Assembly: GCA_018262705.1 (NCBI GenBank)
Contig: JADFDQ010000009.1
Span: 1-64,000 of the forward strand
Direction of reading: 5' to 3'
DNA length: 64,000 bases
From: Xanthomonas sp.
Lineage (GTDB): Bacteria; Pseudomonadota; Gammaproteobacteria; Xanthomonadales; Xanthomonadaceae
The notes under the pieces: model-generated
The model's input: the letters and a program-made list of their open reading frames with translations, nothing else
What the model was told of the DNA's origin: nothing
Database searches by the model: none
Made by a program: the position numbers and the translations under genes
In this document: piece after piece, positions 1 through 64,000 of the stretch
Position numbering within the stretch: the stretch's first letter is position 1
Layout: every line of letters begins with the position of its first letter

Positions 1-360
1 CTGTCACTGCCGTCGGCCCGGGTGATCCGCAGCCTGGAGCAGATCATCGAGTGGCGTGGCAAGCCGCGCGTGATCCGCTGTGACAACGGTCCCGAGTACA
101 TCAGCGGTGCACTGTTGTCCTGGGCGCAGCAACAAGGCATCCGAATCGAGCACATCCAGCCAGGCAAGCCACAACAAAACGCCTACGTTGAACGCTACAA
201 CCGCACCGTGCGCTACGCTTGGTTGGCCAGAACCCTGTTCGACACCATCGAGCAGGTGCAGGACAAAGCCACCCGTTGGCTATGGACGTACAACCACGAA
301 CGTCCCAACATGGGACTTGGTGGTATCACCCCAATGCAGAAGCTGGTATTGGCTGCTTAG
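1..360 (+). CDS. IS3-family transposase (OrfB, DDE integrase core), C-terminal part only
   Basis: The frame is open from base 1, so the gene begins left of the window. The protein shows the second half of an rve/DDE integrase core. DNGPEY holds the second catalytic Asp, and NAYVERYNRTVR holds the catalytic Glu. The end, YNHERPNMGLGGITPMQKL, is the usual IS3 OrfB finish. It would catalyse cutting and joining of the element ends. The first catalytic Asp and the OrfA half are outside the window, so whether the element is complete cannot be told. The visible part has no frameshift or internal stop. Confidence 0.9.
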   Translation: MSLPSARVIRSLEQIIEWRGKPRVIRCDNGPEYISGALLSWAQQQGIRIEHIQPGKPQQNAYVERYNRTVRYAWLARTLFDTIEQVQDKATRWLWTYNHERPNMGLGGITPMQKLVLAA

Positions 361-400
361 CTCCACTTTTGGCGAGTGCTAAAAATGGGGGGATTACCCC
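1..400 (+). mobile_element. right end of an IS3-family insertion sequence, truncated by the window start
   Basis: The window opens inside the transposase frame of an IS3-family element. After its stop codon comes a short A/G-rich stretch and a run of G (about 370-400) that should hold the right terminal inverted repeat. The exact end and any target duplication cannot be set without the left end. The next gene, bioD, starts about 145 bases further on and looks intact, so the insertion lies in an intergenic region on this side. Confidence 0.7.
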
Positions 401-543
401 GGCGGGGATTTCCGTACATCGTCAAACCTGGAATGCTGGAAAGCGGATGTCAATGGCGCCCCGCGAACGGGTTTGGGCGGAATCCGAGGTCACTTCCTGC
501 GTGGATTACCATCGTCGCCGCAAACGGCAGCAAGGGAGTGTCG

Positions 544-1239
544 ATGTTTTCCGTCTACGTCACCGGCACCGACACCGGGATCGGCAAGACCCTGACCAGC
601 TGCGCGCTGCTGCATGCGCTGCGCGGACGCGGGCTGCGCGGGCTGGGAATGAAGCCGGTGGCCAGCGGCTGCGCGCTGCGCGACGGTCAGTGGCAGAACG
701 ACGATGCGCTGGCGCTGCAGGCGGCAGGTGCGCCGGATGCGGTCTATGCCGATATCAATCCGTTTGCGCTTCGGCATCCGCTGGCGCCGGAGCTGGCGGC
801 GCGCGATGACGGCATCGAGCTCGCGCTGGAACCCATCGTGGAGGCCCATGCGCGACTTTTGCAGCGTGCGGATGCGCTGATCGTGGAAGGCGTGGGCGGT
901 TGGGCATCGCCGCTTTCGAAAGACTTGATGCAGGCGGATCTGGTGCGTGCGCTGCGGCTGCCGGTGCTGCTGGTGGTTGGGCTGCGGCTGGGCTGTCTCA
1001 ATCACGCGCTGCTGTCGGCGCGGACGATTGTTGCTGACGGCTTCGATCTGATCGGTTGGGTCGGTTCTCGCATCGATCCGGAAATGAGCCGCGTGGAAGA
1101 CAATCTGGCGATGCTGCGGCAGCGGCTGCCGGCGCCCTGCTGGGGCGTGCTGCCGCATCGGCTGAAGCCGGCTCCTGCCGATTTGGCCGGGCACCTGCAG
1201 ATTCCGGCGGCGTGGCTGGCGGCGGCGTCATCGCGGTAA
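544..1239 (+). CDS. bioD: ATP-dependent dethiobiotin synthetase BioD
   Basis: BioD closes the ureido ring of dethiobiotin from 7,8-diaminopelargonate, CO2 and ATP, the step before biotin synthase. The 231-residue protein starts MFSVYVTGTDTGIGKT, with the deviant P-loop of the family at about residues 8-16. GMKPVASG and VEGVGGW, the usual substrate and Mg2+ loops, follow. The open frame extends upstream to 376, but the ATG at 544 is chosen because the P-loop strand should start the protein and AGGGAG lies 8 bases upstream. No other biotin gene is adjacent. The gene stands alone between the IS end and a stress protein gene. Confidence 0.95.
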   Translation: MFSVYVTGTDTGIGKTLTSCALLHALRGRGLRGLGMKPVASGCALRDGQWQNDDALALQAAGAPDAVYADINPFALRHPLAPELAARDDGIELALEPIVEAHARLLQRADALIVEGVGGWASPLSKDLMQADLVRALRLPVLLVVGLRLGCLNHALLSARTIVADGFDLIGWVGSRIDPEMSRVEDNLAMLRQRLPAPCWGVLPHRLKPAPADLAGHLQIPAAWLAAASSR

Positions 1240-1296
1240 TCCCGTGTCTTGCGCCACAATGCTGGCGTTGGCTTGATGCCTGTTGGGAGCGCTACC

Positions 1297-2109
1297 ATGC
1301 ATGACGTTCTTGTTCACGTCCGCAGCTTGAACGGTGAATCCCGCGCGCTGCGTTACGGATCCGCGCTGGCGCTTGCGTCCGGCGCAGCGGTGACCGGCGT
1401 CCACGTGGTGCCGGGTTATTACGATGCCGGGCTTGAGCCCGAGCTGATTGCGATGCTGGTCGAACAGTCGCAGCAGCGGGTGGCCGAAGCGGTTGCCGCA
1501 GCGCCGGCAATTGCCAAGGCTGCGGCCGATCTGGGCGTGTCGACCTTCGAATGGCGTGTTGCCGAAGGCCGCTTTGCCGACGCGCTGGAACAGGCGGCGG
1601 CCAGCAGCGACTTGCTGGTGATGGAACACGCCGCCGATGCGCTGGACGCCGTGGCTGATGTGCCGCACCGCGTTCTGCTGTGCGGTACGCCCTGCCTCGT
1701 GCTTCCGCGTCGTGATTTCGATTTCCATGCGGATGCGCCCATGGCGATCGGCTGGAACGGTTCGTCCGAATCGTTGCGCGCGGTGCACGCGGCGCTGCCG
1801 CTGCTGCGCGGTCGGCGCGTGCTGTTGATGCGCGGCGAAGAGCGGCTGAGCTTCCCGACCTTGAACTGGACGCCGGCGTTCGACATCGCGGCGCATCTGC
1901 GCTCGCGTGGGGTGGCGGTTGAAACCGTGGCGATCGATGCCTGCGGCGATGCGGCGGGCGCGGCGCTGCTGGAACAGGCGCAGCGCTTCGGCGCGGAACT
2001 GTTGGTGATGGGCGCTTACGGCCGCAGCCGCTTCAGCGAATGGATCCTCGGTGGGGTGACGCGCCACGTGCTGGCCTCGGCCGAGATCCCCGTGTTGTTG
2101 TGTCACTGA
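1297..2109 (+). CDS. tandem universal stress protein (two UspA domains)
   Basis: The protein has 270 residues, about twice a single UspA domain, with one domain near residues 1-140 and another near 145-270. The second ends with GAYGRSRFSEWILGG, close to the G-x2-G-x9-G ATP-binding signature, and LASAEIPVLLCH, the usual final strand. The first domain lacks a clear copy of that signature. The ATG at 1297 is preferred over an in-frame codon 48 bases upstream because GGGAG precedes it. Proteins of this type are cytoplasmic and often induced by stress or starvation; the specific role here is unknown. Confidence 0.85.
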   Translation: MHDVLVHVRSLNGESRALRYGSALALASGAAVTGVHVVPGYYDAGLEPELIAMLVEQSQQRVAEAVAAAPAIAKAAADLGVSTFEWRVAEGRFADALEQAAASSDLLVMEHAADALDAVADVPHRVLLCGTPCLVLPRRDFDFHADAPMAIGWNGSSESLRAVHAALPLLRGRRVLLMRGEERLSFPTLNWTPAFDIAAHLRSRGVAVETVAIDACGDAAGAALLEQAQRFGAELLVMGAYGRSRFSEWILGGVTRHVLASAEIPVLLCH

Positions 2110-2112
2110 TTC

Positions 2113-2140
2113 AGCGCGCCGCCGGAATGGGCGGCGCGCT
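2113..2140. terminator. putative bidirectional terminator hairpin between convergent genes
   Basis: A perfect 11-base-pair G+C-rich stem (AGCGCGCCGCC with its complement, six-base loop) sits between the stop codons of the rightward stress protein gene and the leftward RND transporter gene. Neither side has a good T-run, so the terminator role rests on position and stem strength. Confidence 0.55.
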
Positions 2141-2148
2141 TGGAAACC

Positions 2149-5100
2149 TCAACCGTGCTGCGGCGCTTCCGGGGCAGGCAGCGTCGCTTCCGCCGTTTCG
2201 CGATCGTGCGCATGGTCGCGTGCCAGATACATGTAGAACGCCGGCAGCACGAACAGGGTGAACAGCGTGCCGATGGTCATGCCGGCGGCGATCACCACCC
2301 CCATCGAGAAGCGCGCCGCCGCGCCCGGGCCCTTGGCCAGCAACAGCGGCAGCATCGCGAACACCAGCGCGCAGGTGGTCATCAGCACCGGACGCAGGCG
2401 GATGCCGGCCGCCGCTTCGATGGCTTCGAGTTTGCTCATGCCTTCGTCGACCTGCAGCTTGTTGGCGAATTCCACGATCAAGATGCCGTGCTTGGAAATC
2501 ACGCCCACCAGCGTGACGAGGCCCACCTGGGTGTAGATGTTGATGCTCATGCCGGGGAAGGCTTCGATCTGCAGCCCCATCAGGATCTGCGAGGCCATCG
2601 CCAGCACGTTGATTGCCAATAGCGCGCCGCAAATGGCCATCGGCACCGTGAGCAGCATGATCAGCGCGTCGCGGAAGCTTTCGAACTGCGCCGACAGCAC
2701 CAGGAAGATCACCATCAGCGCCAGCGCCAGCGTCAGCAGCATGGCCGAGCCTTCGTGCTTGAACTGACGCGATTCACCGGCGTAGTCCACGCTGTAGCCC
2801 TGCGGCAGGATGTCGGCCGCGGCCCGATCGAGAATGGCCAATGCCTCGCCCTTGCTCACGCCCGGCCGCGGGGCGAAGGTGATCGACACCGCGTTGAGCT
2901 GCTGGAAGCGCTTGAGCGACTGCGGCTGTGCGGTTTCCCTGAGGGTGATGAGGGTCGACAGCGGAATCAGCCGACCGTCGCGGGTGCGGGTGTAGTAGTT
3001 CTCCAAGTCGTGCGCGTTCAGGCGGTCGCTGCGCTGCACCTGCGGAATCACGCGGTAGGAGCGGTTTTGCATGGTGAACAGATTGGTGTAGCCGCCGGCC
3101 AGCATCGAGGCCATGTCCGAGGCCAACGTGCGCATGTCGATGCCCAGCATCGCCGCCTTGTCGCGGTCGACGTGCACCTCGATCCGCGGCTTGTTGATCT
3201 TCAGATCCTGGTCGAGAAAGATGAAGCGCTTGCTCGCCATCGCCTGTTGCAGGATGCGGTCGGACAACTCCGACAGTTGTTCCAGACTGCCCACGCCGCC
3301 AATGATGAACTCGCCGCCGGAAGCGCCGCCACCGGCCTGCGGCAGCGAAGGCGGCACCAACGCGAACATCTTCAGCCCGGCGATCTGGTCGAACTTCGGC
3401 TGCAGCTCCTGCTGCAACACCTGATTGGTCGAACGCGTGCGCTGGGTGAACGGCTTGAGCGAAAAACCGGCCATCGCGCTCGGGCTGGCGCCGCCACCAC
3501 CACCGCCGAAGCCGCCGTTGAACAGGAAAAAGTTGTCGACCTCCGGCACTTCGCGCACCAGACGGCCCATCTCCTTGGTGTAGCGTTCGACGTAGTCGAG
3601 GGTGGCGGTCGGGTCGGCGCTGGCCACGCCGAAGATGAAGCCTTCGTCCTCCAGCGGCGCCGGTTCCTTGGGCGCCATCGAATACAGGAACACGCAGCTG
3701 GTCAGCACGATCAAGCCGAACGCGGCGATCACCGAGCGGGTCTGCAGCGCGCCGTGCAGGCGGCGCTTGTAGGCGTCGTGCAGACGATTGAAGCGCTCGT
3801 CCAGCCACGCCTCGAACTTGTTGCCGTGGTCGGGGTCGTGCCCGCGCAGGATCTTCGAGCTCATCATCGGCGTCAGGGTGAGCGCGATGATCCCGGACAG
3901 CAGCACCGAACCGGCGAGGCTGAACGCGAATTCGGTGAATAAAACGCCGGTCAGTCCGCCCTGGAAACCGATCGGTAGATACACCGCGACCAGTGTGGTG
4001 GTCATCGCCACCACCGGCCAGGCCAGCTCGCGCGCGCCGCGGATGGCGGCGTCGAACGGCTTCATGCCTTCTTCGATGTGACGGTGGATGTTCTCGACCA
4101 TGATGATCGCGTCGTCGACCACGATGCCGATCGCCAGCACCATCGCCAGCAGGGTCAGCAGGTTGATGGTGAAGCCCATCAGCAGCATCAGGAACATGCC
4201 GCCGATCAGCGACAGTGGAATGGTGATCGCCGGGATCAGCACGCTGCGCAGCGAGCCGAGGAACAGATAGATCACCGCGATCACGATCAGCAGCGCTTCC
4301 ACGATCGTGCGGATCACCTCGTTGATCGCGTCGTTGATCGCCTGGGTGCTGTCGTAGGGAATCACCGCGTTCAGACCCTGCGGCAACTGCGGCAGGATGT
4401 CGTTGTTCCAGGTCTTGCGGACGTCCTTGATCACGTCCAGCGCATTGGCGTCCGGGGCGACATAAACCGCCATGAAGGTGGCCGAATCGCTGCCGTTGAC
4501 GCTGACCGAGCTGCCGTAGCTGTCGGCGCCGAGAACGACGTCGGCGATGTCGCTCAGACGTATGATCGCGCCGTCCTGCTGGCGCACGACCATGTTGCGG
4601 AAATCGTCGACGCTGCGCAGGTCGGTGCGTGCGGTCATGTCGATCGCCACCATCTGGCCCTTGGTCGAGCCGACCGCGGCGAGCACGTTGTTGGACTGCA
4701 GCGCCGCGCTGACGTCGCTGGCGGTCACCTTCAGCGCCGCCATCTTCTCCGGCTTGAGCCAGATGCGCATGGCGAAGCTGCCGGCGCCGTGGATCTCCGC
4801 GCGCTGGACGCCGTTGACCGTCACCAGCTTGGGCTGGATCACGCGGGTCAGGTAATCGGTGATCTGGGTGTTGTTCAACGTGTCGCTGGAAAACGCGATG
4901 TACATCGCGGCGATGCTTTCGCCCTGCTGCAGGTCGATCACCGGGTCTTCCGACTGCGGCGGCAACTGGCCGCGCATCTTGTTGACCTTGGCCGAAATCT
5001 GCGTCAGCGCTTCGTTGGGATCCTTGTCCAGCCGAATGTAGGCGGTGATCGTGCTCATGCCCGCCGAACTGGTCGAGGTCATGTAGTCGATGCCCTCGGC

Positions 5101-5319
5101 GCTGGCGATCGCCGATTCCAGCGGGGTGGTGATGAAGCCCTGGATCAGGTCGGCGTCGGCACCGAAGTAGGTGGTGTTGACGGTCACCACCGCGTTGCGC
5201 ATTTCCGGATATTTGCGCACGTTCAGCTCGCTGAAAGCGCGCAGGCCGAACAGCAGGATGAACAGGCTGACGACCATCGCCAGCACCGGCTTGCGGATGA
5301 AGATGTCGGTGAACTTCAT
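2149..5319 (-). CDS. RND-family multidrug efflux permease (HAE1-type, AcrB-like)
   Basis: This is the inner-membrane proton/drug antiporter of a tripartite efflux pump. The 1056-residue length and start MKFTDIFIRKPVLAMV are typical. VVDDAIIMVENI in the fourth transmembrane helix carries the paired Asp residues, and SKHGILIVEFAN in helix 10 carries the Lys of the proton relay. Two large periplasmic loops follow helices 1 and 7. The second contains two glycine-rich stretches (FGGGGGG and AGGGASGG), likely flexible. The adaptor gene lies 55 bases upstream on the same strand. No outer-membrane channel gene is next to it, so the pump probably borrows a TolC-type channel. Substrate is unknown. Confidence 0.9.
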   Translation of the reverse strand: MKFTDIFIRKPVLAMVVSLFILLFGLRAFSELNVRKYPEMRNAVVTVNTTYFGADADLIQGFITTPLESAIASAEGIDYMTSTSSAGMSTITAYIRLDKDPNEALTQISAKVNKMRGQLPPQSEDPVIDLQQGESIAAMYIAFSSDTLNNTQITDYLTRVIQPKLVTVNGVQRAEIHGAGSFAMRIWLKPEKMAALKVTASDVSAALQSNNVLAAVGSTKGQMVAIDMTARTDLRSVDDFRNMVVRQQDGAIIRLSDIADVVLGADSYGSSVSVNGSDSATFMAVYVAPDANALDVIKDVRKTWNNDILPQLPQGLNAVIPYDSTQAINDAINEVIRTIVEALLIVIAVIYLFLGSLRSVLIPAITIPLSLIGGMFLMLLMGFTINLLTLLAMVLAIGIVVDDAIIMVENIHRHIEEGMKPFDAAIRGARELAWPVVAMTTTLVAVYLPIGFQGGLTGVLFTEFAFSLAGSVLLSGIIALTLTPMMSSKILRGHDPDHGNKFEAWLDERFNRLHDAYKRRLHGALQTRSVIAAFGLIVLTSCVFLYSMAPKEPAPLEDEGFIFGVASADPTATLDYVERYTKEMGRLVREVPEVDNFFLFNGGFGGGGGGASPSAMAGFSLKPFTQRTRSTNQVLQQELQPKFDQIAGLKMFALVPPSLPQAGGGASGGEFIIGGVGSLEQLSELSDRILQQAMASKRFIFLDQDLKINKPRIEVHVDRDKAAMLGIDMRTLASDMASMLAGGYTNLFTMQNRSYRVIPQVQRSDRLNAHDLENYYTRTRDGRLIPLSTLITLRETAQPQSLKRFQQLNAVSITFAPRPGVSKGEALAILDRAAADILPQGYSVDYAGESRQFKHEGSAMLLTLALALMVIFLVLSAQFESFRDALIMLLTVPMAICGALLAINVLAMASQILMGLQIEAFPGMSINIYTQVGLVTLVGVISKHGILIVEFANKLQVDEGMSKLEAIEAAAGIRLRPVLMTTCALVFAMLPLLLAKGPGAAARFSMGVVIAAGMTIGTLFTLFVLPAFYMYLARDHAHDRETAEATLPAPEAPQHG

Positions 5320-5374
5320 GGTGCGCTCTCAGGCATGGCGTGCGCGATGGGCGGCCTGACCGCGTCGTCTGCGT

Positions 5375-6559
5375 TCACCGGTTTTCCACCGCGGGCCGCG
5401 CGTCGGCGGCGGGTTGCACGGCATTGTTGACGACGACCTCGCTGCCGTTGCGCAGTTTGAGCAGGCCGGAGGTCACCACTTGCTCGCCGGGCTTGAGGCC
5501 CGAGGTCACTTCGATCAGGTCGCCGCGGGTGGCGCCGGTCTTGATGAAGCGCTGGGTGACGACCAACTTGTCACCGCTGAGCGGATTGCCGCGGGCGTCG
5601 GTTTCCCCCGGCTTGCGCGCTACCTTGGTGATCACGAACACGGCGTTGCCGTAAGGGTTGAAGCTGACCGCGGTTTGCGGAATCACGACCGCATCGCGCA
5701 TGCCGCCGAGATCGAAGTTCACCTTGACGAAGCTGCCGGGGCGCAGCGCGCCGTCGGAATTGGGCAGGGTGGCCTGGGCGGTGAAATTGCGGGTGGCCGG
5801 ATCGACCTGTGGATCGACCGCGCTGATGCGGCCCTCGAACGTCCGCCCGGGCAGGGCATCGACGCGGGCCTGGATCGGCATGCCTTCTGGAATCTTGCCG
5901 GCCAGCTGCTCGGGCAGGGTGAAGTTCACGAAGATCGGGTCGAGCTGTTGCAGGCTGACCACGGCGGTACCCGGTGCGATGTACTGGCCGAGGTTGACCC
6001 GGCGAATGCCCAGCGTGCCGGAGAACGGCGCGCGCACGGTCTTCTGTGCAATTAGCGCGCGCTGCGCTTCGACTTGGGCGCGGGCGGTGGCGGCGGCGGT
6101 CGTCCGGATTTGCACATCGTCGAGCGAGACCAGCCGGTCGCGGCCAAGATCCTGCCAGCGCCTGGCCTGCGTCTGCGCCAGTTGCGCGGAACTTTCCAGC
6201 GCCCTGAGCACGGCTTCTTCATTGGCGGTGTTCAGCCGCACCAGCACCGCGCCGGCGTGCACCGGCTGGCCGGCGTCGAATTCGATCGAACGCACGACGC
6301 CGCCGGATTCGGCGGTGACGTCGATGCCGTTGACCGCGGTCGCGGTGCCGACCGCTTCGCTGTCGTTGCCCCAGCGCTGGGTGGTCGCCGATGCCGTGGA
6401 AATGGTGACCGCCGGCTGCGCCATGTTGTCGAAGAATTGGGTTTGCTTTTTGGCGAAGAACGCCTTGGCGAGGAACACCCCGCCGAACACGACGATGACG
6501 CCGACCAGCATCAACATCCAGCGCAGTGAGGTGTTGGGTTTCGGGCTGGAGTCGGGCAT
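5375..6559 (-). CDS. RND efflux periplasmic adaptor (membrane fusion protein, HlyD/AcrA family)
   Basis: The 394-residue protein bridges the RND permease and an outer-membrane channel. It has a short cytoplasmic start, one membrane anchor at about residues 12-34 (LMLVGVIVVFGGVFLAKAFF), a split lipoyl domain (GGVVRSIEFDAGQPVHAGAVL, then TVRAPFSGTLGIRRVNLGQY), and a beta-barrel and membrane-proximal domain. The open frame runs to 6673, but the ATG at 6557-6559 gives a normal anchor position and has AAGG about ten bases before it. There is no lipobox, so anchoring is by the helix. First gene of a two-gene operon. Confidence 0.9.
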   Translation of the reverse strand: MPDSSPKPNTSLRWMLMLVGVIVVFGGVFLAKAFFAKKQTQFFDNMAQPAVTISTASATTQRWGNDSEAVGTATAVNGIDVTAESGGVVRSIEFDAGQPVHAGAVLVRLNTANEEAVLRALESSAQLAQTQARRWQDLGRDRLVSLDDVQIRTTAAATARAQVEAQRALIAQKTVRAPFSGTLGIRRVNLGQYIAPGTAVVSLQQLDPIFVNFTLPEQLAGKIPEGMPIQARVDALPGRTFEGRISAVDPQVDPATRNFTAQATLPNSDGALRPGSFVKVNFDLGGMRDAVVIPQTAVSFNPYGNAVFVITKVARKPGETDARGNPLSGDKLVVTQRFIKTGATRGDLIEVTSGLKPGEQVVTSGLLKLRNGSEVVVNNAVQPAADARPAVENR

Positions 6560-6596
6560 TGCGGTCAACCTTGCGTTGATTTGTCGGCAGCCGCGC

Positions 6597-6602
6597 ATTC
6601 TA
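6597..6602 (-). promoter_or_regulatory. putative -10 box (TAGAAT) for the efflux operon
   Basis: Reading leftward, TAGAAT (five of six matches to the sigma-70 -10) lies 37 bases before the adaptor start codon. The -35 region is weak (CTGATG at 16 bases). No regulator gene is adjacent, so control is not evident here. Confidence 0.4.
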
Positions 6603-6674
6603 GCACGGTTAATGAACCCATCAGTGCAGCATATCGTTGCGGCCGCGGGTCGAAGCGGCGATCGAGGCGGCACG

Positions 6675-6703
6675 AAAAAGCCCGGCAGCGTAAGCTGCCG
6701 GGC
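6675..6703 (-). terminator. rho-independent terminator of the phasin gene
   Basis: Reading leftward from the phasin stop, a perfect nine-base-pair stem GCCCGGCAG / CTGCCGGGC with a six-base loop is followed directly by five T. It lies about 45 bases beyond the phasin stop codon. Confidence 0.85.
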
Positions 6704-6748
6704 CCATGTTTCGATCCGCGCCGGAAGCTGCCCGGCGTGCGGCGGAAC

Positions 6749-7144
6749 TTACTTGCCGGACTTCGAGGCGACCTTGGCAGCCTTGGCGACTTCGGCCTTG
6801 ACCTGCGAGCTGGCCTGCTCGAACTGGTTCTTGGCCAGCGAGCCGATGGCTTCGGACGTCTTCACGGTGTCGGCGAAGGCTTCCTGCGCCGCGCCGAAGC
6901 TGCGCTCGGCGTTGCTGCGGGCGATCTGGATGCCCTTCGGCCAGGCGGTCTTGAGGTCTTCGGCATCGCGCACGCCGATCAGCTCGTTGGCGAAGGCGAA
7001 GCTGGCGTTGATGTTGTTCTCGATGGCGGCGAAGTGCAGGCCGAACACCTTTTCGGCGTTCTCGAGGACGAGACGGTTGGCGTTGGCGGCGACGTCCGCG
7101 AACTGGGCGGCGGTCTTGCTGAAGGATTCGTTGTAGTCGTACAT
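6749..7144 (-). CDS. phasin family protein
   Basis: Phasins coat polyhydroxyalkanoate granules; related small proteins occur in species without PHA. The 131-residue product starts MYDYNESFSKTAAQFADVAA and is almost entirely amphipathic helix, with LVLENAEKVFGLHFAAIE and an Ala/Lys-rich tail EVAKAAKVASKSGK. The start at 7144 is set by AGGAG seven bases upstream. The longer open frame reaching 7480 is not supported. It forms a single-gene unit with its own promoter-like element and terminator. No PHA synthase gene is in the window, so a granule role is inferred from family only. Confidence 0.85.
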   Translation of the reverse strand: MYDYNESFSKTAAQFADVAANANRLVLENAEKVFGLHFAAIENNINASFAFANELIGVRDAEDLKTAWPKGIQIARSNAERSFGAAQEAFADTVKTSEAIGSLAKNQFEQASSQVKAEVAKAAKVASKSGK

Positions 7145-7199
7145 GGCGTGCTCCTGTTTGAGGTACTGGCCGACAGGGTTTTGCCGGTTTGTGCGGTGC

Positions 7200-7231
7200 A
7201 GCATATTCTGATGAATGTTGCAATGCAACAT
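7200..7231 (-). promoter_or_regulatory. phasin promoter with a palindromic operator-like site over the -35 box
   Basis: Reading leftward, TTGCAT (7228-7223), a 17-base spacer and TATGCT (7205-7200) form a plausible sigma-70 promoter about 56 bases before the phasin start. A perfect palindrome ATGTTGC-ATT-GCAACAT (7231-7215) covers the -35 box, the usual place for a repressor site. PhaR-type regulators of phasin genes bind TGCA-rich palindromes, so PhaR is a reasonable guess, not shown. Confidence 0.55.
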
Positions 7232-7292
7232 CGAGCCGACGAACGGTTGCCATCCATTCAGATTGGGGGTGGAAAACACCGGAAGCGCCGAC

Positions 7293-7841
7293 TCAGCCGC
7301 GGCGGACGAAGTGCGTCCAGTGGCGCGGGACAGGGGTTTCAGCGGCGGGAACGGCCGCAGCGCCGGCCACCGCCCGCGCCAGCGGCGCAAGATGGGCCAG
7401 TGCGCGGGAGTAGACACCGCGCTTGAAGGCGACCACGTGTTCCTGTGGATACCAGAAGTCCACCCAACGCCAGTCGTCAAATTCCGGACGGTCGGTCAGG
7501 TCGAGCCGGACATCGCTCTCGCTGCCGCGAAAGCGCAGCAGAAACCACACCTGCTTCTGGCCGATGCACACCAGCCGTTCGCGGTGGCGTATGGCGTGCG
7601 CCGGCAGCCGGTAGCGCAGCCAGCCAGGGGTGGCGCCTAGCACTTCGACCTGTGCCGGCTGCAGCCCGGTTTCCTCCTGCAACTCACGATACATGGCTTC
7701 CAGCGGCGTCTCATCGCTGTTGATCCCGCCCTGCGGGAACTGCCAACCGTCCCGGCGCACGCGACGTGCCCAGAACACGCGTCCATCCTCGTGCATCAGC
7801 ACGACACCGACATTAGGCCGAAACCCGTCCGGATCGATCAC
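7293..7841 (-). CDS. rppH: RNA pyrophosphohydrolase RppH (Nudix hydrolase)
   Basis: RppH removes pyrophosphate from the 5' end of transcripts and so starts RNase E-dependent decay. From the GTG at 7841 the product is 182 residues and begins with the family pattern [14 protein letters not shown]. The Nudix box is at about residues 38-60, with catalytic core [14 protein letters not shown] and [13 protein letters not shown] are also RppH hallmarks. The frame stays open to 7943, but GGAG eight bases before the GTG and the family N-terminus support the shorter form. The C-terminus has an Ala-rich extension of about 20 residues. The start region lies close to the divergent tRNA promoter. Confidence 0.9.
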
Positions 7842-7915
7842 GATGCGGACTCCAAAATCCACTGTCACCGACTGTGCCAGTGGGCGCGACGCGCTGCAAG
7901 CAATCATTGCAGCGA

Positions 7916-7944
7916 TTGACGAGTGACGCTGGAAACCGGACAAT
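7916..7944 (+). promoter_or_regulatory. promoter of the tRNA-Met gene
   Basis: TTGACG, a 17-base spacer and GACAAT end 14 bases before the tRNA. The -35 matches five of six consensus bases. The element overlaps the upstream part of the open frame before rppH, which argues further for the shorter rppH start. Confidence 0.6.
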
Positions 7945-7958
7945 TTGCGGTTCGCGTT

Positions 7959-8035
7959 GGCTATGTAGCTCAGACGGTTAGAGCGCGAGACTCATAATCC
8001 CGAGGTCGGTGGTTCGATTCCACCCATAGCCACCA
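7959..8035 (+). tRNA. tRNA-Met (CAT), elongator type
   Basis: The 77-base gene folds into a full cloverleaf. The acceptor stem is GGCTATG with CATAGCC, the D arm contains AGCTCAGACGG, the anticodon CAT sits in ACTCATAAT, and the T arm has GGTTCGATTCC. A genomic ACCA ends it. The first base pair is G-C, unlike the mismatched first pair of initiator tRNA, so this is the elongator. Tilc-type Ile2 tRNA, which also has CAT, is less likely given the close match to bacterial elongator tRNA-Met. Confidence 0.95.
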
Positions 8036-8123
8036 AACGATCCTGTATCCGCCCAAATCCGCCCGTGGCAACTTGGGTGACACGAACAGCGCGCGTAGCT
8101 GCGGAGTTGTTCCGCGCGATCGG

Positions 8124-8789
8124 CTAGACGCGAATATCAAGCGTTGGGAAGGTGATTCCCGACAGATCGGGTTCCGGGTGTTCGATCATCAATCCGATGA
8201 TGGTCGGGATCAGCGCGGCGAGGATGGCGACGGCGTCGTGCACCTGCTGGCGGTTGGTGTCGCCGTTCCAGGTGGCGCCGCCGTGCATCAATTGGTTGCG
8301 CAGGACGTACAGGCGGTCGGCGACGATCGACAGCACCAGCGCGGTCTGGTGTTCCATCAACGCACGCATGGCCAGTTTTCGCGCTTCGGCAAACTTAGCT
8401 TCCCAGGCATTACTGGAATCGTGCTCACGCAGCGCGCGCCAGAACGGTTCGAACACGAATCGGTTGTCCAGCAGGGTGCGGATCGGACCGGTGAACTGGT
8501 CGAAGACCAGCTGTTGCAGTCGGTTGCCCGCATCGTGCGCAACCAGCCGGTCGATGAATTGGCGCGCCTGACCGCGCTCGCTCTGTTCGAAGCCGAACTC
8601 GCGCGCGTAGGCGGCGTTGAGAGCGATCCACAGGAAGATGAAGCGGGCGTCCGGGTCTTTCGCTTCCCGTTCGGCCCGCTGCAGCCAGCTGATGGCGCGG
8701 TGAACGCGAACGCGCCAGTTTTCGGGCTGGGCATCGCGCACCTCGCGGTGGCGTTTTTTCAGGGCGGCGGCGGTGGGCGGCGTCGCCAT
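8124..8789 (-). CDS. hypothetical protein with HEPN-like RNxxxH motif
   Basis: The 221-residue, mostly helical protein has no firm family assignment by eye. It contains R164-N-Q-L-M-H169, matching the Rx4-6H pattern of HEPN domains, within VLRNQLMHGGATW; related standalone HEPN-like proteins have this same RN..HG arrangement. WLQRAE, FIFLWIALNAAYAREF and FWRAL suggest a helical bundle. It starts ten bases after the wrbA stop region on the same strand, so the two are probably co-transcribed. Many HEPN proteins are RNases, some are toxins, and some are inactive. No MNT-type antitoxin gene is adjacent, so a toxin role is not implied. Confidence 0.6.
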   Translation of the reverse strand: MATPPTAAALKKRHREVRDAQPENWRVRVHRAISWLQRAEREAKDPDARFIFLWIALNAAYAREFGFEQSERGQARQFIDRLVAHDAGNRLQQLVFDQFTGPIRTLLDNRFVFEPFWRALREHDSSNAWEAKFAEARKLAMRALMEHQTALVLSIVADRLYVLRNQLMHGGATWNGDTNRQQVHDAVAILAALIPTIIGLMIEHPEPDLSGITFPTLDIRV

Positions 8790-8799
8790 GAAACGCGGC

Positions 8800-9399
8800 T
8801 CAGGCGGCGATACGTCTGGCGAAATCGACCAGGCGCTTGGTCTGCGCGCGGATTGCGGCCTTGATCTCTTCGCAGAGCGGTTCGCCCTTGGCGGTGACGC
8901 TGGTGCCGTAAGGGTTGCCGCCTGCGGCGTAGATCGACGGGTCGGTGTAGCCCGGCGGAACTAGGATCGCGCCCCAGTGGATGAAGGTGGCATACAGGCC
9001 GAGCAGGGTGGTTTCCTGTCCGCCGTGCATGTTCTGGGCGCTGGTCATCGCGCTGACCGCCTTGTTGGAGAGCCCTCCTGCGGCCCAGATCGGCCCGAGG
9101 GTGTCGATGAAGGCGCGCATCTGGCTGGCGACGGTGCCAAACCGGGTCGGCGCACTGAACAGGTAGGCGTTGGCCCATTCCATGTCCTCGTAGCCGGCAT
9201 GCTGGACGTGCGCGGTGCGCTCGGAGTGAGCGGCCCAGGCCGCCTGCCCGGCGACCACCTCCATCGGCGCGGTCTCCCTGACCTTGCGCAGGCGCACTTC
9301 CGCCCCTGCCTCGTGGGCGGCGTCGACCGCCACTTCGGCCATGGCGTGATTGGTGCCGTAGGTGCTGTAGTAGATGACGGCAAGGCGGACGTTGCTCAT
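8800..9399 (-). CDS. wrbA: NAD(P)H:quinone oxidoreductase WrbA
   Basis: WrbA is an FMN-dependent, tetrameric flavodoxin-like enzyme that reduces quinones by two electrons and protects against oxidative stress. The 199-residue product begins with the flavodoxin strand and phosphate loop ([15 protein letters not shown]). It carries [40 protein letters not shown] and the C-terminal [11 protein letters not shown], all characteristic of WrbA. The insert that separates WrbA from flavodoxin is present. It probably heads a short operon with the downstream HEPN-like gene. Confidence 0.93.
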
Positions 9400-9489
9400 G
9401 GCTGACTCCGGGGAGGTGGTGAGACCAAGTGGACAGTCTTGATAGCCGGTCAGCCGTGAAATCGGTGCGAACCCGCAGCCAAGGGCGGG

Positions 9490-10788
9490 TCAGCCGGCAG
9501 GCAGCAGCACCGTGCAGTTGCGCCCCTGATCCTTGGCAACATACAGGGCGCGGTCGGCGCGCCGGAATAGGGCATCGAAATCGGCGTCGTCCGGATGCGC
9601 AGCGGAGACGCCGAGACTGATCGTGAAGTGCAACTGCGGATGTTCCACGCAGGGGTGGCAGGCTTCGGTGATCCGGCGAAGGCGCTCGGCGGTGGCGTGG
9701 GCGGCATCAAGGTCGGCACCGGGAAGCAGGACGCAGAATTCTTCGCCGCCGGTGCGGGCAAACAGGTCGTCGGGACGCAGCGCCTCCATGCAGCAATGGG
9801 TGAAGTCGCGCAAGACGTCGTCGCCGACCGGGTGGCCGTAGCTGTCGTTGATCAGCTTGAAATGGTCGAGATCAATGGCGATCAGGCTGAGCGTCTGGCC
9901 GTTTTGCCGGCAGCGGGCGAAGTCGTCTACGGCGCGTTCGAAGAACGTCCGCCGGTTGGCCAGCCCGGTCAGGCTGTCCAGCGCGGCTTGCCTGCGCAAT
10001 TCTTCCTTGAGCTCGTGCAGTTCGGTGATGTCGGTGCTCAGACCGATCAGCGCCGGGGTGCCGTTGGCGTCGGTTCCCGGCACGACCACGCTCCAGAAAT
10101 GGCGCAGGCGTCCATCGGCATCGCACAGCGATTCTTCGCCGGCATGGCGCTTCCCGGTGGCCAGAATCGTTGTCTCCAGTTGCTGGAAGCGCTCGGCCTC
10201 AGCGGGCGGCAGCAGGTCGCTGTCGAGGCGGCCGATGATGTTTTCCCGCGGTTGGCCCAAGGCATTGGCTACATGCTGGTTGACGTAAAGAAAACGGTGG
10301 TCGGCATTTTTCAGATAGACCAGAGCGTCGATGTTCTCGAGGACTGTATCCAGCAGGTTCCTTTGCTGGCGAACCTTGTCTTCCAGCTGTTTTTTTTCGG
10401 TGATGTCGTGGGAAATCCCGATCAAGCCGACGATGTGGCCGTCGGCATTGCGCAGCGGCTTTTTGGTTGACCAGTAGATGTGCATCTCGCCGGTGGCGTG
10501 GATGTAGTTGACTTCATCGCGGGCGATCGTTTCGCCCAGTTCGAGCACCCGGCGGTCGGTTTCGCGCAGGTCGGCGTCCTCGCCGATATCGACGAAATCG
10601 GTGAAGGATTTGCCGATCACGTCTTCCAGCTGCAGCCCCTGGCCCAGCAGGTCCAGCACCGGCCGGTTGGCGAAGGTGAACCGCCCCTGGATGTCGGTCG
10701 TGTAAACGAATGCGCTGACCTCATCCAGCAGATGGCGGTAAGCAAGCTCGTCGTCCGGCGTGTGCAACGTGGAATTGCGCTCGGGCAT
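9490..10788 (-). CDS. PAS-PAS-GGDEF diguanylate cyclase
   Basis: The 432-residue soluble protein should make cyclic di-GMP in response to a cytoplasmic cue. PAS domains lie at about residues 15-130 and 145-262, each ending in an IxxDIT linker (GISHDITEKK and GLSTDITELH). The GGDEF domain at about 270-430 has an intact active site GGEEF (347-351). The inhibitory I-site R338-x-x-D341 lies five residues before it, so product inhibition is expected. No transmembrane segment is seen. The ligand sensed by the PAS domains is unknown. Confidence 0.92.
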   Translation of the reverse strand: MPERNSTLHTPDDELAYRHLLDEVSAFVYTTDIQGRFTFANRPVLDLLGQGLQLEDVIGKSFTDFVDIGEDADLRETDRRVLELGETIARDEVNYIHATGEMHIYWSTKKPLRNADGHIVGLIGISHDITEKKQLEDKVRQQRNLLDTVLENIDALVYLKNADHRFLYVNQHVANALGQPRENIIGRLDSDLLPPAEAERFQQLETTILATGKRHAGEESLCDADGRLRHFWSVVVPGTDANGTPALIGLSTDITELHELKEELRRQAALDSLTGLANRRTFFERAVDDFARCRQNGQTLSLIAIDLDHFKLINDSYGHPVGDDVLRDFTHCCMEALRPDDLFARTGGEEFCVLLPGADLDAAHATAERLRRITEACHPCVEHPQLHFTISLGVSAAHPDDADFDALFRRADRALYVAKDQGRNCTVLLPAG

Positions 10789-11210
10789 GGGTCTGGGTGG
10801 GTTGGGGCTGGTGTGCTGTTTGCGGTAAGTGTCGGATGCGGTACTGGGCGATGGCGCGCCGCCGTCAAGGAAGCTCTGGTTGTTTCAGGCTACCATTATT
10901 CGGTATGCGAGTTTGCGCCCGATCCGCGATGACCGATAGTGATCAAGCAGCCTGCATCCCGTGAATGCGGGATGCAGCAAGAAAATGGCGGATCCGTGAT
11001 CCATCTCACGAAACGTGTCCCGGAGCATGGCGTTGGCGCTTGCAGGAAGCGGTCGATCGCGATTCTGCGGGCGGAGCTGAACCCGGCGAAGGCAGGGGTT
11101 GAAGCATCAGGTCTTGAATTCAACAATGCTGGTTGCACGAACCTTCGATCGCGAAACGACGCCTGGTTTCGGCGGGAATGACGCGCAGGATCTTTCCGGT
11201 CAGCCAACCC
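10789..11210. other. 422-base gene-free interval with one hairpin
   Basis: No supported gene is seen. CTGCATCCCG and CGGGATGCAG (10952-10977) form a perfect ten-pair hairpin with a six-base loop but no T-run on either side. Near the right end, 11168-11183 resembles one half of the ATTCCGGC-type dispersed repeat found at 14131 and 44229. The left part should hold the promoter of the leftward GGDEF gene. Confidence 0.5.
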
Positions 11211-14078
11211 TCAGGCCAGCCGCGCACGCTGTGTGGTCAGTGCACTGAGCTTGGCGCTCCAGTCGGTCAGGCGCGCTTGCTCTTGCTCGACCACGGCCGC
11301 CGGGACGCCAGCGCCAAACCTGGCCAGCTTGGCCTCGCTTTTGTCTTTCTCGGCGCTGATCTTGGCGATTTCCTTATCCAAGCGCGTGCGCTCGGCGTCC
11401 AGATCCACCAGCCCGTCCAGCGGCACGAACAGTTGCAACTCGCCGACCACGGCGGGTGCGGCTGCGGGCGGCTCGCCGGTCAGGGTTTCGATGCGGTCGA
11501 GTTTGCACAAGAAGGTGAGCTGCGCGGCAAAGCGGGTGGCGCGTGCGGCATCTTGCGCATCGCCGCCACGCAGCAGCAGTGAGATGTGTTTGGCCGGTGA
11601 TACGCCCAGTTCGCTGCGGATGCTGCGTACCGCACTGATCATGGCTTTGAGCCATTCGATATCGATATCGGCCTGCGCAAATGCGGCGGTGTCGATGGCG
11701 CTGGCCTGCGGGTAAGGCTGCAACATCAGGCTGCCGGTCTTGCCCAGCTTGGGTGCCACCGCTTGCCAGAGTTCTTCCGTCACAAACGGGATCAGTGGAT
11801 GCAGCAAACGCAGCAGCGCGTCCAGCACGTACAGCAGGGTGTGGCGGGTGCTGTCGGCAGCGGCGGCATCGTCACCGTTGAGCGCCGGCTTGGCCAATTC
11901 CACGAACCAGTCGCACACCTGGTTCCAGGTGAACTCGTACAGGCATTGCGCCAGCAGGTCGAAACGGTAATTGGCGAAGTGCTCGGCCGCTTCCGCGCTG
12001 GTGCGGGCCAGTTGCGCGAGGATCCATTGTTCGGCGTCGGTCTTCGGTTGCGCAAGCGCGCCCGCCTCCGCCCTTCGGGTATCTCCCCCTGCCGGTGCGG
12101 GGACAAAGTCCTCGGGGATGTTCATCAACACGAAGCGCGTGGCGTTCCAGAGTTTGTTGCAGAAATTCTTGTAGCCTTCGGCGCGCGCCAGATCGAACTT
12201 GATATCGCGGCCGGGGCCGGCCAGTGCGGCCATGGTGAAGCGCAGCGCGTCGGCTCCGTGGGCATTGATGCCGTTCGGGTAATCCTTGCGGGTCTCTTTT
12301 TCGATCTTTTCCGCCATCTTCGGCTGCATCAGGCCGTAGGTGCGTTTGGCAACCAGGTCGTCGATGCCGATGCCGTCGATTATGTCCAGCGGATCGAGCA
12401 CATTGCCCTTCGACTTCGACATCTTCTGGCCGTTCTTGTCGCGCACCAGACCGGTCATGTACACGTCGTGGAACGGCACCATGCCGGTGAAGTGGTCGGT
12501 CATCATCACCATCCGTGCCACCCAGAAGAAGATGATGTCGAAGCCGGTGACCAGCACGCTGGACGGAAGGTAGTGCGCAAAGCCGCGTTCGGCCATCGCC
12601 GCTTCATCCGGCCAGCCCTGTGTGGAAAACGGGAACATGGCCGAGGAGAACCAGGTTTCCAGCACGTCGGAATCCTGCCGCAGCGGCGCATCGCCCAAGC
12701 CGTGCTTGGCGCGCACCTCGGCTTCATCGCGGCCCACGTAAATCTTGCCGGCCTCATCAAACCACGCCGGGATACGGTGGCCCCACCACAGCTGGCGGCT
12801 GATGCACCAGTCCTGGATATTTTCCATCCAGTGCCGGTAGGTGTTGACCCAGTTCGGCGGCACGAACTTCACTTGCCCAGACTCAACCAACGCCAGCCCG
12901 CGTTGGCCCAGCGTGTCCATTTTCACAAACCACTGGTCGGTCAAATACGGCTCGATCACCTGCCCGCTGCGGTCGCCGCGCGGCACCATCGATTTGTGCG
13001 GTTTGATCTCGACCAGGAGCCCTGCGGCATCGAGGTCGGCGACGATGGCTTTGCGTGCATCGAAGCGGTCCAGCCCACGGTACTGCGCGGGGATGTCATC
13101 GCGATCTTCAATGATCCTGGCGGTGCTGCTGAAGATATTGATCAGCGGCAGGTTGTGCCGCTGACCCACCGCGTAGTCATTGAAATCATGCGCGGGGGTC
13201 ACCTTCACCACGCCGGTGCCGAAGGCGCGGTCCACATAGTCATCGGTGATGATTGGGATGCGGCGGCCGGTCAGCGGCAAGTCCACAAACTTGCCGTGCA
13301 GCGCGGTATAGCGCGGATCTTCGGGGTGCACCATCGCCGCAGTATCGCCCAGCATGGTTTCCGGGCGGGTGGTGGCCACCACCAGATAGTTGCGGGTTTC
13401 GCGCAGGGTTTCCACGCCGTCGGCATCGACTTCCACATGCTCGTAGGACGCGCCATCGGCCAGTGGATAGCGCAGCGACCACAGCGAGCCTTGTTCCTCT
13501 TCGCTGACCACTTCCAAATCCGAAATCGCGGTTTTCAGCACCGGATCCCAATTGACCAGACGCTGGCCGCGATAGATCAGGCCTTCTTCATACAGCCGCA
13601 CGAAGGCTTCGATGATGGCCTTCGATGGCATCGGATCCATCGTGAACACGCTGCGCGACCAGTCGCCGGACGCGCCGAGGCGACGCATTTGGCGCTCAAT
13701 CGTGCTGCCCGAATGCTGCTTCCATTCCCACACTTTTTCGATGAATTTTTCGCGCCCCAGCGAGTCGCGGGTGTCGCCCTTGCCTTCCAGCGCCAAGTTG
13801 CGCGACACCACCATTTCGGTGGCGATCCCGGCGTGGTCGGTGCCCATCTGCCACAGCGTGCGGTAGCCGCGCATGCGGTGATAGCGCACCAGCGCGTCCA
13901 TCAAGGTGTGTTGGAAGGCGTGGCCCATGTGCAAGGTGCCGGTCACGTTCGGCGGCGGCAGCAAAATGGTGTAGGCCGGGCCGTTGCCAGTGGGCGTGAA
14001 CGCGCCGCTGCTTTCCCAGTGCTGGTACAGGCGGGTTTCGAAGTCGTTCGGGTTGAAGCCGGAGTCGAGGGTGGTCAT
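11211..14078 (-). CDS. valS: valyl-tRNA synthetase
   Basis: ValS charges tRNA-Val and edits mischarged threonine. The 955-residue protein has the class I signatures [15 protein letters not shown] (HIGH motif, about residues 42-56) and KMSKSKGN. It also has the editing domain ([13 protein letters not shown]), the anticodon-binding domain and the C-terminal coiled-coil arm ([22 protein letters not shown]) that contacts the tRNA. Just after LMNIPEDF is a short segment [17 protein letters not shown] that does not look like the family and may come from a repeat. The gene is last in pepA-holC-valS; a dispersed repeat separates it from holC. Confidence 0.97.
12053..12101. repeat. possible fragment of a dispersed repeat inside valS
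   Basis: Read leftward, the DNA contains GGGGGAGATACCCGAAGGG followed by more G-rich sequence, unlike the codon pattern around it. It encodes [16 protein letters not shown] in frame at the junction between the catalytic core and the anticodon-binding domain. It resembles short intergenic repeats common in xanthomonads, but no second copy is seen in this window, so the assignment is tentative. Confidence 0.35.
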
Positions 14079-14130
14079 GCGTGTTGGCTCGTTGTTCTTG
14101 CGCGGACAGACGTCCAGTGTTGATGTTCTC

Positions 14131-14212
14131 CGTCATTCCGGCGTAAGCCGGAATCCAGCCGTTCGCCTTGGGATCCGCAAGACGCTGGATCCCGGCTTGC
14201 GCCGGGATGACG
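14131..14212. repeat. dispersed inverted repeat, ATTCCGGC family, copy 1
   Basis: The element begins CGTCATTCCGGCGTAAGCC and ends with a matching GCGCCGGGATGACG. It has two internal hairpins (ATTCCGGC-gtaa-GCCGGAAT and ATCCCGGC-ttgc-GCCGGGAT) and overall ends that are roughly inverted. It fills most of the gap between holC and valS. A close relative lies at 44229-44301. This is the layout of a REP-pair (BIME-like) element. Confidence 0.85.
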
Positions 14213-14217
14213 ATGAC

Positions 14218-14643
14218 CTACATATCGAATTTTTTTAATTCAAAGCCCAATGCTTGGTAATGCTTCCAGCGTGCACGCAGCGGGTCGCGGGCGGCGGGGT
14301 CGGCCGGCACCACTTCCAGCACGCGCTCGAAAGCGCCGGTCGGTGCGGCATCACGCAGGTTGATCAATAACGGGCGCAGCGCCGCATCGGCGTCGGGCGC
14401 TGCAATCAACACCGGCGCCTCGTCTTCATCGCCATCCATACCGGCAATTTGATGCGGCAGATATTCGTTGGGATCGAACGCCCACAACAGATCGTCGAGT
14501 GCTTCGGCCTGCGCCTGATCGCGCGCCAAAATCAGCGTGGGCAGGTTGGCGGCATAGGCCCGCTTCGCCAGTTCGCAGACCAGCAGCAAAGGCTGCTCGC
14601 GAAAGCGCGGTTTGTCGATCAGGTAGAAGTGGGCGCGGGGCAT
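14218..14643 (-). CDS. holC: DNA polymerase III chi subunit HolC
   Basis: Chi links the clamp-loader complex, through psi, to single-stranded DNA-binding protein at the fork. The 141-residue product starts MPRAHFYLIDKPRF and contains CELAKRAYAANLPTLILARD and LLWAFDPNEYLPHQIAG, the family pattern. PVLI and LINL strands follow, and the C-terminal LRARWKHYQALGFELKKFDM is typical. It is flanked on both sides by dispersed repeats, which separate it from pepA and valS in the same transcription direction. Confidence 0.93.
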   Translation of the reverse strand: MPRAHFYLIDKPRFREQPLLLVCELAKRAYAANLPTLILARDQAQAEALDDLLWAFDPNEYLPHQIAGMDGDEDEAPVLIAAPDADAALRPLLINLRDAAPTGAFERVLEVVPADPAARDPLRARWKHYQALGFELKKFDM

Positions 14644-14654
14644 TGAGTGTTCTC

Positions 14655-14728
14655 GTAGGAGCGCACCGCAGGGGCGCGATGCGTTGCTTTATCGGGGTAA
14701 ACATCGCGCCCCTGCGGTGCGCTCCTAC
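14655..14728. repeat. dispersed palindromic repeat, GTAGGAGCGCAC family, copy 1
   Basis: Perfect inverted arms of 27 bases (14655-14681 and 14702-14728), beginning GTAGGAGCGCACCGCAGGGG, surround a 20-base loop. It lies between pepA and holC. A less perfect relative is at 38687-38764, and a fragment forms part of gspH at 28617. In RNA it would form a very stable hairpin inside the pepA-holC message. Confidence 0.9.
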
Positions 14729-14734
14729 ATGGGC

Positions 14735-16216
14735 TTATCCAGCGCGATCCAGTAACCATTGACTGAGCATACCCACCGGGCGGCCGGTGGCCATGCCCAG
14801 CTTGCCGTCGTCGCTGGCGGAACCTGCGATATCCAGATGCACCCAGCGTTGGCCGTCGGTGAAGCGCGACAGGAAGCAGCCGGCGGTAATCGCACCGGCC
14901 CAGCGGCCACCGATGTTGTAGACATCGGCAAAGGCGGAATCCAGCATCGGCTGGTATTCGTCCCACAGCGGCAACTGCCAGCCGCGGTCGAACACCGCTT
15001 CGCCGGCATCCAGCAATTCGCGCGCAAGGTCGTGGCTGCGTTTGGTCATCACGCCGGTGGCGTATTTGCCCAGCGCCACCATGCAGGCACCGGTGAGGGT
15101 GGCCACATCGACCAGCGCGGCCGGCTCGAACCGCTGCGCATAGGTCAGCGCGTCGCACAAAATCAGGCGGCCTTCGGCATCGGTGTTGCCCACTTCGATG
15201 GTCTTGCCGGACATCGACGTGATCACGTCGGACGGGCGATAGGCATCGCCGTCGATGGCATTTTCCACCGCGGCGGCAATGCACACCAGATTGATCGGAA
15301 GTTGCATTTTCACAGCCGCCACGAAAGTGCCCAGCACGCTGCCGGCACCGCACATGTCGTACTTCATTTCCTCGATGCCGCCCTGCGTTTTCAGGTTCAC
15401 GCCGCCGGTATCGAAGGTGATGCCCTTGCCGACCAACACATAGGGTTTGGCATCGCCGCCTTGGCTCCACTTCAGCACGATCAGGCGCGGCCGCTGCGCG
15501 CTGCCGCGTGCCACCGCCAGCAGCGAGCCCATGCCCAGGGCTTCCATCGCGGCGTCGTCCAGCACTTCGCAGGCGACACCGGTGTGCTGCGCGGCGAAGT
15601 CTTGCGCCTGCTGGGCCAGATACGCCGGGTTGCAGATATTCGGCGGCAGGTTGCCCACTTCGCGGGTGAACTGGACGCCTTGCGCAATCGCGATGCCTTG
15701 CGCCAGCGCGGTGGCGTCGCTGCCGACGATGTCGAGCCGGGCAAGGCCGGTTTCTTCGCGCTTTTTGTTCTTTGCACCCAAGGTGGCGGTGTAGCGGTAG
15801 CAGGCGTGATCGCTGGCGGTGACGGCTTGGCGAATGTTCCACGCCGCATCGCGCTCGTTCACCGCCACTTCGCTGAGGGTGAACAGTGCGCTGGCCACCG
15901 GGCCGGTCTTCAGCGTGCGCGCGGCATCGGCAACGGCCTTCAGGTATTGCGGCACGCCAAACTTGCCGGCGTCGCCCAAGCCAATCACCAGCACGCGCGG
16001 CGCGGTGATGCCGGCCAGGTCGTGCAGCAGCGCGGTTTTGCCGGTCTTGCCGGACACATCGTCGCGCGCAATCAGGGCTTGCAGGCGGCCGCCGCTGGCG
16101 CTGTCCAGCGCGCTGGCGGCGGGTGTCAGCGTGCCGTCGGCGAATGCGCCTACCACGACGCAGTCAACCGTGGCGCTGGCGGGAGAAGTCTGGTTCAGGC
16201 GAAATTCGAGGCTCAT
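14735..16216 (-). CDS. pepA: leucyl aminopeptidase (cytosol aminopeptidase, M17)
   Basis: PepA is a hexameric dinuclear-zinc aminopeptidase, and in some gammaproteobacteria also a DNA-binding cofactor of Xer recombination. The 493-residue protein contains [11 protein letters not shown] (about 262-272) with a metal-binding Lys/Asp. The family signature NTDAEGRL is at about 344-351. An N-terminal regulatory domain occupies the first 170 residues. It starts 143 bases from lptF on the opposite strand and leads the pepA-holC-valS group. xerD lies only 3 kb away, but a functional link is not shown. Confidence 0.96.
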
Positions 16217-16359
16217 CGTGGATTCTGTTCCGGTCTGAAAGATGGCTGCATGCGCCAGCCGCCGGCAGGGTTCGGCGGCGCGGTACGCTTACAATGCGCG
16301 GCTGCGGCTCGGCGAGCGCGTGACGCAGCAAACTACCGATTCTAAGGCAACCTGGCCCG

Positions 16360-17439
16360 ATGCCGAAGCTGGACCGCTATCTCAGCAGCGAATTCATTCG
16401 CGCCGTACTGGCGACGCTGCTGGTGCTCATCATCGTCAGTCTGGGCGGCGTGTTTGCCGATCTGGTGGGCGAGATGGCGCGCGGCAAGGTGCCGCCGACG
16501 CTGCTGCTGTCCCAGCTTGGTCTGCGGGTGCTGGGCTATCTGCCGCTGATCCTGCCGTTGGCCCTGCTGCTCGGGATCTTGATGGCGACCGGACGGTTGT
16601 ACCGTGATTCGGAAATGCCGGTGCTGGCGGCGGTCGGCGTGGGGCCACGGCGCCTGCTGCGGCCGCTGCTGATGGTGGCGCTGCCGGTCGTGGCCGTCAT
16701 CGCGGCGTGCTCGCTGTGGCTGGGGCCGTGGGCCAACCGGCTGGCCAAGGGCATGATCATCGAAGCCAACCGCAACTTGCTGGTTGCGGGGCTCGAACCC
16801 GGGCGCTTCACTCCCATGTCCAATGGTGGCGTGGCCTACGTCGGCGTCATGTCGTCGGACGGGACGAAGCTGGAACGCGTGTTCATCTATCGCGAGCGCG
16901 GCGACCGCATGGACGTGGCCACGGCGCGCGGCGGCGAACTGTACCGCGACCACGGCGTGCGCGTGTTGGCGCTGAAGGATGGATTCCGGGTGGAGGGTCC
17001 GGCCAGTGGCGAACGCCTCGACTATCGCCTGATGCGCTATGCGCGAAACGAAATCGAGTTGCCCGAAGCCGATCCTCCGGGGCGTCTGGATGATCCACCG
17101 TTCCGGACCACCGCGGAGTTGCTGCAATTGCCGGGTGTCGGTGCGCGCGCCGAATTGCACTGGCGAATTGCGCCCGCGCTGCTGGCCCTGGCATTTGCGC
17201 TGATGGCGATCCCGCTGGCGCGCAGCTCGCCGCGGCAATCTCGGCACGGGGCGCTGCTGCTGGCATTTCTGGCCTATCTGGTGGGCATCTTCCTGACCAT
17301 GCTTGGCGTGCAGTGGTTGGCCGAAGGGAGCCTTCCGGTTGCGGCCGGGCTGTGGTGGCTGCTGCTGCCGCTGCTGGCGCTGGGCGGGTGGATGTACGCC
17401 CGCGACGGGCGTCGGTTCTGGCCGGGGTCGCGCCGATGA
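16360..17439 (+). CDS. lptF: LPS export ABC transporter permease LptF
   Basis: LptF and LptG form the membrane part of the LptB2FG transporter, which extracts lipopolysaccharide from the inner membrane. The 359-residue protein has two N-terminal helices and LGYLPLILPLALLLGILMATGRLYRDSE, the coupling-helix region. A periplasmic beta-jellyroll is at about 110-245, with three C-terminal helices after it. The last bases overlap the lptG start (ATGA), indicating translational coupling. It is divergent from pepA, the usual arrangement in gammaproteobacteria. Confidence 0.95.
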   Translation: MPKLDRYLSSEFIRAVLATLLVLIIVSLGGVFADLVGEMARGKVPPTLLLSQLGLRVLGYLPLILPLALLLGILMATGRLYRDSEMPVLAAVGVGPRRLLRPLLMVALPVVAVIAACSLWLGPWANRLAKGMIIEANRNLLVAGLEPGRFTPMSNGGVAYVGVMSSDGTKLERVFIYRERGDRMDVATARGGELYRDHGVRVLALKDGFRVEGPASGERLDYRLMRYARNEIELPEADPPGRLDDPPFRTTAELLQLPGVGARAELHWRIAPALLALAFALMAIPLARSSPRQSRHGALLLAFLAYLVGIFLTMLGVQWLAEGSLPVAAGLWWLLLPLLALGGWMYARDGRRFWPGSRR

Positions 17440-18533
17440 AACACTGGCCGCGCCTGCATGACACCTACATCGCGCGCACCGTTGCGCTCAGCGTGCTGCT
17501 GGCCTGGGGCGTGCTGATTGGGCTGGACGCGGTTCTGGCCTTCGCCAGCGATCTCGGGAATGTCGGCAAGGGCGCGTACACGATCAACCATGCGATCGCC
17601 GTGGCCGGATTGGGGCTGCCCGATCGTGCTTACAGCCTGTTTCCGACCGCGGCGGTGATCGGCTCCCTGCTCGGGCTGGGCGATCTTGCCGCCACGTCCG
17701 AATTGACCGCGCTGCGCGCGCTGGGGCTGTCGCGGCGGCGGCTGGGGACGTCGGTGCTGCTGCTGCTGGCCGTCTTCACCGCGGTGATGGTCATCAATGG
17801 CGAAACGCTGGCGCCTTGGGCCAGCGATCGCGCCCAGGCCATCCGGTCGATCCGCCACAGCGATCTGGTGATGTCGCGCTACGAAGGCCTGTGGGCGCGC
17901 GAAGGTGGGATGTTCCTGAGCGCGCGCGGCGGCGAACAAAAGCAGCGCGGCAGCGAGCATTGGCTGGAGCTGCACGGCGTCAAGCTGTTCGAATTCGCCG
18001 ACGATGGGCGGCTGCGGTCGATCGCCAACGCGCGCATCGCCGAGCACCACGGCGACCACTGGACCTTGCACGACGTCGAACGCCTTCGATTCGATGGCAA
18101 ATCGGTGCAGCGCAGCAAGGTGGCCAGCGAGCGCTGGGATTCGCGTCTGAGCGAAGCGGTGCTGGCGGCCAGCGTGACCAAACCCGGCAACATGGGCAGC
18201 ACGCAGCTGCGCACCAGCATCGACTACCGCCTGCGCAACGGACTGGACGCCGGCGATTACGAACGGGTGTACTGGGGGCGTTGGTTCTATGCGCTGAACG
18301 TGCTGACGCTGTGCCTGGCTGCGGCGCCGTTCGCGTTCGGTTCCCTGCGCAGCGGCGGCTACGGCAAGCGGGTATTCATTGGAATTGTTTTTGCGCTCGG
18401 CTTCTGGATGCTGCAGCAGGTGAGCACGAAGCTTGCCGGCATCTACCACTTCGACTTCCGAATTGCCTATGCGGTGCCACCGCTGATCATGTTGATGGTG
18501 TCGTTTACGGTATTCCGCCGTCGCAGCGGCTAG
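17436..18533 (+). CDS. lptG: LPS export ABC transporter permease LptG
   Basis: The 365-residue partner of LptF. It has an N-terminal helix (TVALSVLLAWGVLIGLDAVLAFASD), a coupling loop (GLGDLAATSELTALRALGLSRRRL), a periplasmic jellyroll and C-terminal helices ending FTVFRRRSG. The ATG at 17436 overlaps the lptF stop. The open frame extending left to 17313 is inside lptF and is not used. Its TAG stop shares the palindrome CTAG with the stop of the convergent RDD gene. Confidence 0.95.
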   Translation: MKHWPRLHDTYIARTVALSVLLAWGVLIGLDAVLAFASDLGNVGKGAYTINHAIAVAGLGLPDRAYSLFPTAAVIGSLLGLGDLAATSELTALRALGLSRRRLGTSVLLLLAVFTAVMVINGETLAPWASDRAQAIRSIRHSDLVMSRYEGLWAREGGMFLSARGGEQKQRGSEHWLELHGVKLFEFADDGRLRSIANARIAEHHGDHWTLHDVERLRFDGKSVQRSKVASERWDSRLSEAVLAASVTKPGNMGSTQLRTSIDYRLRNGLDAGDYERVYWGRWFYALNVLTLCLAAAPFAFGSLRSGGYGKRVFIGIVFALGFWMLQQVSTKLAGIYHFDFRIAYAVPPLIMLMVSFTVFRRRSG

Positions 18534-18985
18534 TTCGCCTGTTCGCGCAGGCGCGCTGGTTTCGGTAGGCGCAGCAAGCGCGTCCGGCTGGCGCGGTCGT
18601 GCCAGGTCAGTCCGTCGCGGTCGATCCACGCCCACCAAAAGCCCAGTCCGCCCGCGGCCAGCGCCAGGCAGCCGACTGCAAAACGCAGCCACAGCGCGCC
18701 GGTGCTCGCCGTGCCGGCGTCGGCAGAGACCACCCGCAGTCGCCAGGCGCGCATCCCGATGGTCTGCCCGCCGCGCTTCCAGCTCGGCACCGCGTACAGG
18801 CCGGCGATGGCCAGAAAGACGATGAATTCCAGCGCGCCCAGCCAGCCGCCGCGCACCGCATCGCCGTGGGCGAGGGTGAACGCGGCTGCGGTCACGAACC
18901 ACAGCGCCAGCAGCGGGAAAAAATCGTACAGCAGCGCCAGCAGGCGCCAGCCGATCAGTGCGGGGGAGCGTTCGCGTGCGGTCAT
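18530..18985 (-). CDS. RDD family membrane protein
   Basis: The 151-residue protein has the RDD layout. A first helix follows IGWRLLALLYDFFPLLALWF, in which the family Arg and Asp residues flank the helix start. A second helix (LEFIVFLAIAGLYAVPSW) is followed by RGGQTIGMRAWRLRVVSAD, and a final hairpin ends GLTWHDRASRTRLLRLPK. RDD proteins have no single agreed role; transport has been suggested for some. The ATG at 18985 is preferred because the longer frame overlaps the divergent xerD start. The same gene sits at this place in related genomes, between lptG and xerD, but on the opposite strand. Confidence 0.8.
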   Translation of the reverse strand: MTARERSPALIGWRLLALLYDFFPLLALWFVTAAAFTLAHGDAVRGGWLGALEFIVFLAIAGLYAVPSWKRGGQTIGMRAWRLRVVSADAGTASTGALWLRFAVGCLALAAGGLGFWWAWIDRDGLTWHDRASRTRLLRLPKPARLREQAN

Positions 18986-19035
18986 GGTCGGCAAGGATAC
19001 AGGCGGCGTTGCGCTGCACGGGCTACGCTTGCGCC

Positions 19036-19998
19036 ATGCCCACGACCGCCGACCGCCGTCACCTGTTTCTGGATCTGCCGCCGTTGGAGGCAGGCGATGC
19101 GGCGGCCATCGAGCGTTTTCTCGATGCGATCTGGGCCGAGCGCGGCCTTGCCAAGGCGACGCTTGCGGCCTATCGAACCGATCTCGAGCAGTTGGCGCGC
19201 TGGCTGCGTCATGCGCGTAGACATCCGCTGCCGGCGGCCGGGCGCGCGGATCTGTTCGAATACCTGGCCCTGCGCGCGAGCGCCGGCTACAGCGCGCGCA
19301 GCACCGCACGCTTGCTGTCCTGCCTGCACGCTTTCTACGGACGCGTGGTGCGCGACGGCGTGCGCGACGACGACCCGGTGGCGCTGCTGACGGCACCGAA
19401 GCTGCCGCGACTGCTGCCCAAGGCGCTGTCCGAGGCGCAGGTGGCGGCACTGCTGGAAGCGCCCGACTGCAATGCGGCGGTGGGCATGCGCGACCGCACC
19501 ATGCTCGAGCTGATGTACGCGGCCGGCCTTCGCGTCAGCGAATTGGTGAATCTGCCCGCCACCGCGCTGAACTTGCGTCAGGGCGCGCTGCGGGTCACCG
19601 GCAAGGGCGGCAAGGAGCGGCTGGTGCCGCTGGGTGACGAATCGCGGTTCTGGCTGGAACGCTACCAGCGCGAGACCCGACCAAATCTACTGGCCGGGTG
19701 TCCGGATTCCGCCGGCAACGTGAGCCTGTTCGTCCAGCCCGGCGGCGGGGCGCTGAGCCGGCAGGCATTCTGGGCGCTGGTCAAGCGGCATGCGGCAGCG
19801 GCGGGCATCGATCCGGCGCGGATCAGCCCGCACGGACTGCGCCACAGTTTCGCAACGCACCTGCTCAATCACGGTGCCGACCTGCGTTCGCTGCAGATGC
19901 TGCTTGGTCACGAATCGCTGTCGACCACCCAGATCTACACCTTCATTGCCCGCGATCGTCTGCGCAACCTGCACGCTCTGCACCATCCGCGAGCGTGA
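19036..19998 (+). CDS. xerD: tyrosine site-specific recombinase XerD
   Basis: XerD acts with XerC at dif to resolve chromosome dimers at the division septum. The 320-residue protein has an N-terminal SAM-like core-binding domain (about 20-120) and a catalytic domain with all six active residues visible. These are R166 (GLRVSEL), K190 (TGKGGKERLVP), H266 and R269 (HGLRHSF), H292 (LGHESLST) and Y301. The start at 19036 removes 26 residues that would overlap the RDD promoter region. XerC also has this pattern; XerD is chosen because the dsbC neighbour is the usual context of xerD. Confidence 0.93.
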   Translation: MPTTADRRHLFLDLPPLEAGDAAAIERFLDAIWAERGLAKATLAAYRTDLEQLARWLRHARRHPLPAAGRADLFEYLALRASAGYSARSTARLLSCLHAFYGRVVRDGVRDDDPVALLTAPKLPRLLPKALSEAQVAALLEAPDCNAAVGMRDRTMLELMYAAGLRVSELVNLPATALNLRQGALRVTGKGGKERLVPLGDESRFWLERYQRETRPNLLAGCPDSAGNVSLFVQPGGGALSRQAFWALVKRHAAAAGIDPARISPHGLRHSFATHLLNHGADLRSLQMLLGHESLSTTQIYTFIARDRLRNLHALHHPRA

Positions 19999-20023
19999 TC
20001 GCGCGAACACGATCGCCATCACG

Positions 20024-20042
20024 CACGTTCAGCATGAACGTG
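20024..20042. repeat. perfect palindrome between xerD and dsbC
   Basis: CACGTTCA-gca-TGAACGTG lies 25 bases after the xerD stop and about 60 bases before the dsbC-like start. With a three-base loop and no T-run it is a weak terminator candidate. The position also suits an operator. Confidence 0.45.
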
Positions 20043-20104
20043 TGAAAATGCCGAGCCTTGGCCGCCGCTTTTTGTTGGATGGCCTGACCTTCGGTGGAAT
20101 CGCG

Positions 20105-20923
20105 ATGAAGCAACTCGTCCTGTCCGTTCTGATCCTGCTTGGCGCCAGCCTGTCGGCCTGCGCGCAACCGGCTGCGGCGCCGGCAGCGGGAACCCGTCCC
20201 GCACCGGAAGCGGCGCAAGCCGCGGGCGAGCCTGCGTACGCGCCTGGAACGCCCGAACAGCGGGTGCGCGAGGCGCTGCGGACGCTGGATCCACGGATCA
20301 CCGTCGAGCACATCGGCCCGGCACCGATTTCCGGTTTCCGCGAGGTCATTGCGGCCGGGCAGGCGGTCTATGTCAGCGATGACGGCAAGTACATGTTCTC
20401 GGGTGGGCTGCTGGATCTGCCGCGGCGCACCAGCCTGAGCGAAGCGGCGATGGCCGGCGTGCGCAAGTCGATTCTAGCCACGCTGCCGGAATCGGATCGG
20501 ATCGTGTTTGCGCCGAACGGCCCGGCCCGCCACACCGTGGTGGTGCTGACCGACATCGAGTGCGGGTTCTGCCGCAAGTTCCATTCCGACATCGCCAAGT
20601 ACACCGCGCTCGGCATCCGGGTCGAGTACCTTGCTTTTCCGCGTGCCGGCCTGGGCAGCGACGACTACCGCAAGATGGTGGCGGTCTGGTGCGCGCCCAA
20701 CCGCCGGAAGGCGTTGACCGACGCCAAGAACGATCGCCCGGTGCCGAATACCGCCTGCGCGCGTACGCCGGTGGACATGCAGTACCGCGCCGGCCAGCGG
20801 ATGGGACTGGAAGGCACGCCGATGATCCTGACCGCCGACGGCAAGCTGCTGGGCGGCTATTTGCCGCCGGATCAGCTGCTGCGCCGCCTGGATGCCCTGC
20901 AGGCCGGGACGACTTCCGGTTGA
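20105..20923 (+). CDS. DsbC-type thiol:disulfide interchange lipoprotein
   Basis: DsbC-type isomerases repair wrong disulfides in the periplasm. The 272-residue protein has a signal with a lipobox-like end (GASLSAC, Cys19), so it may be a lipoprotein, which classical DsbC is not. Residues about 45-130 form the DsbC dimerisation domain ([34 protein letters not shown]). The thioredoxin-like domain has the active site C153-G-F-C156 and the cis-proline loop EGTPMIL. The ATG at 20105 is preceded by GGTGGA. Position after xerD matches dsbC of other gammaproteobacteria. Confidence 0.88.
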
Positions 20924-20990
20924 TTGCCGGGTGCGGGCGTTGCTGTCGCGGCTCGGCTACAATCATGCGCCGCCCCAAGCCAAGTTGGAC

Positions 20991-23900
20991 ATGATTGCCC
21001 TCGAGGGCGCGCCTGCTCTGTCGCCGTTCCGTCGCGACCGCCTGCAAGCCCGCCTGCAGACCCTCGTTCCCGCGCTGCAGATCGTCGGCAGTTGGCATGG
21101 GTACTGGATCGAACCCGAACCTGGCCGTGCGCCGGATGTGGCGGCGCTGTGCCGCATCCTGCAGGCTGCGGTTGAGTTGGCGGCGCCGGCCGAGGGCGCC
21201 ATGACCCGCTTCGTCGTGCCTCGCCTCGGCACGCTCTCGCCCTGGGCCAGCAAGTCCACCGATCTGCTGCGAGGCGCCGGCTTGCCGGTGCGCCGGGTCG
21301 AGCGCGGGATGCGGATCGACCTGACCGGCTGGCCGCAGGATCCGGCGGTGCAGGCGGCGCTGGCAAAACTGCTGCACGACCCGATGACGCAGTCGCTGCT
21401 GGCGACGCGCGCAGACGGATCGGCCCTGTTCGGCGCGCTGCCGGCCGGCGCTGTCGAAGTGATCCCGCTGGCGAAGCTGGAAGTCGCCAATGCGCGGCTC
21501 GGGCTGGCGCTGGCGGAGGATGAAATCGCCTATCTGCGCGAACGCTACGGCGAGCTTGGGCGCGATCCGCACGACGTCGAACTGATGATGTTCGCGCAGG
21601 CCAATTCCGAGCACTGCCGGCACAAGATCTTCAACGCCAGTTGGACCCTCGACGGCCAGCCGCAGTCAACCTCGCTGTTCAAGATGATCAAGCACACCCA
21701 AGCCGCCACGCCGCAGCACGTGCTGTCGGCTTACAGCGACAATGCGGCGGTGGTGGAAGGCTATGCGGCGTCGCGCTGGCGGCCCGACCCGCACAGCCGG
21801 CAATACCGCGGCGAACCGGTCGCCGAATCGGCGTTCTGCATCAAGGTCGAAACCCATAACCATCCCACTGCAATCGCGCCGTTCCCCGGCGCGTCCACCG
21901 GCGCCGGCGGCGAAATCCGCGACGAGGGCGCCACCGGCCGCGGCGGCCGACCGAAGGCCGGGCTGTGCGGGTTCTCGGTGTCGCATCTGCGCATACCGAC
22001 GCTGGGGCAGCCGTGGGAAGGCGAGCGCAGCCTCAATCCGCGCATGGCCAGCGCGTTTGAAATCATGCGCGACGGCCCCCTGGGCGCCGCCGCGTTCAAC
22101 AACGAATTCGGCCGGCCCAACCTGGCCGGCTATTTCCGCAGCTTCGAATTGCGCGAGGCGGACGGGCTGACCCGCGGCTACGACAAACCCATCATGCTGG
22201 CCGGCGGTCTGGGCGCAATGGATCGCATCCAGGTGGAAAAGCTGCGGCTGTCGTCCGGCGATGCGGTGATCGTGCTCGGCGGCCCGGCGATGCTGATTGG
22301 TCTGGGCGGCGGCGCGGCGTCGTCGGTGGCCTCCGGCGATTCTGCCGAGGACCTTGATTTTGCCTCGGTGCAGCGCGACAACCCGGAAATGGAACGGCGT
22401 GCGCAGGAAGTCATCGACTGCTGCGTGGCGCTGGGCGCGGACAATCCGATTCTGTCGATCCACGACGTCGGCGCGGGCGGGCTGTCGAACGCCATTCCGG
22501 AACTGCTGCACGACTCCGGCGTGGGCGGCGTGATCGACCTTGGCAAGGTGCCGACCGACGATCCCTCGCTGTCGCCGATGCAGCTGTGGTGCAACGAATC
22601 TCAGGAGCGCTATGTGCTCGGCGTTGCGCCCTCGCGCCTGGCCGAGTTCGAAGCATTGTGCCGGCGCGAGCGCTGCCCGTTTGCGGTGGTGGGCGTGGCG
22701 ACGGCGGAAGAACATTTGCGCGTGGGCTATGGCGGTCAGCCGCCGGCCATCGACTTCCCCATGGACGTGCTGTTCGGCAAGCCGCCGAAGATGCACCGCG
22801 ACGCCGTGACTCCGCCGCGGCCGCGCTGGCCGCAGCTCGAAACCGACGCGCTGGAGCTGCGCGAGGCCGGATTGCGGGTGCTGGCGCACCCTTCGGTGGC
22901 GGCGAAGTCGTTCCTGATCACGATCGGCGACCGTGCGGTCGGCGGCCTGACCGCGCGCGATCAGATGGTCGGGCCGTGGCAGGTGCCGGTGGCCGATTGC
23001 GCGATCACCTATTCCGGTTTCGACGGTCTGGCCGGCGAAGCGATGGCGATCGGCGAGCGCACGCCGCTGGCGCTGCTGGATGCCGCCGCGTCGGCGCGGA
23101 TGGCGGTCGGCGAGGCGATCACCAATCTGATGGCGGCGCCGCTGGAGGCGCTCGACCGGATCAAGCTGTCGGCCAACTGGATGGCCGCCGCCGGCCATGC
23201 CGGCGAGGATGCGCGGCTGTTCGACGCGGTCAGGGCGGTGGGCATGGAACTGTGCCCGGCGCTGGAACTGGGCATACCGGTCGGCAAGGATTCGCTGTCG
23301 ATGCAGGCGGTGTGGCAGGAGAGCGGGAACCGGGAACCGGGGACCGGGGACCAGAGACGGGAAGAAGATCAGACAGCCCGAACGCTGTCTTCGAAGCTGG
23401 AGCAAGGCGATGGGGAAGCTCTTCCCCGGTCCCCGGTTCCTGGTTCCCTGTCCCCTGTCAGCAAAACCGTCTCCCCCGTTTCCCTCATCGTGACCGCGTT
23501 CGCGCCGGTGCTTGACGTGCGCGGCCAGCTCACGCCGCTGCTGCAACGCGAGGTGCCGTCCGAGCTGTGGCTGATCGGGCTCGGCGGCGGGCGTCAGCGC
23601 ATGGGCGGTTCGATCCTCGCCCAGTGTTTTCCGGACGCCAACGGCGCGGCCGCGCTGCCGGCGTTCGGCGGGGCGGCACCGGATCTCGACGATCCGCAGC
23701 GCCTGCGCGCGCTGTTCGACCTGATCCGCGCGGCGCGTTCCGAAGGGCTGCTGCTGGCCTACCACGACCGTTCCGACGGTGGCGTGTTTGCCAGCCTGTG
23801 TGAAATGGCGTTCGCCTCCCATCTCGGCCTCGATATCCAGCTCGACGGCTGGGGCGAGGGCCGCACCGGCGATCCGCTGCGGGTGCTGTTCAACGAAGAA

Positions 23901-25007
23901 TTGGGCGCGGTGGTGCAGGTGCCGGTCGAGGCGCGCGCCGATTTTGCCGACCTGGTGTCGCAGCACGGGCTGATCGAATGCGCGCAGCGGATCGCGGTGT
24001 CGACCACGGCGCCGATGGTTCGCGTCAGCGATGGCGACGAACTGCTGGCGCAGTGGCGCTGGGACGAATTGTTCGACGCCTGGTGGTCGGTGTCGCATGC
24101 CATGCAGAAACTGCGTGACAACCCCGACTGCGCCGATGCCGAACGCGTGGCTGCGCGGCGGTTCGATGCGCCGGGTCTTGTGCCGAAACTCGGTTTCGAT
24201 CCGCACGAAGACATCGCGGCGCCGTTCATCGCCAGCGGCGCGCGGCCGAAGGTCGCTATCCTGCGCGAACAGGGCGTCAACAGCCAGATCGAAACCGCCT
24301 ACGCCTTCCATCGCGCCGGCTTTGACAGTTTCGACGTGCACATGAGCGACCTGATCGCCGGTCGATTCGATCTGGTCGATTTCCACGGTCTGGCGGCCTG
24401 CGGCGGCTTCAGCTATGGCGACGTGCTGGGCGCCGGACGCGGCTGGGCGATCTCCATCCTCGAGCGCTCTGCGCTGCGCGAGATGTTCACCGCGTTCTTC
24501 GCGCGCGAATCGACCTTCGCGCTGGGCATCTGCAATGGCTGCCAGATGCTGGCGCAATTGCGCGGCATCATCCCCGGCGCGGAGCACTGGCCGAGCTTCC
24601 AGCGCAACGCCAGCGAGCAGTTCGAAGCGCGGCTGGTGCAGCTGGAAGTGCAGGCATCGCCGTCAATCTTCCTGCGCGGCATGGAAGGCTCACGCCTGCC
24701 GGTGGCCTCGGCCCACGGCGAAGGCCGGGCGGTGTTCGCCGCTGCCGGCGATCGCGGCGCGGTGAATGTGTCGCTGCGCTTTGCGTACGGAAGCGCGGTT
24801 GCCGATGCCGGTCAATTTCCCGCCAATCCGAACGGGTCTCCGGACGGCATCGCCGGCGTGAGCAGTCGCGACGGCCGCGCCATGGTGCTGATGCCGCATC
24901 CCGAACGCACCCTGCGCAGCGGCAATTTCAGCTGGGCGCCGGCGGACTGGCCGGAGGAGTCGCCGTGGCTGCGGATGTTCCGCAACGCCCGGGTCTGGCT
25001 TGGTTGA
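20991..25007 (+). CDS. purL: phosphoribosylformylglycinamidine synthase PurL, carrying an in-frame repeat insertion
   Basis: PurL converts FGAR, glutamine and ATP to FGAM in purine synthesis. The 1338-residue protein has the large form's PurS-like N-terminus, the ATPase domain ([20 protein letters not shown], about residue 285) and a second, structural half. The C-terminal glutaminase has nucleophile Cys1181 in GICNGCQM and ends near [11 protein letters not shown]. Start [14 protein letters not shown] is chosen by family; its ribosome site is weak. Residues about 778-824 do not belong to the family and are encoded by a palindromic repeat. They sit between [14 protein letters not shown] and [14 protein letters not shown], which adjoin in relatives. 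No stop or frameshift results, so the enzyme is probably active. Confidence 0.95.
23325..23448. repeat. palindromic repeat element inside purL, in frame
   Basis: Two 26-base arms (23325-23350 and 23423-23448) are inverted copies with one mismatch, built of GGGAACC and GGGGACC units. The 72 bases between them include a smaller inverted pair GGGGAAG / CTTCCCC. The arms resemble the CCGGTTCCCGGTTT-type repeat at 41904-41967 and, more distantly, the GGGGACA repeats at 55831. The element is read through in frame and gives a Gly/Arg/Glu/Pro-rich segment in PurL. Confidence 0.92.
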
Positions 25008-25098
25008 ACCGGACAACGGGCGCGAACGGACGCCGATATCGGTTCCGATGGCGCGGCATGCCTGCTAAAGTCAGCGACGGATGTCTGGAGGGGCGTGC

Positions 25099-26817
25099 GT
25101 GAACGCTGTGGCAGAAGAAGCGGTACAGATCCCGGACAGTCCCGTCGAGCGCATCGTCGCGCAGCTGCTCAAGTACGGACGGCTGAAAGAGGCGGATCTG
25201 GCCAGCGCACGGCGCCTGCAAGAGCAGGACGGCGGCGATCTGCTGATCCTGCTGGCGCGGCTGGGGTTGGTGTCCGAGCGCGACCACGCGGTCGCCTGTT
25301 CCTCGGAATACGGTCTGGAGCTGCGCAACACCAAGGACCTGCCCGATCTTCCGCCTGAGGATGTGGCGCTGGGCCTGAAGTTCATGAAGCAGTTCCATGT
25401 CGTGCCGATCGGCGTGGACGAACGGGGCGCCGACATCCTGCTGGCCGATCCGCAGGATTCCTACATCCTCGAGGCCGTGGGGCTGGCGCTGGGACGCGAG
25501 CTGCGACCGGCGGTCGGCCCGCGCTCGGAAATCGACGAGCTGATCGAGCGCTGGCACGGCCAGGGCCGCAGCGCGATGGACAGCATCATCGAGGGCACCG
25601 AAGGCGGCGACGAAGCCCTTGATGACGTCGAACGCCTGCGCGATCTGGCCTCGGAAGCGCCGGTGATCCGACTGGTGAACCTGATCGTGCAGCGTGCGGT
25701 CGAACTGCGCGCTTCCGACATCCACATCGAGCCGTTCGAAAATCGGCTGAAGGTGCGCTACCGCATTGACGGCGTGCTGGAAGAGGGCGAAAGCCCGCCG
25801 GCCAACCTGACCGCCGCAATCATCAGCCGTGTCAAGATCATGGCCAAGCTCAATATCGCCGAACGTCGGTTGCCGCAGGATGGGCGGATCGTTGCGCGGG
25901 TGCAGGGCAAGGAGCTCGACCTGCGCGTGAGCACGGTGCCGACCGCGCACGGCGAATCGGTGGTGATGCGCCTGCTCGACCGCGAAACCGTGGTGCTCAA
26001 TTTCGACAAGCTCGGCTTCAGCGACCACTTCATGTGGCGCTTCAACAAGGTGCTGGAGCAGCCGCACGGCATCATCCTGGTGACCGGCCCGACCGGCTCG
26101 GGCAAGACCACCACGCTCTATACCGCGCTCTCCAGGCTCAACACGCCGGGCGTTAAGATCATCACCGTCGAAGACCCGATCGAATACCAGGTCGAGGGCA
26201 TCAACCAGATCCAGGCCAAACCGTCGATCGGGTTGGACTTCAACAACGCGCTGCGCGCGATCGTCCGCCAGGATCCGGACATCATCATGATCGGCGAAAT
26301 GCGCGATCTGGAAACCGCGCGGATCGCAATCCAGTCGGCGCTGACCGGCCACCTCGTGCTGTCCACGCTGCACACCAACAACGCCGCCGGCGGCATCACC
26401 CGCATGCTCGACATGGGCGTGGAGGATTACCTGCTCACCTCGACCGTGAACGGCATCCTTGCCCAGCGTCTGGTGCGGCGGCTGGAGCCGGTGCACGCCG
26501 AGCGCTACCTCGCCACGCCCGAGGAAATCCAGAAGTTCGGCCTGCGCAAGTTCCATCCGGACGGCGAGATCTATCTGTATCGGCCGCGGCCTTCGGAGCT
26601 GTCGCCGACCGGCTATCTCGGCCGCACCACCATCATGGAACTGCTGCTGATGGACGACGAAATCCGGCGCGCGGTGATGCGCCACGCCGGCATGGAGGAA
26701 ATCGAGCGTCTGGCGCGGCGCGGCGGCATGCACACCATGTACGACGTCGGCATCGCCAAGGCGCTGCGCGGCGAAACCACGATCGAGGAAGTGCTGCGCG
26801 TGACCGAGGGCAACTGA
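25099..26817 (+). CDS. gspE: type II secretion ATPase GspE (XpsE)
   Basis: GspE is the cytoplasmic hexameric ATPase that drives pseudopilus assembly. The 572-residue protein has an N-terminal domain that docks to GspL, then RASDIHIEPFENRLKVRYRID, Walker A GPTGSGKT (about 330-337), the Asp box TVEDPIEY, Walker B IIMIGEMRD and the His box LSTLHTNNA. The GTG at 25099 is chosen because GGAGG lies seven bases before it; an in-frame ATG at 25081 would add six residues. The tetracysteine zinc motif that normally follows LVRRL is absent, with LEPVH and SELSPTGY in its place. Confidence 0.95.
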   Translation: MNAVAEEAVQIPDSPVERIVAQLLKYGRLKEADLASARRLQEQDGGDLLILLARLGLVSERDHAVACSSEYGLELRNTKDLPDLPPEDVALGLKFMKQFHVVPIGVDERGADILLADPQDSYILEAVGLALGRELRPAVGPRSEIDELIERWHGQGRSAMDSIIEGTEGGDEALDDVERLRDLASEAPVIRLVNLIVQRAVELRASDIHIEPFENRLKVRYRIDGVLEEGESPPANLTAAIISRVKIMAKLNIAERRLPQDGRIVARVQGKELDLRVSTVPTAHGESVVMRLLDRETVVLNFDKLGFSDHFMWRFNKVLEQPHGIILVTGPTGSGKTTTLYTALSRLNTPGVKIITVEDPIEYQVEGINQIQAKPSIGLDFNNALRAIVRQDPDIIMIGEMRDLETARIAIQSALTGHLVLSTLHTNNAAGGITRMLDMGVEDYLLTSTVNGILAQRLVRRLEPVHAERYLATPEEIQKFGLRKFHPDGEIYLYRPRPSELSPTGYLGRTTIMELLLMDDEIRRAVMRHAGMEEIERLARRGGMHTMYDVGIAKALRGETTIEEVLRVTEGN

Positions 26818-26821
26818 GCCG

Positions 26822-28039
26822 ATGGCGCTGTACCGCTACAAGGCGCTGAACGCGCGCGGCGAAACGCTGACCGGGCAGATGGAAGCCGCCAGCGACGTTG
26901 AGGTCGCGGCGCGGCTGCAGGAACAGGGCCATCTTCCGATGGAGGCTCGCCTCGCGTCCGAAGCTGGCGCTGAGTTCGCCTGGCAGACCTTGTTCAAACC
27001 CAAGCCGTTTGCCGGTGCGCGGCTGGTGCAGTTCACCCAGCAGCTGGCGACTCTGCTCGGCGCCGGACAGCCGCTGGATCGCGCGCTGAGCATCCTTCTG
27101 GAGCAGCCGGAAGACGAGGCTGCGAAACAGGTGCTGGGCGACATTCGCGACACCGTGCGCGGCGGCGCTTCGCTGTCTTCCGCACTGGAGCGTCACCACA
27201 ACGTGTTCGGACGGCTGTACGTGAACATGGTGCGCGCCGGCGAGGCCGGCGGCAGCCTGCAGGACACGCTGCAGCGGCTGGCCGACTACCTCGAACGCAC
27301 GCGCACGCTGCGGGTGAAGGTGACCAATGCGCTGGTGTATCCGGTGATCCTGCTGGTGATGGTCGGGCTGTCGCTGCTGTTCCTGCTCGGCTACGTGGTG
27401 CCGCAGTTCTCGGCGATGTACGACAGCCTCGGCGCCGACCTGCCGTGGTTTTCGAAGCTGATCCTCGGGATCGGCAATTTCGTGCGCAACTGGTGGATCG
27501 TGGTACTCGCGGTGCCGCTACTGGCTGCGCTGTGGCTGGATCGAAAGCGCCGCGATCCGGCGTTCATGCTGCGCGTCGATACCTGGCTGCTGGCGAACAG
27601 GATCGCCGGCCCGCTGGTGGCCAAGCTCGACACCGCGCGGCTGGCGCGCACGCTCGGCACCCTGCTGCGCAACGGGGTGCCGATGCTGGCGGCGCTGGGA
27701 ATTGCCCGCAACGTGCTCGACAACCGGGTGCTGGCGGCCGACGTCGAGGCCGCGGCCGAGGACGTGCGCAACGGCGGGGGGCTGTCGTCTGCGCTGGCAA
27801 AGAGCAAGCGTTTCCCGCGGCTGGCGCTGCAGATGATCCAGGTGGGCGAAGAATCCGGCGTACTCGACGCGATGCTGCTCAAGACCGCCGACACCTTCGA
27901 ACAGGACACCCAGGTGGCGATGGATCGCCTGTTGGCGGCGCTGGTTCCGGCGCTGACGCTGTTCCTTGCCGTGGTGGTGGGCGTGGTCATCATGTCGGTG
28001 CTGGCGCCGATATATGACTTGACCAATGTGGTGGGGTAG
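26822..28039 (+). CDS. gspF: type II secretion inner-membrane platform protein GspF (XpsF)
   Basis: GspF is the polytopic core of the assembly platform and contacts GspE and GspL. The 405 residues contain two T2SSF domains. The first (about 70-190) has FTQQLATLLGAGQPLDRAL and GEAGGSLQDTLQRLADYLE. The second (about 272-395) has TARLARTLGTLLRNGVPMLAAL and GEESGVLDAMLLKTAD. Three membrane helices lie near 168-190, 220-240 and 375-397. It starts four bases after the gspE stop. A repeat begins at its last codons. Confidence 0.95.
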   Translation: MALYRYKALNARGETLTGQMEAASDVEVAARLQEQGHLPMEARLASEAGAEFAWQTLFKPKPFAGARLVQFTQQLATLLGAGQPLDRALSILLEQPEDEAAKQVLGDIRDTVRGGASLSSALERHHNVFGRLYVNMVRAGEAGGSLQDTLQRLADYLERTRTLRVKVTNALVYPVILLVMVGLSLLFLLGYVVPQFSAMYDSLGADLPWFSKLILGIGNFVRNWWIVVLAVPLLAALWLDRKRRDPAFMLRVDTWLLANRIAGPLVAKLDTARLARTLGTLLRNGVPMLAALGIARNVLDNRVLAADVEAAAEDVRNGGGLSSALAKSKRFPRLALQMIQVGEESGVLDAMLLKTADTFEQDTQVAMDRLLAALVPALTLFLAVVVGVVIMSVLAPIYDLTNVVG

Positions 28040-28112
28040 GGAGCAGGGGGCAGGGGCCAGAGGTCAGGGAAGAGCAAGAGCCGAAGAGACAAGAGCCGAA
28101 GAGCAAGAGTTA
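28034..28112. repeat. purine-rich repeat between gspF and gspG
   Basis: The gap holds GGGGTAGGGAGCAGGGGGCA followed by tandem copies of CAAGAGCCGAAGAG (28075-28088 and 28090-28103, period 15) and a third partial copy. The gspF stop codon lies in its first bases. The strand is nearly all purine. It resembles the GGGGACAGGGGACA repeat after rsmI at 55831. Confidence 0.75.
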
Positions 28113-28148
28113 GAGATCGAAACATTCATCGCCATTGACGAGACAACG

Positions 28149-28580
28149 ATGCGCAACCGACACAAGTTCCGTTCCGTTCCCAGGGCCGCGCAGCGCGGCT
28201 TTACCCTGATCGAAATCATCGTCGTGGTGGTGCTGATCGGCGGCATCGTGGCGTTTGCCGCGTCGCGCATCCTCGGCGGCGGCGACCGCGCCAAGGTCAA
28301 GCTGACGCAGGCGCAGATCCAGACCTTGGCCGACAAGGTCCAGGAGTACCAGCAGGACACGGGAACCCTGCCGCCGACCCTGGGGGCGCTGGTTGCCAAC
28401 CCCGGCGATGTCCTGGGTTGGCTGGGGCCCTATACCAAACAGTCCGACCTCAACGACCCTTGGCAGCATCCGCTGGGATACCGGGTGCCCGGGGATGGCC
28501 GCCCGTTCGATCTGATCAGCTACGGCGCCGACGGCAAGCCTGGCGGCGACAGCGTGAACGCCGACATCAAGTTCGAATAG
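28149..28580 (+). CDS. gspG: type II secretion major pseudopilin GspG (XpsG)
   Basis: GspG is the main subunit of the pseudopilus. From the ATG at 28149 it has 143 residues with a 17-residue leader cut by prepilin peptidase before Phe18 (RG/FTLIEIIVVVVLIGG), Glu at +5, and a single hydrophobic helix. The C-terminal part keeps the GspG signature (LTQAQIQTLADKVQEYQQD, NDPWQHPLGYRVPG, ISYGADGKPGG), including Asp residues that bind calcium in relatives. The ribosome site is weak. The upstream in-frame extension runs through the repeat and is not used. Confidence 0.95.
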   Translation: MRNRHKFRSVPRAAQRGFTLIEIIVVVVLIGGIVAFAASRILGGGDRAKVKLTQAQIQTLADKVQEYQQDTGTLPPTLGALVANPGDVLGWLGPYTKQSDLNDPWQHPLGYRVPGDGRPFDLISYGADGKPGGDSVNADIKFE

Positions 28581-29117
28581 GTGCCTGACGACGCCATGCG
28601 CGCAAGCGGACATCCCGTAGGAGCGCACAGAAGTGGCGCGAAGCCGTTGCCGGAGGGGTTGCTTTCGCTTGCGCACGGTTTCACCTTGCTGGAAGTGCTG
28701 GTGGTGATGGTGCTGATCGCCGCGGCGAGCCTGCTGGCGGTTGGCGCGTTCAGCGGTGGCGGGATGCGCGGCGCGAAGTTGCATGGCGCGGCGCGCGAGG
28801 TGGCTGCACAGCTGCGCTTCACCCGAGCGGTGGCGATCAGCAGCGGTCAGCCGCAGGAGTTCACCATTGATCCGGGTGCGCGCAGTTGGAGCGCCGCCAA
28901 GGGTCGGCATGGAACCCTGCCCGCGAGCGGGGATGTGGTGTTCATCGGCGCACGCGGGCTGCGACCCGAGCCGGGCAAGGGTGTCGTGCGGTTCTTCCCG
29001 GATGGTGCCGCCACCGGCGGGCGCATGCGTTTTCTGGCCAATGGCGCCGGCTGGGACGTGGACGTGGCGTGGCTGACCGGCGAGGTCAACCTGCGGCGCG
29101 CGCGGGAACAGCCATGA
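28581..29117 (+). CDS. gspH: type II secretion minor pseudopilin GspH (XpsH)
   Basis: GspH is a minor subunit near the pseudopilus tip. The 178-residue frame has the prepilin site HG/FTLLEVLVVMVLIAA with cleavage after Gly33 and Glu at +5. The 33-residue leader is unusually long; bases 28617-28643 within it match the GTAGGAGCGCAC dispersed repeat. The GTG at 28581 directly follows the gspG stop, and an ATG at 28596 is an equal alternative; neither has a good ribosome site. GGAGG at 28652-28656 is too close to a TTG to serve it. It overlaps gspI by four bases. Confidence 0.85.
   Translation: MPDDAMRASGHPVGAHRSGAKPLPEGLLSLAHGFTLLEVLVVMVLIAAASLLAVGAFSGGGMRGAKLHGAAREVAAQLRFTRAVAISSGQPQEFTIDPGARSWSAAKGRHGTLPASGDVVFIGARGLRPEPGKGVVRFFPDGAATGGRMRFLANGAGWDVDVAWLTGEVNLRRAREQP
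28617..28643. repeat. fragment of the GTAGGAGCGCAC repeat family within the gspH leader
   Basis: GTAGGAGCGCACAGAAGTGG and the following bases match the left arm of the elements at 14655 and 38687 for the first 12 bases and then diverge in the same G+C-rich style. No right arm is present. It encodes VGAHRSGAK of the GspH leader, which is removed from the mature protein. Confidence 0.6.
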
Positions 29118-29572
29118 GTCGGCGGCGGGCGAATGATCGAGGGGCGTTGACCGCACGCCGGCAGGCGGGCTTTACCCTGATCGAAATCATCGTTGCCTTT
29201 GCCATCCTCGCGCTGGGGCTGACCCTTCTGCTGGGCACGCTTTCGGGTGCCAGCAAGCAGCTGCGCGATGCTGGCAATGCCGGGAATGCGGCGCTGGTCG
29301 CACGTTCCATTCTGGATGCCAGAACGGAAACCCTGACCCAGCCCATGAGCCAGCGCGGGGAGGCGGAAAATGGCCGCTACCGCTGGCAGCTTGAAGTCGC
29401 GCCCTGGCAGGATCCACGCCTGCGCGGGCGCAGGGATCCGGCCGCTACCCGCGCCGCACGCCTGCTGCACATCCAGCTTGACCTGCAGTGGGGTGAAGGC
29501 GGGCCGCGCCAGCAGCTGCACGTCTCGTCGCTGCGGCTGGCATTGCCGCCAGCGGCCGGAGCCGCGCCATGA
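29114..29572 (+). CDS. gspI: type II secretion minor pseudopilin GspI (XpsI)
   Basis: GspI nucleates the pseudopilus tip with GspJ and GspK. The 152-residue product has a 19-residue leader ending RRQAG, then FTLIEIIVAFAILALGLTLL with Glu at +5. NAALVARSILDARTE is typical of GspI. The ATG at 29114 overlaps the gspH stop (ATGA), and the stop overlaps the gspJ start. Confidence 0.92.
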   Translation: MSRRRANDRGALTARRQAGFTLIEIIVAFAILALGLTLLLGTLSGASKQLRDAGNAGNAALVARSILDARTETLTQPMSQRGEAENGRYRWQLEVAPWQDPRLRGRRDPAATRAARLLHIQLDLQWGEGGPRQQLHVSSLRLALPPAAGAAP

Positions 29573-30225
29573 CGCGGCCGACCCCGACGCTGCGCGCTGC
29601 CCGCGGCTTCACTTTGCTGGAAGTCCTGCTGGCGATCTCGCTGCTGGCAGCGGCGCTGGTGCTGGCGTTCGGCATCCTGCGCGCGGCCGGCGCCACGGTG
29701 GAGCGTGGCGAAACGATCGCTGCGCGCAACGAGCGAATTCGCGCGGTGTCGATGTTCCTGCGCCAGCGCATCGCGGGAACCCAGGGTCTGGCGTTCGGAC
29801 TGGATGCAAGCAGCGGGCGCACGCTGCGCTTCGAAGGCGACGCCCGCTCGCTGCGCTTCGTCGCCGATTTGCCCGACTACCTCGGCCGCGGTGGGCCCCA
29901 CCTGCATGAGATCAAGCTGGGGCAGGACGAGGGCAAGCCCGCGCTGCTGGTCAATTTCCAGATGCTGCAGGGCGATCAGGTGCTGCCCTCCGCGCGTCCG
30001 CCCGAGCCGCTGGCGCGGGAGGTTGCCGGCGTGGAGTTCGCCTATCGCGCAGTTGATGTGTCCGGCAACCTCGGGCCGTGGCTGCCGCAGTGGACCGCGG
30101 TCGATGCCCTGCCGCAGCAGGTGCGGCTGCGGATTCGCGATGCCCGGGGCGCGTGGCCGGAGACGGTCGTGGCGCTCAAGCTGTCGGTGCCGGTTCCCGG
30201 CGCCGGGCAGGTGGGCGCGCGATGA
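29569..30225 (+). CDS. gspJ: type II secretion minor pseudopilin GspJ (XpsJ)
   Basis: The 218-residue GspJ has a short leader ending ARG before FTLLEVLLAISLLAAALVLAF. The domain that follows begins with RRAVEGR-like variation and contains NERIRAVSMFLRQRI, normal for the family. RTLRFEGDARSLRFVADLPDYLGRGG is the region seen in xanthomonad GspJ. Four-base overlaps with both neighbours show tight coupling. Confidence 0.92.
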   Translation: MTRPTPTLRAARGFTLLEVLLAISLLAAALVLAFGILRAAGATVERGETIAARNERIRAVSMFLRQRIAGTQGLAFGLDASSGRTLRFEGDARSLRFVADLPDYLGRGGPHLHEIKLGQDEGKPALLVNFQMLQGDQVLPSARPPEPLAREVAGVEFAYRAVDVSGNLGPWLPQWTAVDALPQQVRLRIRDARGAWPETVVALKLSVPVPGAGQVGAR

Positions 30226-31049
30226 AGGCCCAGAAAGGCGCCGCCCTGTTGATGGTGCTGTGGCTGATCCTGCTGCTCGGCGGGCTGGTGTCCGGCTATG
30301 CGCTCAGCGCACGGATCGAATCCTTGCAGGGCAATGGGCTGGTGCGCGATCTGGCGGCGCGCGAAGCGGCGCGGGCGGGCGTCGAGTATGCGGCGGCGCG
30401 GATGCTCGACCCCAATCCGATTCGGCGCTGGGCCGCCGATGGCCGCGCCTACCGCCTCGATTTCGACGGCACGCGGGTCGAGATCGAAGTGCGCGACGAA
30501 TCCGGGAAGATCGACCTCAACGCCGCGCCACAGGAGCTGTTGCAGGCTTATCTCGTGGCCTTGGGCGAGCCGCGCGACAAGGCCGGCAAACTGGCCGGTG
30601 CGATCGTCGACTGGCGCGATGTCGACAGCCTGACCCAGCCCGGCGGCGGCGCCGAGGACGCCGACTACGCGGCGGCGGGGCTGGCGTGGGGCGCCAAGGA
30701 TGCGCCGTTTGCCAACGTGGCCGAACTCGAACAGGTGCTGGGCATGCGTCCGGCGCTGTTTGCGGCGGCCGCGCCTTTTTTGACGGTGTACACCGGAAGC
30801 GCGACTCCGGATCCGGAATTTGCCGACGGCATCGTGCTGCAGGCGATGGGCATGAACGGCAAAAATGCGGCGGTCGACGCCAATGCGGCCCCCCGTCCGG
30901 GCAGCGGAACGTATAGTATCGACAGCCGTGCTCGGCGCACCGATGGGCGCAGCGCCCGAATCTCGGTGGTCTTGCGGATGGGAGGCAACGGTTTGCCAGG
31001 ATCGACATACACGCCCCTGCGCTGGCAGGCGGACGGAGGGTGGCAGTGA
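30222..31049 (+). CDS. gspK: type II secretion minor pseudopilin GspK (XpsK)
   Basis: GspK caps the pseudopilus tip and is the largest minor pseudopilin. The 275-residue protein has the leader MKAQKG before AALLMVLWLILLLGGLVSGY. As usual for GspK the +5 position is not Glu. The alpha domain carries DESGKIDLNAAPQELLQAYL and AIVDWRDVDSL, the family hallmark. The start overlaps gspJ and the stop overlaps the GTG of gspL. Confidence 0.93.
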   Translation: MKAQKGAALLMVLWLILLLGGLVSGYALSARIESLQGNGLVRDLAAREAARAGVEYAAARMLDPNPIRRWAADGRAYRLDFDGTRVEIEVRDESGKIDLNAAPQELLQAYLVALGEPRDKAGKLAGAIVDWRDVDSLTQPGGGAEDADYAAAGLAWGAKDAPFANVAELEQVLGMRPALFAAAAPFLTVYTGSATPDPEFADGIVLQAMGMNGKNAAVDANAAPRPGSGTYSIDSRARRTDGRSARISVVLRMGGNGLPGSTYTPLRWQADGGWQ

Positions 31050-32182
31050 CGTCTGCAGCACCTTTCGCCGCGCATGGCGCGCAGATCGGCCACGGGCTCC
31101 GTGGTTTTTTTGGTTGGTGGAGCGCGGGGCTTGCCCAGTGGCTGCCGGCGCGCGTGCGCGCCGCGCTGGCCGCGCGCGGCGACCGCCTGCTGCTGATCCC
31201 GCAGGGCGACGAATTGCTGCTTCAGCGCTGGCACGAGGGCAGCGTGCGCGACGTGGCGACGCTGCCGTTGCCGTTGCCGGTAAATCGCGATGCGCTGGCC
31301 GCTGCGTTGCGCGAACCGCTGGTGGATCTGCCGCGCTGGCTGTTGCTGCCGTCGGCGCAGGGCCTGCGCCGCAGCTTGACCTTGCCGGCGGCGGCGCGCG
31401 ACCGGCTGCGCGCCGTGCTGGGATTTGAAGTCGAACGGCAAACCCCGTTTTCCATCGATGCGGCGCTGTATGACGGTCGGCTCCTCGACGAGCGCGCCGA
31501 CGGCTCGCTGCAGACCGAGTTGGTGGTGGTTCCGCGCCAGCGTTTCGATGCCGTGGCGGCGCGTCTGGGCGGCCTGGGTGCGCATCTTGCGGGAATCGAT
31601 TTGGCCGATTCCGAAGGGCGGGCGCTGGGGATCAATCTGCTGCCGCCTGCACAGCGTTTTCGGCGCAGCGACCCGTGGCGGCTGCTGAACCTGATTCTGG
31701 CCGTGGCGGCGCTGCTGGCGCTCGCTCTGGGGCTCAGTCAACTGCTCGGCAACCGGCGTGCGGCCGCCGCCGAACTGCGAACCACCATCGGCCAGCGCCA
31801 GGCCCAGGCGCAAGGCATCGGCGAAGCGCGCCAGCGGGTGGTCGATGCAGTGCAGGGCGAAGCCTTCCTGCGCGATCTTCGCAACGGCCGGCCGTCTTCG
31901 GTGGAAGTGCTGGATGCGCTGTCGCAGCGCATTCCGGATGGCACCTATCTGGAAAAACTTGCGATCGAAGGCGATCAGGTGACCCTGATCGGCTTGTCGA
32001 ATCAGGCGGCGGCGCTGGTCGGACAGCTGGAAGGTGCGCCGCAGTGGTCCTCCGCCGCGCTCAGCGGCGCCCTGCAGTCCGATCCGCGCACCCGACTGGA
32101 TCGTTTTACGGTGATCGCCCAGTTGCCCAAGGCAGCGGCGCCTGCGGCGCCGCCGCCGGGAGGTTCCCGTGGCCCGCGTTGA
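31046..32182 (+). CDS. gspL: type II secretion protein GspL (XpsL), PilN-like C-terminus
   Basis: GspL links the ATPase GspE to the inner-membrane platform. The 378-residue protein has a cytoplasmic actin-like region up to about 205, one membrane helix (LLNLILAVAALLALALGLSQLL, split here by eye at about 210-232) and a periplasmic PilN-like domain with a coiled-coil start (RRAAAAELRTTIGQRQAQAQ) and SVEVLDALSQRIPDGTYLEKL. The GTG at 31046 has GGAGG six bases before it and overlaps the gspK stop; a GTG at 31040 lies too close to that ribosome site. Confidence 0.88.
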   Translation: MTSAAPFAAHGAQIGHGLRGFFGWWSAGLAQWLPARVRAALAARGDRLLLIPQGDELLLQRWHEGSVRDVATLPLPLPVNRDALAAALREPLVDLPRWLLLPSAQGLRRSLTLPAAARDRLRAVLGFEVERQTPFSIDAALYDGRLLDERADGSLQTELVVVPRQRFDAVAARLGGLGAHLAGIDLADSEGRALGINLLPPAQRFRRSDPWRLLNLILAVAALLALALGLSQLLGNRRAAAAELRTTIGQRQAQAQGIGEARQRVVDAVQGEAFLRDLRNGRPSSVEVLDALSQRIPDGTYLEKLAIEGDQVTLIGLSNQAAALVGQLEGAPQWSSAALSGALQSDPRTRLDRFTVIAQLPKAAAPAAPPPGGSRGPR

Positions 32183-32771
32183 ACCGAACCGCTGGTATGC
32201 GCTGCTGCTGTTGCTTGGCGTGCTCGGGCTGGCTTATCTCGTGGTCTTGCAGCCGCTGTTTGGCGCGCCAATGACCGAGATCGCGGCCAAGGTCGGCGAT
32301 CTGCAGCTGCGCAACGCGCGCCTGCGCAGCCTGCTGCTGCAGCGCCCGCAGATCGAACGCCGGCTGGCGGAGTTGAACACGCAGGGCAGCGGCTTCCTGC
32401 CCCAGCCCAGCGTCGAGCTGGCGACCGCGGCGCTGGTCCAGCAGCTTGAGCAGGTTGTCGGCGAGGCCAGCCCGGGCAGCCGCGGCTGCGCCATCGTCAA
32501 TCGCGAACCGCTGGACGACAACCAGCCGCGCGAACGCTACCGGCGGGTCACGGTGCAGGTGCGCCTGCGCTGCGGCAACGCCGAAACCGTGAAGGTGTTG
32601 CACGCGCTGGAGTCGGCGCGCCCCTATCTCTTCATCGACGATCTTTCGCTCACCGCCCAGCGCTATTTCGCCGTGCCGGGCAGCAACGAGCCGCAGGAAG
32701 GCGGCCTCGACGTCAGCTTCAACCTGACCGGCTACATCCTGCCGTCTGCCGGAGGCGCCAGTGGCCTTTGA
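32169..32771 (+). CDS. gspM: type II secretion protein GspM (XpsM)
   Basis: GspM is a bitopic partner of GspL. The 200-residue protein has a short N-terminus, one helix (YALLLLLGVLGLAYLVVLQPLF, about 10-31), a coiled coil (LQLRNARLRSLLLQRPQIERRLAELN) and a ferredoxin-like domain (RVTVQVRLRCGNAETVKVLHALES), the PilO/GspM form. The start is GTG at 32169, with GGGAGG upstream, overlapping gspL by 14 bases. Confidence 0.87.
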   Translation: MARVEPNRWYALLLLLGVLGLAYLVVLQPLFGAPMTEIAAKVGDLQLRNARLRSLLLQRPQIERRLAELNTQGSGFLPQPSVELATAALVQQLEQVVGEASPGSRGCAIVNREPLDDNQPRERYRRVTVQVRLRCGNAETVKVLHALESARPYLFIDDLSLTAQRYFAVPGSNEPQEGGLDVSFNLTGYILPSAGGASGL

Positions 32772-33498
32772 ACGCAGCGCAGCGCGGCGCGTCCTGCAAG
32801 CCGGCCCCCTGACCTGGCTGCTGGCGGCCGTCTGCGGGTGGGCGCTGCTGCTGTGGCTGGCGGCTCTGCTTGGCATGGGCGGGCGGATCGGTCTGGTGAA
32901 AGCGCCTGATGCCATGGCCCTGCCACAGCCACAGGAGGCGGCGGCGAACCGGGTCGGGCCGCTGACGGAGTATCCGCAGGCGCTGGAGCATCCATTGTTT
33001 ACCCAGGATCGGCGCCCGCGGGCGTTCCTCGCCGCTGGTGCCGACGCCGCGGTGCTTGGGTCCGGTGGCGGCGATCTGGACTTCATCCTGACCGGCACCC
33101 TGATCACGCCACAGCTGCGGCTGGCCATCCTCCAGCCCAGCGCCGGTGGTGACGCCCAGCGGGTGCGCGAAGGCGACGTTCCGGAAGGCGCCGCCGGCTG
33201 GCGGCTGATCGAAGTGCAGCCGCGCCGCGCCGTGTTCGAAGGCGTCAGCGGACAAATGACGTTGGATCTGCGCACCTTCGGCGCCGACGCGCAACCAACG
33301 CCGCAGCCGGTAGCCCAAGGCGCGGCGCCGGCGGAACCGGCGGCGACGGAAACGCCCGACGCCGCCACCGATGCGCAGGTCGACGACATTCGCCGGCGCA
33401 TCGAAGAACGCCGGGCCCAACTGCGCGCGCAGGGCGAGAGCCCGGGCGATGCGGAGCAACCTTCACGGCCGCTGTCAGGGCCGCCTGCAAGACGATGA
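32761..33498 (+). CDS. xpsN: type II secretion protein XpsN (GspC-like function)
   Basis: In Xanthomonas the gene at this place, xpsN, codes for a bitopic protein that works with XpsL-XpsM and is thought to fill the GspC role of contacting the secretin. The 245-residue product has one helix at about 18-37 and a beta-rich periplasmic domain (DLDFILTGTLITPQLRLAILQ, VREGDVPEGAAGWRLIEVQPRRAVFEG) like the GspC homology region. A Pro/Ala-rich tail and final helix end it. No separate gspC is present. GTG start overlapping gspM by 11 bases. Confidence 0.8.
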   Translation: MAFERSAARRVLQAGPLTWLLAAVCGWALLLWLAALLGMGGRIGLVKAPDAMALPQPQEAAANRVGPLTEYPQALEHPLFTQDRRPRAFLAAGADAAVLGSGGGDLDFILTGTLITPQLRLAILQPSAGGDAQRVREGDVPEGAAGWRLIEVQPRRAVFEGVSGQMTLDLRTFGADAQPTPQPVAQGAAPAEPAATETPDAATDAQVDDIRRRIEERRAQLRAQGESPGDAEQPSRPLSGPPARR

Positions 33499-35732
33499 CC
33501 GAAGCCAAAGCCATGACCTTCAAACGCACCGTGTCGACCTTTCGCCCCCTGCTGGTCGTGCTGCTGGCGGCTCTGCTGACCGCCTGCATCAGCGCGCCGA
33601 CGGCGCAGATGCACCGCAGCGAGCAGGTGACCAACCAGAGCACCCAGCCGCCGGATGCAGACGCCATCCGTCACGAGGTGATGGAGGAGCTCGGCAACGA
33701 GAATCCGCGCCCGGTGATCCGGCGCGGGACGGCGCCGCGCATCAACGAACGGGTGGCCGCGCAGCCGCCGCCGGCGCTGGCCAGCAGCGGGCAGGCGACG
33801 TTCAACTTCGAGGGCGAGTCGGTGCAGGCTGTGGTCAAGGCGGTCCTCGGCGACATGCTCGGCCAGAGCTACAGCATCGCTCCCGGCGTGCAGGGCACGG
33901 TGACGGTGTCGACCCAGCGTCCGGTCGGCGCCGCCGGCGCGCTCAGCCTGCTCGACCAGGTGCTGGCGCAGAACGGCGCGCGCATGGTCTACAGCGATGG
34001 CCGCTACAACATCGTGCCGACCGATCAGGCGTTGGTGAACGGCGTCGTGCCGCGGACCGGCGCGCCGGATCTGGCGCGCGGCTACGAGTCGCGGGTCATC
34101 ACCCTGCGCTACATCTCCGCGGCCGAGATGGAAAAGATCCTCAAGCCTTACGCGCGCCAAGGCTCGATCGTCAGCGTCGATTCCGGTCGCAACGTCATCA
34201 CGATTGCCGGCACCCGAGCCGAACTCGAAAACTATCAGCGCACCGTCCAGATCTTCGATGTGGACTGGATGTCGAGCATGTCGGTCGGCGTCTATCCGCT
34301 GCAGTCCGGGCGGGCTTCCGACGTGGTGCAGGATTTGGAGCGCGTGTTCGGCGAACAGGGCCATACCCCGGTGGCTGGGATGTTCCGATTCATGCCTCTG
34401 GATTCCGCCAATTCGATCATGGTGATCACCAGCCAGCCCGCCTACCTTGACCAGATTCAGCAGTGGATCGACCGGATCGAAGGCGGCACCGGGGACGGTC
34501 GCCTGTTCTCCTACGAGCTGAAATACATTCGCGCCCGCGATCTCGCCAGCCGCCTCGCCGAAGTGTTTGGTGGCGGTGCAGAGCGCAGCGGCGGCGGCCC
34601 GGTGTCACTGATGCCGGGTCTGGAATCAACCCAAATCCGCGATTCCGGCGTGGACGACCGTTCCGGCGTTTCGACGGCCAACGTCGGCGACGCGTCGCGT
34701 GCCGACGGCAGTGCCACGGGAAGCAACGACAGCGTCGGCCGCGGCGAAGGCGCCAGCCTGCCGCAGCAGGCGTCTTCCGGCGGCGGTCGCGTGAACCTGC
34801 GGGTGGATGGCGGCATGGTTGGCGTGTCCGCGGTGGACGACACCAACTCGCTGCTGGTGCGCGCGACCCCGGCGCAGTGGCGCTCGATCCGGCAGGTGAT
34901 CGAACGCCTCGACGTGATGCCGATGCAAGTTCACATCGAAGCGCAGGTGCTCAGCGTTGCGCTCAAGGGCCAGCTCCAGTACGGCGTGAACTGGTTCTTC
35001 AAGAATTCGCTGCCGAGCGCACTGCTGCCGTATCCGACCGGACGCAACAGTTTCGGCGGCTACAGCGGAAGCCTGGTGCCTCCGATGGGCGGCGGCGACA
35101 GCGCGCTGACCTGGACCTTCCTTGGCCACAGCGCGGCCGCGATCGTTTCCGCGCTGGACAGCGTCACCGACGTGCGCACCCTGTCCTCGCCCTCGGTGAT
35201 GACCCAGAACAACCGCGAGGCGACCCTCAACGTCGGCCAAAAGATTCCGATCGCCTCGGTCAGCTTCAATCCGGCCATGGGCGGCGCCAACGGCACTTAC
35301 AGCCAGGTTCAATATCTCGACACCGGCATCATCCTGAAGGTGCGTCCGCGCATCACCCGCGACGGCATGGTCTTCCTCGACATCGTGCAGGAGGTCAGCC
35401 GTCCGACCGGCATTGCCGACGCCAACGGCAACGTACGCATCGACACCAGCCGGGTCAGCACCAGCGCGATGGCGCCCAGCGGTGAGACCGTGGTGCTGGC
35501 AGGGTTGATCAGCGACACCACCAACGACGGCTCGTCCGGCATTCCCGGTCTGAGCCGGGTGCCGATCCTGGGCGGTCTGTTCGGGCAGCAGGCCAAGGGC
35601 AAGGCGCGCGACGAGCTCTTGATCCTGATCACGCCGACCGTGGTGCGCAATCCGCTGGAGGCGCGCGAACTGACCGATGAGTACGGACGCCGTTTCCGTG
35701 CCATGGATCCGATCAACAAGCCCAAGCAGTGA
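33495..35732 (+). CDS. gspD: type II secretion outer-membrane secretin GspD (XpsD)
   Basis: GspD forms the outer-membrane channel. The 745-residue precursor has a lipoprotein signal (LVVLLAALLTAC, Cys31), as XpsD does, so it may reach the outer membrane without a separate pilotin. N0-N3 domains follow (FNFEGESVQAVVKAVLGDMLGQSY, VITLRYISAAEMEKILKPYA, SYELKYIRARDLASRLAEVFGG). A Ser/Gly-rich insert is near 375-430. The secretin core contains VMTQNNREATLNVGQKIP and VPILGGLFGQQ. The start overlaps xpsN (ATGA) and the stop overlaps the next gene (GTGA). Confidence 0.95.
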   Translation: MTEAKAMTFKRTVSTFRPLLVVLLAALLTACISAPTAQMHRSEQVTNQSTQPPDADAIRHEVMEELGNENPRPVIRRGTAPRINERVAAQPPPALASSGQATFNFEGESVQAVVKAVLGDMLGQSYSIAPGVQGTVTVSTQRPVGAAGALSLLDQVLAQNGARMVYSDGRYNIVPTDQALVNGVVPRTGAPDLARGYESRVITLRYISAAEMEKILKPYARQGSIVSVDSGRNVITIAGTRAELENYQRTVQIFDVDWMSSMSVGVYPLQSGRASDVVQDLERVFGEQGHTPVAGMFRFMPLDSANSIMVITSQPAYLDQIQQWIDRIEGGTGDGRLFSYELKYIRARDLASRLAEVFGGGAERSGGGPVSLMPGLESTQIRDSGVDDRSGVSTANVGDASRADGSATGSNDSVGRGEGASLPQQASSGGGRVNLRVDGGMVGVSAVDDTNSLLVRATPAQWRSIRQVIERLDVMPMQVHIEAQVLSVALKGQLQYGVNWFFKNSLPSALLPYPTGRNSFGGYSGSLVPPMGGGDSALTWTFLGHSAAAIVSALDSVTDVRTLSSPSVMTQNNREATLNVGQKIPIASVSFNPAMGGANGTYSQVQYLDTGIILKVRPRITRDGMVFLDIVQEVSRPTGIADANGNVRIDTSRVSTSAMAPSGETVVLAGLISDTTNDGSSGIPGLSRVPILGGLFGQQAKGKARDELLILITPTVVRNPLEARELTDEYGRRFRAMDPINKPKQ

Positions 35733-36580
35733 CCCAAGTCGGCGCGTCACTGCCCATCGTCCTGGCGGCGGTTGGCCGCGACGAGGACGCGCTCGACGGC
35801 TGCTTGTCCGCGCTGGATGCGGCAACGCCGGCCGGAACCCGCGTCTGGCTGGCCGACAATGCGCAGGCCGGACCGCGCGGCGTCGGCCTGATCCAGCATT
35901 GGCTGACGCAGACGCGGCTGCAGGCGGGCTACACGCGCCGGGCGGTGCCGGTGAGCGCAGTGGCGCATCTGGACGAAGCGCTGCGCGCCTGCGGCGATGC
36001 CGACGTGGTGGTGCTGGCCGAGGATGCGCGCCCGGCGCCGGGCTGGCTGGAACGGCTGGTTGCCTGCCTTGCGAGTGATCCGACGATCGCGACTGCGACG
36101 CCGTGGTGCAACGCCGGCGAAACGGCGGCATGGCCGCGGGTTGGTGAAATCGAGCCCGACCTGCCGCAGCCAAAGCGGTTGGCTGAAGCCTGCGCGCCGC
36201 TGCGTGACGCGCCCGACCTGCCGGCGGCCGTGACCCATGCGGTGCTGTTGCGACAGGCTGCGCATGTGGCGGCAGGTGGGCTGGATGCGGCCAGCTTCCA
36301 CTCCTGGCCGGCAGCGCTGACCGATCTGTCGCTGCGGCTGGCCGGACTGGGCTGGCGCAACGTCCTGTGCGCCTCGTCCTTCGTCCTGCGCGATCGCGAA
36401 AGCCTGCCTGGTGATGGCGATATGGACGCGCTGGCGGCGCGCTGGCCGAACTGGAATGCGCAGATCGCCGGCTTTTTGATGGCCGATCCGCTGCACGCGC
36501 TGCGCGCGCGGCTGGGCGAACAACTGGCACGCAACGCCCAGCTGCCGCCGCAGCTCGATTTGTTTCCGGTGGGGTTGTGA
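35729..36580 (+). CDS. glycosyltransferase family 2-like protein, degenerate, coupled to the T2SS operon
   Basis: The 283-residue protein has the start of a GT-A fold (LPIVLAAVGRDEDALDGCLSALD, then TRVWLADNA) and a position equivalent to the metal-binding motif reading VVLAEDARPAPGWLERL. No clear DxD is present there. AAGGLDAASFHSWPAALTDLSLRLAGLGWRNVLC matches the acceptor-side region of family 2 enzymes. Its GTG start overlaps the gspD stop, so its translation is coupled to the secretin. It may transfer a sugar or may have lost activity; the substrate is unknown. Confidence 0.6.
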   Translation: MTQVGASLPIVLAAVGRDEDALDGCLSALDAATPAGTRVWLADNAQAGPRGVGLIQHWLTQTRLQAGYTRRAVPVSAVAHLDEALRACGDADVVVLAEDARPAPGWLERLVACLASDPTIATATPWCNAGETAAWPRVGEIEPDLPQPKRLAEACAPLRDAPDLPAAVTHAVLLRQAAHVAAGGLDAASFHSWPAALTDLSLRLAGLGWRNVLCASSFVLRDRESLPGDGDMDALAARWPNWNAQIAGFLMADPLHALRARLGEQLARNAQLPPQLDLFPVGL

Positions 36581-37401
36581 GCAGCGACGGGATTGTCGCT
36601 GTCATGGTCAGCTGGGACAGCGAGGAAACCATCGACGCCAGCCTGGGTCGGCTGCGTGTGGCTCAGGGCGTGGCAGAGATTCGCGTGGTCGATTGCAACT
36701 CGCAGGATTCAACCATGGCGATCGTGCAGCGGCACGCAGTGGCCGACCCGCGCGTGCGCTTCATTGCCAATCCCGACAATCCGGGACTGGCTGCGGCGCG
36801 CAACCAGGGCGTCGCGGCAAGCGGCGCGCCGTGGATCGCGTTGCTGCATCCGGGCTGTTTCGTCGAACTGGACACGTTGGCGCGACTGCGGGACGTGGCG
36901 GCAGACGGCAGCGCAATCGTGGGTGCCGATCTGATGGATGAAGACGCAACGCACGCGCCTGCCGCAAGGCTGCGCAAGGCGGCAGCTGGCGGCGGGTTCG
37001 GCTGGCGGGGCTGGTGCGGCTACGCGCCCGAGGCCAGGGCGGATGACGCCGTGCAGCAGGTCGATGCGCCCTCGGGCGCGCTGGTTTTGATGTCGCGCCG
37101 AGTGTTCGAGTCGCTGGGCGGTTGCAGCGAACGCTATGCCACCGGCGTTGCCGATCTGGATCTGTGTCGGCGCGCGCGCGCCGCCGGAATCGGAAGCGTT
37201 TGCGCCAATCGGGTGCAGGTCACGCGGGTGCACGTCGGTATCGCACGCGCGCATCCGCTTCATCAGGCATGGCACCAACGGCGGGATGCCGCGCGGTTTG
37301 TGCGCAGCGATGCGGCAACGTCCGGAACGATCCTGGCGCAGGCACGCATCTGGTCGGGCCTGCCGCTGGCGCTGTTGCGCGCGCTGGCGTCGGGCGTCTG
37401 A
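36577..37401 (+). CDS. glycosyltransferase family 2-like protein (rhamnosyltransferase-type)
   Basis: The 274-residue protein has a clearer GT-A fold than its upstream partner. It shows MVSWDSEETIDASLGRL, IRVVDCNSQDST, NPDNPGLAAARNQGVAAS, then PWIALLHPGCFVELDTL where DxD would be expected. VDAPSGALVLMSRRVFESLGGCSERY and VADLDLCRRARAAGIGSVC follow, as in family 2 rhamnosyltransferases. The metal-binding Asp residues are replaced by HPGC. It starts with GTG overlapping the upstream stop by four bases. Role unknown; O-antigen or protein glycosylation are possible. Confidence 0.68.
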   Translation: MSSDGIVAVMVSWDSEETIDASLGRLRVAQGVAEIRVVDCNSQDSTMAIVQRHAVADPRVRFIANPDNPGLAAARNQGVAASGAPWIALLHPGCFVELDTLARLRDVAADGSAIVGADLMDEDATHAPAARLRKAAAGGGFGWRGWCGYAPEARADDAVQQVDAPSGALVLMSRRVFESLGGCSERYATGVADLDLCRRARAAGIGSVCANRVQVTRVHVGIARAHPLHQAWHQRRDAARFVRSDAATSGTILAQARIWSGLPLALLRALASGV

Positions 37402-37432
37402 CCCGGCTGCGGATGCGGCCGCGATTGAGGAT

Positions 37433-37777
37433 TCAGCCCTTGTCGTGGGCGGCGTGCAGCATGGTGTCCAGCGCCAGATTCGAGTGCGCGTAGGCACCGC
37501 CGGCGCGCATCTCTGCGGCGACCCAGATCGCCTCCATGATCTGCGCCTCGCTGGCACCGTGCTTGAGCGCCTCGGCGGTGTGGCCCTTGATGCAGTACGG
37601 GCACTGCGTGGTGTGCGCCACCGCCACCGCGATCAGCTGCTTGGTGACGTTGGCTAGGGCGCCGTCGGCGAACACCGCGGCGCTGAAGTTGCGGAACGCT
37701 TCCAGCTGCTTGGGCGCCAACTCGCGGCGCTTGCGCGACAACTCGCCGCCGGGCGGCGGATACATTGCGTTGTCCAT
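37433..37777 (-). CDS. carboxymuconolactone decarboxylase/AhpD-family protein
   Basis: The 114-residue helical protein has the AhpD-like core at about 45-90 with the CxxC pair in AHTTQCPYCIKGHTAEALK and the nearby acidic and His residues of the peroxidase-type relay. AIWVAAEMRAGGAYAHSN is also common in this family. Members range from alkylhydroperoxidase partners to true decarboxylases; the CPYC motif favours a thiol-based antioxidant role. No ahpC or catabolic gene is adjacent. It lies convergent to the glycosyltransferase gene. Confidence 0.82.
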   Translation of the reverse strand: MDNAMYPPPGGELSRKRRELAPKQLEAFRNFSAAVFADGALANVTKQLIAVAVAHTTQCPYCIKGHTAEALKHGASEAQIMEAIWVAAEMRAGGAYAHSNLALDTMLHAAHDKG

Positions 37778-37855
37778 GGTCTATCTCGCTTCGAGAACTC
37801 TTTGGCGAGTGTGCGGTTGGCGCCGTGTGCGTCGCGTGAGCGCGTGCCGCGAATT

Positions 37856-38671
37856 TCAGCGGTGGCGATTGATCGCATCGCGCAGCTCGCGCGCCGCCTC
37901 GGCGGCGGTTTCGGCGTAGCCGTCACCGCGCGAGGCGTACAGGATGCCGCGCGAGGAGTTGATCATCAGCCCGGTGCCGTCTGCCGTCTTGCCGTTCTTC
38001 ACCACCGCTTCGACGTCGCCGCCCTGCGCGCCCACGCCGGGGATCAACAGCGGCATCTCGCCAACGATGTTGCGAATGACCTTCAGCTCTTCCGGGAAGG
38101 TGGCGCCGACCACCAGCGCGCAGTTGCCGTCCGCGTTCCAGTCGTTGGCAATGGTGCGGGCGATGAGCTGGTACAGCGGCTGGCCATCGACGAGCAGTTC
38201 TTGGAAGTCGCGCGCGCCGGGATTGGAGGTGTGGCAGAGGAACACGCAGCCACGGTCGTTGTACTCCAAAAACGGCTGCGCGGAATCCTTGCCCATGTAT
38301 GGATTCAGGGTGACGGCATCGGCGCCGAAACGCTCGAACGCCTCGCAGGCGTATTGCTTCGCGGTGCTGCCGATGTCGCCGCGTTTGGCATCCAGAATCA
38401 CCGGCACGTCCGGGTGTTCGGCATTGATATGCGCGATCAAGCGCTGCAGCGCGGCTTCGCCGTGGTTGTGCGCGGCGAAATAGGCAATTTGCGGTTTGAA
38501 CGCGCAGGCGTACTGCGCGGTGGCGTCAACGATATCGCGGCAAAACGCGAACAGCGCGTCGTCGTCGTCGACGAAACGATCCGGAAATTTCGCCGGGTTG
38601 GGGTCAAGTCCGACGCAAACCAGCGAATCGGCTTGCTGCCAGCGGTTGCGGAGTTTATCGATGAAAGCCAT
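37856..38671 (-). CDS. pyrF: orotidine 5'-phosphate decarboxylase, long (type 2) form
   Basis: PyrF makes UMP from OMP. The 271-residue product belongs to the longer group common in Actinobacteria and xanthomonads. [28 protein letters not shown] and the catalytic [19 protein letters not shown] (Lys and Asp tetrad) are visible, with [16 protein letters not shown] and [11 protein letters not shown] for phosphate binding. The start at 38671 has GGAGG four bases upstream; the slightly longer frame begins in the dispersed repeat. Confidence 0.95.
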
Positions 38672-38686
38672 TTGTCCTCCGTTTTC

Positions 38687-38764
38687 GTAGGAGCGCACCG
38701 AAGTCGTAGACCGAGGGGCGCGATCCGGTTCGCGGTATGTCGCGCCCCTTTGGTGCGCTCCTAC
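38687..38764. repeat. dispersed palindromic repeat, GTAGGAGCGCAC family, copy 2
   Basis: The ends GTAGGAGCGCACC and GGTGCGCTCCTAC are exact inverted copies, with a second inverted pair GAGGGGCGCGA / TCGCGCCCCT inside. The left arm carries extra bases (AAGTCGTAGACC), so pairing is less perfect than in the copy at 14655. It fills the gap between ettA and pyrF. Confidence 0.88.
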
Positions 38765-38771
38765 GATTTCG

Positions 38772-40436
<1,665 letters not shown>

Positions 40437-40537
40437 GGGGGGTTGAGATCCAGCTTGGGATGGCGCAAGTCATGCACACGGACGCTGCCGGCACCTGCAC
40501 CGGCAAGCGTCGCATGCTGTATTCAAGGAAACGGGGA

Positions 40538-40593
40538 ATTATAGCGTTTGCTCCCGTCGAAGACGGGCCGATAACGCGCAAAGACGCTAAAAT
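40538..40593. promoter_or_regulatory. divergent -10 boxes between ettA and glyA
   Basis: A perfect TATAAT reads leftward at 40538-40543, about 102 bases before ettA. TAAAAT reads rightward at 40588-40593, 31 bases before glyA. Neither has a convincing -35. Nothing else is recognised in the 187-base gap; no glycine or SAM riboswitch is evident. Confidence 0.4.
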
Positions 40594-40623
40594 CGGGTTC
40601 CCAACGACACTCTGGAGCTGCGG

Positions 40624-41892
40624 ATGTATTCCCGTGCCGACACATTGGCTGCTTTCGATCCCGAACTGGCCAAGGCCATCGCCGATGAAAATCGCCGCCA
40701 GGAAGATCACGTCGAGCTGATCGCCTCCGAGAACTACGCCAGCCCGCGGGTGATGGAAGCGCAGGGCAGCCAGCTCACCAACAAGTACGCCGAAGGCTAC
40801 CCGGGCAAGCGCTACTACGGCGGCTGCGAATACGTGGACGTCGCCGAGCAGCTGGCCATCGACCGCTGCAAGCAGCTGTTCGGCGCCGATTATGCGAACG
40901 TGCAGCCGCATTCCGGCTCGCAGGCGAACCAGGCGGTGTACTTCGCGCTGCTGCAGCCGGGCGACACCATCCTCGGCATGTCGCTGGCGCACGGCGGCCA
41001 CCTGACCCACGGCGCCAAGGTCAACGCCTCCGGCAAGCTGTTCAACGCGATCCAGTACGGCGTCGACGACGCCGGCCTGATCGACTACGACGAAGTGGAG
41101 CGCTTGGCGCTGGAGCACAAGCCGAAGATGGTCGTGGCCGGCTTCTCCGCCTATTCGCAGGTCGTCGACTGGGCGCGCTTCCGCGCCATCGCCGACAAGG
41201 TGGGCGCCTACCTGTTCGTGGACATGGCGCACGTGGCCGGCCTGATCGCAGCCGGCGTGTACCCCAGCCCGGTGCCGCACGCACACGTCGTCACCTCCAC
41301 CACCCACAAGACCCTGCGCGGCCCGCGCGGCGGGATCATCGTCGCCAGCCGCGCGGCGATGGGCGATGCGGCGGAAGAAATCGAGAAGAAGCTGCAGTCC
41401 ATCGTGTTCCCCGGCATCCAAGGTGGTCCGCTGATGCACGTGATCGCGGCCAAGGCGGTGGCGTTCAAGGAAGCGCTGGAGCCGGCGTTCAAGGACTACC
41501 AGCAGCAGGTCGTGAAGAACGCGCAGGCGATGGCGAAGGTCATCATCGCCCGCGGCTACAAGATCGTCTCCGGCGGCACCCGGAACCACCTGATGCTGGT
41601 GGACATGATCGGCAAGGACGTCAGCGGCAAGCAGGCCGAAGAGGCGCTGGGCCGCGCACATATCACCGTCAACAAGAACTCGGTGCCGAACGACCCGCGC
41701 AAACCGTTTGTCACTTCGGGCCTGCGCATCGGCACACCGGCGGTGACCACCCGTGGCTATAAAGAAGCCGATTGCGTGGCGCTGGCCGAGTGGATTTGCG
41801 ACGTACTGGACAACCCGACCGACGACAACGTGATTGCCGGCGTGCGCGGCAATGTTGAACTGCAGTGCAAGCAGTTCCCGGTGTATGGCTGA
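40624..41892 (+). CDS. glyA: serine hydroxymethyltransferase
   Basis: GlyA interconverts serine and glycine and supplies one-carbon units to folate. The 422-residue PLP enzyme has [53 protein letters not shown] and the PLP-lysine segment [16 protein letters not shown]. The ATG has GGAG six bases before it. The stop is followed by a C/T-rich repeat and then nrdR, a usual glyA-nrdR-rib order. Confidence 0.98.
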
Positions 41893-41903
41893 GAATCATC
41901 CAC

Positions 41904-41967
41904 TGCTTCCGGCTTCCGGTCCCCGGTTCCCGGTTTCCGGTTTCCGGTTTCCGGTCCCCGATCCCCA
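41904..41967. repeat. CCGGTTCCCGGTTT-type repeat between glyA and nrdR
   Basis: Units of CCGGTTTCCGG and CCGGTCCCC are repeated across the whole gap, with three tandem copies of GGTTTCC in the middle. The unit matches the right arm of the element in purL. The repeat ends three bases before the nrdR ATG, leaving no Shine-Dalgarno sequence there. Confidence 0.85.
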
Positions 41968-41970
41968 CTG

Positions 41971-42537
41971 ATGCATTGCCCCTTTTGCCAGCACGATGAC
42001 ACCCGCGTGATTGATTCGCGGGTGTCCGAAGACGGCGCAACGATTCGCCGCAGGCGCGGTTGCGAGGCCTGCGGCGAGCGATTTTCCACCTTGGAAATGA
42101 TCGAGCTGAAATTGCCGGTCATCATCAAAACCGATGGTCGGCGCGAAGCCTTCGATGCGCGCAAAGTGCGGGTGGGGTTTGACCGTGCGCTGCAAAAGCG
42201 GGCGGTATCGGAAGAGAAAATCGAAGCGGCGGTGCGCGCAGTGGTGCACCAGCTGCGCATGACCACCGAGCGCGAAATCGAATCGCGACGGGTCGGCGGC
42301 TTTGTGATGGATGAACTGCGCAAGCTCGATCACGTGGGCTATGTGCGGTTTGCCTCGGTGTACCGCAGCTTCGAAGACGTGGCCGATTTCCGCGAAGAGC
42401 TCGACCGGCTGGAACACGACTTGCCGAGCGAAGGCCAACTGCCGCTGCTGGGCGATGACGCTGTCAAAAAGGGGGCGGAGCCGCTGTTGAGGCGTGCGGA
42501 TGCAAAAACCGCAAAGGAGCGAGAAAAGCGACCATGA
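41971..42537 (+). CDS. nrdR: transcriptional repressor NrdR
   Basis: NrdR senses ATP/dATP and represses ribonucleotide reductase genes. The 188-residue protein has a zinc ribbon ([28 protein letters not shown]), an ATP-cone (about 48-138; [34 protein letters not shown]) and a C-terminal tail some 20-30 residues longer than usual. No ribosome site is visible; the bases before ATG are a C-rich repeat. It overlaps ribD by four bases. No ribonucleotide reductase gene is in the window. Confidence 0.95.
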
Positions 42538-43628
42538 CCACCTTCTCCGTCACCGACCACGTCCTGATGGCGCGCGCGCTGCGACTGGCCGAACGCGGCG
42601 CCTACACCACCCGTCCCAACCCGATGGTGGGCTGCGTGCTTGCGCATGGCGACGAGGTGGTCGGCGAAGGCTGGCACCAGCGCAAGGGCGGCCCGCACGC
42701 GGAGATCGATGCGCTGCAAATGGCGGGCGCGCGTGCGCGCGGCGCGACCGCCTACGTCACGCTGGAACCCTGCGCGCACACCGGCACGACCGGCCCCTGC
42801 ACCGAAGCCCTGATCGGCGCGGGCGTGGCGCGGGTGGTGGCGGCCATGCGCGATCCGTTTCCGAAGGTTGACGGTGCCGGTTTCGATCGCCTGCGTGCGG
42901 CAGGGATTGCGACCGAATCGGGTTTGATGGAAGCGCAGGCGCGTGAACTCAACTGCGGATTCATCACCCGGATGGAGCGCGGCCGGCCGTGGCTGCGGGT
43001 GAAGCTTGCGACCACTTTGGATGGACGTACGGCCACCGAAGCCGGCGACTCGAAATGGATCAGCGGCGAGGCGGCGCGACGCGATGTGCAGCGCTGGCGC
43101 GCGCGCAGCGGGGCGCTGCTGACCGGCGCCGGCACCGTGCTGGCCGACGACCCGCATCTGACCGTACGACTCGACGAAGGCGTCGATTTCGTGCCGCCGC
43201 TGCGGGTGGTGCTCGATCCGGGACTGGCCACCGTTGCACGCGGCCACGTGCGCGAGGGCGATGCGCCAACGCTGTACCTGCACGCGCCGGATGCGAAAGT
43301 GCCGCGCGGGCTGGAGATCGACCACGTCGCCGTTCCGGTGGACAAGGGCCGCTTCGATCCCGGCGCTGTGCTGCAGTTGCTTGGTTCGCGCGCGATCAAC
43401 GAAGTTCAGATGGAAGCCGGCGCGACCCTTGCCGGGGCGTTCCTTGATGCCGGCCTGGTGGACGAGCTGCTGCTGTACGTGGCGCCGGTGCTGCTGGGGC
43501 CGCGCGCGCGGCCGCTGTTCGACGGGTTGCACATCGATGCGATGGCGCAGCGGCTGAAAATGCGCAGGATCGACAGCACGGTGGTCGGCGAAGATTTTCG
43601 GCTGCAGCTGCGGCCCGAGAGAAACTGA
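42534..43628 (+). CDS. ribD: bifunctional riboflavin deaminase/reductase RibD
   Basis: RibD catalyses the second and third steps of riboflavin synthesis from the GTP cyclohydrolase product. The 364-residue protein has a zinc deaminase domain (about 1-145; [32 protein letters not shown]) and a reductase domain (about 148-360; [46 protein letters not shown]). It overlaps nrdR by four bases and ribE by one, so the three are coupled. Confidence 0.97.
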
Positions 43629-44227
43629 TGTTCACCGGGCTGATTGCGGGCGTGGGCCGACTGCGCTTCCGCGCAGCGCGCGGCGGCGATGCGCGCATTA
43701 GCGTCGATGCGGGCAGTCTGCCGTTTGCTGACGTGCAACTGGGCGAAAGCATCGCGGTCAACGGCTGCTGCCTGACCGTGGTCGAATTCGATGCGACCTC
43801 GTTCGCAGTCGATGCCTCCAACGAAACCCTGGCACTCACCACGTTGGGCCAACTGGCCGTCGGTGCGCCGCTGAATCTGGAACGCGCCATGCGCCCCACC
43901 GACCGCCTGGGCGGGCATCTGGTCAGCGGCCACGTCGATGGACTGGCGACCGCCGTGCGGCGCTGGGCCGATGCGCGCGCGGTGCGCTGGCGCTTCGAGC
44001 TGGCCAAGCCGCTGCTGCGCTATATCGCGCACAAAGGCTCGGTGTGCGTGGATGGCGTCAGCTTGACGGTGAACGCGGTGGACGCCGCAGGCTTCGAGGT
44101 TGCGCTGATTCCGCATACCGTCGAACACACGGTCTTCCATGCGCTGCAACTGGGCATGCAAGTGAATATCGAAGTGGATCTGCTGGCGCGCTACGTCGAG
44201 CGCTTGCTGGCGACGAACAACCGGTAG
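43628..44227 (+). CDS. ribE: riboflavin synthase alpha chain
   Basis: This enzyme dismutates two molecules of 6,7-dimethyl-8-ribityllumazine to riboflavin. The 199-residue protein begins with the canonical [10 protein letters not shown] and has two lumazine-binding repeats, SIAVNGCCLTVVEFD and SVCVDGVSLTVNAVD, each after a matching strand set. GGHLVSGHVDG is also conserved. The ATG overlaps the ribD TGA by one base. A dispersed repeat separates it from ribBA. Confidence 0.96.
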   Translation: MFTGLIAGVGRLRFRAARGGDARISVDAGSLPFADVQLGESIAVNGCCLTVVEFDATSFAVDASNETLALTTLGQLAVGAPLNLERAMRPTDRLGGHLVSGHVDGLATAVRRWADARAVRWRFELAKPLLRYIAHKGSVCVDGVSLTVNAVDAAGFEVALIPHTVEHTVFHALQLGMQVNIEVDLLARYVERLLATNNR

Positions 44228-44228
44228 C

Positions 44229-44301
44229 TGTCATTCCGGCGAAAGCCGGAATCCAGCATTTCGAATCTAACCACTGGATCCCGGCCTGCGCCGGGATGAC
44301 G
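44229..44301. repeat. dispersed inverted repeat, ATTCCGGC family, copy 2
   Basis: It begins GTCATTCCGGCGAAAGCCGG and ends CCTGCGCCGGGATGACG, nearly the same as the copy at 14131 but with a different central part. Two internal hairpins and inverted outer ends give the REP-pair layout. It fills the gap between ribE and ribBA and starts within a few bases of the ribE stop. Confidence 0.87.
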
Positions 44302-44311
44302 AGTAAGCACA

Positions 44312-45418
44312 ATGACATTTGCAAGCATCCCTGAACTCCTCGACGAACTTCGCGCCGGCCGCATGATCGTGGTGGTGGACGACGAAGACCGCGAGAACGA
44401 AGGCGACCTGATCATGGCCGCCGAACTGGTCAAACCGTCCGACATCAATTTCATGGTGACCCACGCCCGCGGGCTGGTCTGCCTGTCGCTGAACCGCGAG
44501 CGCTGCGCGCAGTTGGGCTTGAACCCGATGGTGCGCGACAACACCTCGCTGCACCACACCAACTTCACCGTCAGTATCGAAGCCGCCGAAGGCGTGACGA
44601 CCGGCATCAGCGCGTATGACCGTGCGCATACCGTGCGCATGGCGGTGCGGCCGGATGCCAAACCGGAAGATCTGAGCCAGCCCGGCCACATCTTCCCGCT
44701 GATGGCGCAGCCGGGCGGCGTGCTCAGTCGCGCTGGGCATACCGAAGCCACGGCGGATCTGGCGCTGCTGGCCGGATTTGAGCCGGCCGGGGTGTTGGTG
44801 GAAATTCTCAACGAGGATGGCAGCATGGCGCGCCGTCCGCAGTTGGAGGTGTTTGCGCGCGAACATGGCTTGAAGATTGGCTCGATCGAAGACCTGATTC
44901 GCTATCGCCTCGAAACCGAACACACCGTCGAGCGCATCGACAGCCGCAGCATCGACACCGACCACGGCAGCTTCACCCTGCACAGCTATCGCGACCGCCT
45001 GAGCCGCGGGTTGCATTACGCGCTGGTGCGCGGCGAGGTGGCAGGAAATGAGCCGGTGCTGGTGCGGGTGCAACTGCAAAACCCGCTGGCCGATGCGCTG
45101 CACTGGCGGCGCGATGATTTTGGCCCGCTGACCGGCGATGTGCTGGCGCTGCTGGCGGCCAGCGAACGCGGTGTGCTGGTGCTGTTGGGCGATGCGCCGG
45201 ATGCCGAGGCCACCTTGGCGCGCATTCGCCAGCAACCGGCGCCAACGGCTTCGAAAGCCGGCGCGCTGGCGCAATGGCGGCGCAACGGCGCCGGCGCGCA
45301 AATCCTGGCCGATCTGGGCGCCCGCCGATTGCGGGTGCTGGGGACGCCGCGACGCCAGATCGGATTGGCCGGCTTCGGGCTGGAGGTCGTGGAAGATGTC
45401 GCGCTGCCGGCGCGGTAA
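44312..45418 (+). CDS. ribB: 3,4-dihydroxy-2-butanone-4-phosphate synthase with degenerate GTP cyclohydrolase II domain (RibBX type)
   Basis: The first 200 residues form a complete RibB with DDEDRENEGDLI, HTNFTVSIEAAEGVTTGISA, DLSQPGHIFPL and GHTEATADLA, making the four-carbon unit of lumazine. Residues about 205-368 resemble GTP cyclohydrolase II, but the three zinc-binding cysteines of that enzyme are absent (the region reads LHWRRDDFGPLTGDVL). Only RibB activity is expected, and a separate ribA must exist elsewhere. Such fusions (RibBX) are known in proteobacteria. No FMN riboswitch is seen upstream. Confidence 0.92.
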   Translation: MTFASIPELLDELRAGRMIVVVDDEDRENEGDLIMAAELVKPSDINFMVTHARGLVCLSLNRERCAQLGLNPMVRDNTSLHHTNFTVSIEAAEGVTTGISAYDRAHTVRMAVRPDAKPEDLSQPGHIFPLMAQPGGVLSRAGHTEATADLALLAGFEPAGVLVEILNEDGSMARRPQLEVFAREHGLKIGSIEDLIRYRLETEHTVERIDSRSIDTDHGSFTLHSYRDRLSRGLHYALVRGEVAGNEPVLVRVQLQNPLADALHWRRDDFGPLTGDVLALLAASERGVLVLLGDAPDAEATLARIRQQPAPTASKAGALAQWRRNGAGAQILADLGARRLRVLGTPRRQIGLAGFGLEVVEDVALPAR

Positions 45419-45448
45419 ACTTCCCGCCCCGTTGTTTCCGGCTCGGCC

Positions 45449-45925
45449 ATGACACATTACGAAGGCAATTTACGAGCTCATCCGGGGGTGCGATTCGCGG
45501 TCCTCGCCGGTCGCTGGCATCCGCGTGTCGTCGATACGCTGGTGGCGGGCGCGTTGGCAACGCTGCGCGACAACGGGGTGGCTGAAGAGTCGATCGACAT
45601 CGTGCGCGTTCCCGGGGCCTGGGAACTGCCGCTGGTCGCGCGCGAACTGGCGCTGGCCGGTCGCCACGCGGCGATCATTGCGCTCGGCTGCGTGGTGCGC
45701 GGCGATACCCGCCACTACGAGGAAGTCGCCGACGGCGCCGCACAGGGGCTGATGCGGGTGGCGCTGGATTCCGGCGTGCCGGTGCTCAACGGCGTGCTGG
45801 CCGTCGAGCTCAAGGAGGATGCGCTGGCGCGCGCCGGCGGCGTGCGCGGCAACAAGGGCGCCGACGTGGCGCTGGCGGCCATCGAAATGGTCGATTTGCA
45901 GTGCAGGTTGGCGGGAGTGTCATGA
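45449..45925 (+). CDS. ribH: 6,7-dimethyl-8-ribityllumazine synthase
   Basis: RibH condenses the products of RibD and RibB in a 60-subunit or smaller shell. The 158-residue protein has [34 protein letters not shown], the phosphate-binding [18 protein letters not shown] and [16 protein letters not shown]. The usual T-E-Q after the VL strand is replaced by [12 protein letters not shown], within family range. It lies 30 bases after ribBA and 43 bases before nusB. Confidence 0.94.
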
Positions 45926-45968
45926 TGAACGCGAAGCACGACGCATCTTCGGCGCAGGAGTCGAACCG

Positions 45969-46424
45969 ATGAACAGACACCGCAATGACGGCATCGATCC
46001 GGTCGCGCGTTCGCGCTCGCGCCGGCGTGCGCTGCAGGCGCTGTACGCGTGGTCGCTTAGCGGCGGCGATGCGAGTTCGGTGGTGGCGCAGTTCGCCCAC
46101 GAACAGGCGCATGAAGAAGCCGACCTCGAGTATTTCGAGGATCTGGTGCGCGGCGTTCTGCTGCATGCCCCGGAACTGGACACAACGCTGGCGACGCATC
46201 TGGATCGCGGCATCGATACGGTCGATCCGGTCGAGCGCGCCGCGCTGCGGATCGCCGCCTACGAGCTGGTTTACCGCCCGGACGTACCGTATCGGGTAGT
46301 GATCAACGAAGCCATCGATTCCACCAAGCGCTTTGGCTCCGAACACGGCCACACCTACGTCAACGGCGTGCTGGACAAGGTGGCGATCGCGCTGCGTGGA
46401 CTCGAGGCGCAGCGCGCGGGTTGA
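45969..46424 (+). CDS. nusB: transcription antitermination factor NusB
   Basis: NusB with NusE binds boxA of rRNA leaders and prevents premature termination. The 151-residue all-helical protein starts with an Arg-rich segment (ARSRSRRRALQALYAWSLSG), followed by DLVRGVLLHAPELD, PVERAALRIAAYELVYRPDVPYRVVINEAID and FGSEHGHTYVNGVLDKVA, all family marks. The start at 45969 is chosen by family length; an upstream frame overlaps ribH. Confidence 0.96.
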   Translation: MNRHRNDGIDPVARSRSRRRALQALYAWSLSGGDASSVVAQFAHEQAHEEADLEYFEDLVRGVLLHAPELDTTLATHLDRGIDTVDPVERAALRIAAYELVYRPDVPYRVVINEAIDSTKRFGSEHGHTYVNGVLDKVAIALRGLEAQRAG

Positions 46425-46452
46425 GTCGCGCCGGGCTGGCGAAAGGACTGAC

Positions 46453-47388
46453 ATGCGCGAGTTCGATCTGATCGCCCGCATCCGTGAACGCGCGACCGTA
46501 CGCGGCGATGTGGTGCTGGGCATCGGCGACGACTGTGCGCTGCTGGAAGTGCCGTCGGGCCTGCTACTGGCGATCACCTCGGACACGCTCAACGACGGCG
46601 TCCATTTCCCGCCGGAGACCACGCCGTTCGACGTGGGCTGGAAGGCGCTGGCGGTGAATCTGTCGGATTTGGCGGCGATGGGTGCAACGCCTGCGTGGTG
46701 CACGCTGGCGCTGGCCTTGCCCGAGGCCAGCGCTGGATTCATCGACGGCTTCCTGGATGGATTTTTCGCGCTGGCTCGCCAACATGGCGTCGCCCTGATC
46801 GGCGGCGACACCACCGCCGGCCCGCTGTCGATCAACGTCACCGCGCACGGCTTCATCGAGCCGGGCAAGGCCCTGCGCCGCGCCGGGGCGCGGATTGGCG
46901 ACGACGTCTGGGTCAGCGGCACGCTGGGCGATGCCGCCGGCGCGCTGGCGCAATGGCAGGCGGGCATGAACGTTGCGCCGGCGTTGCGAGCACGCCTCGA
47001 CCGTCCGACGCCGCGCCTTGATCTGGGGCGCGCGCTGCGCGGTGTTGCCAGCAGTTGCATCGATATTTCCGATGGCCTGCTGGCCGATCTTGGCCATATC
47101 TGCCGCGCCAGCGGGGTGGGCGCGCAGCTGGACGTCGAAACCTTGCCGGCCAGCGCCGCGCTGCGCAATGCCTTCGATGTCCAGGCGCGGCATGCGCTGC
47201 AAGCCGCCGGCGGCGACGATTACGAGCTGTGCTTCACGGCAGCGGCCGAACAGCGCGAACGGCTGGCGGCGTTGGTCGCGGCGCTGACCCTGCCTTTGCA
47301 CCGGATCGGTCGGATCGTCGCTGGCGATGCGGTGGCCTGCGCTGGCGTCGCGGTCGGGGTCAGGGGCTACCAGCACTTCGATCATTGA
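46453..47388 (+). CDS. thiL: thiamine-monophosphate kinase
   Basis: ThiL makes thiamine pyrophosphate, the active coenzyme, from thiamine phosphate and ATP. The 311-residue protein has GDVVLGIGDDCALLEVP, the metal-binding TSDTLNDGVHF, KALAVNLSDLAAMGATP, GGDTTAGPLSINVTAHG and ISDGLLADLGHI. Position after nusB is conserved among gammaproteobacteria. The start ATG at 46453 has AAAGGA upstream. Confidence 0.96.
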   Translation: MREFDLIARIRERATVRGDVVLGIGDDCALLEVPSGLLLAITSDTLNDGVHFPPETTPFDVGWKALAVNLSDLAAMGATPAWCTLALALPEASAGFIDGFLDGFFALARQHGVALIGGDTTAGPLSINVTAHGFIEPGKALRRAGARIGDDVWVSGTLGDAAGALAQWQAGMNVAPALRARLDRPTPRLDLGRALRGVASSCIDISDGLLADLGHICRASGVGAQLDVETLPASAALRNAFDVQARHALQAAGGDDYELCFTAAAEQRERLAALVAALTLPLHRIGRIVAGDAVACAGVAVGVRGYQHFDH

Positions 47389-47464
47389 CCGGGCGGGGTC
47401 GGCCATCGCCGGGTGCCAACGCCGGGTTTGATGCCTCCGGGCACGATTGCGCTACTCTCGCCAC

Positions 47465-48673
47465 ATGGACCCGTCGTTCACCACGACCATCCGTCCGATC
47501 GACGCCTTCGGCGCCGGCGTTTACACGCTGACGATGATGTCCCATGCCACCCTGTGGTGGTCACGAAGAGGGCGCGCCACGCATTTCTGGCTGGCGCTGT
47601 CGGCGCTGGGGGCGCTGCTGGTCGATCTCAGTTGGATCGCCATCGTGCAAGGCACCGATTCGCCCGGCAAGGCGCTTACTGCACTGAACATGCTGGGTAT
47701 CGTGATTGCGCTGACCAGTCTGTACGAATTGACCGAAGCCATCGGCGGTCGGCGCGTGGGCCGGGTTGCGCGCTGGATGGAAGGCCTGCTGCTGGGGCTG
47801 ATCGTGCTTCACCTGATCACGAGCCAGTCGGTCATGGTGCCGTTGCTGATGGCGGTCAGCGTCCTGTTCTTGTTGGCGGCGATGCAGCGTGCGGTTCGCA
47901 ATATCCGCTCCGGGGATCGCGAATCGCGCGTGCTGGCGTTGGGGCTGGTCGTATTGCTGGCGACCTTGATTTACGACTTGCTGACGGAGTTGCAGCTGTT
48001 GCCGCGGGTCTATGGAACGCCCGTGGTTGGATTCACGGTGTTGTATCTGCTCGCCACGCGCGCGCTCAGCCTGCGCTACGAGCGCGAATATCGCGAGCTT
48101 GTGACGCTGCGCGGTGAATTGGAATCGCGCGTACAGCGGCGCACGCTCGAATTGGCCGAGGCCAACGTCAGGCTTGACGCGCTGTCGCGTACCGACGTCT
48201 TGACCGGGTTGGCCAACCGCAGGGCATTCTCCGAGGAGGCCGGCAAACGCGGCGGGCAACCGTACGCCGTGTTGATGATCGACATTGACCACTTCAAGGC
48301 GATCAACGATACCCATGGCCATGCGGCAGGCGACGCGGCATTGCGCAGCGTCGCGGATGCACTGAACGGCGCGCTCAGGGAGCATGATCTGCTGGCGCGC
48401 TGGGGTGGGGAAGAATTCATCGCCATGATCGACGTCGAGGGCGCGCGCGCCGTCGCAGATCGGGTGCGCGAGGCCGTGGCGGCGACCCCGTTCCGGTTCG
48501 GCGATGCCAGTCCTCCGCTGCGCGTTTCCATCGGCTTGGCCGTGGCGACGCCGGACGAAGCGCTGGAAGCAGTTGCCGCCAAAGCCGACCGCGCGCTCTA
48601 TGAAGCCAAGCGCAGCGGACGCGACCGCGTGGTCGAATTTTCCGCGCTTGATATCGGCACGATGTCAGCCTGA
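47465..48673 (+). CDS. membrane-bound diguanylate cyclase (multi-helix N-terminus, GGDEF)
   Basis: The 402-residue protein has about six membrane helices in the first 210 residues, a coiled linker (LRGELESRVQRRTLELAEANVRLDALS), and a GGDEF domain with RTDVLTGLANRR, DIDHFKAINDTHGHAAGD and intact GGEEF. The I-site R-E-H-D lies five residues before it. It should make cyclic di-GMP at the membrane; the signal is unknown. The ATG at 47465 has a poor ribosome site; a TTG six codons upstream is an alternative. A decayed copy of part of its GGDEF region follows at 48700. Confidence 0.92.
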   Translation: MDPSFTTTIRPIDAFGAGVYTLTMMSHATLWWSRRGRATHFWLALSALGALLVDLSWIAIVQGTDSPGKALTALNMLGIVIALTSLYELTEAIGGRRVGRVARWMEGLLLGLIVLHLITSQSVMVPLLMAVSVLFLLAAMQRAVRNIRSGDRESRVLALGLVVLLATLIYDLLTELQLLPRVYGTPVVGFTVLYLLATRALSLRYEREYRELVTLRGELESRVQRRTLELAEANVRLDALSRTDVLTGLANRRAFSEEAGKRGGQPYAVLMIDIDHFKAINDTHGHAAGDAALRSVADALNGALREHDLLARWGGEEFIAMIDVEGARAVADRVREAVAATPFRFGDASPPLRVSIGLAVATPDEALEAVAAKADRALYEAKRSGRDRVVEFSALDIGTMSA

Positions 48674-48699
48674 GCACCTCATGGCGCCGATCGCAGGGT

Positions 48700-48798
48700 G
48701 TGGATGATGTCCATGGGCACGCAACCGGTAATGCGGCATCGCGCAGCATCGCGGAGGCGCGCAAGATGGCGCTGCGGAAGCATGAACAAGTGGCTTCC
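48700..48798 (+). pseudogene. decayed fragment of a GGDEF-encoding sequence
   Basis: Thirty codons from 48706 align without gaps to 48308-48397 of the preceding cyclase. About two thirds of the bases agree by hand count, and protein pattern DVHGHATGNAASRSIAEA corresponds to DTHGHAAGDAALRSVADA. Similarity stops before the GGEEF motif and does not extend left, so this is a remnant, from an old local duplication or another GGDEF gene. It is not expected to be translated usefully. Confidence 0.7.
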
Positions 48799-48848
48799 GT
48801 CCAGCATTCTTGCCGAGCGATGTACATGCTCGGGCAGCGGATGGCGCA

Positions 48849-49712
48849 TCAGCGGCGATTACCGCGCCGGGGATCCTCATTGGCGGGTTTGATGTTGTCC
48901 AACATCTGGATCAATGGCGCGATGAGCGCCGCAGGCACCACTGTCACTTTGCCTTCACCGGCAAGCGCCGGTTGCATTTCGATGGCGAGCTCCGGTGCGA
49001 CGGCAACGTTGACCGGATACAGGGGCGCCCGGATTTGCAGATCCCTTGCAGTGGGCGTGATGCCGGTGATGTCCTGGTACAACGCCAAAGCCAGCAACAG
49101 GGAAGCCTGAATGCTCGGATATTTTCTGTCGAGAAGCGGATCGACATCGGGTTGTGCCTTGCGCAGCGCATCGAGAACCGCGGAGGCGTTGAAGACATGG
49201 CCATCGATCTCGCGAGCGACGATCATGGCACTGCGCTGGAGACGCATGTCCCAGCCGCGATCCGGCCCCCAGGTGGCGAACACGAGGGTCTTGGCGCCAT
49301 TGGCCTGTTCCGCGAAGGTTGCATAGGCGTGTTTGCTGGCCGCACATGGAGCCTTGCGCGATGACGATGCTCCCGCGAAGCAGACGGCCAGATTCCCGCC
49401 CTGTTCCTGAAGCACGATCGCATCGAAGCGACCGCGTCCCAGCGCCGCGCTTGCGTATCCGTCTGAAAGGCGATCGCTGAGCTTTCCGCCTGGAGATGCA
49501 TACGTTTCGGTCATGATCGGCGTGCCTTCAGCCGTTCCGATGGCGCGCAGAATTGCCGGCATGTTGTTTACGTAGGTCATGGAATTGCCAACAAGCATGA
49601 CGCGGTATTCACGGGAAACCGGTGCTGGTGGATTCGCAGGCGTTTGCGCGTGTGCTGGCGAAGGGGCAATCGCGAAGAGCGACAGGGCAATCGTGCAGAG
49701 CATGGTGTGCAT
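48849..49712 (-). CDS. secreted SGNH-hydrolase-like protein
   Basis: The 287-residue product has a signal peptide (MHTMLCTIALSLFAIAPSPAHA, cut after AHA by appearance) and then VMLVGNSMTYVNNMPAILRAIG, the G-N-S nucleophile region of SGNH hydrolases. AIVLQEQ matches the second conserved block. Near the C-terminus LDRKYPSIQASLLLALALYQDITG corresponds to the usual D-x-x-H-P-S block, but His is Tyr. It may be a weak or non-catalytic member. The start at 49712 has AGGAG ten bases upstream; the longer frame overlaps the M1 peptidase gene. Confidence 0.62.
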   Translation of the reverse strand: MHTMLCTIALSLFAIAPSPAHAQTPANPPAPVSREYRVMLVGNSMTYVNNMPAILRAIGTAEGTPIMTETYASPGGKLSDRLSDGYASAALGRGRFDAIVLQEQGGNLAVCFAGASSSRKAPCAASKHAYATFAEQANGAKTLVFATWGPDRGWDMRLQRSAMIVAREIDGHVFNASAVLDALRKAQPDVDPLLDRKYPSIQASLLLALALYQDITGITPTARDLQIRAPLYPVNVAVAPELAIEMQPALAGEGKVTVVPAALIAPLIQMLDNIKPANEDPRRGNRR

Positions 49713-49743
49713 GGCGGCAGATCTCCTATTATGACTCGCGGCA

Positions 49744-51756
49744 TCAGCGTGTTGTTGGTGAAGCCGAAGGCGGCGATCGGGCTGCACCATCGGATCGAAG
49801 AGAAAGAACATTATTCCCGCGATCGGCATCCGGCAACGTGTGCTCGGCATCCAGCGTCAGCCGGGCGACCGGTTTGTTGGTATCGAGCGTAAGCGCCGGA
49901 GTTGCACCATAGCGCCAGGCTTCCACCGGCACGCGCAGTTCGCGCCGGCTGCCGTCGGTGAAGTCGATGCGCAAGGTGGCCGGCATCACCAGCTTCTGCC
50001 TGCTGGCGAGCTGCACTTTCAGGCCCTTGGCCGGATCGCCGTCAACGTAGCTGGCGCCGGTGATGCCCAGGTCGAGCTGCCAGTTGTTGAAGTACCAGCC
50101 GCGCCACCACCACGACAGATCCTCGCCAGCCGCACTTTCCATGAAGCGGAAGAAATCCGACGAGGTCGGGTGCTTCCAGCTCCAGGTCGCGATGTAGGCG
50201 CGGAAGGCCGGATCGAAGCGCGCAGGGCCAAGGATCTGCTCGCGCAGCAGCACCAGCCCCAGCGCGCCCTTGAAGTAGGTGAGCGGGTGGCGGTATTTCT
50301 CGCTGATGGTGTCGGGCAGCGCCATCAGGATCGGCGCACTGGCATCGGCCAGCAGCGGCAGGATTTCATCGACCGGGTTGCCGCCGCCCGGCGCGTATTC
50401 GCCGTCGCGTTTGGGCGCGTATTCGCCGCCGTTGAAGGCGTCCTGCGCGTAGACGTCGATGAAGGTGTTGAAGGACTCGTCCATGAACGCCTCGCGGCGC
50501 TCGTTGGAGCCGACCATCATCGGAAACCAGCTGTGGCCGATTTCGTGGGCGGTGATCCAGAACAGGAATTTGCCGCCGTCCTCGAAACCGTCGAACACGA
50601 TGCCCGGATATTCCATCCCGGCGCCGTGGCCGCCGAGGTTGATCGCCACCGGCCACGGATAGGGCGCCCACTTTTCGGAAAAGTGTTCGAGCGCGCCTTT
50701 CAAATATTCGGTGGAGCGATCCCACTTGTCCTTGCCGACGGCTTCGACTGGATAGACCGACATCGCCAGTGCGTGCTTGCCCTGCGGCAGGTTGACCCGC
50801 GCCGCGTCCCAGACGAAGGCCGGCGAGGCGGCAAACGCCACGTCGCGGGTCGGGCCCATGTGGAAGCGCCAGGTTTGGGTGCCGCTGCGGGTCGGTCGCG
50901 AGGCCGGATCGCCGACTTCATCGGGCTTGCGGATGTAGACGGTGGCATCGCTTTGCGCGGCCTGCGCGAGGCGCTGGCGCTGGACGGCGGTGAGCACTTC
51001 AGCCGGATTCACCAGCTCGCCGGAGCCGGCCACGATCCAGTCCCACGGCACCGTCACCGAATAGTCGATGTTGCCGTATTCCAGATAGAACTCGGAGCCG
51101 AGGTAGGGCAAGGTGTCCCAGCCGCGCAGGTCGTCATAGACCGCCATGCGCAGGAACCATTGGGCGATTTCGTAAATGTCGCCGTTCTTGGTCGGCGTGA
51201 TCGCGGTGCGTCCGCCCCAGGTGCCGGGTACCGTGTAGTGGTAGCGGATATGCAGCTTGATCTGGCCGCCGTGGGCGCGCAGCGCGCTCGGAAGATCCAC
51301 CCGCAGGCGGGTGTCGTCGACGAGAAAAGTGACGGGCTTGCCGTCGATTTCGATGGCATCGAGCTGGTAGCCGTCGCTGGTCGCGCCAGTCCGCTTCGGC
51401 CACGGCGAGGTCAGCGCGCCGCGCGAATCCGGGCGGTAAATGTTCTGGTCGAGCTGCAGCCACAGCACGTCCAGCGCGTCCGGGCTGTGGTTGCCGTAGG
51501 TGATCGTTTCCTCACCAAACAGGGTGCGAGTGGCCGGATCGATGCGCGCGGAAATCGCGTAGTCGGCGCGATTCTGCCAGAACGCGCTGCCGGGGCGGCC
51601 GGCACCGTCGCGGATGGCGTTGGCCGGGTTGGGCAGATGCAGCGGCGCGAACAGTATCTGCGGATCGAAGCCGGAGGGCGCGGTCTGGGCGCCGGCGGGC
51701 AGGCAAACGAGCAGCGCAAACGCCATCGAGAGGCGGATGGAAAGACGCGGGGACAT
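49744..51756 (-). CDS. secreted M1-family metallopeptidase
   Basis: The 670-residue precursor has a signal peptide (LSMAFALLVCLPAGAQ) and an M1-like layout. A GxMEN-like segment GGHGAGMEYPG is near residue 385, and zinc site H404-E-I-G-H408 with E427 is spaced as required (HEXXH-x18-E). An N-terminal beta domain occupies 30-250, and helices with EKYRHPLTYFKGALGLVLLREQILG follow. It likely degrades peptides in the periplasm or outside. The ATG at 51756 is preferred to a GTG four codons upstream. Confidence 0.88.
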   Translation of the reverse strand: MSPRLSIRLSMAFALLVCLPAGAQTAPSGFDPQILFAPLHLPNPANAIRDGAGRPGSAFWQNRADYAISARIDPATRTLFGEETITYGNHSPDALDVLWLQLDQNIYRPDSRGALTSPWPKRTGATSDGYQLDAIEIDGKPVTFLVDDTRLRVDLPSALRAHGGQIKLHIRYHYTVPGTWGGRTAITPTKNGDIYEIAQWFLRMAVYDDLRGWDTLPYLGSEFYLEYGNIDYSVTVPWDWIVAGSGELVNPAEVLTAVQRQRLAQAAQSDATVYIRKPDEVGDPASRPTRSGTQTWRFHMGPTRDVAFAASPAFVWDAARVNLPQGKHALAMSVYPVEAVGKDKWDRSTEYLKGALEHFSEKWAPYPWPVAINLGGHGAGMEYPGIVFDGFEDGGKFLFWITAHEIGHSWFPMMVGSNERREAFMDESFNTFIDVYAQDAFNGGEYAPKRDGEYAPGGGNPVDEILPLLADASAPILMALPDTISEKYRHPLTYFKGALGLVLLREQILGPARFDPAFRAYIATWSWKHPTSSDFFRFMESAAGEDLSWWWRGWYFNNWQLDLGITGASYVDGDPAKGLKVQLASRQKLVMPATLRIDFTDGSRRELRVPVEAWRYGATPALTLDTNKPVARLTLDAEHTLPDADRGNNVLSLRSDGAARSPPSASPTTR

Positions 51757-51842
51757 GGGCTCGCTCACAGGAACCGAAAATCCATTGTGCGGATGGCTGC
51801 GGGCATGCGTATCGGCCGAAAGTCACCGCTGGCCGATTCTGC

Positions 51843-53228
51843 TCAGGGCGAATCCGGCAGCACTTTCCCCGGATTCAAAATGCCATCCGGGTCCAGTGCG
51901 AGTTTGATCGCCCGCATCGTGGCCAAGGTGGCGGCATCGAATGCCTGCGGCATGAAGTCGCGCTTGGCCAAGCCAATTCCGTGCTCGCCGGACAGTGCGC
52001 CGCCTAGCGAAAGCGCCAGTTCAAAAATTTTCGGCAGCGCGGTATGCGCGCGTGCGGTTTCGTCGGCATCGTCCGGGTGATACAGAATGTTGACGTGCAA
52101 ATTGCCATTGCCGGCATGGCCGAAGCAGACGATGGGCAGGGCGTAGTCTGCGGACAGCTGCTCAACCCCGGCCACCAGATCGGGGATGCGCGAAACCGGC
52201 ACCACCACATCTTCATTGAGTTTGCCCGGCGCAATCGTGCGCAGTGCAGGCGACAGTGCGCGCCGCGCCGCCCACAGTGTGTCGCGGGCGATGCCGTCTT
52301 GCGCTACATCCATGTCGATCAAGCCATCGCCTTCGGCGGCTGCGCCGAGTGCGGCAAGGGTGTCAGGCAGTGCATCCACACTGCCATCGGCTTCGATCAA
52401 TAACATCGCGCCGGCATCGGGCACCGCGCTGCCGTTGTGGCGCAGCAGTGCAAGGCTGCGCCTGTCCATGAATTCCAGCATCGCCGGTTGCACCGGCTGC
52501 GCCATCAGCCGCGAGACGGCGGCGGCCGCCGCGCTGGCATCGCGATAAAGCGCACGCAAGCCGGCCTGCGCGTGTGGGCGCGGCGTCAGTTTCAGCGTGG
52601 CTTCCACGATCAGGGCCAGCGTGCCTTCGCTGCCAATCAGCAGATGCGTGAGGTCATAGCCCGACGCGCACTTGGTGTACGCGCCGCCAACGCGAATCAG
52701 CTCGCCCGCACCGGTGACCGCCACTACGCCGAGCACGTTGTCGCGGGTGGCACCGTATTTCACCGCGCGTGGGCCACCGGCATTGGTGGCCAGGTTGCCG
52801 CCCACGGTGCAGCTTTCGAAACTGGACGGATCCGGCGGCCAGAACAAGCCATGCGCTTGCAGTGCGGTTTGCAGATCGCCATTGCGCACACCCGGTTCCA
52901 CCACCGCGCAGCGATCTTCGGGGCGGATGTCGAGCATGCGATTCATGCGCGCAAACGACAGCGCAATCCCGCCGCTGACCGGCACCGCGGCGCCGGTGGT
53001 GGCGGTGCCGGCACCGCGCGCCACGATGGGGATGTGGTGCGCACGACACGCACGGACGATGGCTTGCACCTGTTCGCGGGTACTCGGCAAGGCGACCGCT
53101 TCGGGTGGTTGATGACCACGCGAATCATCGCTGGCGTGCGCTTCGCAGGTTGCGGCATCCACCCACCAGCCGTCGCCCAGCAGGGCAGAGAGTTCAGCGA
53201 TAAAAGCGGCAGGCAGCGGCATCGACAT
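51843..53228 (-). CDS. FAD-linked oxidase, GlcD/D-lactate dehydrogenase type
   Basis: The 461-residue flavoprotein oxidises a 2-hydroxy acid, probably D-lactate, glycolate or D-2-hydroxyglutarate. The FAD-binding domain (about 35-215) has PIVARGAGTATTGAAVP, DPSSFESCTVGGNLATNAGG and KYGATRDNVLGV. The C-terminal domain ends with CFGHAGNGNLHVNILY and GEHGIGLAKRDFMPQ, both family marks. The ATG at 53228 overlaps the yraN TGA. GlcE/GlcF partners are absent nearby, favouring a single-subunit enzyme. Confidence 0.9.
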   Translation of the reverse strand: MSMPLPAAFIAELSALLGDGWWVDAATCEAHASDDSRGHQPPEAVALPSTREQVQAIVRACRAHHIPIVARGAGTATTGAAVPVSGGIALSFARMNRMLDIRPEDRCAVVEPGVRNGDLQTALQAHGLFWPPDPSSFESCTVGGNLATNAGGPRAVKYGATRDNVLGVVAVTGAGELIRVGGAYTKCASGYDLTHLLIGSEGTLALIVEATLKLTPRPHAQAGLRALYRDASAAAAAVSRLMAQPVQPAMLEFMDRRSLALLRHNGSAVPDAGAMLLIEADGSVDALPDTLAALGAAAEGDGLIDMDVAQDGIARDTLWAARRALSPALRTIAPGKLNEDVVVPVSRIPDLVAGVEQLSADYALPIVCFGHAGNGNLHVNILYHPDDADETARAHTALPKIFELALSLGGALSGEHGIGLAKRDFMPQAFDAATLATMRAIKLALDPDGILNPGKVLPDSP

Positions 53229-53611
53229 CAACACTCATCGGCGCGAAACGCATCGCGCAACCAGTCCAGTTGCGGTGCGGCCGGGTCGCCGCTGGCGGCG
53301 ATCACATCAAACCGGCAGGGTGCATTGGCGTGTTGTGGATGCCGCAACAGCCACACCTGCGCAGCGTGTACCAGTTTGCGGCGCTTGCTGGCATCCACCG
53401 ACACCGCGCCGCCGCCGAACCCGGCGCTGGCGCGGTAGCGCACTTCCACAAACACCACGCAATCGGCATCGCGCATCACCAGATCCAACTCGCCGCCGCG
53501 GGTGTTGGCATTGCGGGCCAGCACGTGCAGGCCGCGCGCCTGCAGGAATGCCAGCGCGGCGTCTTCGCTGGCCGCGCCGCGGGCGTGGCGATCGGGCTCA
53601 GCGTGCGTCAT
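53228..53611 (-). CDS. yraN: YraN family endonuclease-like protein (UPF0102)
   Basis: The 127-residue protein has the Holliday-junction resolvase-like fold pattern: [45 protein letters not shown], read here in parts as GGELDLVM and VVFVEVRYR, with acidic residues and E-x-K-like ending of nucleases (E-V-R here). [17 protein letters not shown] follows. The start at 53611 overlaps lpoA by 14 bases. The lpoA-yraN pair opposite rsmI is conserved in gammaproteobacteria; biochemical role not settled. Confidence 0.9.
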
Positions 53612-54947
53612 TGCCCAGCGGCACCGGAACGCCGCCGGAGAAACGCGACCAGCTCGGCCGCCGCAGCACGTTGCCGAACCCATCGAGGCTCAGTCGCCCG
53701 GTGGCGCCTGCAAGCCGTGTGTTCGGGTTCAGCGCCAGCTGCTCCAGATGGCCGGTCAACAGCCAGGCGTCGTAGCCGAACGCGAACAGCCGCGCGGCCG
53801 AACCCTTGGCGGTGCGCGCCTGCGCCGCGGCGCTGGATTGCGAAGGCAGGCCGGGCACGCGTTCGATCAACCAGGTTTCGGTGGGGAAGACGATGCCGTC
53901 CAGCGCCGCATCTTCCTCGGGTTTGCCGGTTCCGGAAGTGATCTGCGAACTGGCCAGCCGCAGCAGGTTGGTCAATCCCGCCGCCACAAGCTGGGGTGCC
54001 AGCGTGCGCGCTTGCGAGCCTTTAAGAACCATCAGCACGGCATCGGGAGCAACGTCGGACTGCGTCTGTGCGCGCAGCGCGTCGGTCATATGCGACGCAT
54101 AGCCGAGGCTGGCGGCGATACGAATGCCGCGTCGTTGCAGCGTGGTCCGCGCCGCCTCCGCCGTGCGCTTCTGGGTATCTTCGCTGCCTGCGATCAACAA
54201 CACCGAACGGCTGCCGCGGTCGATCAATTGCTGGGCTAGGCTGACGCCCTCGTCTTCGGGCGACAGCGAGAAGGCGGCGTTGCCCGACGGCGGCGCGCTG
54301 TTGCCGCGGTTGAGCGCGAGCATCGGGACATCCGGCGTGTCGTCTGCGAACGCCGCGTCCACGTTCTCGCGCGTGAGCGGGCCGACCAGCAGGTCGTTGT
54401 TGTCGGCGCTGGCCTTGGCGTAGGCGGCGCGATACCCGGAACCGGTATCGTAAAAGCGCAGGATCGGACGTCGGCGGGCTTCGCCGTAGTAGCCGGTCAG
54501 ATAACCATCGCGCACCGCAGCGGCGGCGGCGGCCTGGCTGCCGGACAGCGGCAACAGCACGCCAACCCGCAGCGGCGGTCGATAACCGTCGCTGTCGGCG
54601 GGGGGGCGGTTGCCGGCGCCAAACGAAACGTCGGTGCGATCGAACGCGTGCGGCAACGGCAGCCCGCGGCGCAGCAGGGTACGCCCGGCAAAGTTGTAGA
54701 GCGGATCGCCTGCGGGAAGTTGGGCGGCGTCGCGGGAAAGGGTGGCGTCGTCCAACTGGGCCAGCAGCCGATCGATGGCGGCGGCGTTGTCGCGACGCGC
54801 CTGGCTGCCGAGGTTGGCGTGGGTTGCCGCCAGCGTTCGCGCCTCGCTGAACGCGGTTGCGTAGGCGGCAACGGGCGCATGCGACACATTGGAAACGTTG
54901 GCGCAGCCGGCCAGCGCCAGCGCCATGACGAGGAAGAGTGATCGCAT
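53598..54947 (-). CDS. lpoA: penicillin-binding protein activator LpoA
   Basis: LpoA is an outer-membrane lipoprotein that activates PBP1A. The 449-residue precursor has a lipobox (LALAGC, Cys15). The N-terminal TPR-like part seen in E. coli is shorter here. The periplasmic-binding-protein-like domain (about 130-420) has [42 protein letters not shown] and [17 protein letters not shown]. Length is about two thirds of the enterobacterial protein, as in related genera. Start ATG 54947, 68 bases from divergent rsmI. Confidence 0.9.
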
Positions 54948-55015
54948 CGAAGCCACGGTCTGGGGCGCCTGTCGATAAACTGAAGGGGATTCTAACCGCG
55001 TGGACGGATGCAGGC

Positions 55016-55837
55016 ATGGACGGGACCGGAACGCTCTTTGTGGTTGCCACCCCGATCGGCAATCTGGGTGACCTGTCGCCGCGTGTGCAGGACACCTTGC
55101 GCGGCGTGGCCGCGATCTGCGTCGAAGACACCCGCCGCAGCGGGCAGCTGCTGGCCCACTTCGGGATCAGGACGCCGCTGCTCGCCCTGCACGAGCACAA
55201 CGAGGATGCCATCGCGGCCAAAATCGTCGCCCGCATGCTGGCGGGTGATTCCCTCGCGCTGGTATCCGATGCCGGCACGCCGCTGGTCTCCGACCCCGGT
55301 TTCCGGCTGGTGCGCGCCGCACGTGCGGCTGGCATCAAGGTCAGCCCGATTCCCGGTGCCAGCGCGCTGATCGCCGCGCTCAGCGTTGCCGGGTTGCCCA
55401 GCGATCGCTTCGTTTTCGAAGGCTTCCTGCCGGCCAGGGCGGCGGCGCGCCGCGAGCGGTTGCCGGGACTGGCCGCGGAGGCGCGTACGCTGATTTTCTA
55501 CGAAGCCTCGCATCGGATCGAAGAAACGCTGGCGGACATGGCGCTGGCGTTCGGCCCGCAGCGTCCGGCAGTGCTGGCGCGCGAGCTGACCAAGCTGTTC
55601 GAAACCGTGCTTGACGGCACGCTGGCCGAGCTGCTGGCGCGCGTGCAATCCGATCCCAACCAGCGCAAGGGCGAATTCGTTGTGCTGGTGCAGGGCGCGG
55701 GTGAAGACGTCGATGCGAAATTGATCGAAGGGCGCAGGTTGTACGCCAAGCTGTGCGAACACCTGCCGCCGTCGACTGCAGCGAAGCTGGCGTCGGAACT
55801 GTCTGGCGCCCCGCGCAAGGCGCTGTATGGGGGATAG
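55016..55837 (+). CDS. rsmI: 16S rRNA (cytidine1402-2'-O)-methyltransferase RsmI
   Basis: RsmI 2'-O-methylates C1402 of 16S rRNA in the P site. The 273-residue protein has LFVVATPIGNLGDLSPRV, CVEDTRRSGQLLAHFGI, LVSDAGTPLVSDPGFRLV, IPGASALIAALSVAGLP and FYEASHRIEETLADM, an almost full family set. The ATG at 55016 is set by the family start; the frame extends left across the divergent promoter. The TAG stop lies in the first bases of a GGGGACA repeat. Confidence 0.97.
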   Translation: MDGTGTLFVVATPIGNLGDLSPRVQDTLRGVAAICVEDTRRSGQLLAHFGIRTPLLALHEHNEDAIAAKIVARMLAGDSLALVSDAGTPLVSDPGFRLVRAARAAGIKVSPIPGASALIAALSVAGLPSDRFVFEGFLPARAAARRERLPGLAAEARTLIFYEASHRIEETLADMALAFGPQRPAVLARELTKLFETVLDGTLAELLARVQSDPNQRKGEFVVLVQGAGEDVDAKLIEGRRLYAKLCEHLPPSTAAKLASELSGAPRKALYGG

Positions 55838-55867
55838 GGGACAGGGGACAGGGGACAGGGGATCAGG
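55831..55867. repeat. GGGGACA tandem repeat after rsmI
   Basis: Three tandem GGGGACA units follow GGGGATA, which contains the rsmI stop codon, and a GGGGATCAGGAG tail. It belongs to the same G-rich style as the repeats at 23325 and 28034. Confidence 0.8.
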
Positions 55868-55873
55868 AGCGCG

Positions 55874-55980
55874 GAGTAAACGCCAGGTGGCGCTGGAGAA
55901 TTATGAGTGTGCGATTGCGTTTCGCCCTTCGCTGCATCGCTGGGTTGCCGTGGACGTCCGCTCCAGTGAGGGGTTAGACG
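55874..55980 (-). other. attC-like remnant downstream of the membrane protein gene (tentative)
   Basis: Reading leftward, about 40 bases after the stop of the 56018-56809 gene, comes GTCTAACCCCTCACTGGAGC followed by GGACGTCCACGG. This fits the RYYYAAC start and left half of many integron attC sites. The expected complementary right half with GTTRRRY is not seen; the interval ends in GTTTACT. It may be a decayed recombination site or chance. Confidence 0.3.
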
Positions 55981-56017
55981 TCGGTCTTCAGGCGTCTGCT
56001 TTCGACTGACGCAGCGA

Positions 56018-56809
56018 TCATGGCGCCGGCTCGGCGTTCGTCGCTGCCTGCAGGCGAGACTTCGCCCGCGCCAGAAATTCGGTGATCGGGAACAGATCGA
56101 TTTCGGCCGCCCCCTTGCGCTGAAGGTCGGAACCGTATTCGAAAGGATTATCGACGTCACGAATCAATCGCAGCATGTATACATAGATGAGCGTAATGCT
56201 GGTAACGAGCGTGTACTCGGCAACCGGCGTCTTGAAGCGCGACACGAGCAGCAGCAATACGATCGCGACGATCATGACCTCCAAGATTGCGTAGCCGGTC
56301 GATAGGAACCCGGTTCTGGAGACGACATCGATCCGGCCGACGGTACGACGGATCGTGTTCATGTAGACGATCGACCGATTCGCGTGTGCTGTTGCCCCCG
56401 CCTTGTCCATTGCCTGGAAGTGCACGTTCATTGCGCCGATGGCCGAATGGATCGCATCGATGGGAGCACGTTTGGCCAGCCAATCGAGGATCCGATCCCC
56501 GATTTCGATCAAGGCGCGACGCGCAGCAAGCGGGTCGAATCCCTCCTTGATTGAGCTGACGGTGATGAGGTCATCGATGGTTTCCAATGTCGTCACGAGT
56601 TCCGACGGGAGTTTCTCGCTCTCCTTGTAGTCGGTCATTGTTCCAGCAAGCATGAAGCCCACGAGGAACGCTCCTGCAGTCAGCACGGCCGACACGTCCG
56701 GGAAGTCCACCCACCCGGGGAGGTCGAAAACCTGATCCATGGCGAACTTGAGAACGACCACGACGACGACGACCGGAAGAGTGGTCAGCATCAACTTCCA
56801 CTTGATCAT
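56018..56809 (-). CDS. hypothetical membrane protein, bestrophin-like N-terminal pattern
   Basis: The 263-residue protein has four likely membrane helices: two N-terminal (LTTLPVVVVVVVLKFA and VLTAGAFLVGFMLAG) and two C-terminal (EVMIVAIVLLLLV and YTLVTSITLIYVYML), with a helical soluble middle. TDYKESEKLPSELVTTLETID after helix 2 resembles bestrophin-like/DUF4239 proteins, but the match is weak. The start at 56809 has GGAG six bases upstream. Its base composition is visibly less G+C-rich than its neighbours, and repeats flank both sides, which suggests acquisition. Function unknown. Confidence 0.72.
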   Translation of the reverse strand: MIKWKLMLTTLPVVVVVVVLKFAMDQVFDLPGWVDFPDVSAVLTAGAFLVGFMLAGTMTDYKESEKLPSELVTTLETIDDLITVSSIKEGFDPLAARRALIEIGDRILDWLAKRAPIDAIHSAIGAMNVHFQAMDKAGATAHANRSIVYMNTIRRTVGRIDVVSRTGFLSTGYAILEVMIVAIVLLLLVSRFKTPVAEYTLVTSITLIYVYMLRLIRDVDNPFEYGSDLQRKGAAEIDLFPITEFLARAKSRLQAATNAEPAP

Positions 56810-57172
56810 GAGACGCTCCGCGAGATAGTCCTTTTGAGCCCGTGTCTGCATCGGGATTGGCCGATAATGCCCGAGGTCGTGACCAGTTGCCAAAGGGCAA
56901 CCCCCGGCAAAAGCCTGGGGCCCAAGGTTTTCGAAGCAGGTTTCATGTGCTGCATGGAAGTCGCCCCCTGAGTCAGGGGGCAATTCGCGCCATCGGCGCG
57001 AATGGGGGTGTGGAAGCAAAGGCCTGAAGAGGCCTTGATTGATGGGAGTGGAAAGCCCCCTTTGGTAAAGGGGGCGCGCCGAAGGCGGGGGGATTTGGCC
57101 CGCAAAAGCTTGGGGCCCAAGGTTTGCGAAGCAAACTTTGGGAGCTCCATCGCGCTGCGCGCGATGGAGGTA
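56810..57172. other. 363-base gene-free interval packed with hairpins and a direct repeat
   Basis: No gene is supported. A 32-base sequence beginning GCAAAAGC occurs twice (56907-56938 and 57102-57133) with two differences. Perfect hairpins lie at 56963-56981 (GCCCCCTG arms), 56983-57003 (ATTCGCGCC arms), 57055-57075 (GCCCCCTTT arms) and 57145-57169 (CTCCATCGCGC arms). The last follows the RNase P RNA on its strand and could end its transcript, though no T-run follows. Confidence 0.7.
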
Positions 57173-57579
57173 GCGGCGGAGCCGGCCGATAAGCCGGGTT
57201 CTGTCGTGGACAGCCATTCCTCTGGGCGCATGGTCACCCATACGCTCAAGCAACCTACCCGGAGGCTCTGCGGGTCGCATCACCGCCTCCCTATTTGGTC
57301 TTGCTCCCGGTGGGGTTTGCCGTGCCGGTCCGTTGCCGGACTCGCGGTGCGCTCTTACCGCACCATTTCACCCTTGCCCGCATCCTGTCTCACGAAAACA
57401 CTTGGTCGGACCTGCGTCCGACAAGCGTTCCGCAGCGACAGCACCGCTGGCGGTATCTTTCTGTTGCACTGTCCGTCGGCTCGCGCCGCCCAGGCGTTAC
57501 CTGGCACCGTACCCTGTGGAGCCCGGACTTTCCTCGACACCGGTTGCCCGATGCCGCGACTGTCTGGCCGACTCCGCCG
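57173..57579 (-). ncRNA. rnpB: RNase P RNA, bacterial class A
   Basis: The leftward sequence carries conserved RNase P RNA elements. Near the 5' end are GAGTCGGCCAGACAGTCGC and GAGGAAAGTCCGGGCTCC. In the middle are ACAGAAAGATACCGCC and AAGGGTGAAATGGTGCGGTA, the strongest signature. Near the 3' end are GACAGAACCCGGCTTATCGG and the P1 partner of the 5' end. P1 pairs GGCGGAG..CGGCC with GGCCGGCTCCGCC. Ends are estimated to a few bases. rnpB upstream of mraZ is usual in xanthomonads. Confidence 0.95.
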
Positions 57580-57584
57580 CCGCC

Positions 57585-57590
57585 ATTGTA
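57585..57590 (-). promoter_or_regulatory. -10 box (TACAAT) of rnpB
   Basis: Reading leftward, TACAAT ends six bases before the inferred RNA start. The best -35, TTGAGG at 57615-57610, is 19 bases away and contains the TGA stop of the preceding NRDE gene. Confidence 0.55.
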
Positions 57591-57611
57591 CGGGTTCGCA
57601 CGCGCGCAACC

Positions 57612-58373
57612 TCAACCGCTGCTGTCCAGCGTGGTTTCCCCGAGAAATGCGCCCTGCGGCCCAAAGCTGCGCTCGATGATTCGGGCGCAGCCGTCGTGAT
57701 CGATCAGAAGAATGGTGCTGGCGCGGGTGCCGTACTCGTCGCCGCGGACGAAGGCCGCCGACAGCCGCTGCTCCAACTCGACCGGAACGCCGGTGTGCGG
57801 GAGCGCTGCGACTGGCGCTGTCTGCACGTTTGCCAGCGCATCCCAGAGCGGATCCAGCGCCTCGGATCCGGAGTCGGTCCAATTCTGCAGTACGCCCCGC
57901 AGCCTTAGCGTTTTCGGCCAGGCTGCGTCGAACGGGCCGTTGGACAAGGCGTGCACGCCGGGCGGCACCGTGCGCGGGCTCCGGCTCGGGTGGTTGCCGA
58001 CGTAAACGCAGGTGTTGGCATCCGCCAACACCAGGTTGAACGGCGCGTAGCGGCTGGCGCCGGCGGCGATGTCCGCTGCAAAAACGGCGGCATCCGAATT
58101 GCCGGCAAGAAAGTCGCCGGGCAGCGCCCCGCGCGAGGGGCCGTCGAAAGGTTTGGGCAGACCGGCGCGGACATTGGTGACCACCGCGGCCCGCCCTTTC
58201 GGACCGAGCCCCATCCAGGTGCCACCCGAGCGCAAATCACGTCCGGCAAGGACCGGGACACCGTTCCATGCGGCAAGCGCCGCCGTCGGGCGTGCGTGCA
58301 TTTCATCGCGATTGCCGACCAGAACCAGGCGCCAGCGCGGGTGAACGTTCCATGCGAGACCGACCAGGCACAT
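57612..58373 (-). CDS. NRDE family protein (TANGO2-like)
   Basis: The 253-residue product starts MCLVGLAWNVHPRWRLVLVGNRDEMHARPTAAL, of which NRDE and the Cys at position 2 are the family marks; Cys2 could be exposed as an N-terminal nucleophile after Met removal. DLRSGGTWMGLGPKGRAAVVTNVR, HALSNG and TRASTILLIDHDG also fit. Eukaryotic TANGO2 acts in lipid and heme handling, but the bacterial role is unsettled. The start at 58373 is chosen by family; the frame continues to 58598 and the ribosome site is poor. Confidence 0.85.
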   Translation of the reverse strand: MCLVGLAWNVHPRWRLVLVGNRDEMHARPTAALAAWNGVPVLAGRDLRSGGTWMGLGPKGRAAVVTNVRAGLPKPFDGPSRGALPGDFLAGNSDAAVFAADIAAGASRYAPFNLVLADANTCVYVGNHPSRSPRTVPPGVHALSNGPFDAAWPKTLRLRGVLQNWTDSGSEALDPLWDALANVQTAPVAALPHTGVPVELEQRLSAAFVRGDEYGTRASTILLIDHDGCARIIERSFGPQGAFLGETTLDSSG

Positions 58374-58505
58374 GGCCTGATTGTGCCGCAGCCACTCCAG
58401 CGGATGTTTGTGCGCCGCAGCATGAGCAGAACAGTCGCTGCGCAGCCTGGAAAACTTGGGGTGAAATGCGATCATATTCTTAAAAATTGAGGCGAAACAT
58501 TGCGT

Positions 58506-58514
58506 TGTGGATAA
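58506..58514 (-). promoter_or_regulatory. perfect DnaA box upstream of the division cluster
   Basis: TGTGGATAA is the exact complement of the DnaA consensus TTATCCACA. It lies 70 bases before the mraZ -35 box. A small palindrome AACTTC-tt-GAAGTT follows at 58524-58537. A single 9-mer match can arise by chance in a window of this size. Confidence 0.4.
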
Positions 58515-58584
58515 CCTTTGAACAACTTCTTGAAGTTCGCTGCAAGTCCTTGACCGGACAAAAGAAAAAGAAATCGAAATCTTG

Positions 58585-58613
58585 TTGACAGAGGTCAAGG
58601 GGATGCCTACTGT
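58585..58613 (+). promoter_or_regulatory. mraZ promoter of the division/cell-wall cluster
   Basis: TTGACA (58585-58590), a 17-base spacer and TACTGT (58608-58613) make a near-consensus sigma-70 promoter. Transcription should start near 58620, inside the MraZ boxes, with an untranslated leader of about 68 bases. Confidence 0.85.
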
Positions 58614-58647
58614 GGCGAGACGTGGGAAAACCGGGGAAATCGTGGTT
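58613..58647 (+). promoter_or_regulatory. MraZ operator, four boxes with ten-base period
   Basis: TGGCG, TGGGA, GGGGA and TGGTT start at 58613, 58623, 58633 and 58643, each separated by exactly five bases. MraZ of E. coli and others binds TGGGN direct repeats with five-base spacers just after the mra promoter. The boxes cover the transcription start, which suits autorepression. Confidence 0.85.
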
Positions 58648-58687
58648 TTCCAAAGCGTGCATCGACCAAACCGGGGCGAACTGCGGC

Positions 58688-59134
58688 ATGTTCCAGGGCG
58701 AGACCGCCATCACCATTGACGACAAGGGCCGGCTGGCGATTCCAACCGCCTACCGGGAGCTTGTCGCGCAGGTCTGCGGAAACCGCCTCGTCCTGACCTA
58801 CAGCCCGTTCGATGCCGGCTGTCTGTATCTGTATCCGAACGCGGTCTGGGAGCGTTTGCGCGATCAGGTCAATGCGTTGCCGCGAATCAAAAGCGACAGC
58901 CGCCTGCTGCAACGCAAGCTGGTGGGCGCGGCCGCTTTTGTCGAGCCCGACGGCAGCGGGCGTATTTCGCTGCCAGCTAGCCAGCGTGCGGCGACCGGCA
59001 TTGACCGCAGGGCAGTGCTGTTGGGCGTGGGCGAGAAATTCGAATTGTGGAGCGAGCAGGCGCATCACGAACAGGTGCGGCTCACGTTTGGTGACGCCGA
59101 TCTGGGCGAGCACCTGATGGGTCTGGAGTTGTGA
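58688..59134 (+). CDS. mraZ: transcriptional regulator MraZ
   Basis: MraZ is an AbrB-fold, ring-forming regulator of the division and cell-wall cluster. The 148-residue product has two repeats: [24 protein letters not shown] and the later [19 protein letters not shown], each with the D-x-x-G-R core. The ATG at 58688 matches the family start. An in-frame GTG at 58622 is rejected because it lies within the operator at the transcription start. The stop overlaps rsmH. Confidence 0.96.
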
Positions 59135-60093
59135 ACGGCGGTGGCGCGGACCTCGCGTCCGCCCACCTGCCGGTGCTGTTTACCGAGGTCATGGACGGTC
59201 TGGCGGTGAAACGGGATGGAACCTATCTGGATGGCACCTTCGGACGCGGGGGGCACGCCCGGGGGATTTTGCAGCGGCTTGGGCCGGAGGGGCGGTTGCT
59301 GGTGATGGACAAGGATCCGGAAGCGATTGCGGTGGCGCAGCGGCTGGCCGGAGCCGAACCGCGTCTTGCCCTGCATCGCGGCAGTTTCACCGAACTTGGC
59401 CAATGGCCGCAGGCGCAGCAGGGGTTGGACGGCGTGCTGTTCGATCTTGGCGTGTCGTCGCCGCAACTTGATGTGGCCGAGCGCGGGTTTTCGTTCGCCA
59501 AGGACGGCCCGCTGGACATGCGCATGGATCCCCAGTCGGGGGAAGGCGCGGCGCAGTGGCTGGCGCGCGCCGACGAGAAAGAAATCGCCGACGTGCTCTG
59601 GCGCCATGGCGAGGAGCGTGCCAGCCGCCGGATTGCGCGCGCGATCGTGGCGCAGCGGGGCGTCCAACCGCTGGCGCGCACCGCGCAGTTGGCCGAGCTG
59701 ATCGCCTCGGTGCTGCCTCGCGGCGCCAGCAAGACGCATCCGGCCACGCGCAGCTTTCAGGCCATCCGCATCCATATCAATCGCGAACTGGCCGATCTTG
59801 AAGCGGGCCTCGAAGCCGCGCTGGACAGCCTGAAGCCGGGCGGCCGGCTGGCGGTGATCAGCTTTCATTCGCTGGAAGACCGGATCGTCAAACAATTCAT
59901 GGCGCGCCACGCCAAGGCGCCGCCGGCGGATCGGCGGCGGCCGGCCATCGACACCTTCGTTCCGCAGTTGCGCCTGATCGGCGGCGCGCAAAAGGCCGGA
60001 GCGGACGAATTGGCGGCCAATCCACGTGCGCGCAGCGCGGTGCTGCGGGTAGCGGAAAAGCTCGACGCCGCAGCGTCGGAGGCGCGCGCATGA
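59131..60093 (+). CDS. rsmH: 16S rRNA (cytosine1402-N4)-methyltransferase RsmH
   Basis: RsmH N4-methylates C1402 of 16S rRNA, the same base that RsmI methylates on the ribose. The 320-residue protein has [19 protein letters not shown] (SAM site), [28 protein letters not shown] and [12 protein letters not shown]-like [14 protein letters not shown], then [19 protein letters not shown] start overlapping mraZ by four bases; both methyltransferases for C1402 thus occur within this window. Confidence 0.97.
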
Positions 60094-60356
60094 CCCGCTT
60101 CCTGATCCTTGCCGTGTTGGTGGTTGCCAACGTGGTTTCCGCGCTTTTGATCGTGCGCGACCGTCACGATCACCGACAGGCGTTCATCGTGCTGACCCGG
60201 CTGGAGAAGGCGCGCGACGATCTGAACATCGAGTTCGGCCGGCTCCAGCTCGAGCAGGCGACCTGGGCGGAAAGCGGACGCATCAATCAGGTGGCAATGA
60301 CGCGGCTGGGCATGGTGTTTCCGCGCACCGAAGACATCGTGGTGCTGCGCCGATGA
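60090..60356 (+). CDS. ftsL: cell division protein FtsL
   Basis: FtsL is a bitopic divisome protein that forms a complex with FtsB and FtsQ and activates FtsWI. The 88-residue product has a very short cytoplasmic start, one helix ([19 protein letters not shown]) and a periplasmic leucine-zipper-like coil ([23 protein letters not shown]), ending with the conserved [15 protein letters not shown]. It overlaps rsmH and ftsI by four bases each. Confidence 0.94.
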
Positions 60357-62200
60357 CGATGCATTTCGGCAAACGGCCGCGTTGGCTTGGCGGCGGCAAG
60401 CGCAACGAACGCAGCGATCGCCTGGTGCGGCCGCGCACGGGGTTCGACCTGCGCAAACGCGTGCTGCTGATTACCGGCTTCCTGGCGCTGGCTTCGGTGG
60501 CGCTGCTGGCGCGCGCGCTGGATCTGCAGGTGGTCAACCACGCTTTCTACCAGCAGCAGGGCGACGCGCGCTTCCTGCGTGAAATTCCGATCGTGGCTTC
60601 GCGCGGAATGATCACCGATCGCAACGGCGAGCCGCTGGCCATTTCTTCGCCGGTGGAATCGATCTGGGCCAACCCGAAGGAACTGCTTGCGGCCCCGGAT
60701 CGGCTGCCGCAACTGGCCGATGCGCTGGGGATTGCCCGCGACGAGCTGGAAAGCCGTCTGAGCGCGCGCGCCGACAAGGAATTCGTCTATCTGAAGCGGC
60801 GAATGAATCCGGACGATGCGGCGCGGATCATTGCGCTGGAGATCCCCGGCGTGTTCAGCCAGCGCGAGTACCGGCGCTTCTACCCGCAGGGTGAAGCGCT
60901 GGCGCATGTGCTTGGGTTCACCAATATCGACGACAGCGGCCAGGAAGGGCTGGAGTTGGCCTTCGACGACTGGCTGAGCGGCAAGCCGGGTGCCAAGCGG
61001 GTCATTCGCGACCGGCGTGGCCGGATCGTCGAAAACGTCGATCTGGTGCGCGCCGCGCAGCCGGGGCGCGACCTGGCCTTGAGCATTGATCGCCGCATCC
61101 AGTATCTGGCGCACCGCGAACTGCGCACGGCGGTCACCGAAACCGGCGCCAGCAGCGGCTCGGCGGTGGTGCTCGACGTGCGTACCGGTGAAGTGCTGGC
61201 GATGGTCAATTTCCCGACCTTCAATCCGAATGCGGTGGGCAGTTCGCCGCGCGACGCCCACCGCAACCGCGCCGTCACCGACCTGCTCGAACCCGGTTCG
61301 ACCATGAAGCCGCTGACCGTTGCGGCGGCGCTGGAAGCCGGCGTGATCACGCCGGAAACGCTGTTCAACACCAGCCCGGGCTGGATTGCCAATGGCAGAT
61401 ACCGAACCACGGACACCCACAACTACGGCGTGCTCGACACCACCGGCGTGATCCGCAAGAGTTCCAACGTCGGCGCGGCGCTGATCTCGCGGCGACTGAG
61501 CGATGACCAGTTCAACGACTTCCTGCGCCGCTTCGGCTACGGCCGTTCGACCGGCAGCGGATTCCCCGGCGAGGCGGCCGGCCTGTTCCCGCAGCCGGCG
61601 CGCTGGAGCGGCACCACCAAGCAAACCATGAGCTACGGCTATGGGCTGTCGGTGACGCCGCTGCAGATCGCCACCGCCTACGCCGCGCTGGGCAACGGCG
61701 GACTGCTGCATCAGCCGAGCTTCGTGCGCGGCGAGAACAAGCCGGCGCGGCGCGTCCTCGATCCGAAGATCGCGGCCGAAGTGCTGCGAATGATGCAGAC
61801 CGTCACCGAGCCCGGCGGCACCGCCACCCGCGCCGCGATCCTCGGCTACCACGTCGCCGGCAAGACCGGCACCTCACGCAAGGCCAGCGGCGGCGGCTAC
61901 TCGCGGCGCTACATCGGCTATTTCGCCGGACTGGTGCCGGTGGATCACCCGCGCTTTGCGATGGTGGTTGCGGTCAACGATCCCGATCCGGCGCGCGGCA
62001 GCTATTACGGCGGCGTGGTCGCCGCGCCGGTGTTCCACAACGTGATGGAAAACGCGCTGCGGCTGATGGACGTCTCGCCGGACGACCTCGAGGCGTGGCA
62101 GGCCGCGCAGGCGACGGCCGAAGCCAAGCGCCAGCGCGCGCAAGGGGTGCGTGCTTCAGTCGTGCCAGCGCCGACAGCGGCAGCGGGGAGGGCGCCATGA
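60353..62200 (+). CDS. ftsI: peptidoglycan D,D-transpeptidase FtsI (PBP3)
   Basis: FtsI crosslinks septal peptidoglycan and is the target of aztreonam-type beta-lactams. The 615-residue protein has a basic cytoplasmic start, one helix at about 37-56, a pedestal domain ([18 protein letters not shown]) and a transpeptidase domain. Its active-site motifs are S316-T-M-K319, S370-S-N372 and K504-T-G-T507. TFNPN and [17 protein letters not shown] are usual. An Ala-rich tail extends beyond the fold. Coupled to ftsL and murE by four-base overlaps. Confidence 0.97.
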
Positions 62201-63684
62201 CCCGCTCGATGTTGCTGCACGAACTGCTGCCCGAACTGGAAGGGCTGTCGGCGGATCTGGCCATCACCGGGCTGGTGCAGGACAGCCGCGAGGTCAAATT
62301 CGGCGACGCGTTCGTCGCAATGCTGCCGGCGCGGCAGGAAGTCCCGTCCAGCCATGGTCTGCATTTCGTGAAGCAGGCTCGGGAGGCCGGTGCGGTGGCG
62401 GTTCTGTATGAACCGCCGGCGCCGGACGACTTGCCTGCGCCTGATGACGCTATTGCCGTTCCCGGTTTGCGCGCGCGCCTGGGCACGATGGCCGATGCCT
62501 TCCACGGCCATCCCAGCGCCGGGATGACGATGGTCGGCGTCACCGGCACCAACGGCAAGACCTCGACCGTGCAGCTGCTGGCGCAAGCGTGGACGCTGCG
62601 CGGGCAGCAGGTCGGCACGATTGGCACGCTCGGCGCCGGGATCTGGCCGAAGACAGTGCCGACCGGATTCACCACGCCGCTGGTGCTGCGCCTGCACGCG
62701 CTGCTGGCGGAGCTGCGCGACGAGGGCGCGGCGGCGGTGGCGATGGAGGTGTCCTCGCATGCGCTCGATCAGGGGCGCGTCGATGGCGTGCACTTCGACG
62801 TGGCGGTGTTCACCAATCTCACCCGCGACCACCTCGACTACCACGGCGACATGGCCCACTACGGTGCCGCCAAGGCCAAGCTGTTCCACATGCCGGGTTT
62901 GCGCGCGGCGGCGGTCAATCTCGACGACGCCTTCGGCCGCGAACTGCACGCGGCGGTGGCCGGCAAGGTGCGTGCGCTCGGGTTCTCCTCGCGCGGAGCG
63001 CATGGCGCGGCGGTGCGCGCCGAGGAATTGGTGCTCGACGGCGCCGGCATCGGCTTCATGCTACACGCCGGCGGCCAGGCGCATCCGGTGCGCTCGCTGC
63101 TGCTCGGGCGCTTCAACGTCGACAACCTGCTCGGCGTGGCGACCACGCTGTTCGCATTGGGCATGGCGCCGGCGCTGATCGCGCAGACCCTGTCCGAACT
63201 GTCGCCGGTGGATGGACGCATGAACCGCCTCGGCGGCGAGGGCGGTCTGCCGTTGGTGGTGGTGGACTACGCGCATACGCCCGACGCGCTCGAACAAGCG
63301 CTGGCATCGCTGCGCGCACACGCGGTCGGCACGCTGACCTGCGTGTTCGGTTGCGGCGGCGAGCGCGACACCGGCAAGCGCCCGCAGATGGCGGCGATCG
63401 CCCAGCGGCTGGCCGAGCGCGTGATCGTCACCGACGACAACCCGCGCCACGAAGACGGCGATGCGATCGTGGCCGAAATTGTTGCCGGCTTCAGCGAGCG
63501 CAGCCACGTTGTCGTGCAGCGCGACCGCGCGCAGGCCATCGCGCAGGCCATTGCCGCCGCCGGCGCGAATGACGTGGTGCTGATCGCCGGCAAGGGCCAT
63601 GAGCCCTATCAGGACGTCAACGGCGTCAAGCATCCCTTTGCGGACGCGGCGGTGGCGCGCGAGTGCCTGCGGAGGCACCCGTGA
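62197..63684 (+). CDS. murE: UDP-MurNAc-tripeptide synthetase MurE (meso-DAP adding)
   Basis: MurE adds the third residue to the peptidoglycan precursor. The 495-residue protein has the N-terminal UDP-binding domain ([18 protein letters not shown]), ATP site [10 protein letters not shown] (114-123), [20 protein letters not shown] with the carbamylated-Lys region, and [14 protein letters not shown]. The C-terminal domain has [13 protein letters not shown] and [15 protein letters not shown] is the meso-diaminopimelate recognition motif. The ATG overlaps the ftsI stop. Confidence 0.97.
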
Positions 63685-64000
63685 AGCCGCGCCTGCTCTC
63701 GTGGATCGCGCAGGCCACCGGCGGCAAGCTGCTGGGTGAGGATCGGCCCGTCGATGCGGTTGCCACCGATACGCGTGCGCTGCCGGAAAGCGGCATGGCG
63801 CTGTTCGTCGCGCTCAAGGGCGAGCGCTTCGATGGCCACGCCCACGTGCAGGCGGCGGCGGAGGGTGGCTGCGTTGCCGCGCTGGTGTCGCGCGCCGTGG
63901 ATGCGACGATTCCGCAAGTCCTCGTGGACGACACCGAACGCGCGCTGGGCCATTTTGCCGGCGCGGTTCAGCGCCAGCGCCAGACCAAAGTGCTGGCCAT
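63681..64000 (+). CDS. murF: UDP-MurNAc-pentapeptide synthetase MurF, N-terminal part (cut by window end)
   Basis: MurF adds D-Ala-D-Ala to the tripeptide precursor. The visible 106 residues start at a GTG with GGAGG five bases before it, overlapping the murE stop. [39 protein letters not shown] and [11 protein letters not shown] are the N-terminal UDP-binding domain of MurF. The ATP-binding loop would lie just beyond the window end. Confidence 0.93.

Follow-up and report, generated by a model that had tools for sequence, protein, structure and literature searches.

The closest described counterparts of the element analysed here are the GGGAATC-type heptad repeats of Xanthomonas (Rehm et al. 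2015, PMC4692102). According to the main text of that report, these are G-rich 7-nt units with a preference for four units, are defined as a family by at least one GGGAATC unit, occur as inverted pairs (70 in one genome and 75 in another) and are spread genome-wide, mostly in intergenic positions. The same text gives 83% of sites as common to two species, with extensive variation of length and sequence, 7-11% of repeats as overlapping ORFs, and formation of G-quadruplexes in vitro by oligonucleotides of related repeats; purL is not named in it, and dnaE appears once, as repeat-associated. Palindromes of 100-150 bp in frame within genes are known as Rickettsia palindromic elements (RPEs; PMC3767692, PMC10969869). 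In the passages of these two accounts used here, the same site is occupied in orthologues, though some of these have no typical element there or may have one of another group, and RPE-encoded stretches lie in solvent-exposed areas; the proteins modelled included the alpha chain of DNA polymerase III. REPINs, as characterized in the cited passages of PMC3116915, are inverted doublets of REP sequences with a spacer that form a hairpin, occur in many copies and are tied to RAYT genes.

We analysed a 64,000-nucleotide stretch of DNA from Xanthomonas sp. (contig JADFDQ010000009.1, positions 1 to 64,000; hereafter the window), in which the purL gene carries a palindromic insert (Table 1). Like the Xanthomonas repeats, the insert consists of tandem 7-nt units with G-tracts (about four) arranged as a convergent inverted pair, and the family is dispersed mostly outside genes. 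Unlike them, as defined in the main text of PMC4692102, it lacks the GGGAATC unit and has AACC/GACC units instead, and here a full pair lies in frame in both PurL and DnaE, with unit types that follow the genome. Judged by their sequence, the units of the insert are best regarded as a variant of the Xanthomonas heptads. With RPEs the insert shares its nature as an in-frame palindrome in a preexisting gene and the occupation of the same site in orthologues, but it occurs in other bacteria, and heptad arrays and a genome-wide following of type are absent from the cited passages of the RPE accounts (PMC3767692, PMC10969869). Both a REPIN and the purL element are inverted doublets with a spacer hairpin in many copies, although the latter is made of heptad arrays and no RAYT link was found for it. 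Homing introns and inteins spread between allelic sites and carry little flanking DNA along. Unlike these, the insert is about 0.1 kb long and no endonuclease was found, and we know of no splicing of a heptad insert. In open-licence PubMed Central text we found no earlier account of a heptad or palindromic insert in PurL or DnaE of xanthomonads. Heptads and in-frame palindromes are already known kinds of sequence; the novelty lies in fixed sites whose unit type changes, from which we infer replacement. A first, sequence-only reading of the window had likened the insert to RPEs, which stands as regards an in-frame palindrome in a protein gene; it missed the kinship of the heptads with those of Xanthomonas, the wider occurrence of such inserts (PurL in 9 genus codes, and DnaE) and the type change at fixed sites.

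Table 1. Positions of purL, the parts of its insert and related heptad arrays in the window
Feature	Position	Strand	Remarks
purL, about 1339 aa	20988..25007	+	open throughout; in-frame ATG also upstream at 20892 (ORF list)
purL insert, left arm	23325..23352	+	GGGAACC GGGAACC GGGGACC GGGGACC (4 heptad units)
purL insert, spacer (hairpin loop)	23353..23422	+	GGGGAAGAGC motif readable on minus strand beside right arm, by eye
purL insert, right arm	23423..23455	-	4 units at 23428-23455, minus strand: GGGGACA GGGAACC AGGAACC GGGGACC
purL inverted repeat, widest extent	23313..23460	.	38-nt arms, 87% complementary (23313-23350 / 23423-23460)
array of the purL-insert heptad family directly before nrdR	41918..41966	-	site occupied in other genera too, unit types varying by genome
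single five-unit array GGGGATA/GGGGACA/GGGGATC	55830..55864	+	one covering ORF scanned, no Pfam match

The core arms of the insert (23325-23350 / 23423-23448) pair at 25 of 26 positions. This agrees with the 26-base inverted arms with one mismatch described in the sequence-only reading, whose span of 23325-23448 was correct for the core and left out the outer arm bases; the open frame that it reported, without stop or shift across the insert, was likewise found. RNA folding of 23304-23472 gave -101.5 kcal/mol vs -68 +/- 4.7 kcal/mol in 200 shuffles (z -7.1; 0/200 as stable), and four G-tracts are present per arm. An Rfam scan of the insert returned no match up to the gathering score and only weak microRNA-precursor matches, which are explained by the hairpin. 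At the protein level, PurL residues 782-827 are without counterpart in the solved PurL 4r7g (gap between its residues 798 and 803), and a Pfam domain stretch stops at residue 782. We measured the PurL loop between GKDSLSM and VSPVSL in 80 named loci and 109 family loci, with 38 named loci (L129-L167 without L151) as outgroup. The loop of this genome's predicted PurL has 55 residues vs 13-15 in 37 of the 38 outgroup loci, so that about 42 residues are extra; the sequence-only reading had put roughly 45 extra residues at about 778-824.

The genome of the window (G000; 2.49 Mb, 24 contigs) has Thermomonas among the closest named PurL loci (best match 84%). The two-unit pattern GGGAACCGGGAACC (at most 1 mismatch, overlaps counted) has 77 matches genome-wide vs 4 for the reversed control, which bears out the proposal that the insert belongs to a dispersed repeat family of this genome. 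GGGAACS doublets number 42 in this genome, and none of the other 33 among the 34 genomes counted has more than 1; GGGACCS doublets number 54 here (control: 5), and GGGAATSGGGAATS has 0 matches in this genome, the purL insert being built of GGGAACC/GGGGACC units. The purL insert belongs, as an in-frame copy, to a family of palindromic heptad elements scattered over the genome and is built of units typical of that genome. The kindred repeats that the sequence-only reading placed between genes at 41904 and 55831 correspond to the two arrays outside purL in Table 1, the second of which is a single array.

Heptad arrays lie mostly outside genes: 2 of 28 array clusters fall between Pfam domains of one protein (31 covering-ORF entries, 28 scanned), and these proteins are PurL and DnaE. 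A genome-wide check for arms inside other coding frames, which the sequence-only reading had proposed, thus yielded DnaE as a second host; in three more genes, called carB, prs and nuoE here after the Pfam domains they encode, the array precedes every domain, and 7 further array regions are located outside this 28-cluster ORF scan. The second in-frame heptad pair lies in dnaE of G000 (L003, G000:C4:56287-57786, minus strand), where, in the alignment with the solved DnaE 5fku, residues 502-547 of the partial DnaE fall into a gap between 5fku residues 580 and 582. DnaE was searched in 30 genomes, 29 of which were parsed (G274 left out). A heptad insert is present at the same DnaE loop in 5/29 genomes (G000, G019, G043, G267 and G233), a loop of 38 residues without heptads in 2/29 (L291 of G022 and L294 of G015), and the anchors are 23-28 residues apart in 22/29. 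The DnaE insert of G022 (L291) appears palindromic by eye.

The count of relatives with and without the PurL insert was run on 109 family genomes, which are not a random sample: 49 loci came from a search with the insert-bearing query and 60 were hand-chosen, 20 of those because one match spanned the insert, and the top ranks of carriers among the 49 searched loci are due to the insert in the query. Heptad arrays occupy the PurL loop in 51 genomes (20-59 residues), in 50 the loop has ≤16 residues, and in the last 8 it is 17-34 residues long with no recognised heptads. The PurL loop of L198 (G151) has 34 residues without recognised heptads. Carriers belong to 9/27 genus codes and include two with one arm (L210, L243). 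Stop codons are found in 0/51 inserts, and both arms are of the same type in 47/51 vs 19.7 expected under within-genus shuffling. Among the 80 named loci, heptads were judged by eye and seen in L090, L097, L103 and L105; none were seen in the long loops of L130 (32 residues, the outgroup exception) and L151 (49 residues). A native variable loop, which the sequence-only reading had set against its own proposal, is ruled out as sole account of the insert by the outgroup lengths, and what stands of it is that the loop is permissive within the family (the 8/109 genomes with 17-34 residues). On a tree from flanking purL DNA (a quick one, with 37/106 inner branches unresolved), insert presence requires at least 12 changes, gain and loss not being separable. 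No clean empty site or target-site duplication was seen among five alignments.

Unit types at purL were labelled by hand, some of them by eye. On the same tree they require 29 changes vs 27.2 for shuffled labels; purL heptad type has no phylogenetic signal. The purL type was compared with the doublets counted in each genome for 30/34 genomes (dropped: G019, whose type was not counted, G021, G022 and G151). The mean share of the purL type among the counted doublets of its genome is 0.545 vs 0.364 when shuffled within genus (0/20000 as high), and 0.541 vs 0.363 with purL's own matches removed. It is the commonest counted type in 19/30 genomes and not the commonest in 11/30, and it is absent from its own genome in 0/30 vs 3.3 expected (p 0.009). 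These results show that purL unit type follows the genome's own repertoire. The element before nrdR, typable in 26/30 genomes, has the purL type in 20/26 vs 9.4 expected (0/20000 shuffles as high), and the types disagree in G000, G043, G203, G290, G081 and G299; in G000 an AACC/GACC mixture is present at both sites. The two loci are not independent because they are linked (about 19 kb apart here, 19-63 kb in others compared). In G041, purL and nrdR have ATT, whereas three other sites have AAT, these three as typed by a multi-site procedure that missed weak arrays and gave a mixed result (5/15 sites in two genomes only). Co-ordination of types across the genome is partial.

Changes at orthologous sites were followed in two pairs of genomes that are sisters on the purL tree (G087/G139 and G081/G107), using 200-kb stretches with aligned blocks mostly 94-99% identical (one 89.5%) and leaving 1/18 and 2/17 clusters unplaced. 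Types differ at 12/25 orthologous sites (7/12 and 5/13), purL among them in both pairs. In G087/G139 the 7 differing sites are always AAT in G087 vs ATT in G139, and the others are mixed in one genome (3), mixed in both (1) or ATT in both (1). In G081/G107 the 5 differing sites are AAT vs ACC (3) or ATT (2), and of the others, both genomes have ATT at 3 and a mixture at 3, one genome has a mixture at 1, and 1 is absent from one genome. Of the remaining 13 sites over both pairs, 4 kept one type, 8 have mixtures (4 in both genomes and 4 in one only) and 1 is absent in one; the comparison rule scores mixed-in-both as same, yet site 98685 of G081/G107 went from AAT to ACC.

Flanks were examined for 10 distinct changed elements (one site skipped, two neighbouring sites counted twice). 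Divergence is 1.5% at 21-50 bp, 1.9% at 201-400 bp and 4.65% at 401-800 bp; the 1-20 bp figure was not used because the rule leaves almost no differences <15 bp from the element. The 1.5-1.9% from 21 to 400 bp indicates that no wide divergent tract surrounds the changed elements, and at 2/10 (175356 and 115057) a divergent zone extends tens of bases into one flank. The four same-type sites have flank divergences of 3.8-10% and are not a clean control. Seven pairs of different-type elements with flanks ≥0.977 identical (2 at purL and 5 at nrdR; g7, g18) have element identities of 0.53-0.78, and some same-type purL elements of distant congeners are 0.92-0.96 identical with flanks at about 0.90. 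Mean identity is 0.73-0.86 where both elements have the same type and 0.54-0.63 where they do not, and the two kinds of pair overlap. Same-type identity is 0.63-0.78 for ACC pairs and can fall to 0.45 (nrdR, G172/G299). Spacers are more alike between orthologous sites than between other sites (p 0.003 for 8 pairs, leaning on one pair with an overlong spacer; p 0.037 for 6 pairs).

The account that we consider probable, with some reserve, is that the element sits in a permissive PurL loop and persists as tolerated, mostly selfish DNA whose arms are rewritten repeatedly. It is a pair of facing arrays, each of about four GGGNNNN units, with a spacer between them, in frame in that loop. Its persistence as tolerated DNA would be owed partly to most unit types being stop-free in every frame and partly to the repeated rewriting of its arms from other copies or incoming alleles, an element-limited exchange that would be homing-like in effect; pairing of the arms as a hairpin and possible G-quadruplex folding perhaps aid replacement. 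Selection on PurL would then remove only versions with stops or frameshifts. The insert looks like a protein-invading and probably selfish palindrome with copies replaced at fixed sites, since its type follows the genome and the nrdR element and 12/25 orthologous sites changed in surroundings mostly 94-99% identical. The flanks of changed elements, at 1.5-1.9% divergence from 21 to 400 bp, speak against ordinary homologous recombination between species with the element as a passenger of flanking gene DNA, as do 12 changed sites in two 200-kb stretches, each AAT in the first genome; this explanation is unlikely in our view, although it would accommodate the divergent zone in one flank of 2/10 changed elements and the purL element of G087/G294, which is 0.958 identical with flanks at 0.903, set beside that of the close pair G087/G139 (0.784, flanks 0.982). 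Purely local change, by heptad slippage and hairpin-templated copying of arms with no exchange between loci, would suit the agreement of arms in 47/51 inserts and the likeness of orthologous spacers, but it is at odds with a type that follows the genome repertoire and a second locus and with the recurrence of same-type alleles in distant congeners, and we regard it as very unlikely.

A function for the insert, whether in purL mRNA (regulatory hairpin or G-quadruplex) or through a role of the loop in PurL, might be suggested by the very stable hairpin, the four G-tracts per arm and the in vitro G-quadruplexes reported for oligonucleotides of related repeats in the main text of PMC4692102; given that 50/109 genomes have a short loop, that several unit types serve and that DnaE is also a host, it is highly improbable. 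If the element were REPIN-like and a REP-associated tyrosine transposase (RAYT) moved it, its form as a dispersed inverted doublet with spacer and hairpin would fit, yet 0 GGG-type arrays were found in 21 loci (2.2-3.3 kb) around Y1_Tnp matches where about 3-6 were expected, and we give this origin almost no credence. In that scan 20/21 matches were over the cut-off, in 13/14 genomes, the expectation came from the density of four other stretches, and GTGATT-type arrays are hardly visible to it; a RAYT link for the heptad arrays is unsupported. It counts against the replacement that we favour that the analysis turned up no enzyme and no donor copy, nor any clean empty site or duplicated target. 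More tentatively, and as a possibility that we would not expect to prove right, an unrecognised active process may rewrite heptad palindromes at fixed sites, including those in essential genes, in a concerted, homing-like and element-limited manner without an element-encoded enzyme, by which each genome would drift towards its own repeat types. A large Xanthomonas-related family joins the few cases of in-frame protein palindromes, with PurL and DnaE as recurrent hosts, and the heptad repeat class becomes a testable case of concerted evolution; because close genomes differ in type at the same sites, replacement might be caught in strain collections.

Most unit types are stop-free in every frame and GTGATT units are not, as reasoned from the units. 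In 9 coding arms of GTGATT type (7 in purL and 2 in dnaE; L105 repeats L195, L103 is close to L200, and L191 fits the register poorly), the unit where TGA would be in frame is without TGA. The TGA-removing base is the only mismatch in 28 in 3/9 arms (purL of G019, unit 3; dnaE of G019 and G267, unit 2), and intact 3.5-unit GTGATT arrays occur in 7/8 genomes searched (2 to 145 matches). The missing TGA is no more than suggestive of selection for coding, since an open frame demands its loss anyway and 5 arrays that lie in neither purL nor dnaE have the same base change.

The motif AA(A/G)AGC is found on the inner side of 14/93 G-rich arrays vs 1.4 in shuffles, and on the outer side of none, which hints at a common architecture of G-rich arrays. 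Two long arrays (L011 1452-1633 with 26 units and L019 1417-1563 with 21 units) show a one-step switch from GGGAACC to GGGGACC along the array. Contigs C12 and C20 of G000 end in heptad arrays, the C8 array lies about 140 bases from the end of its contig, and several contigs of G267 start with heptad arrays; assemblies seem to break at heptad arrays.
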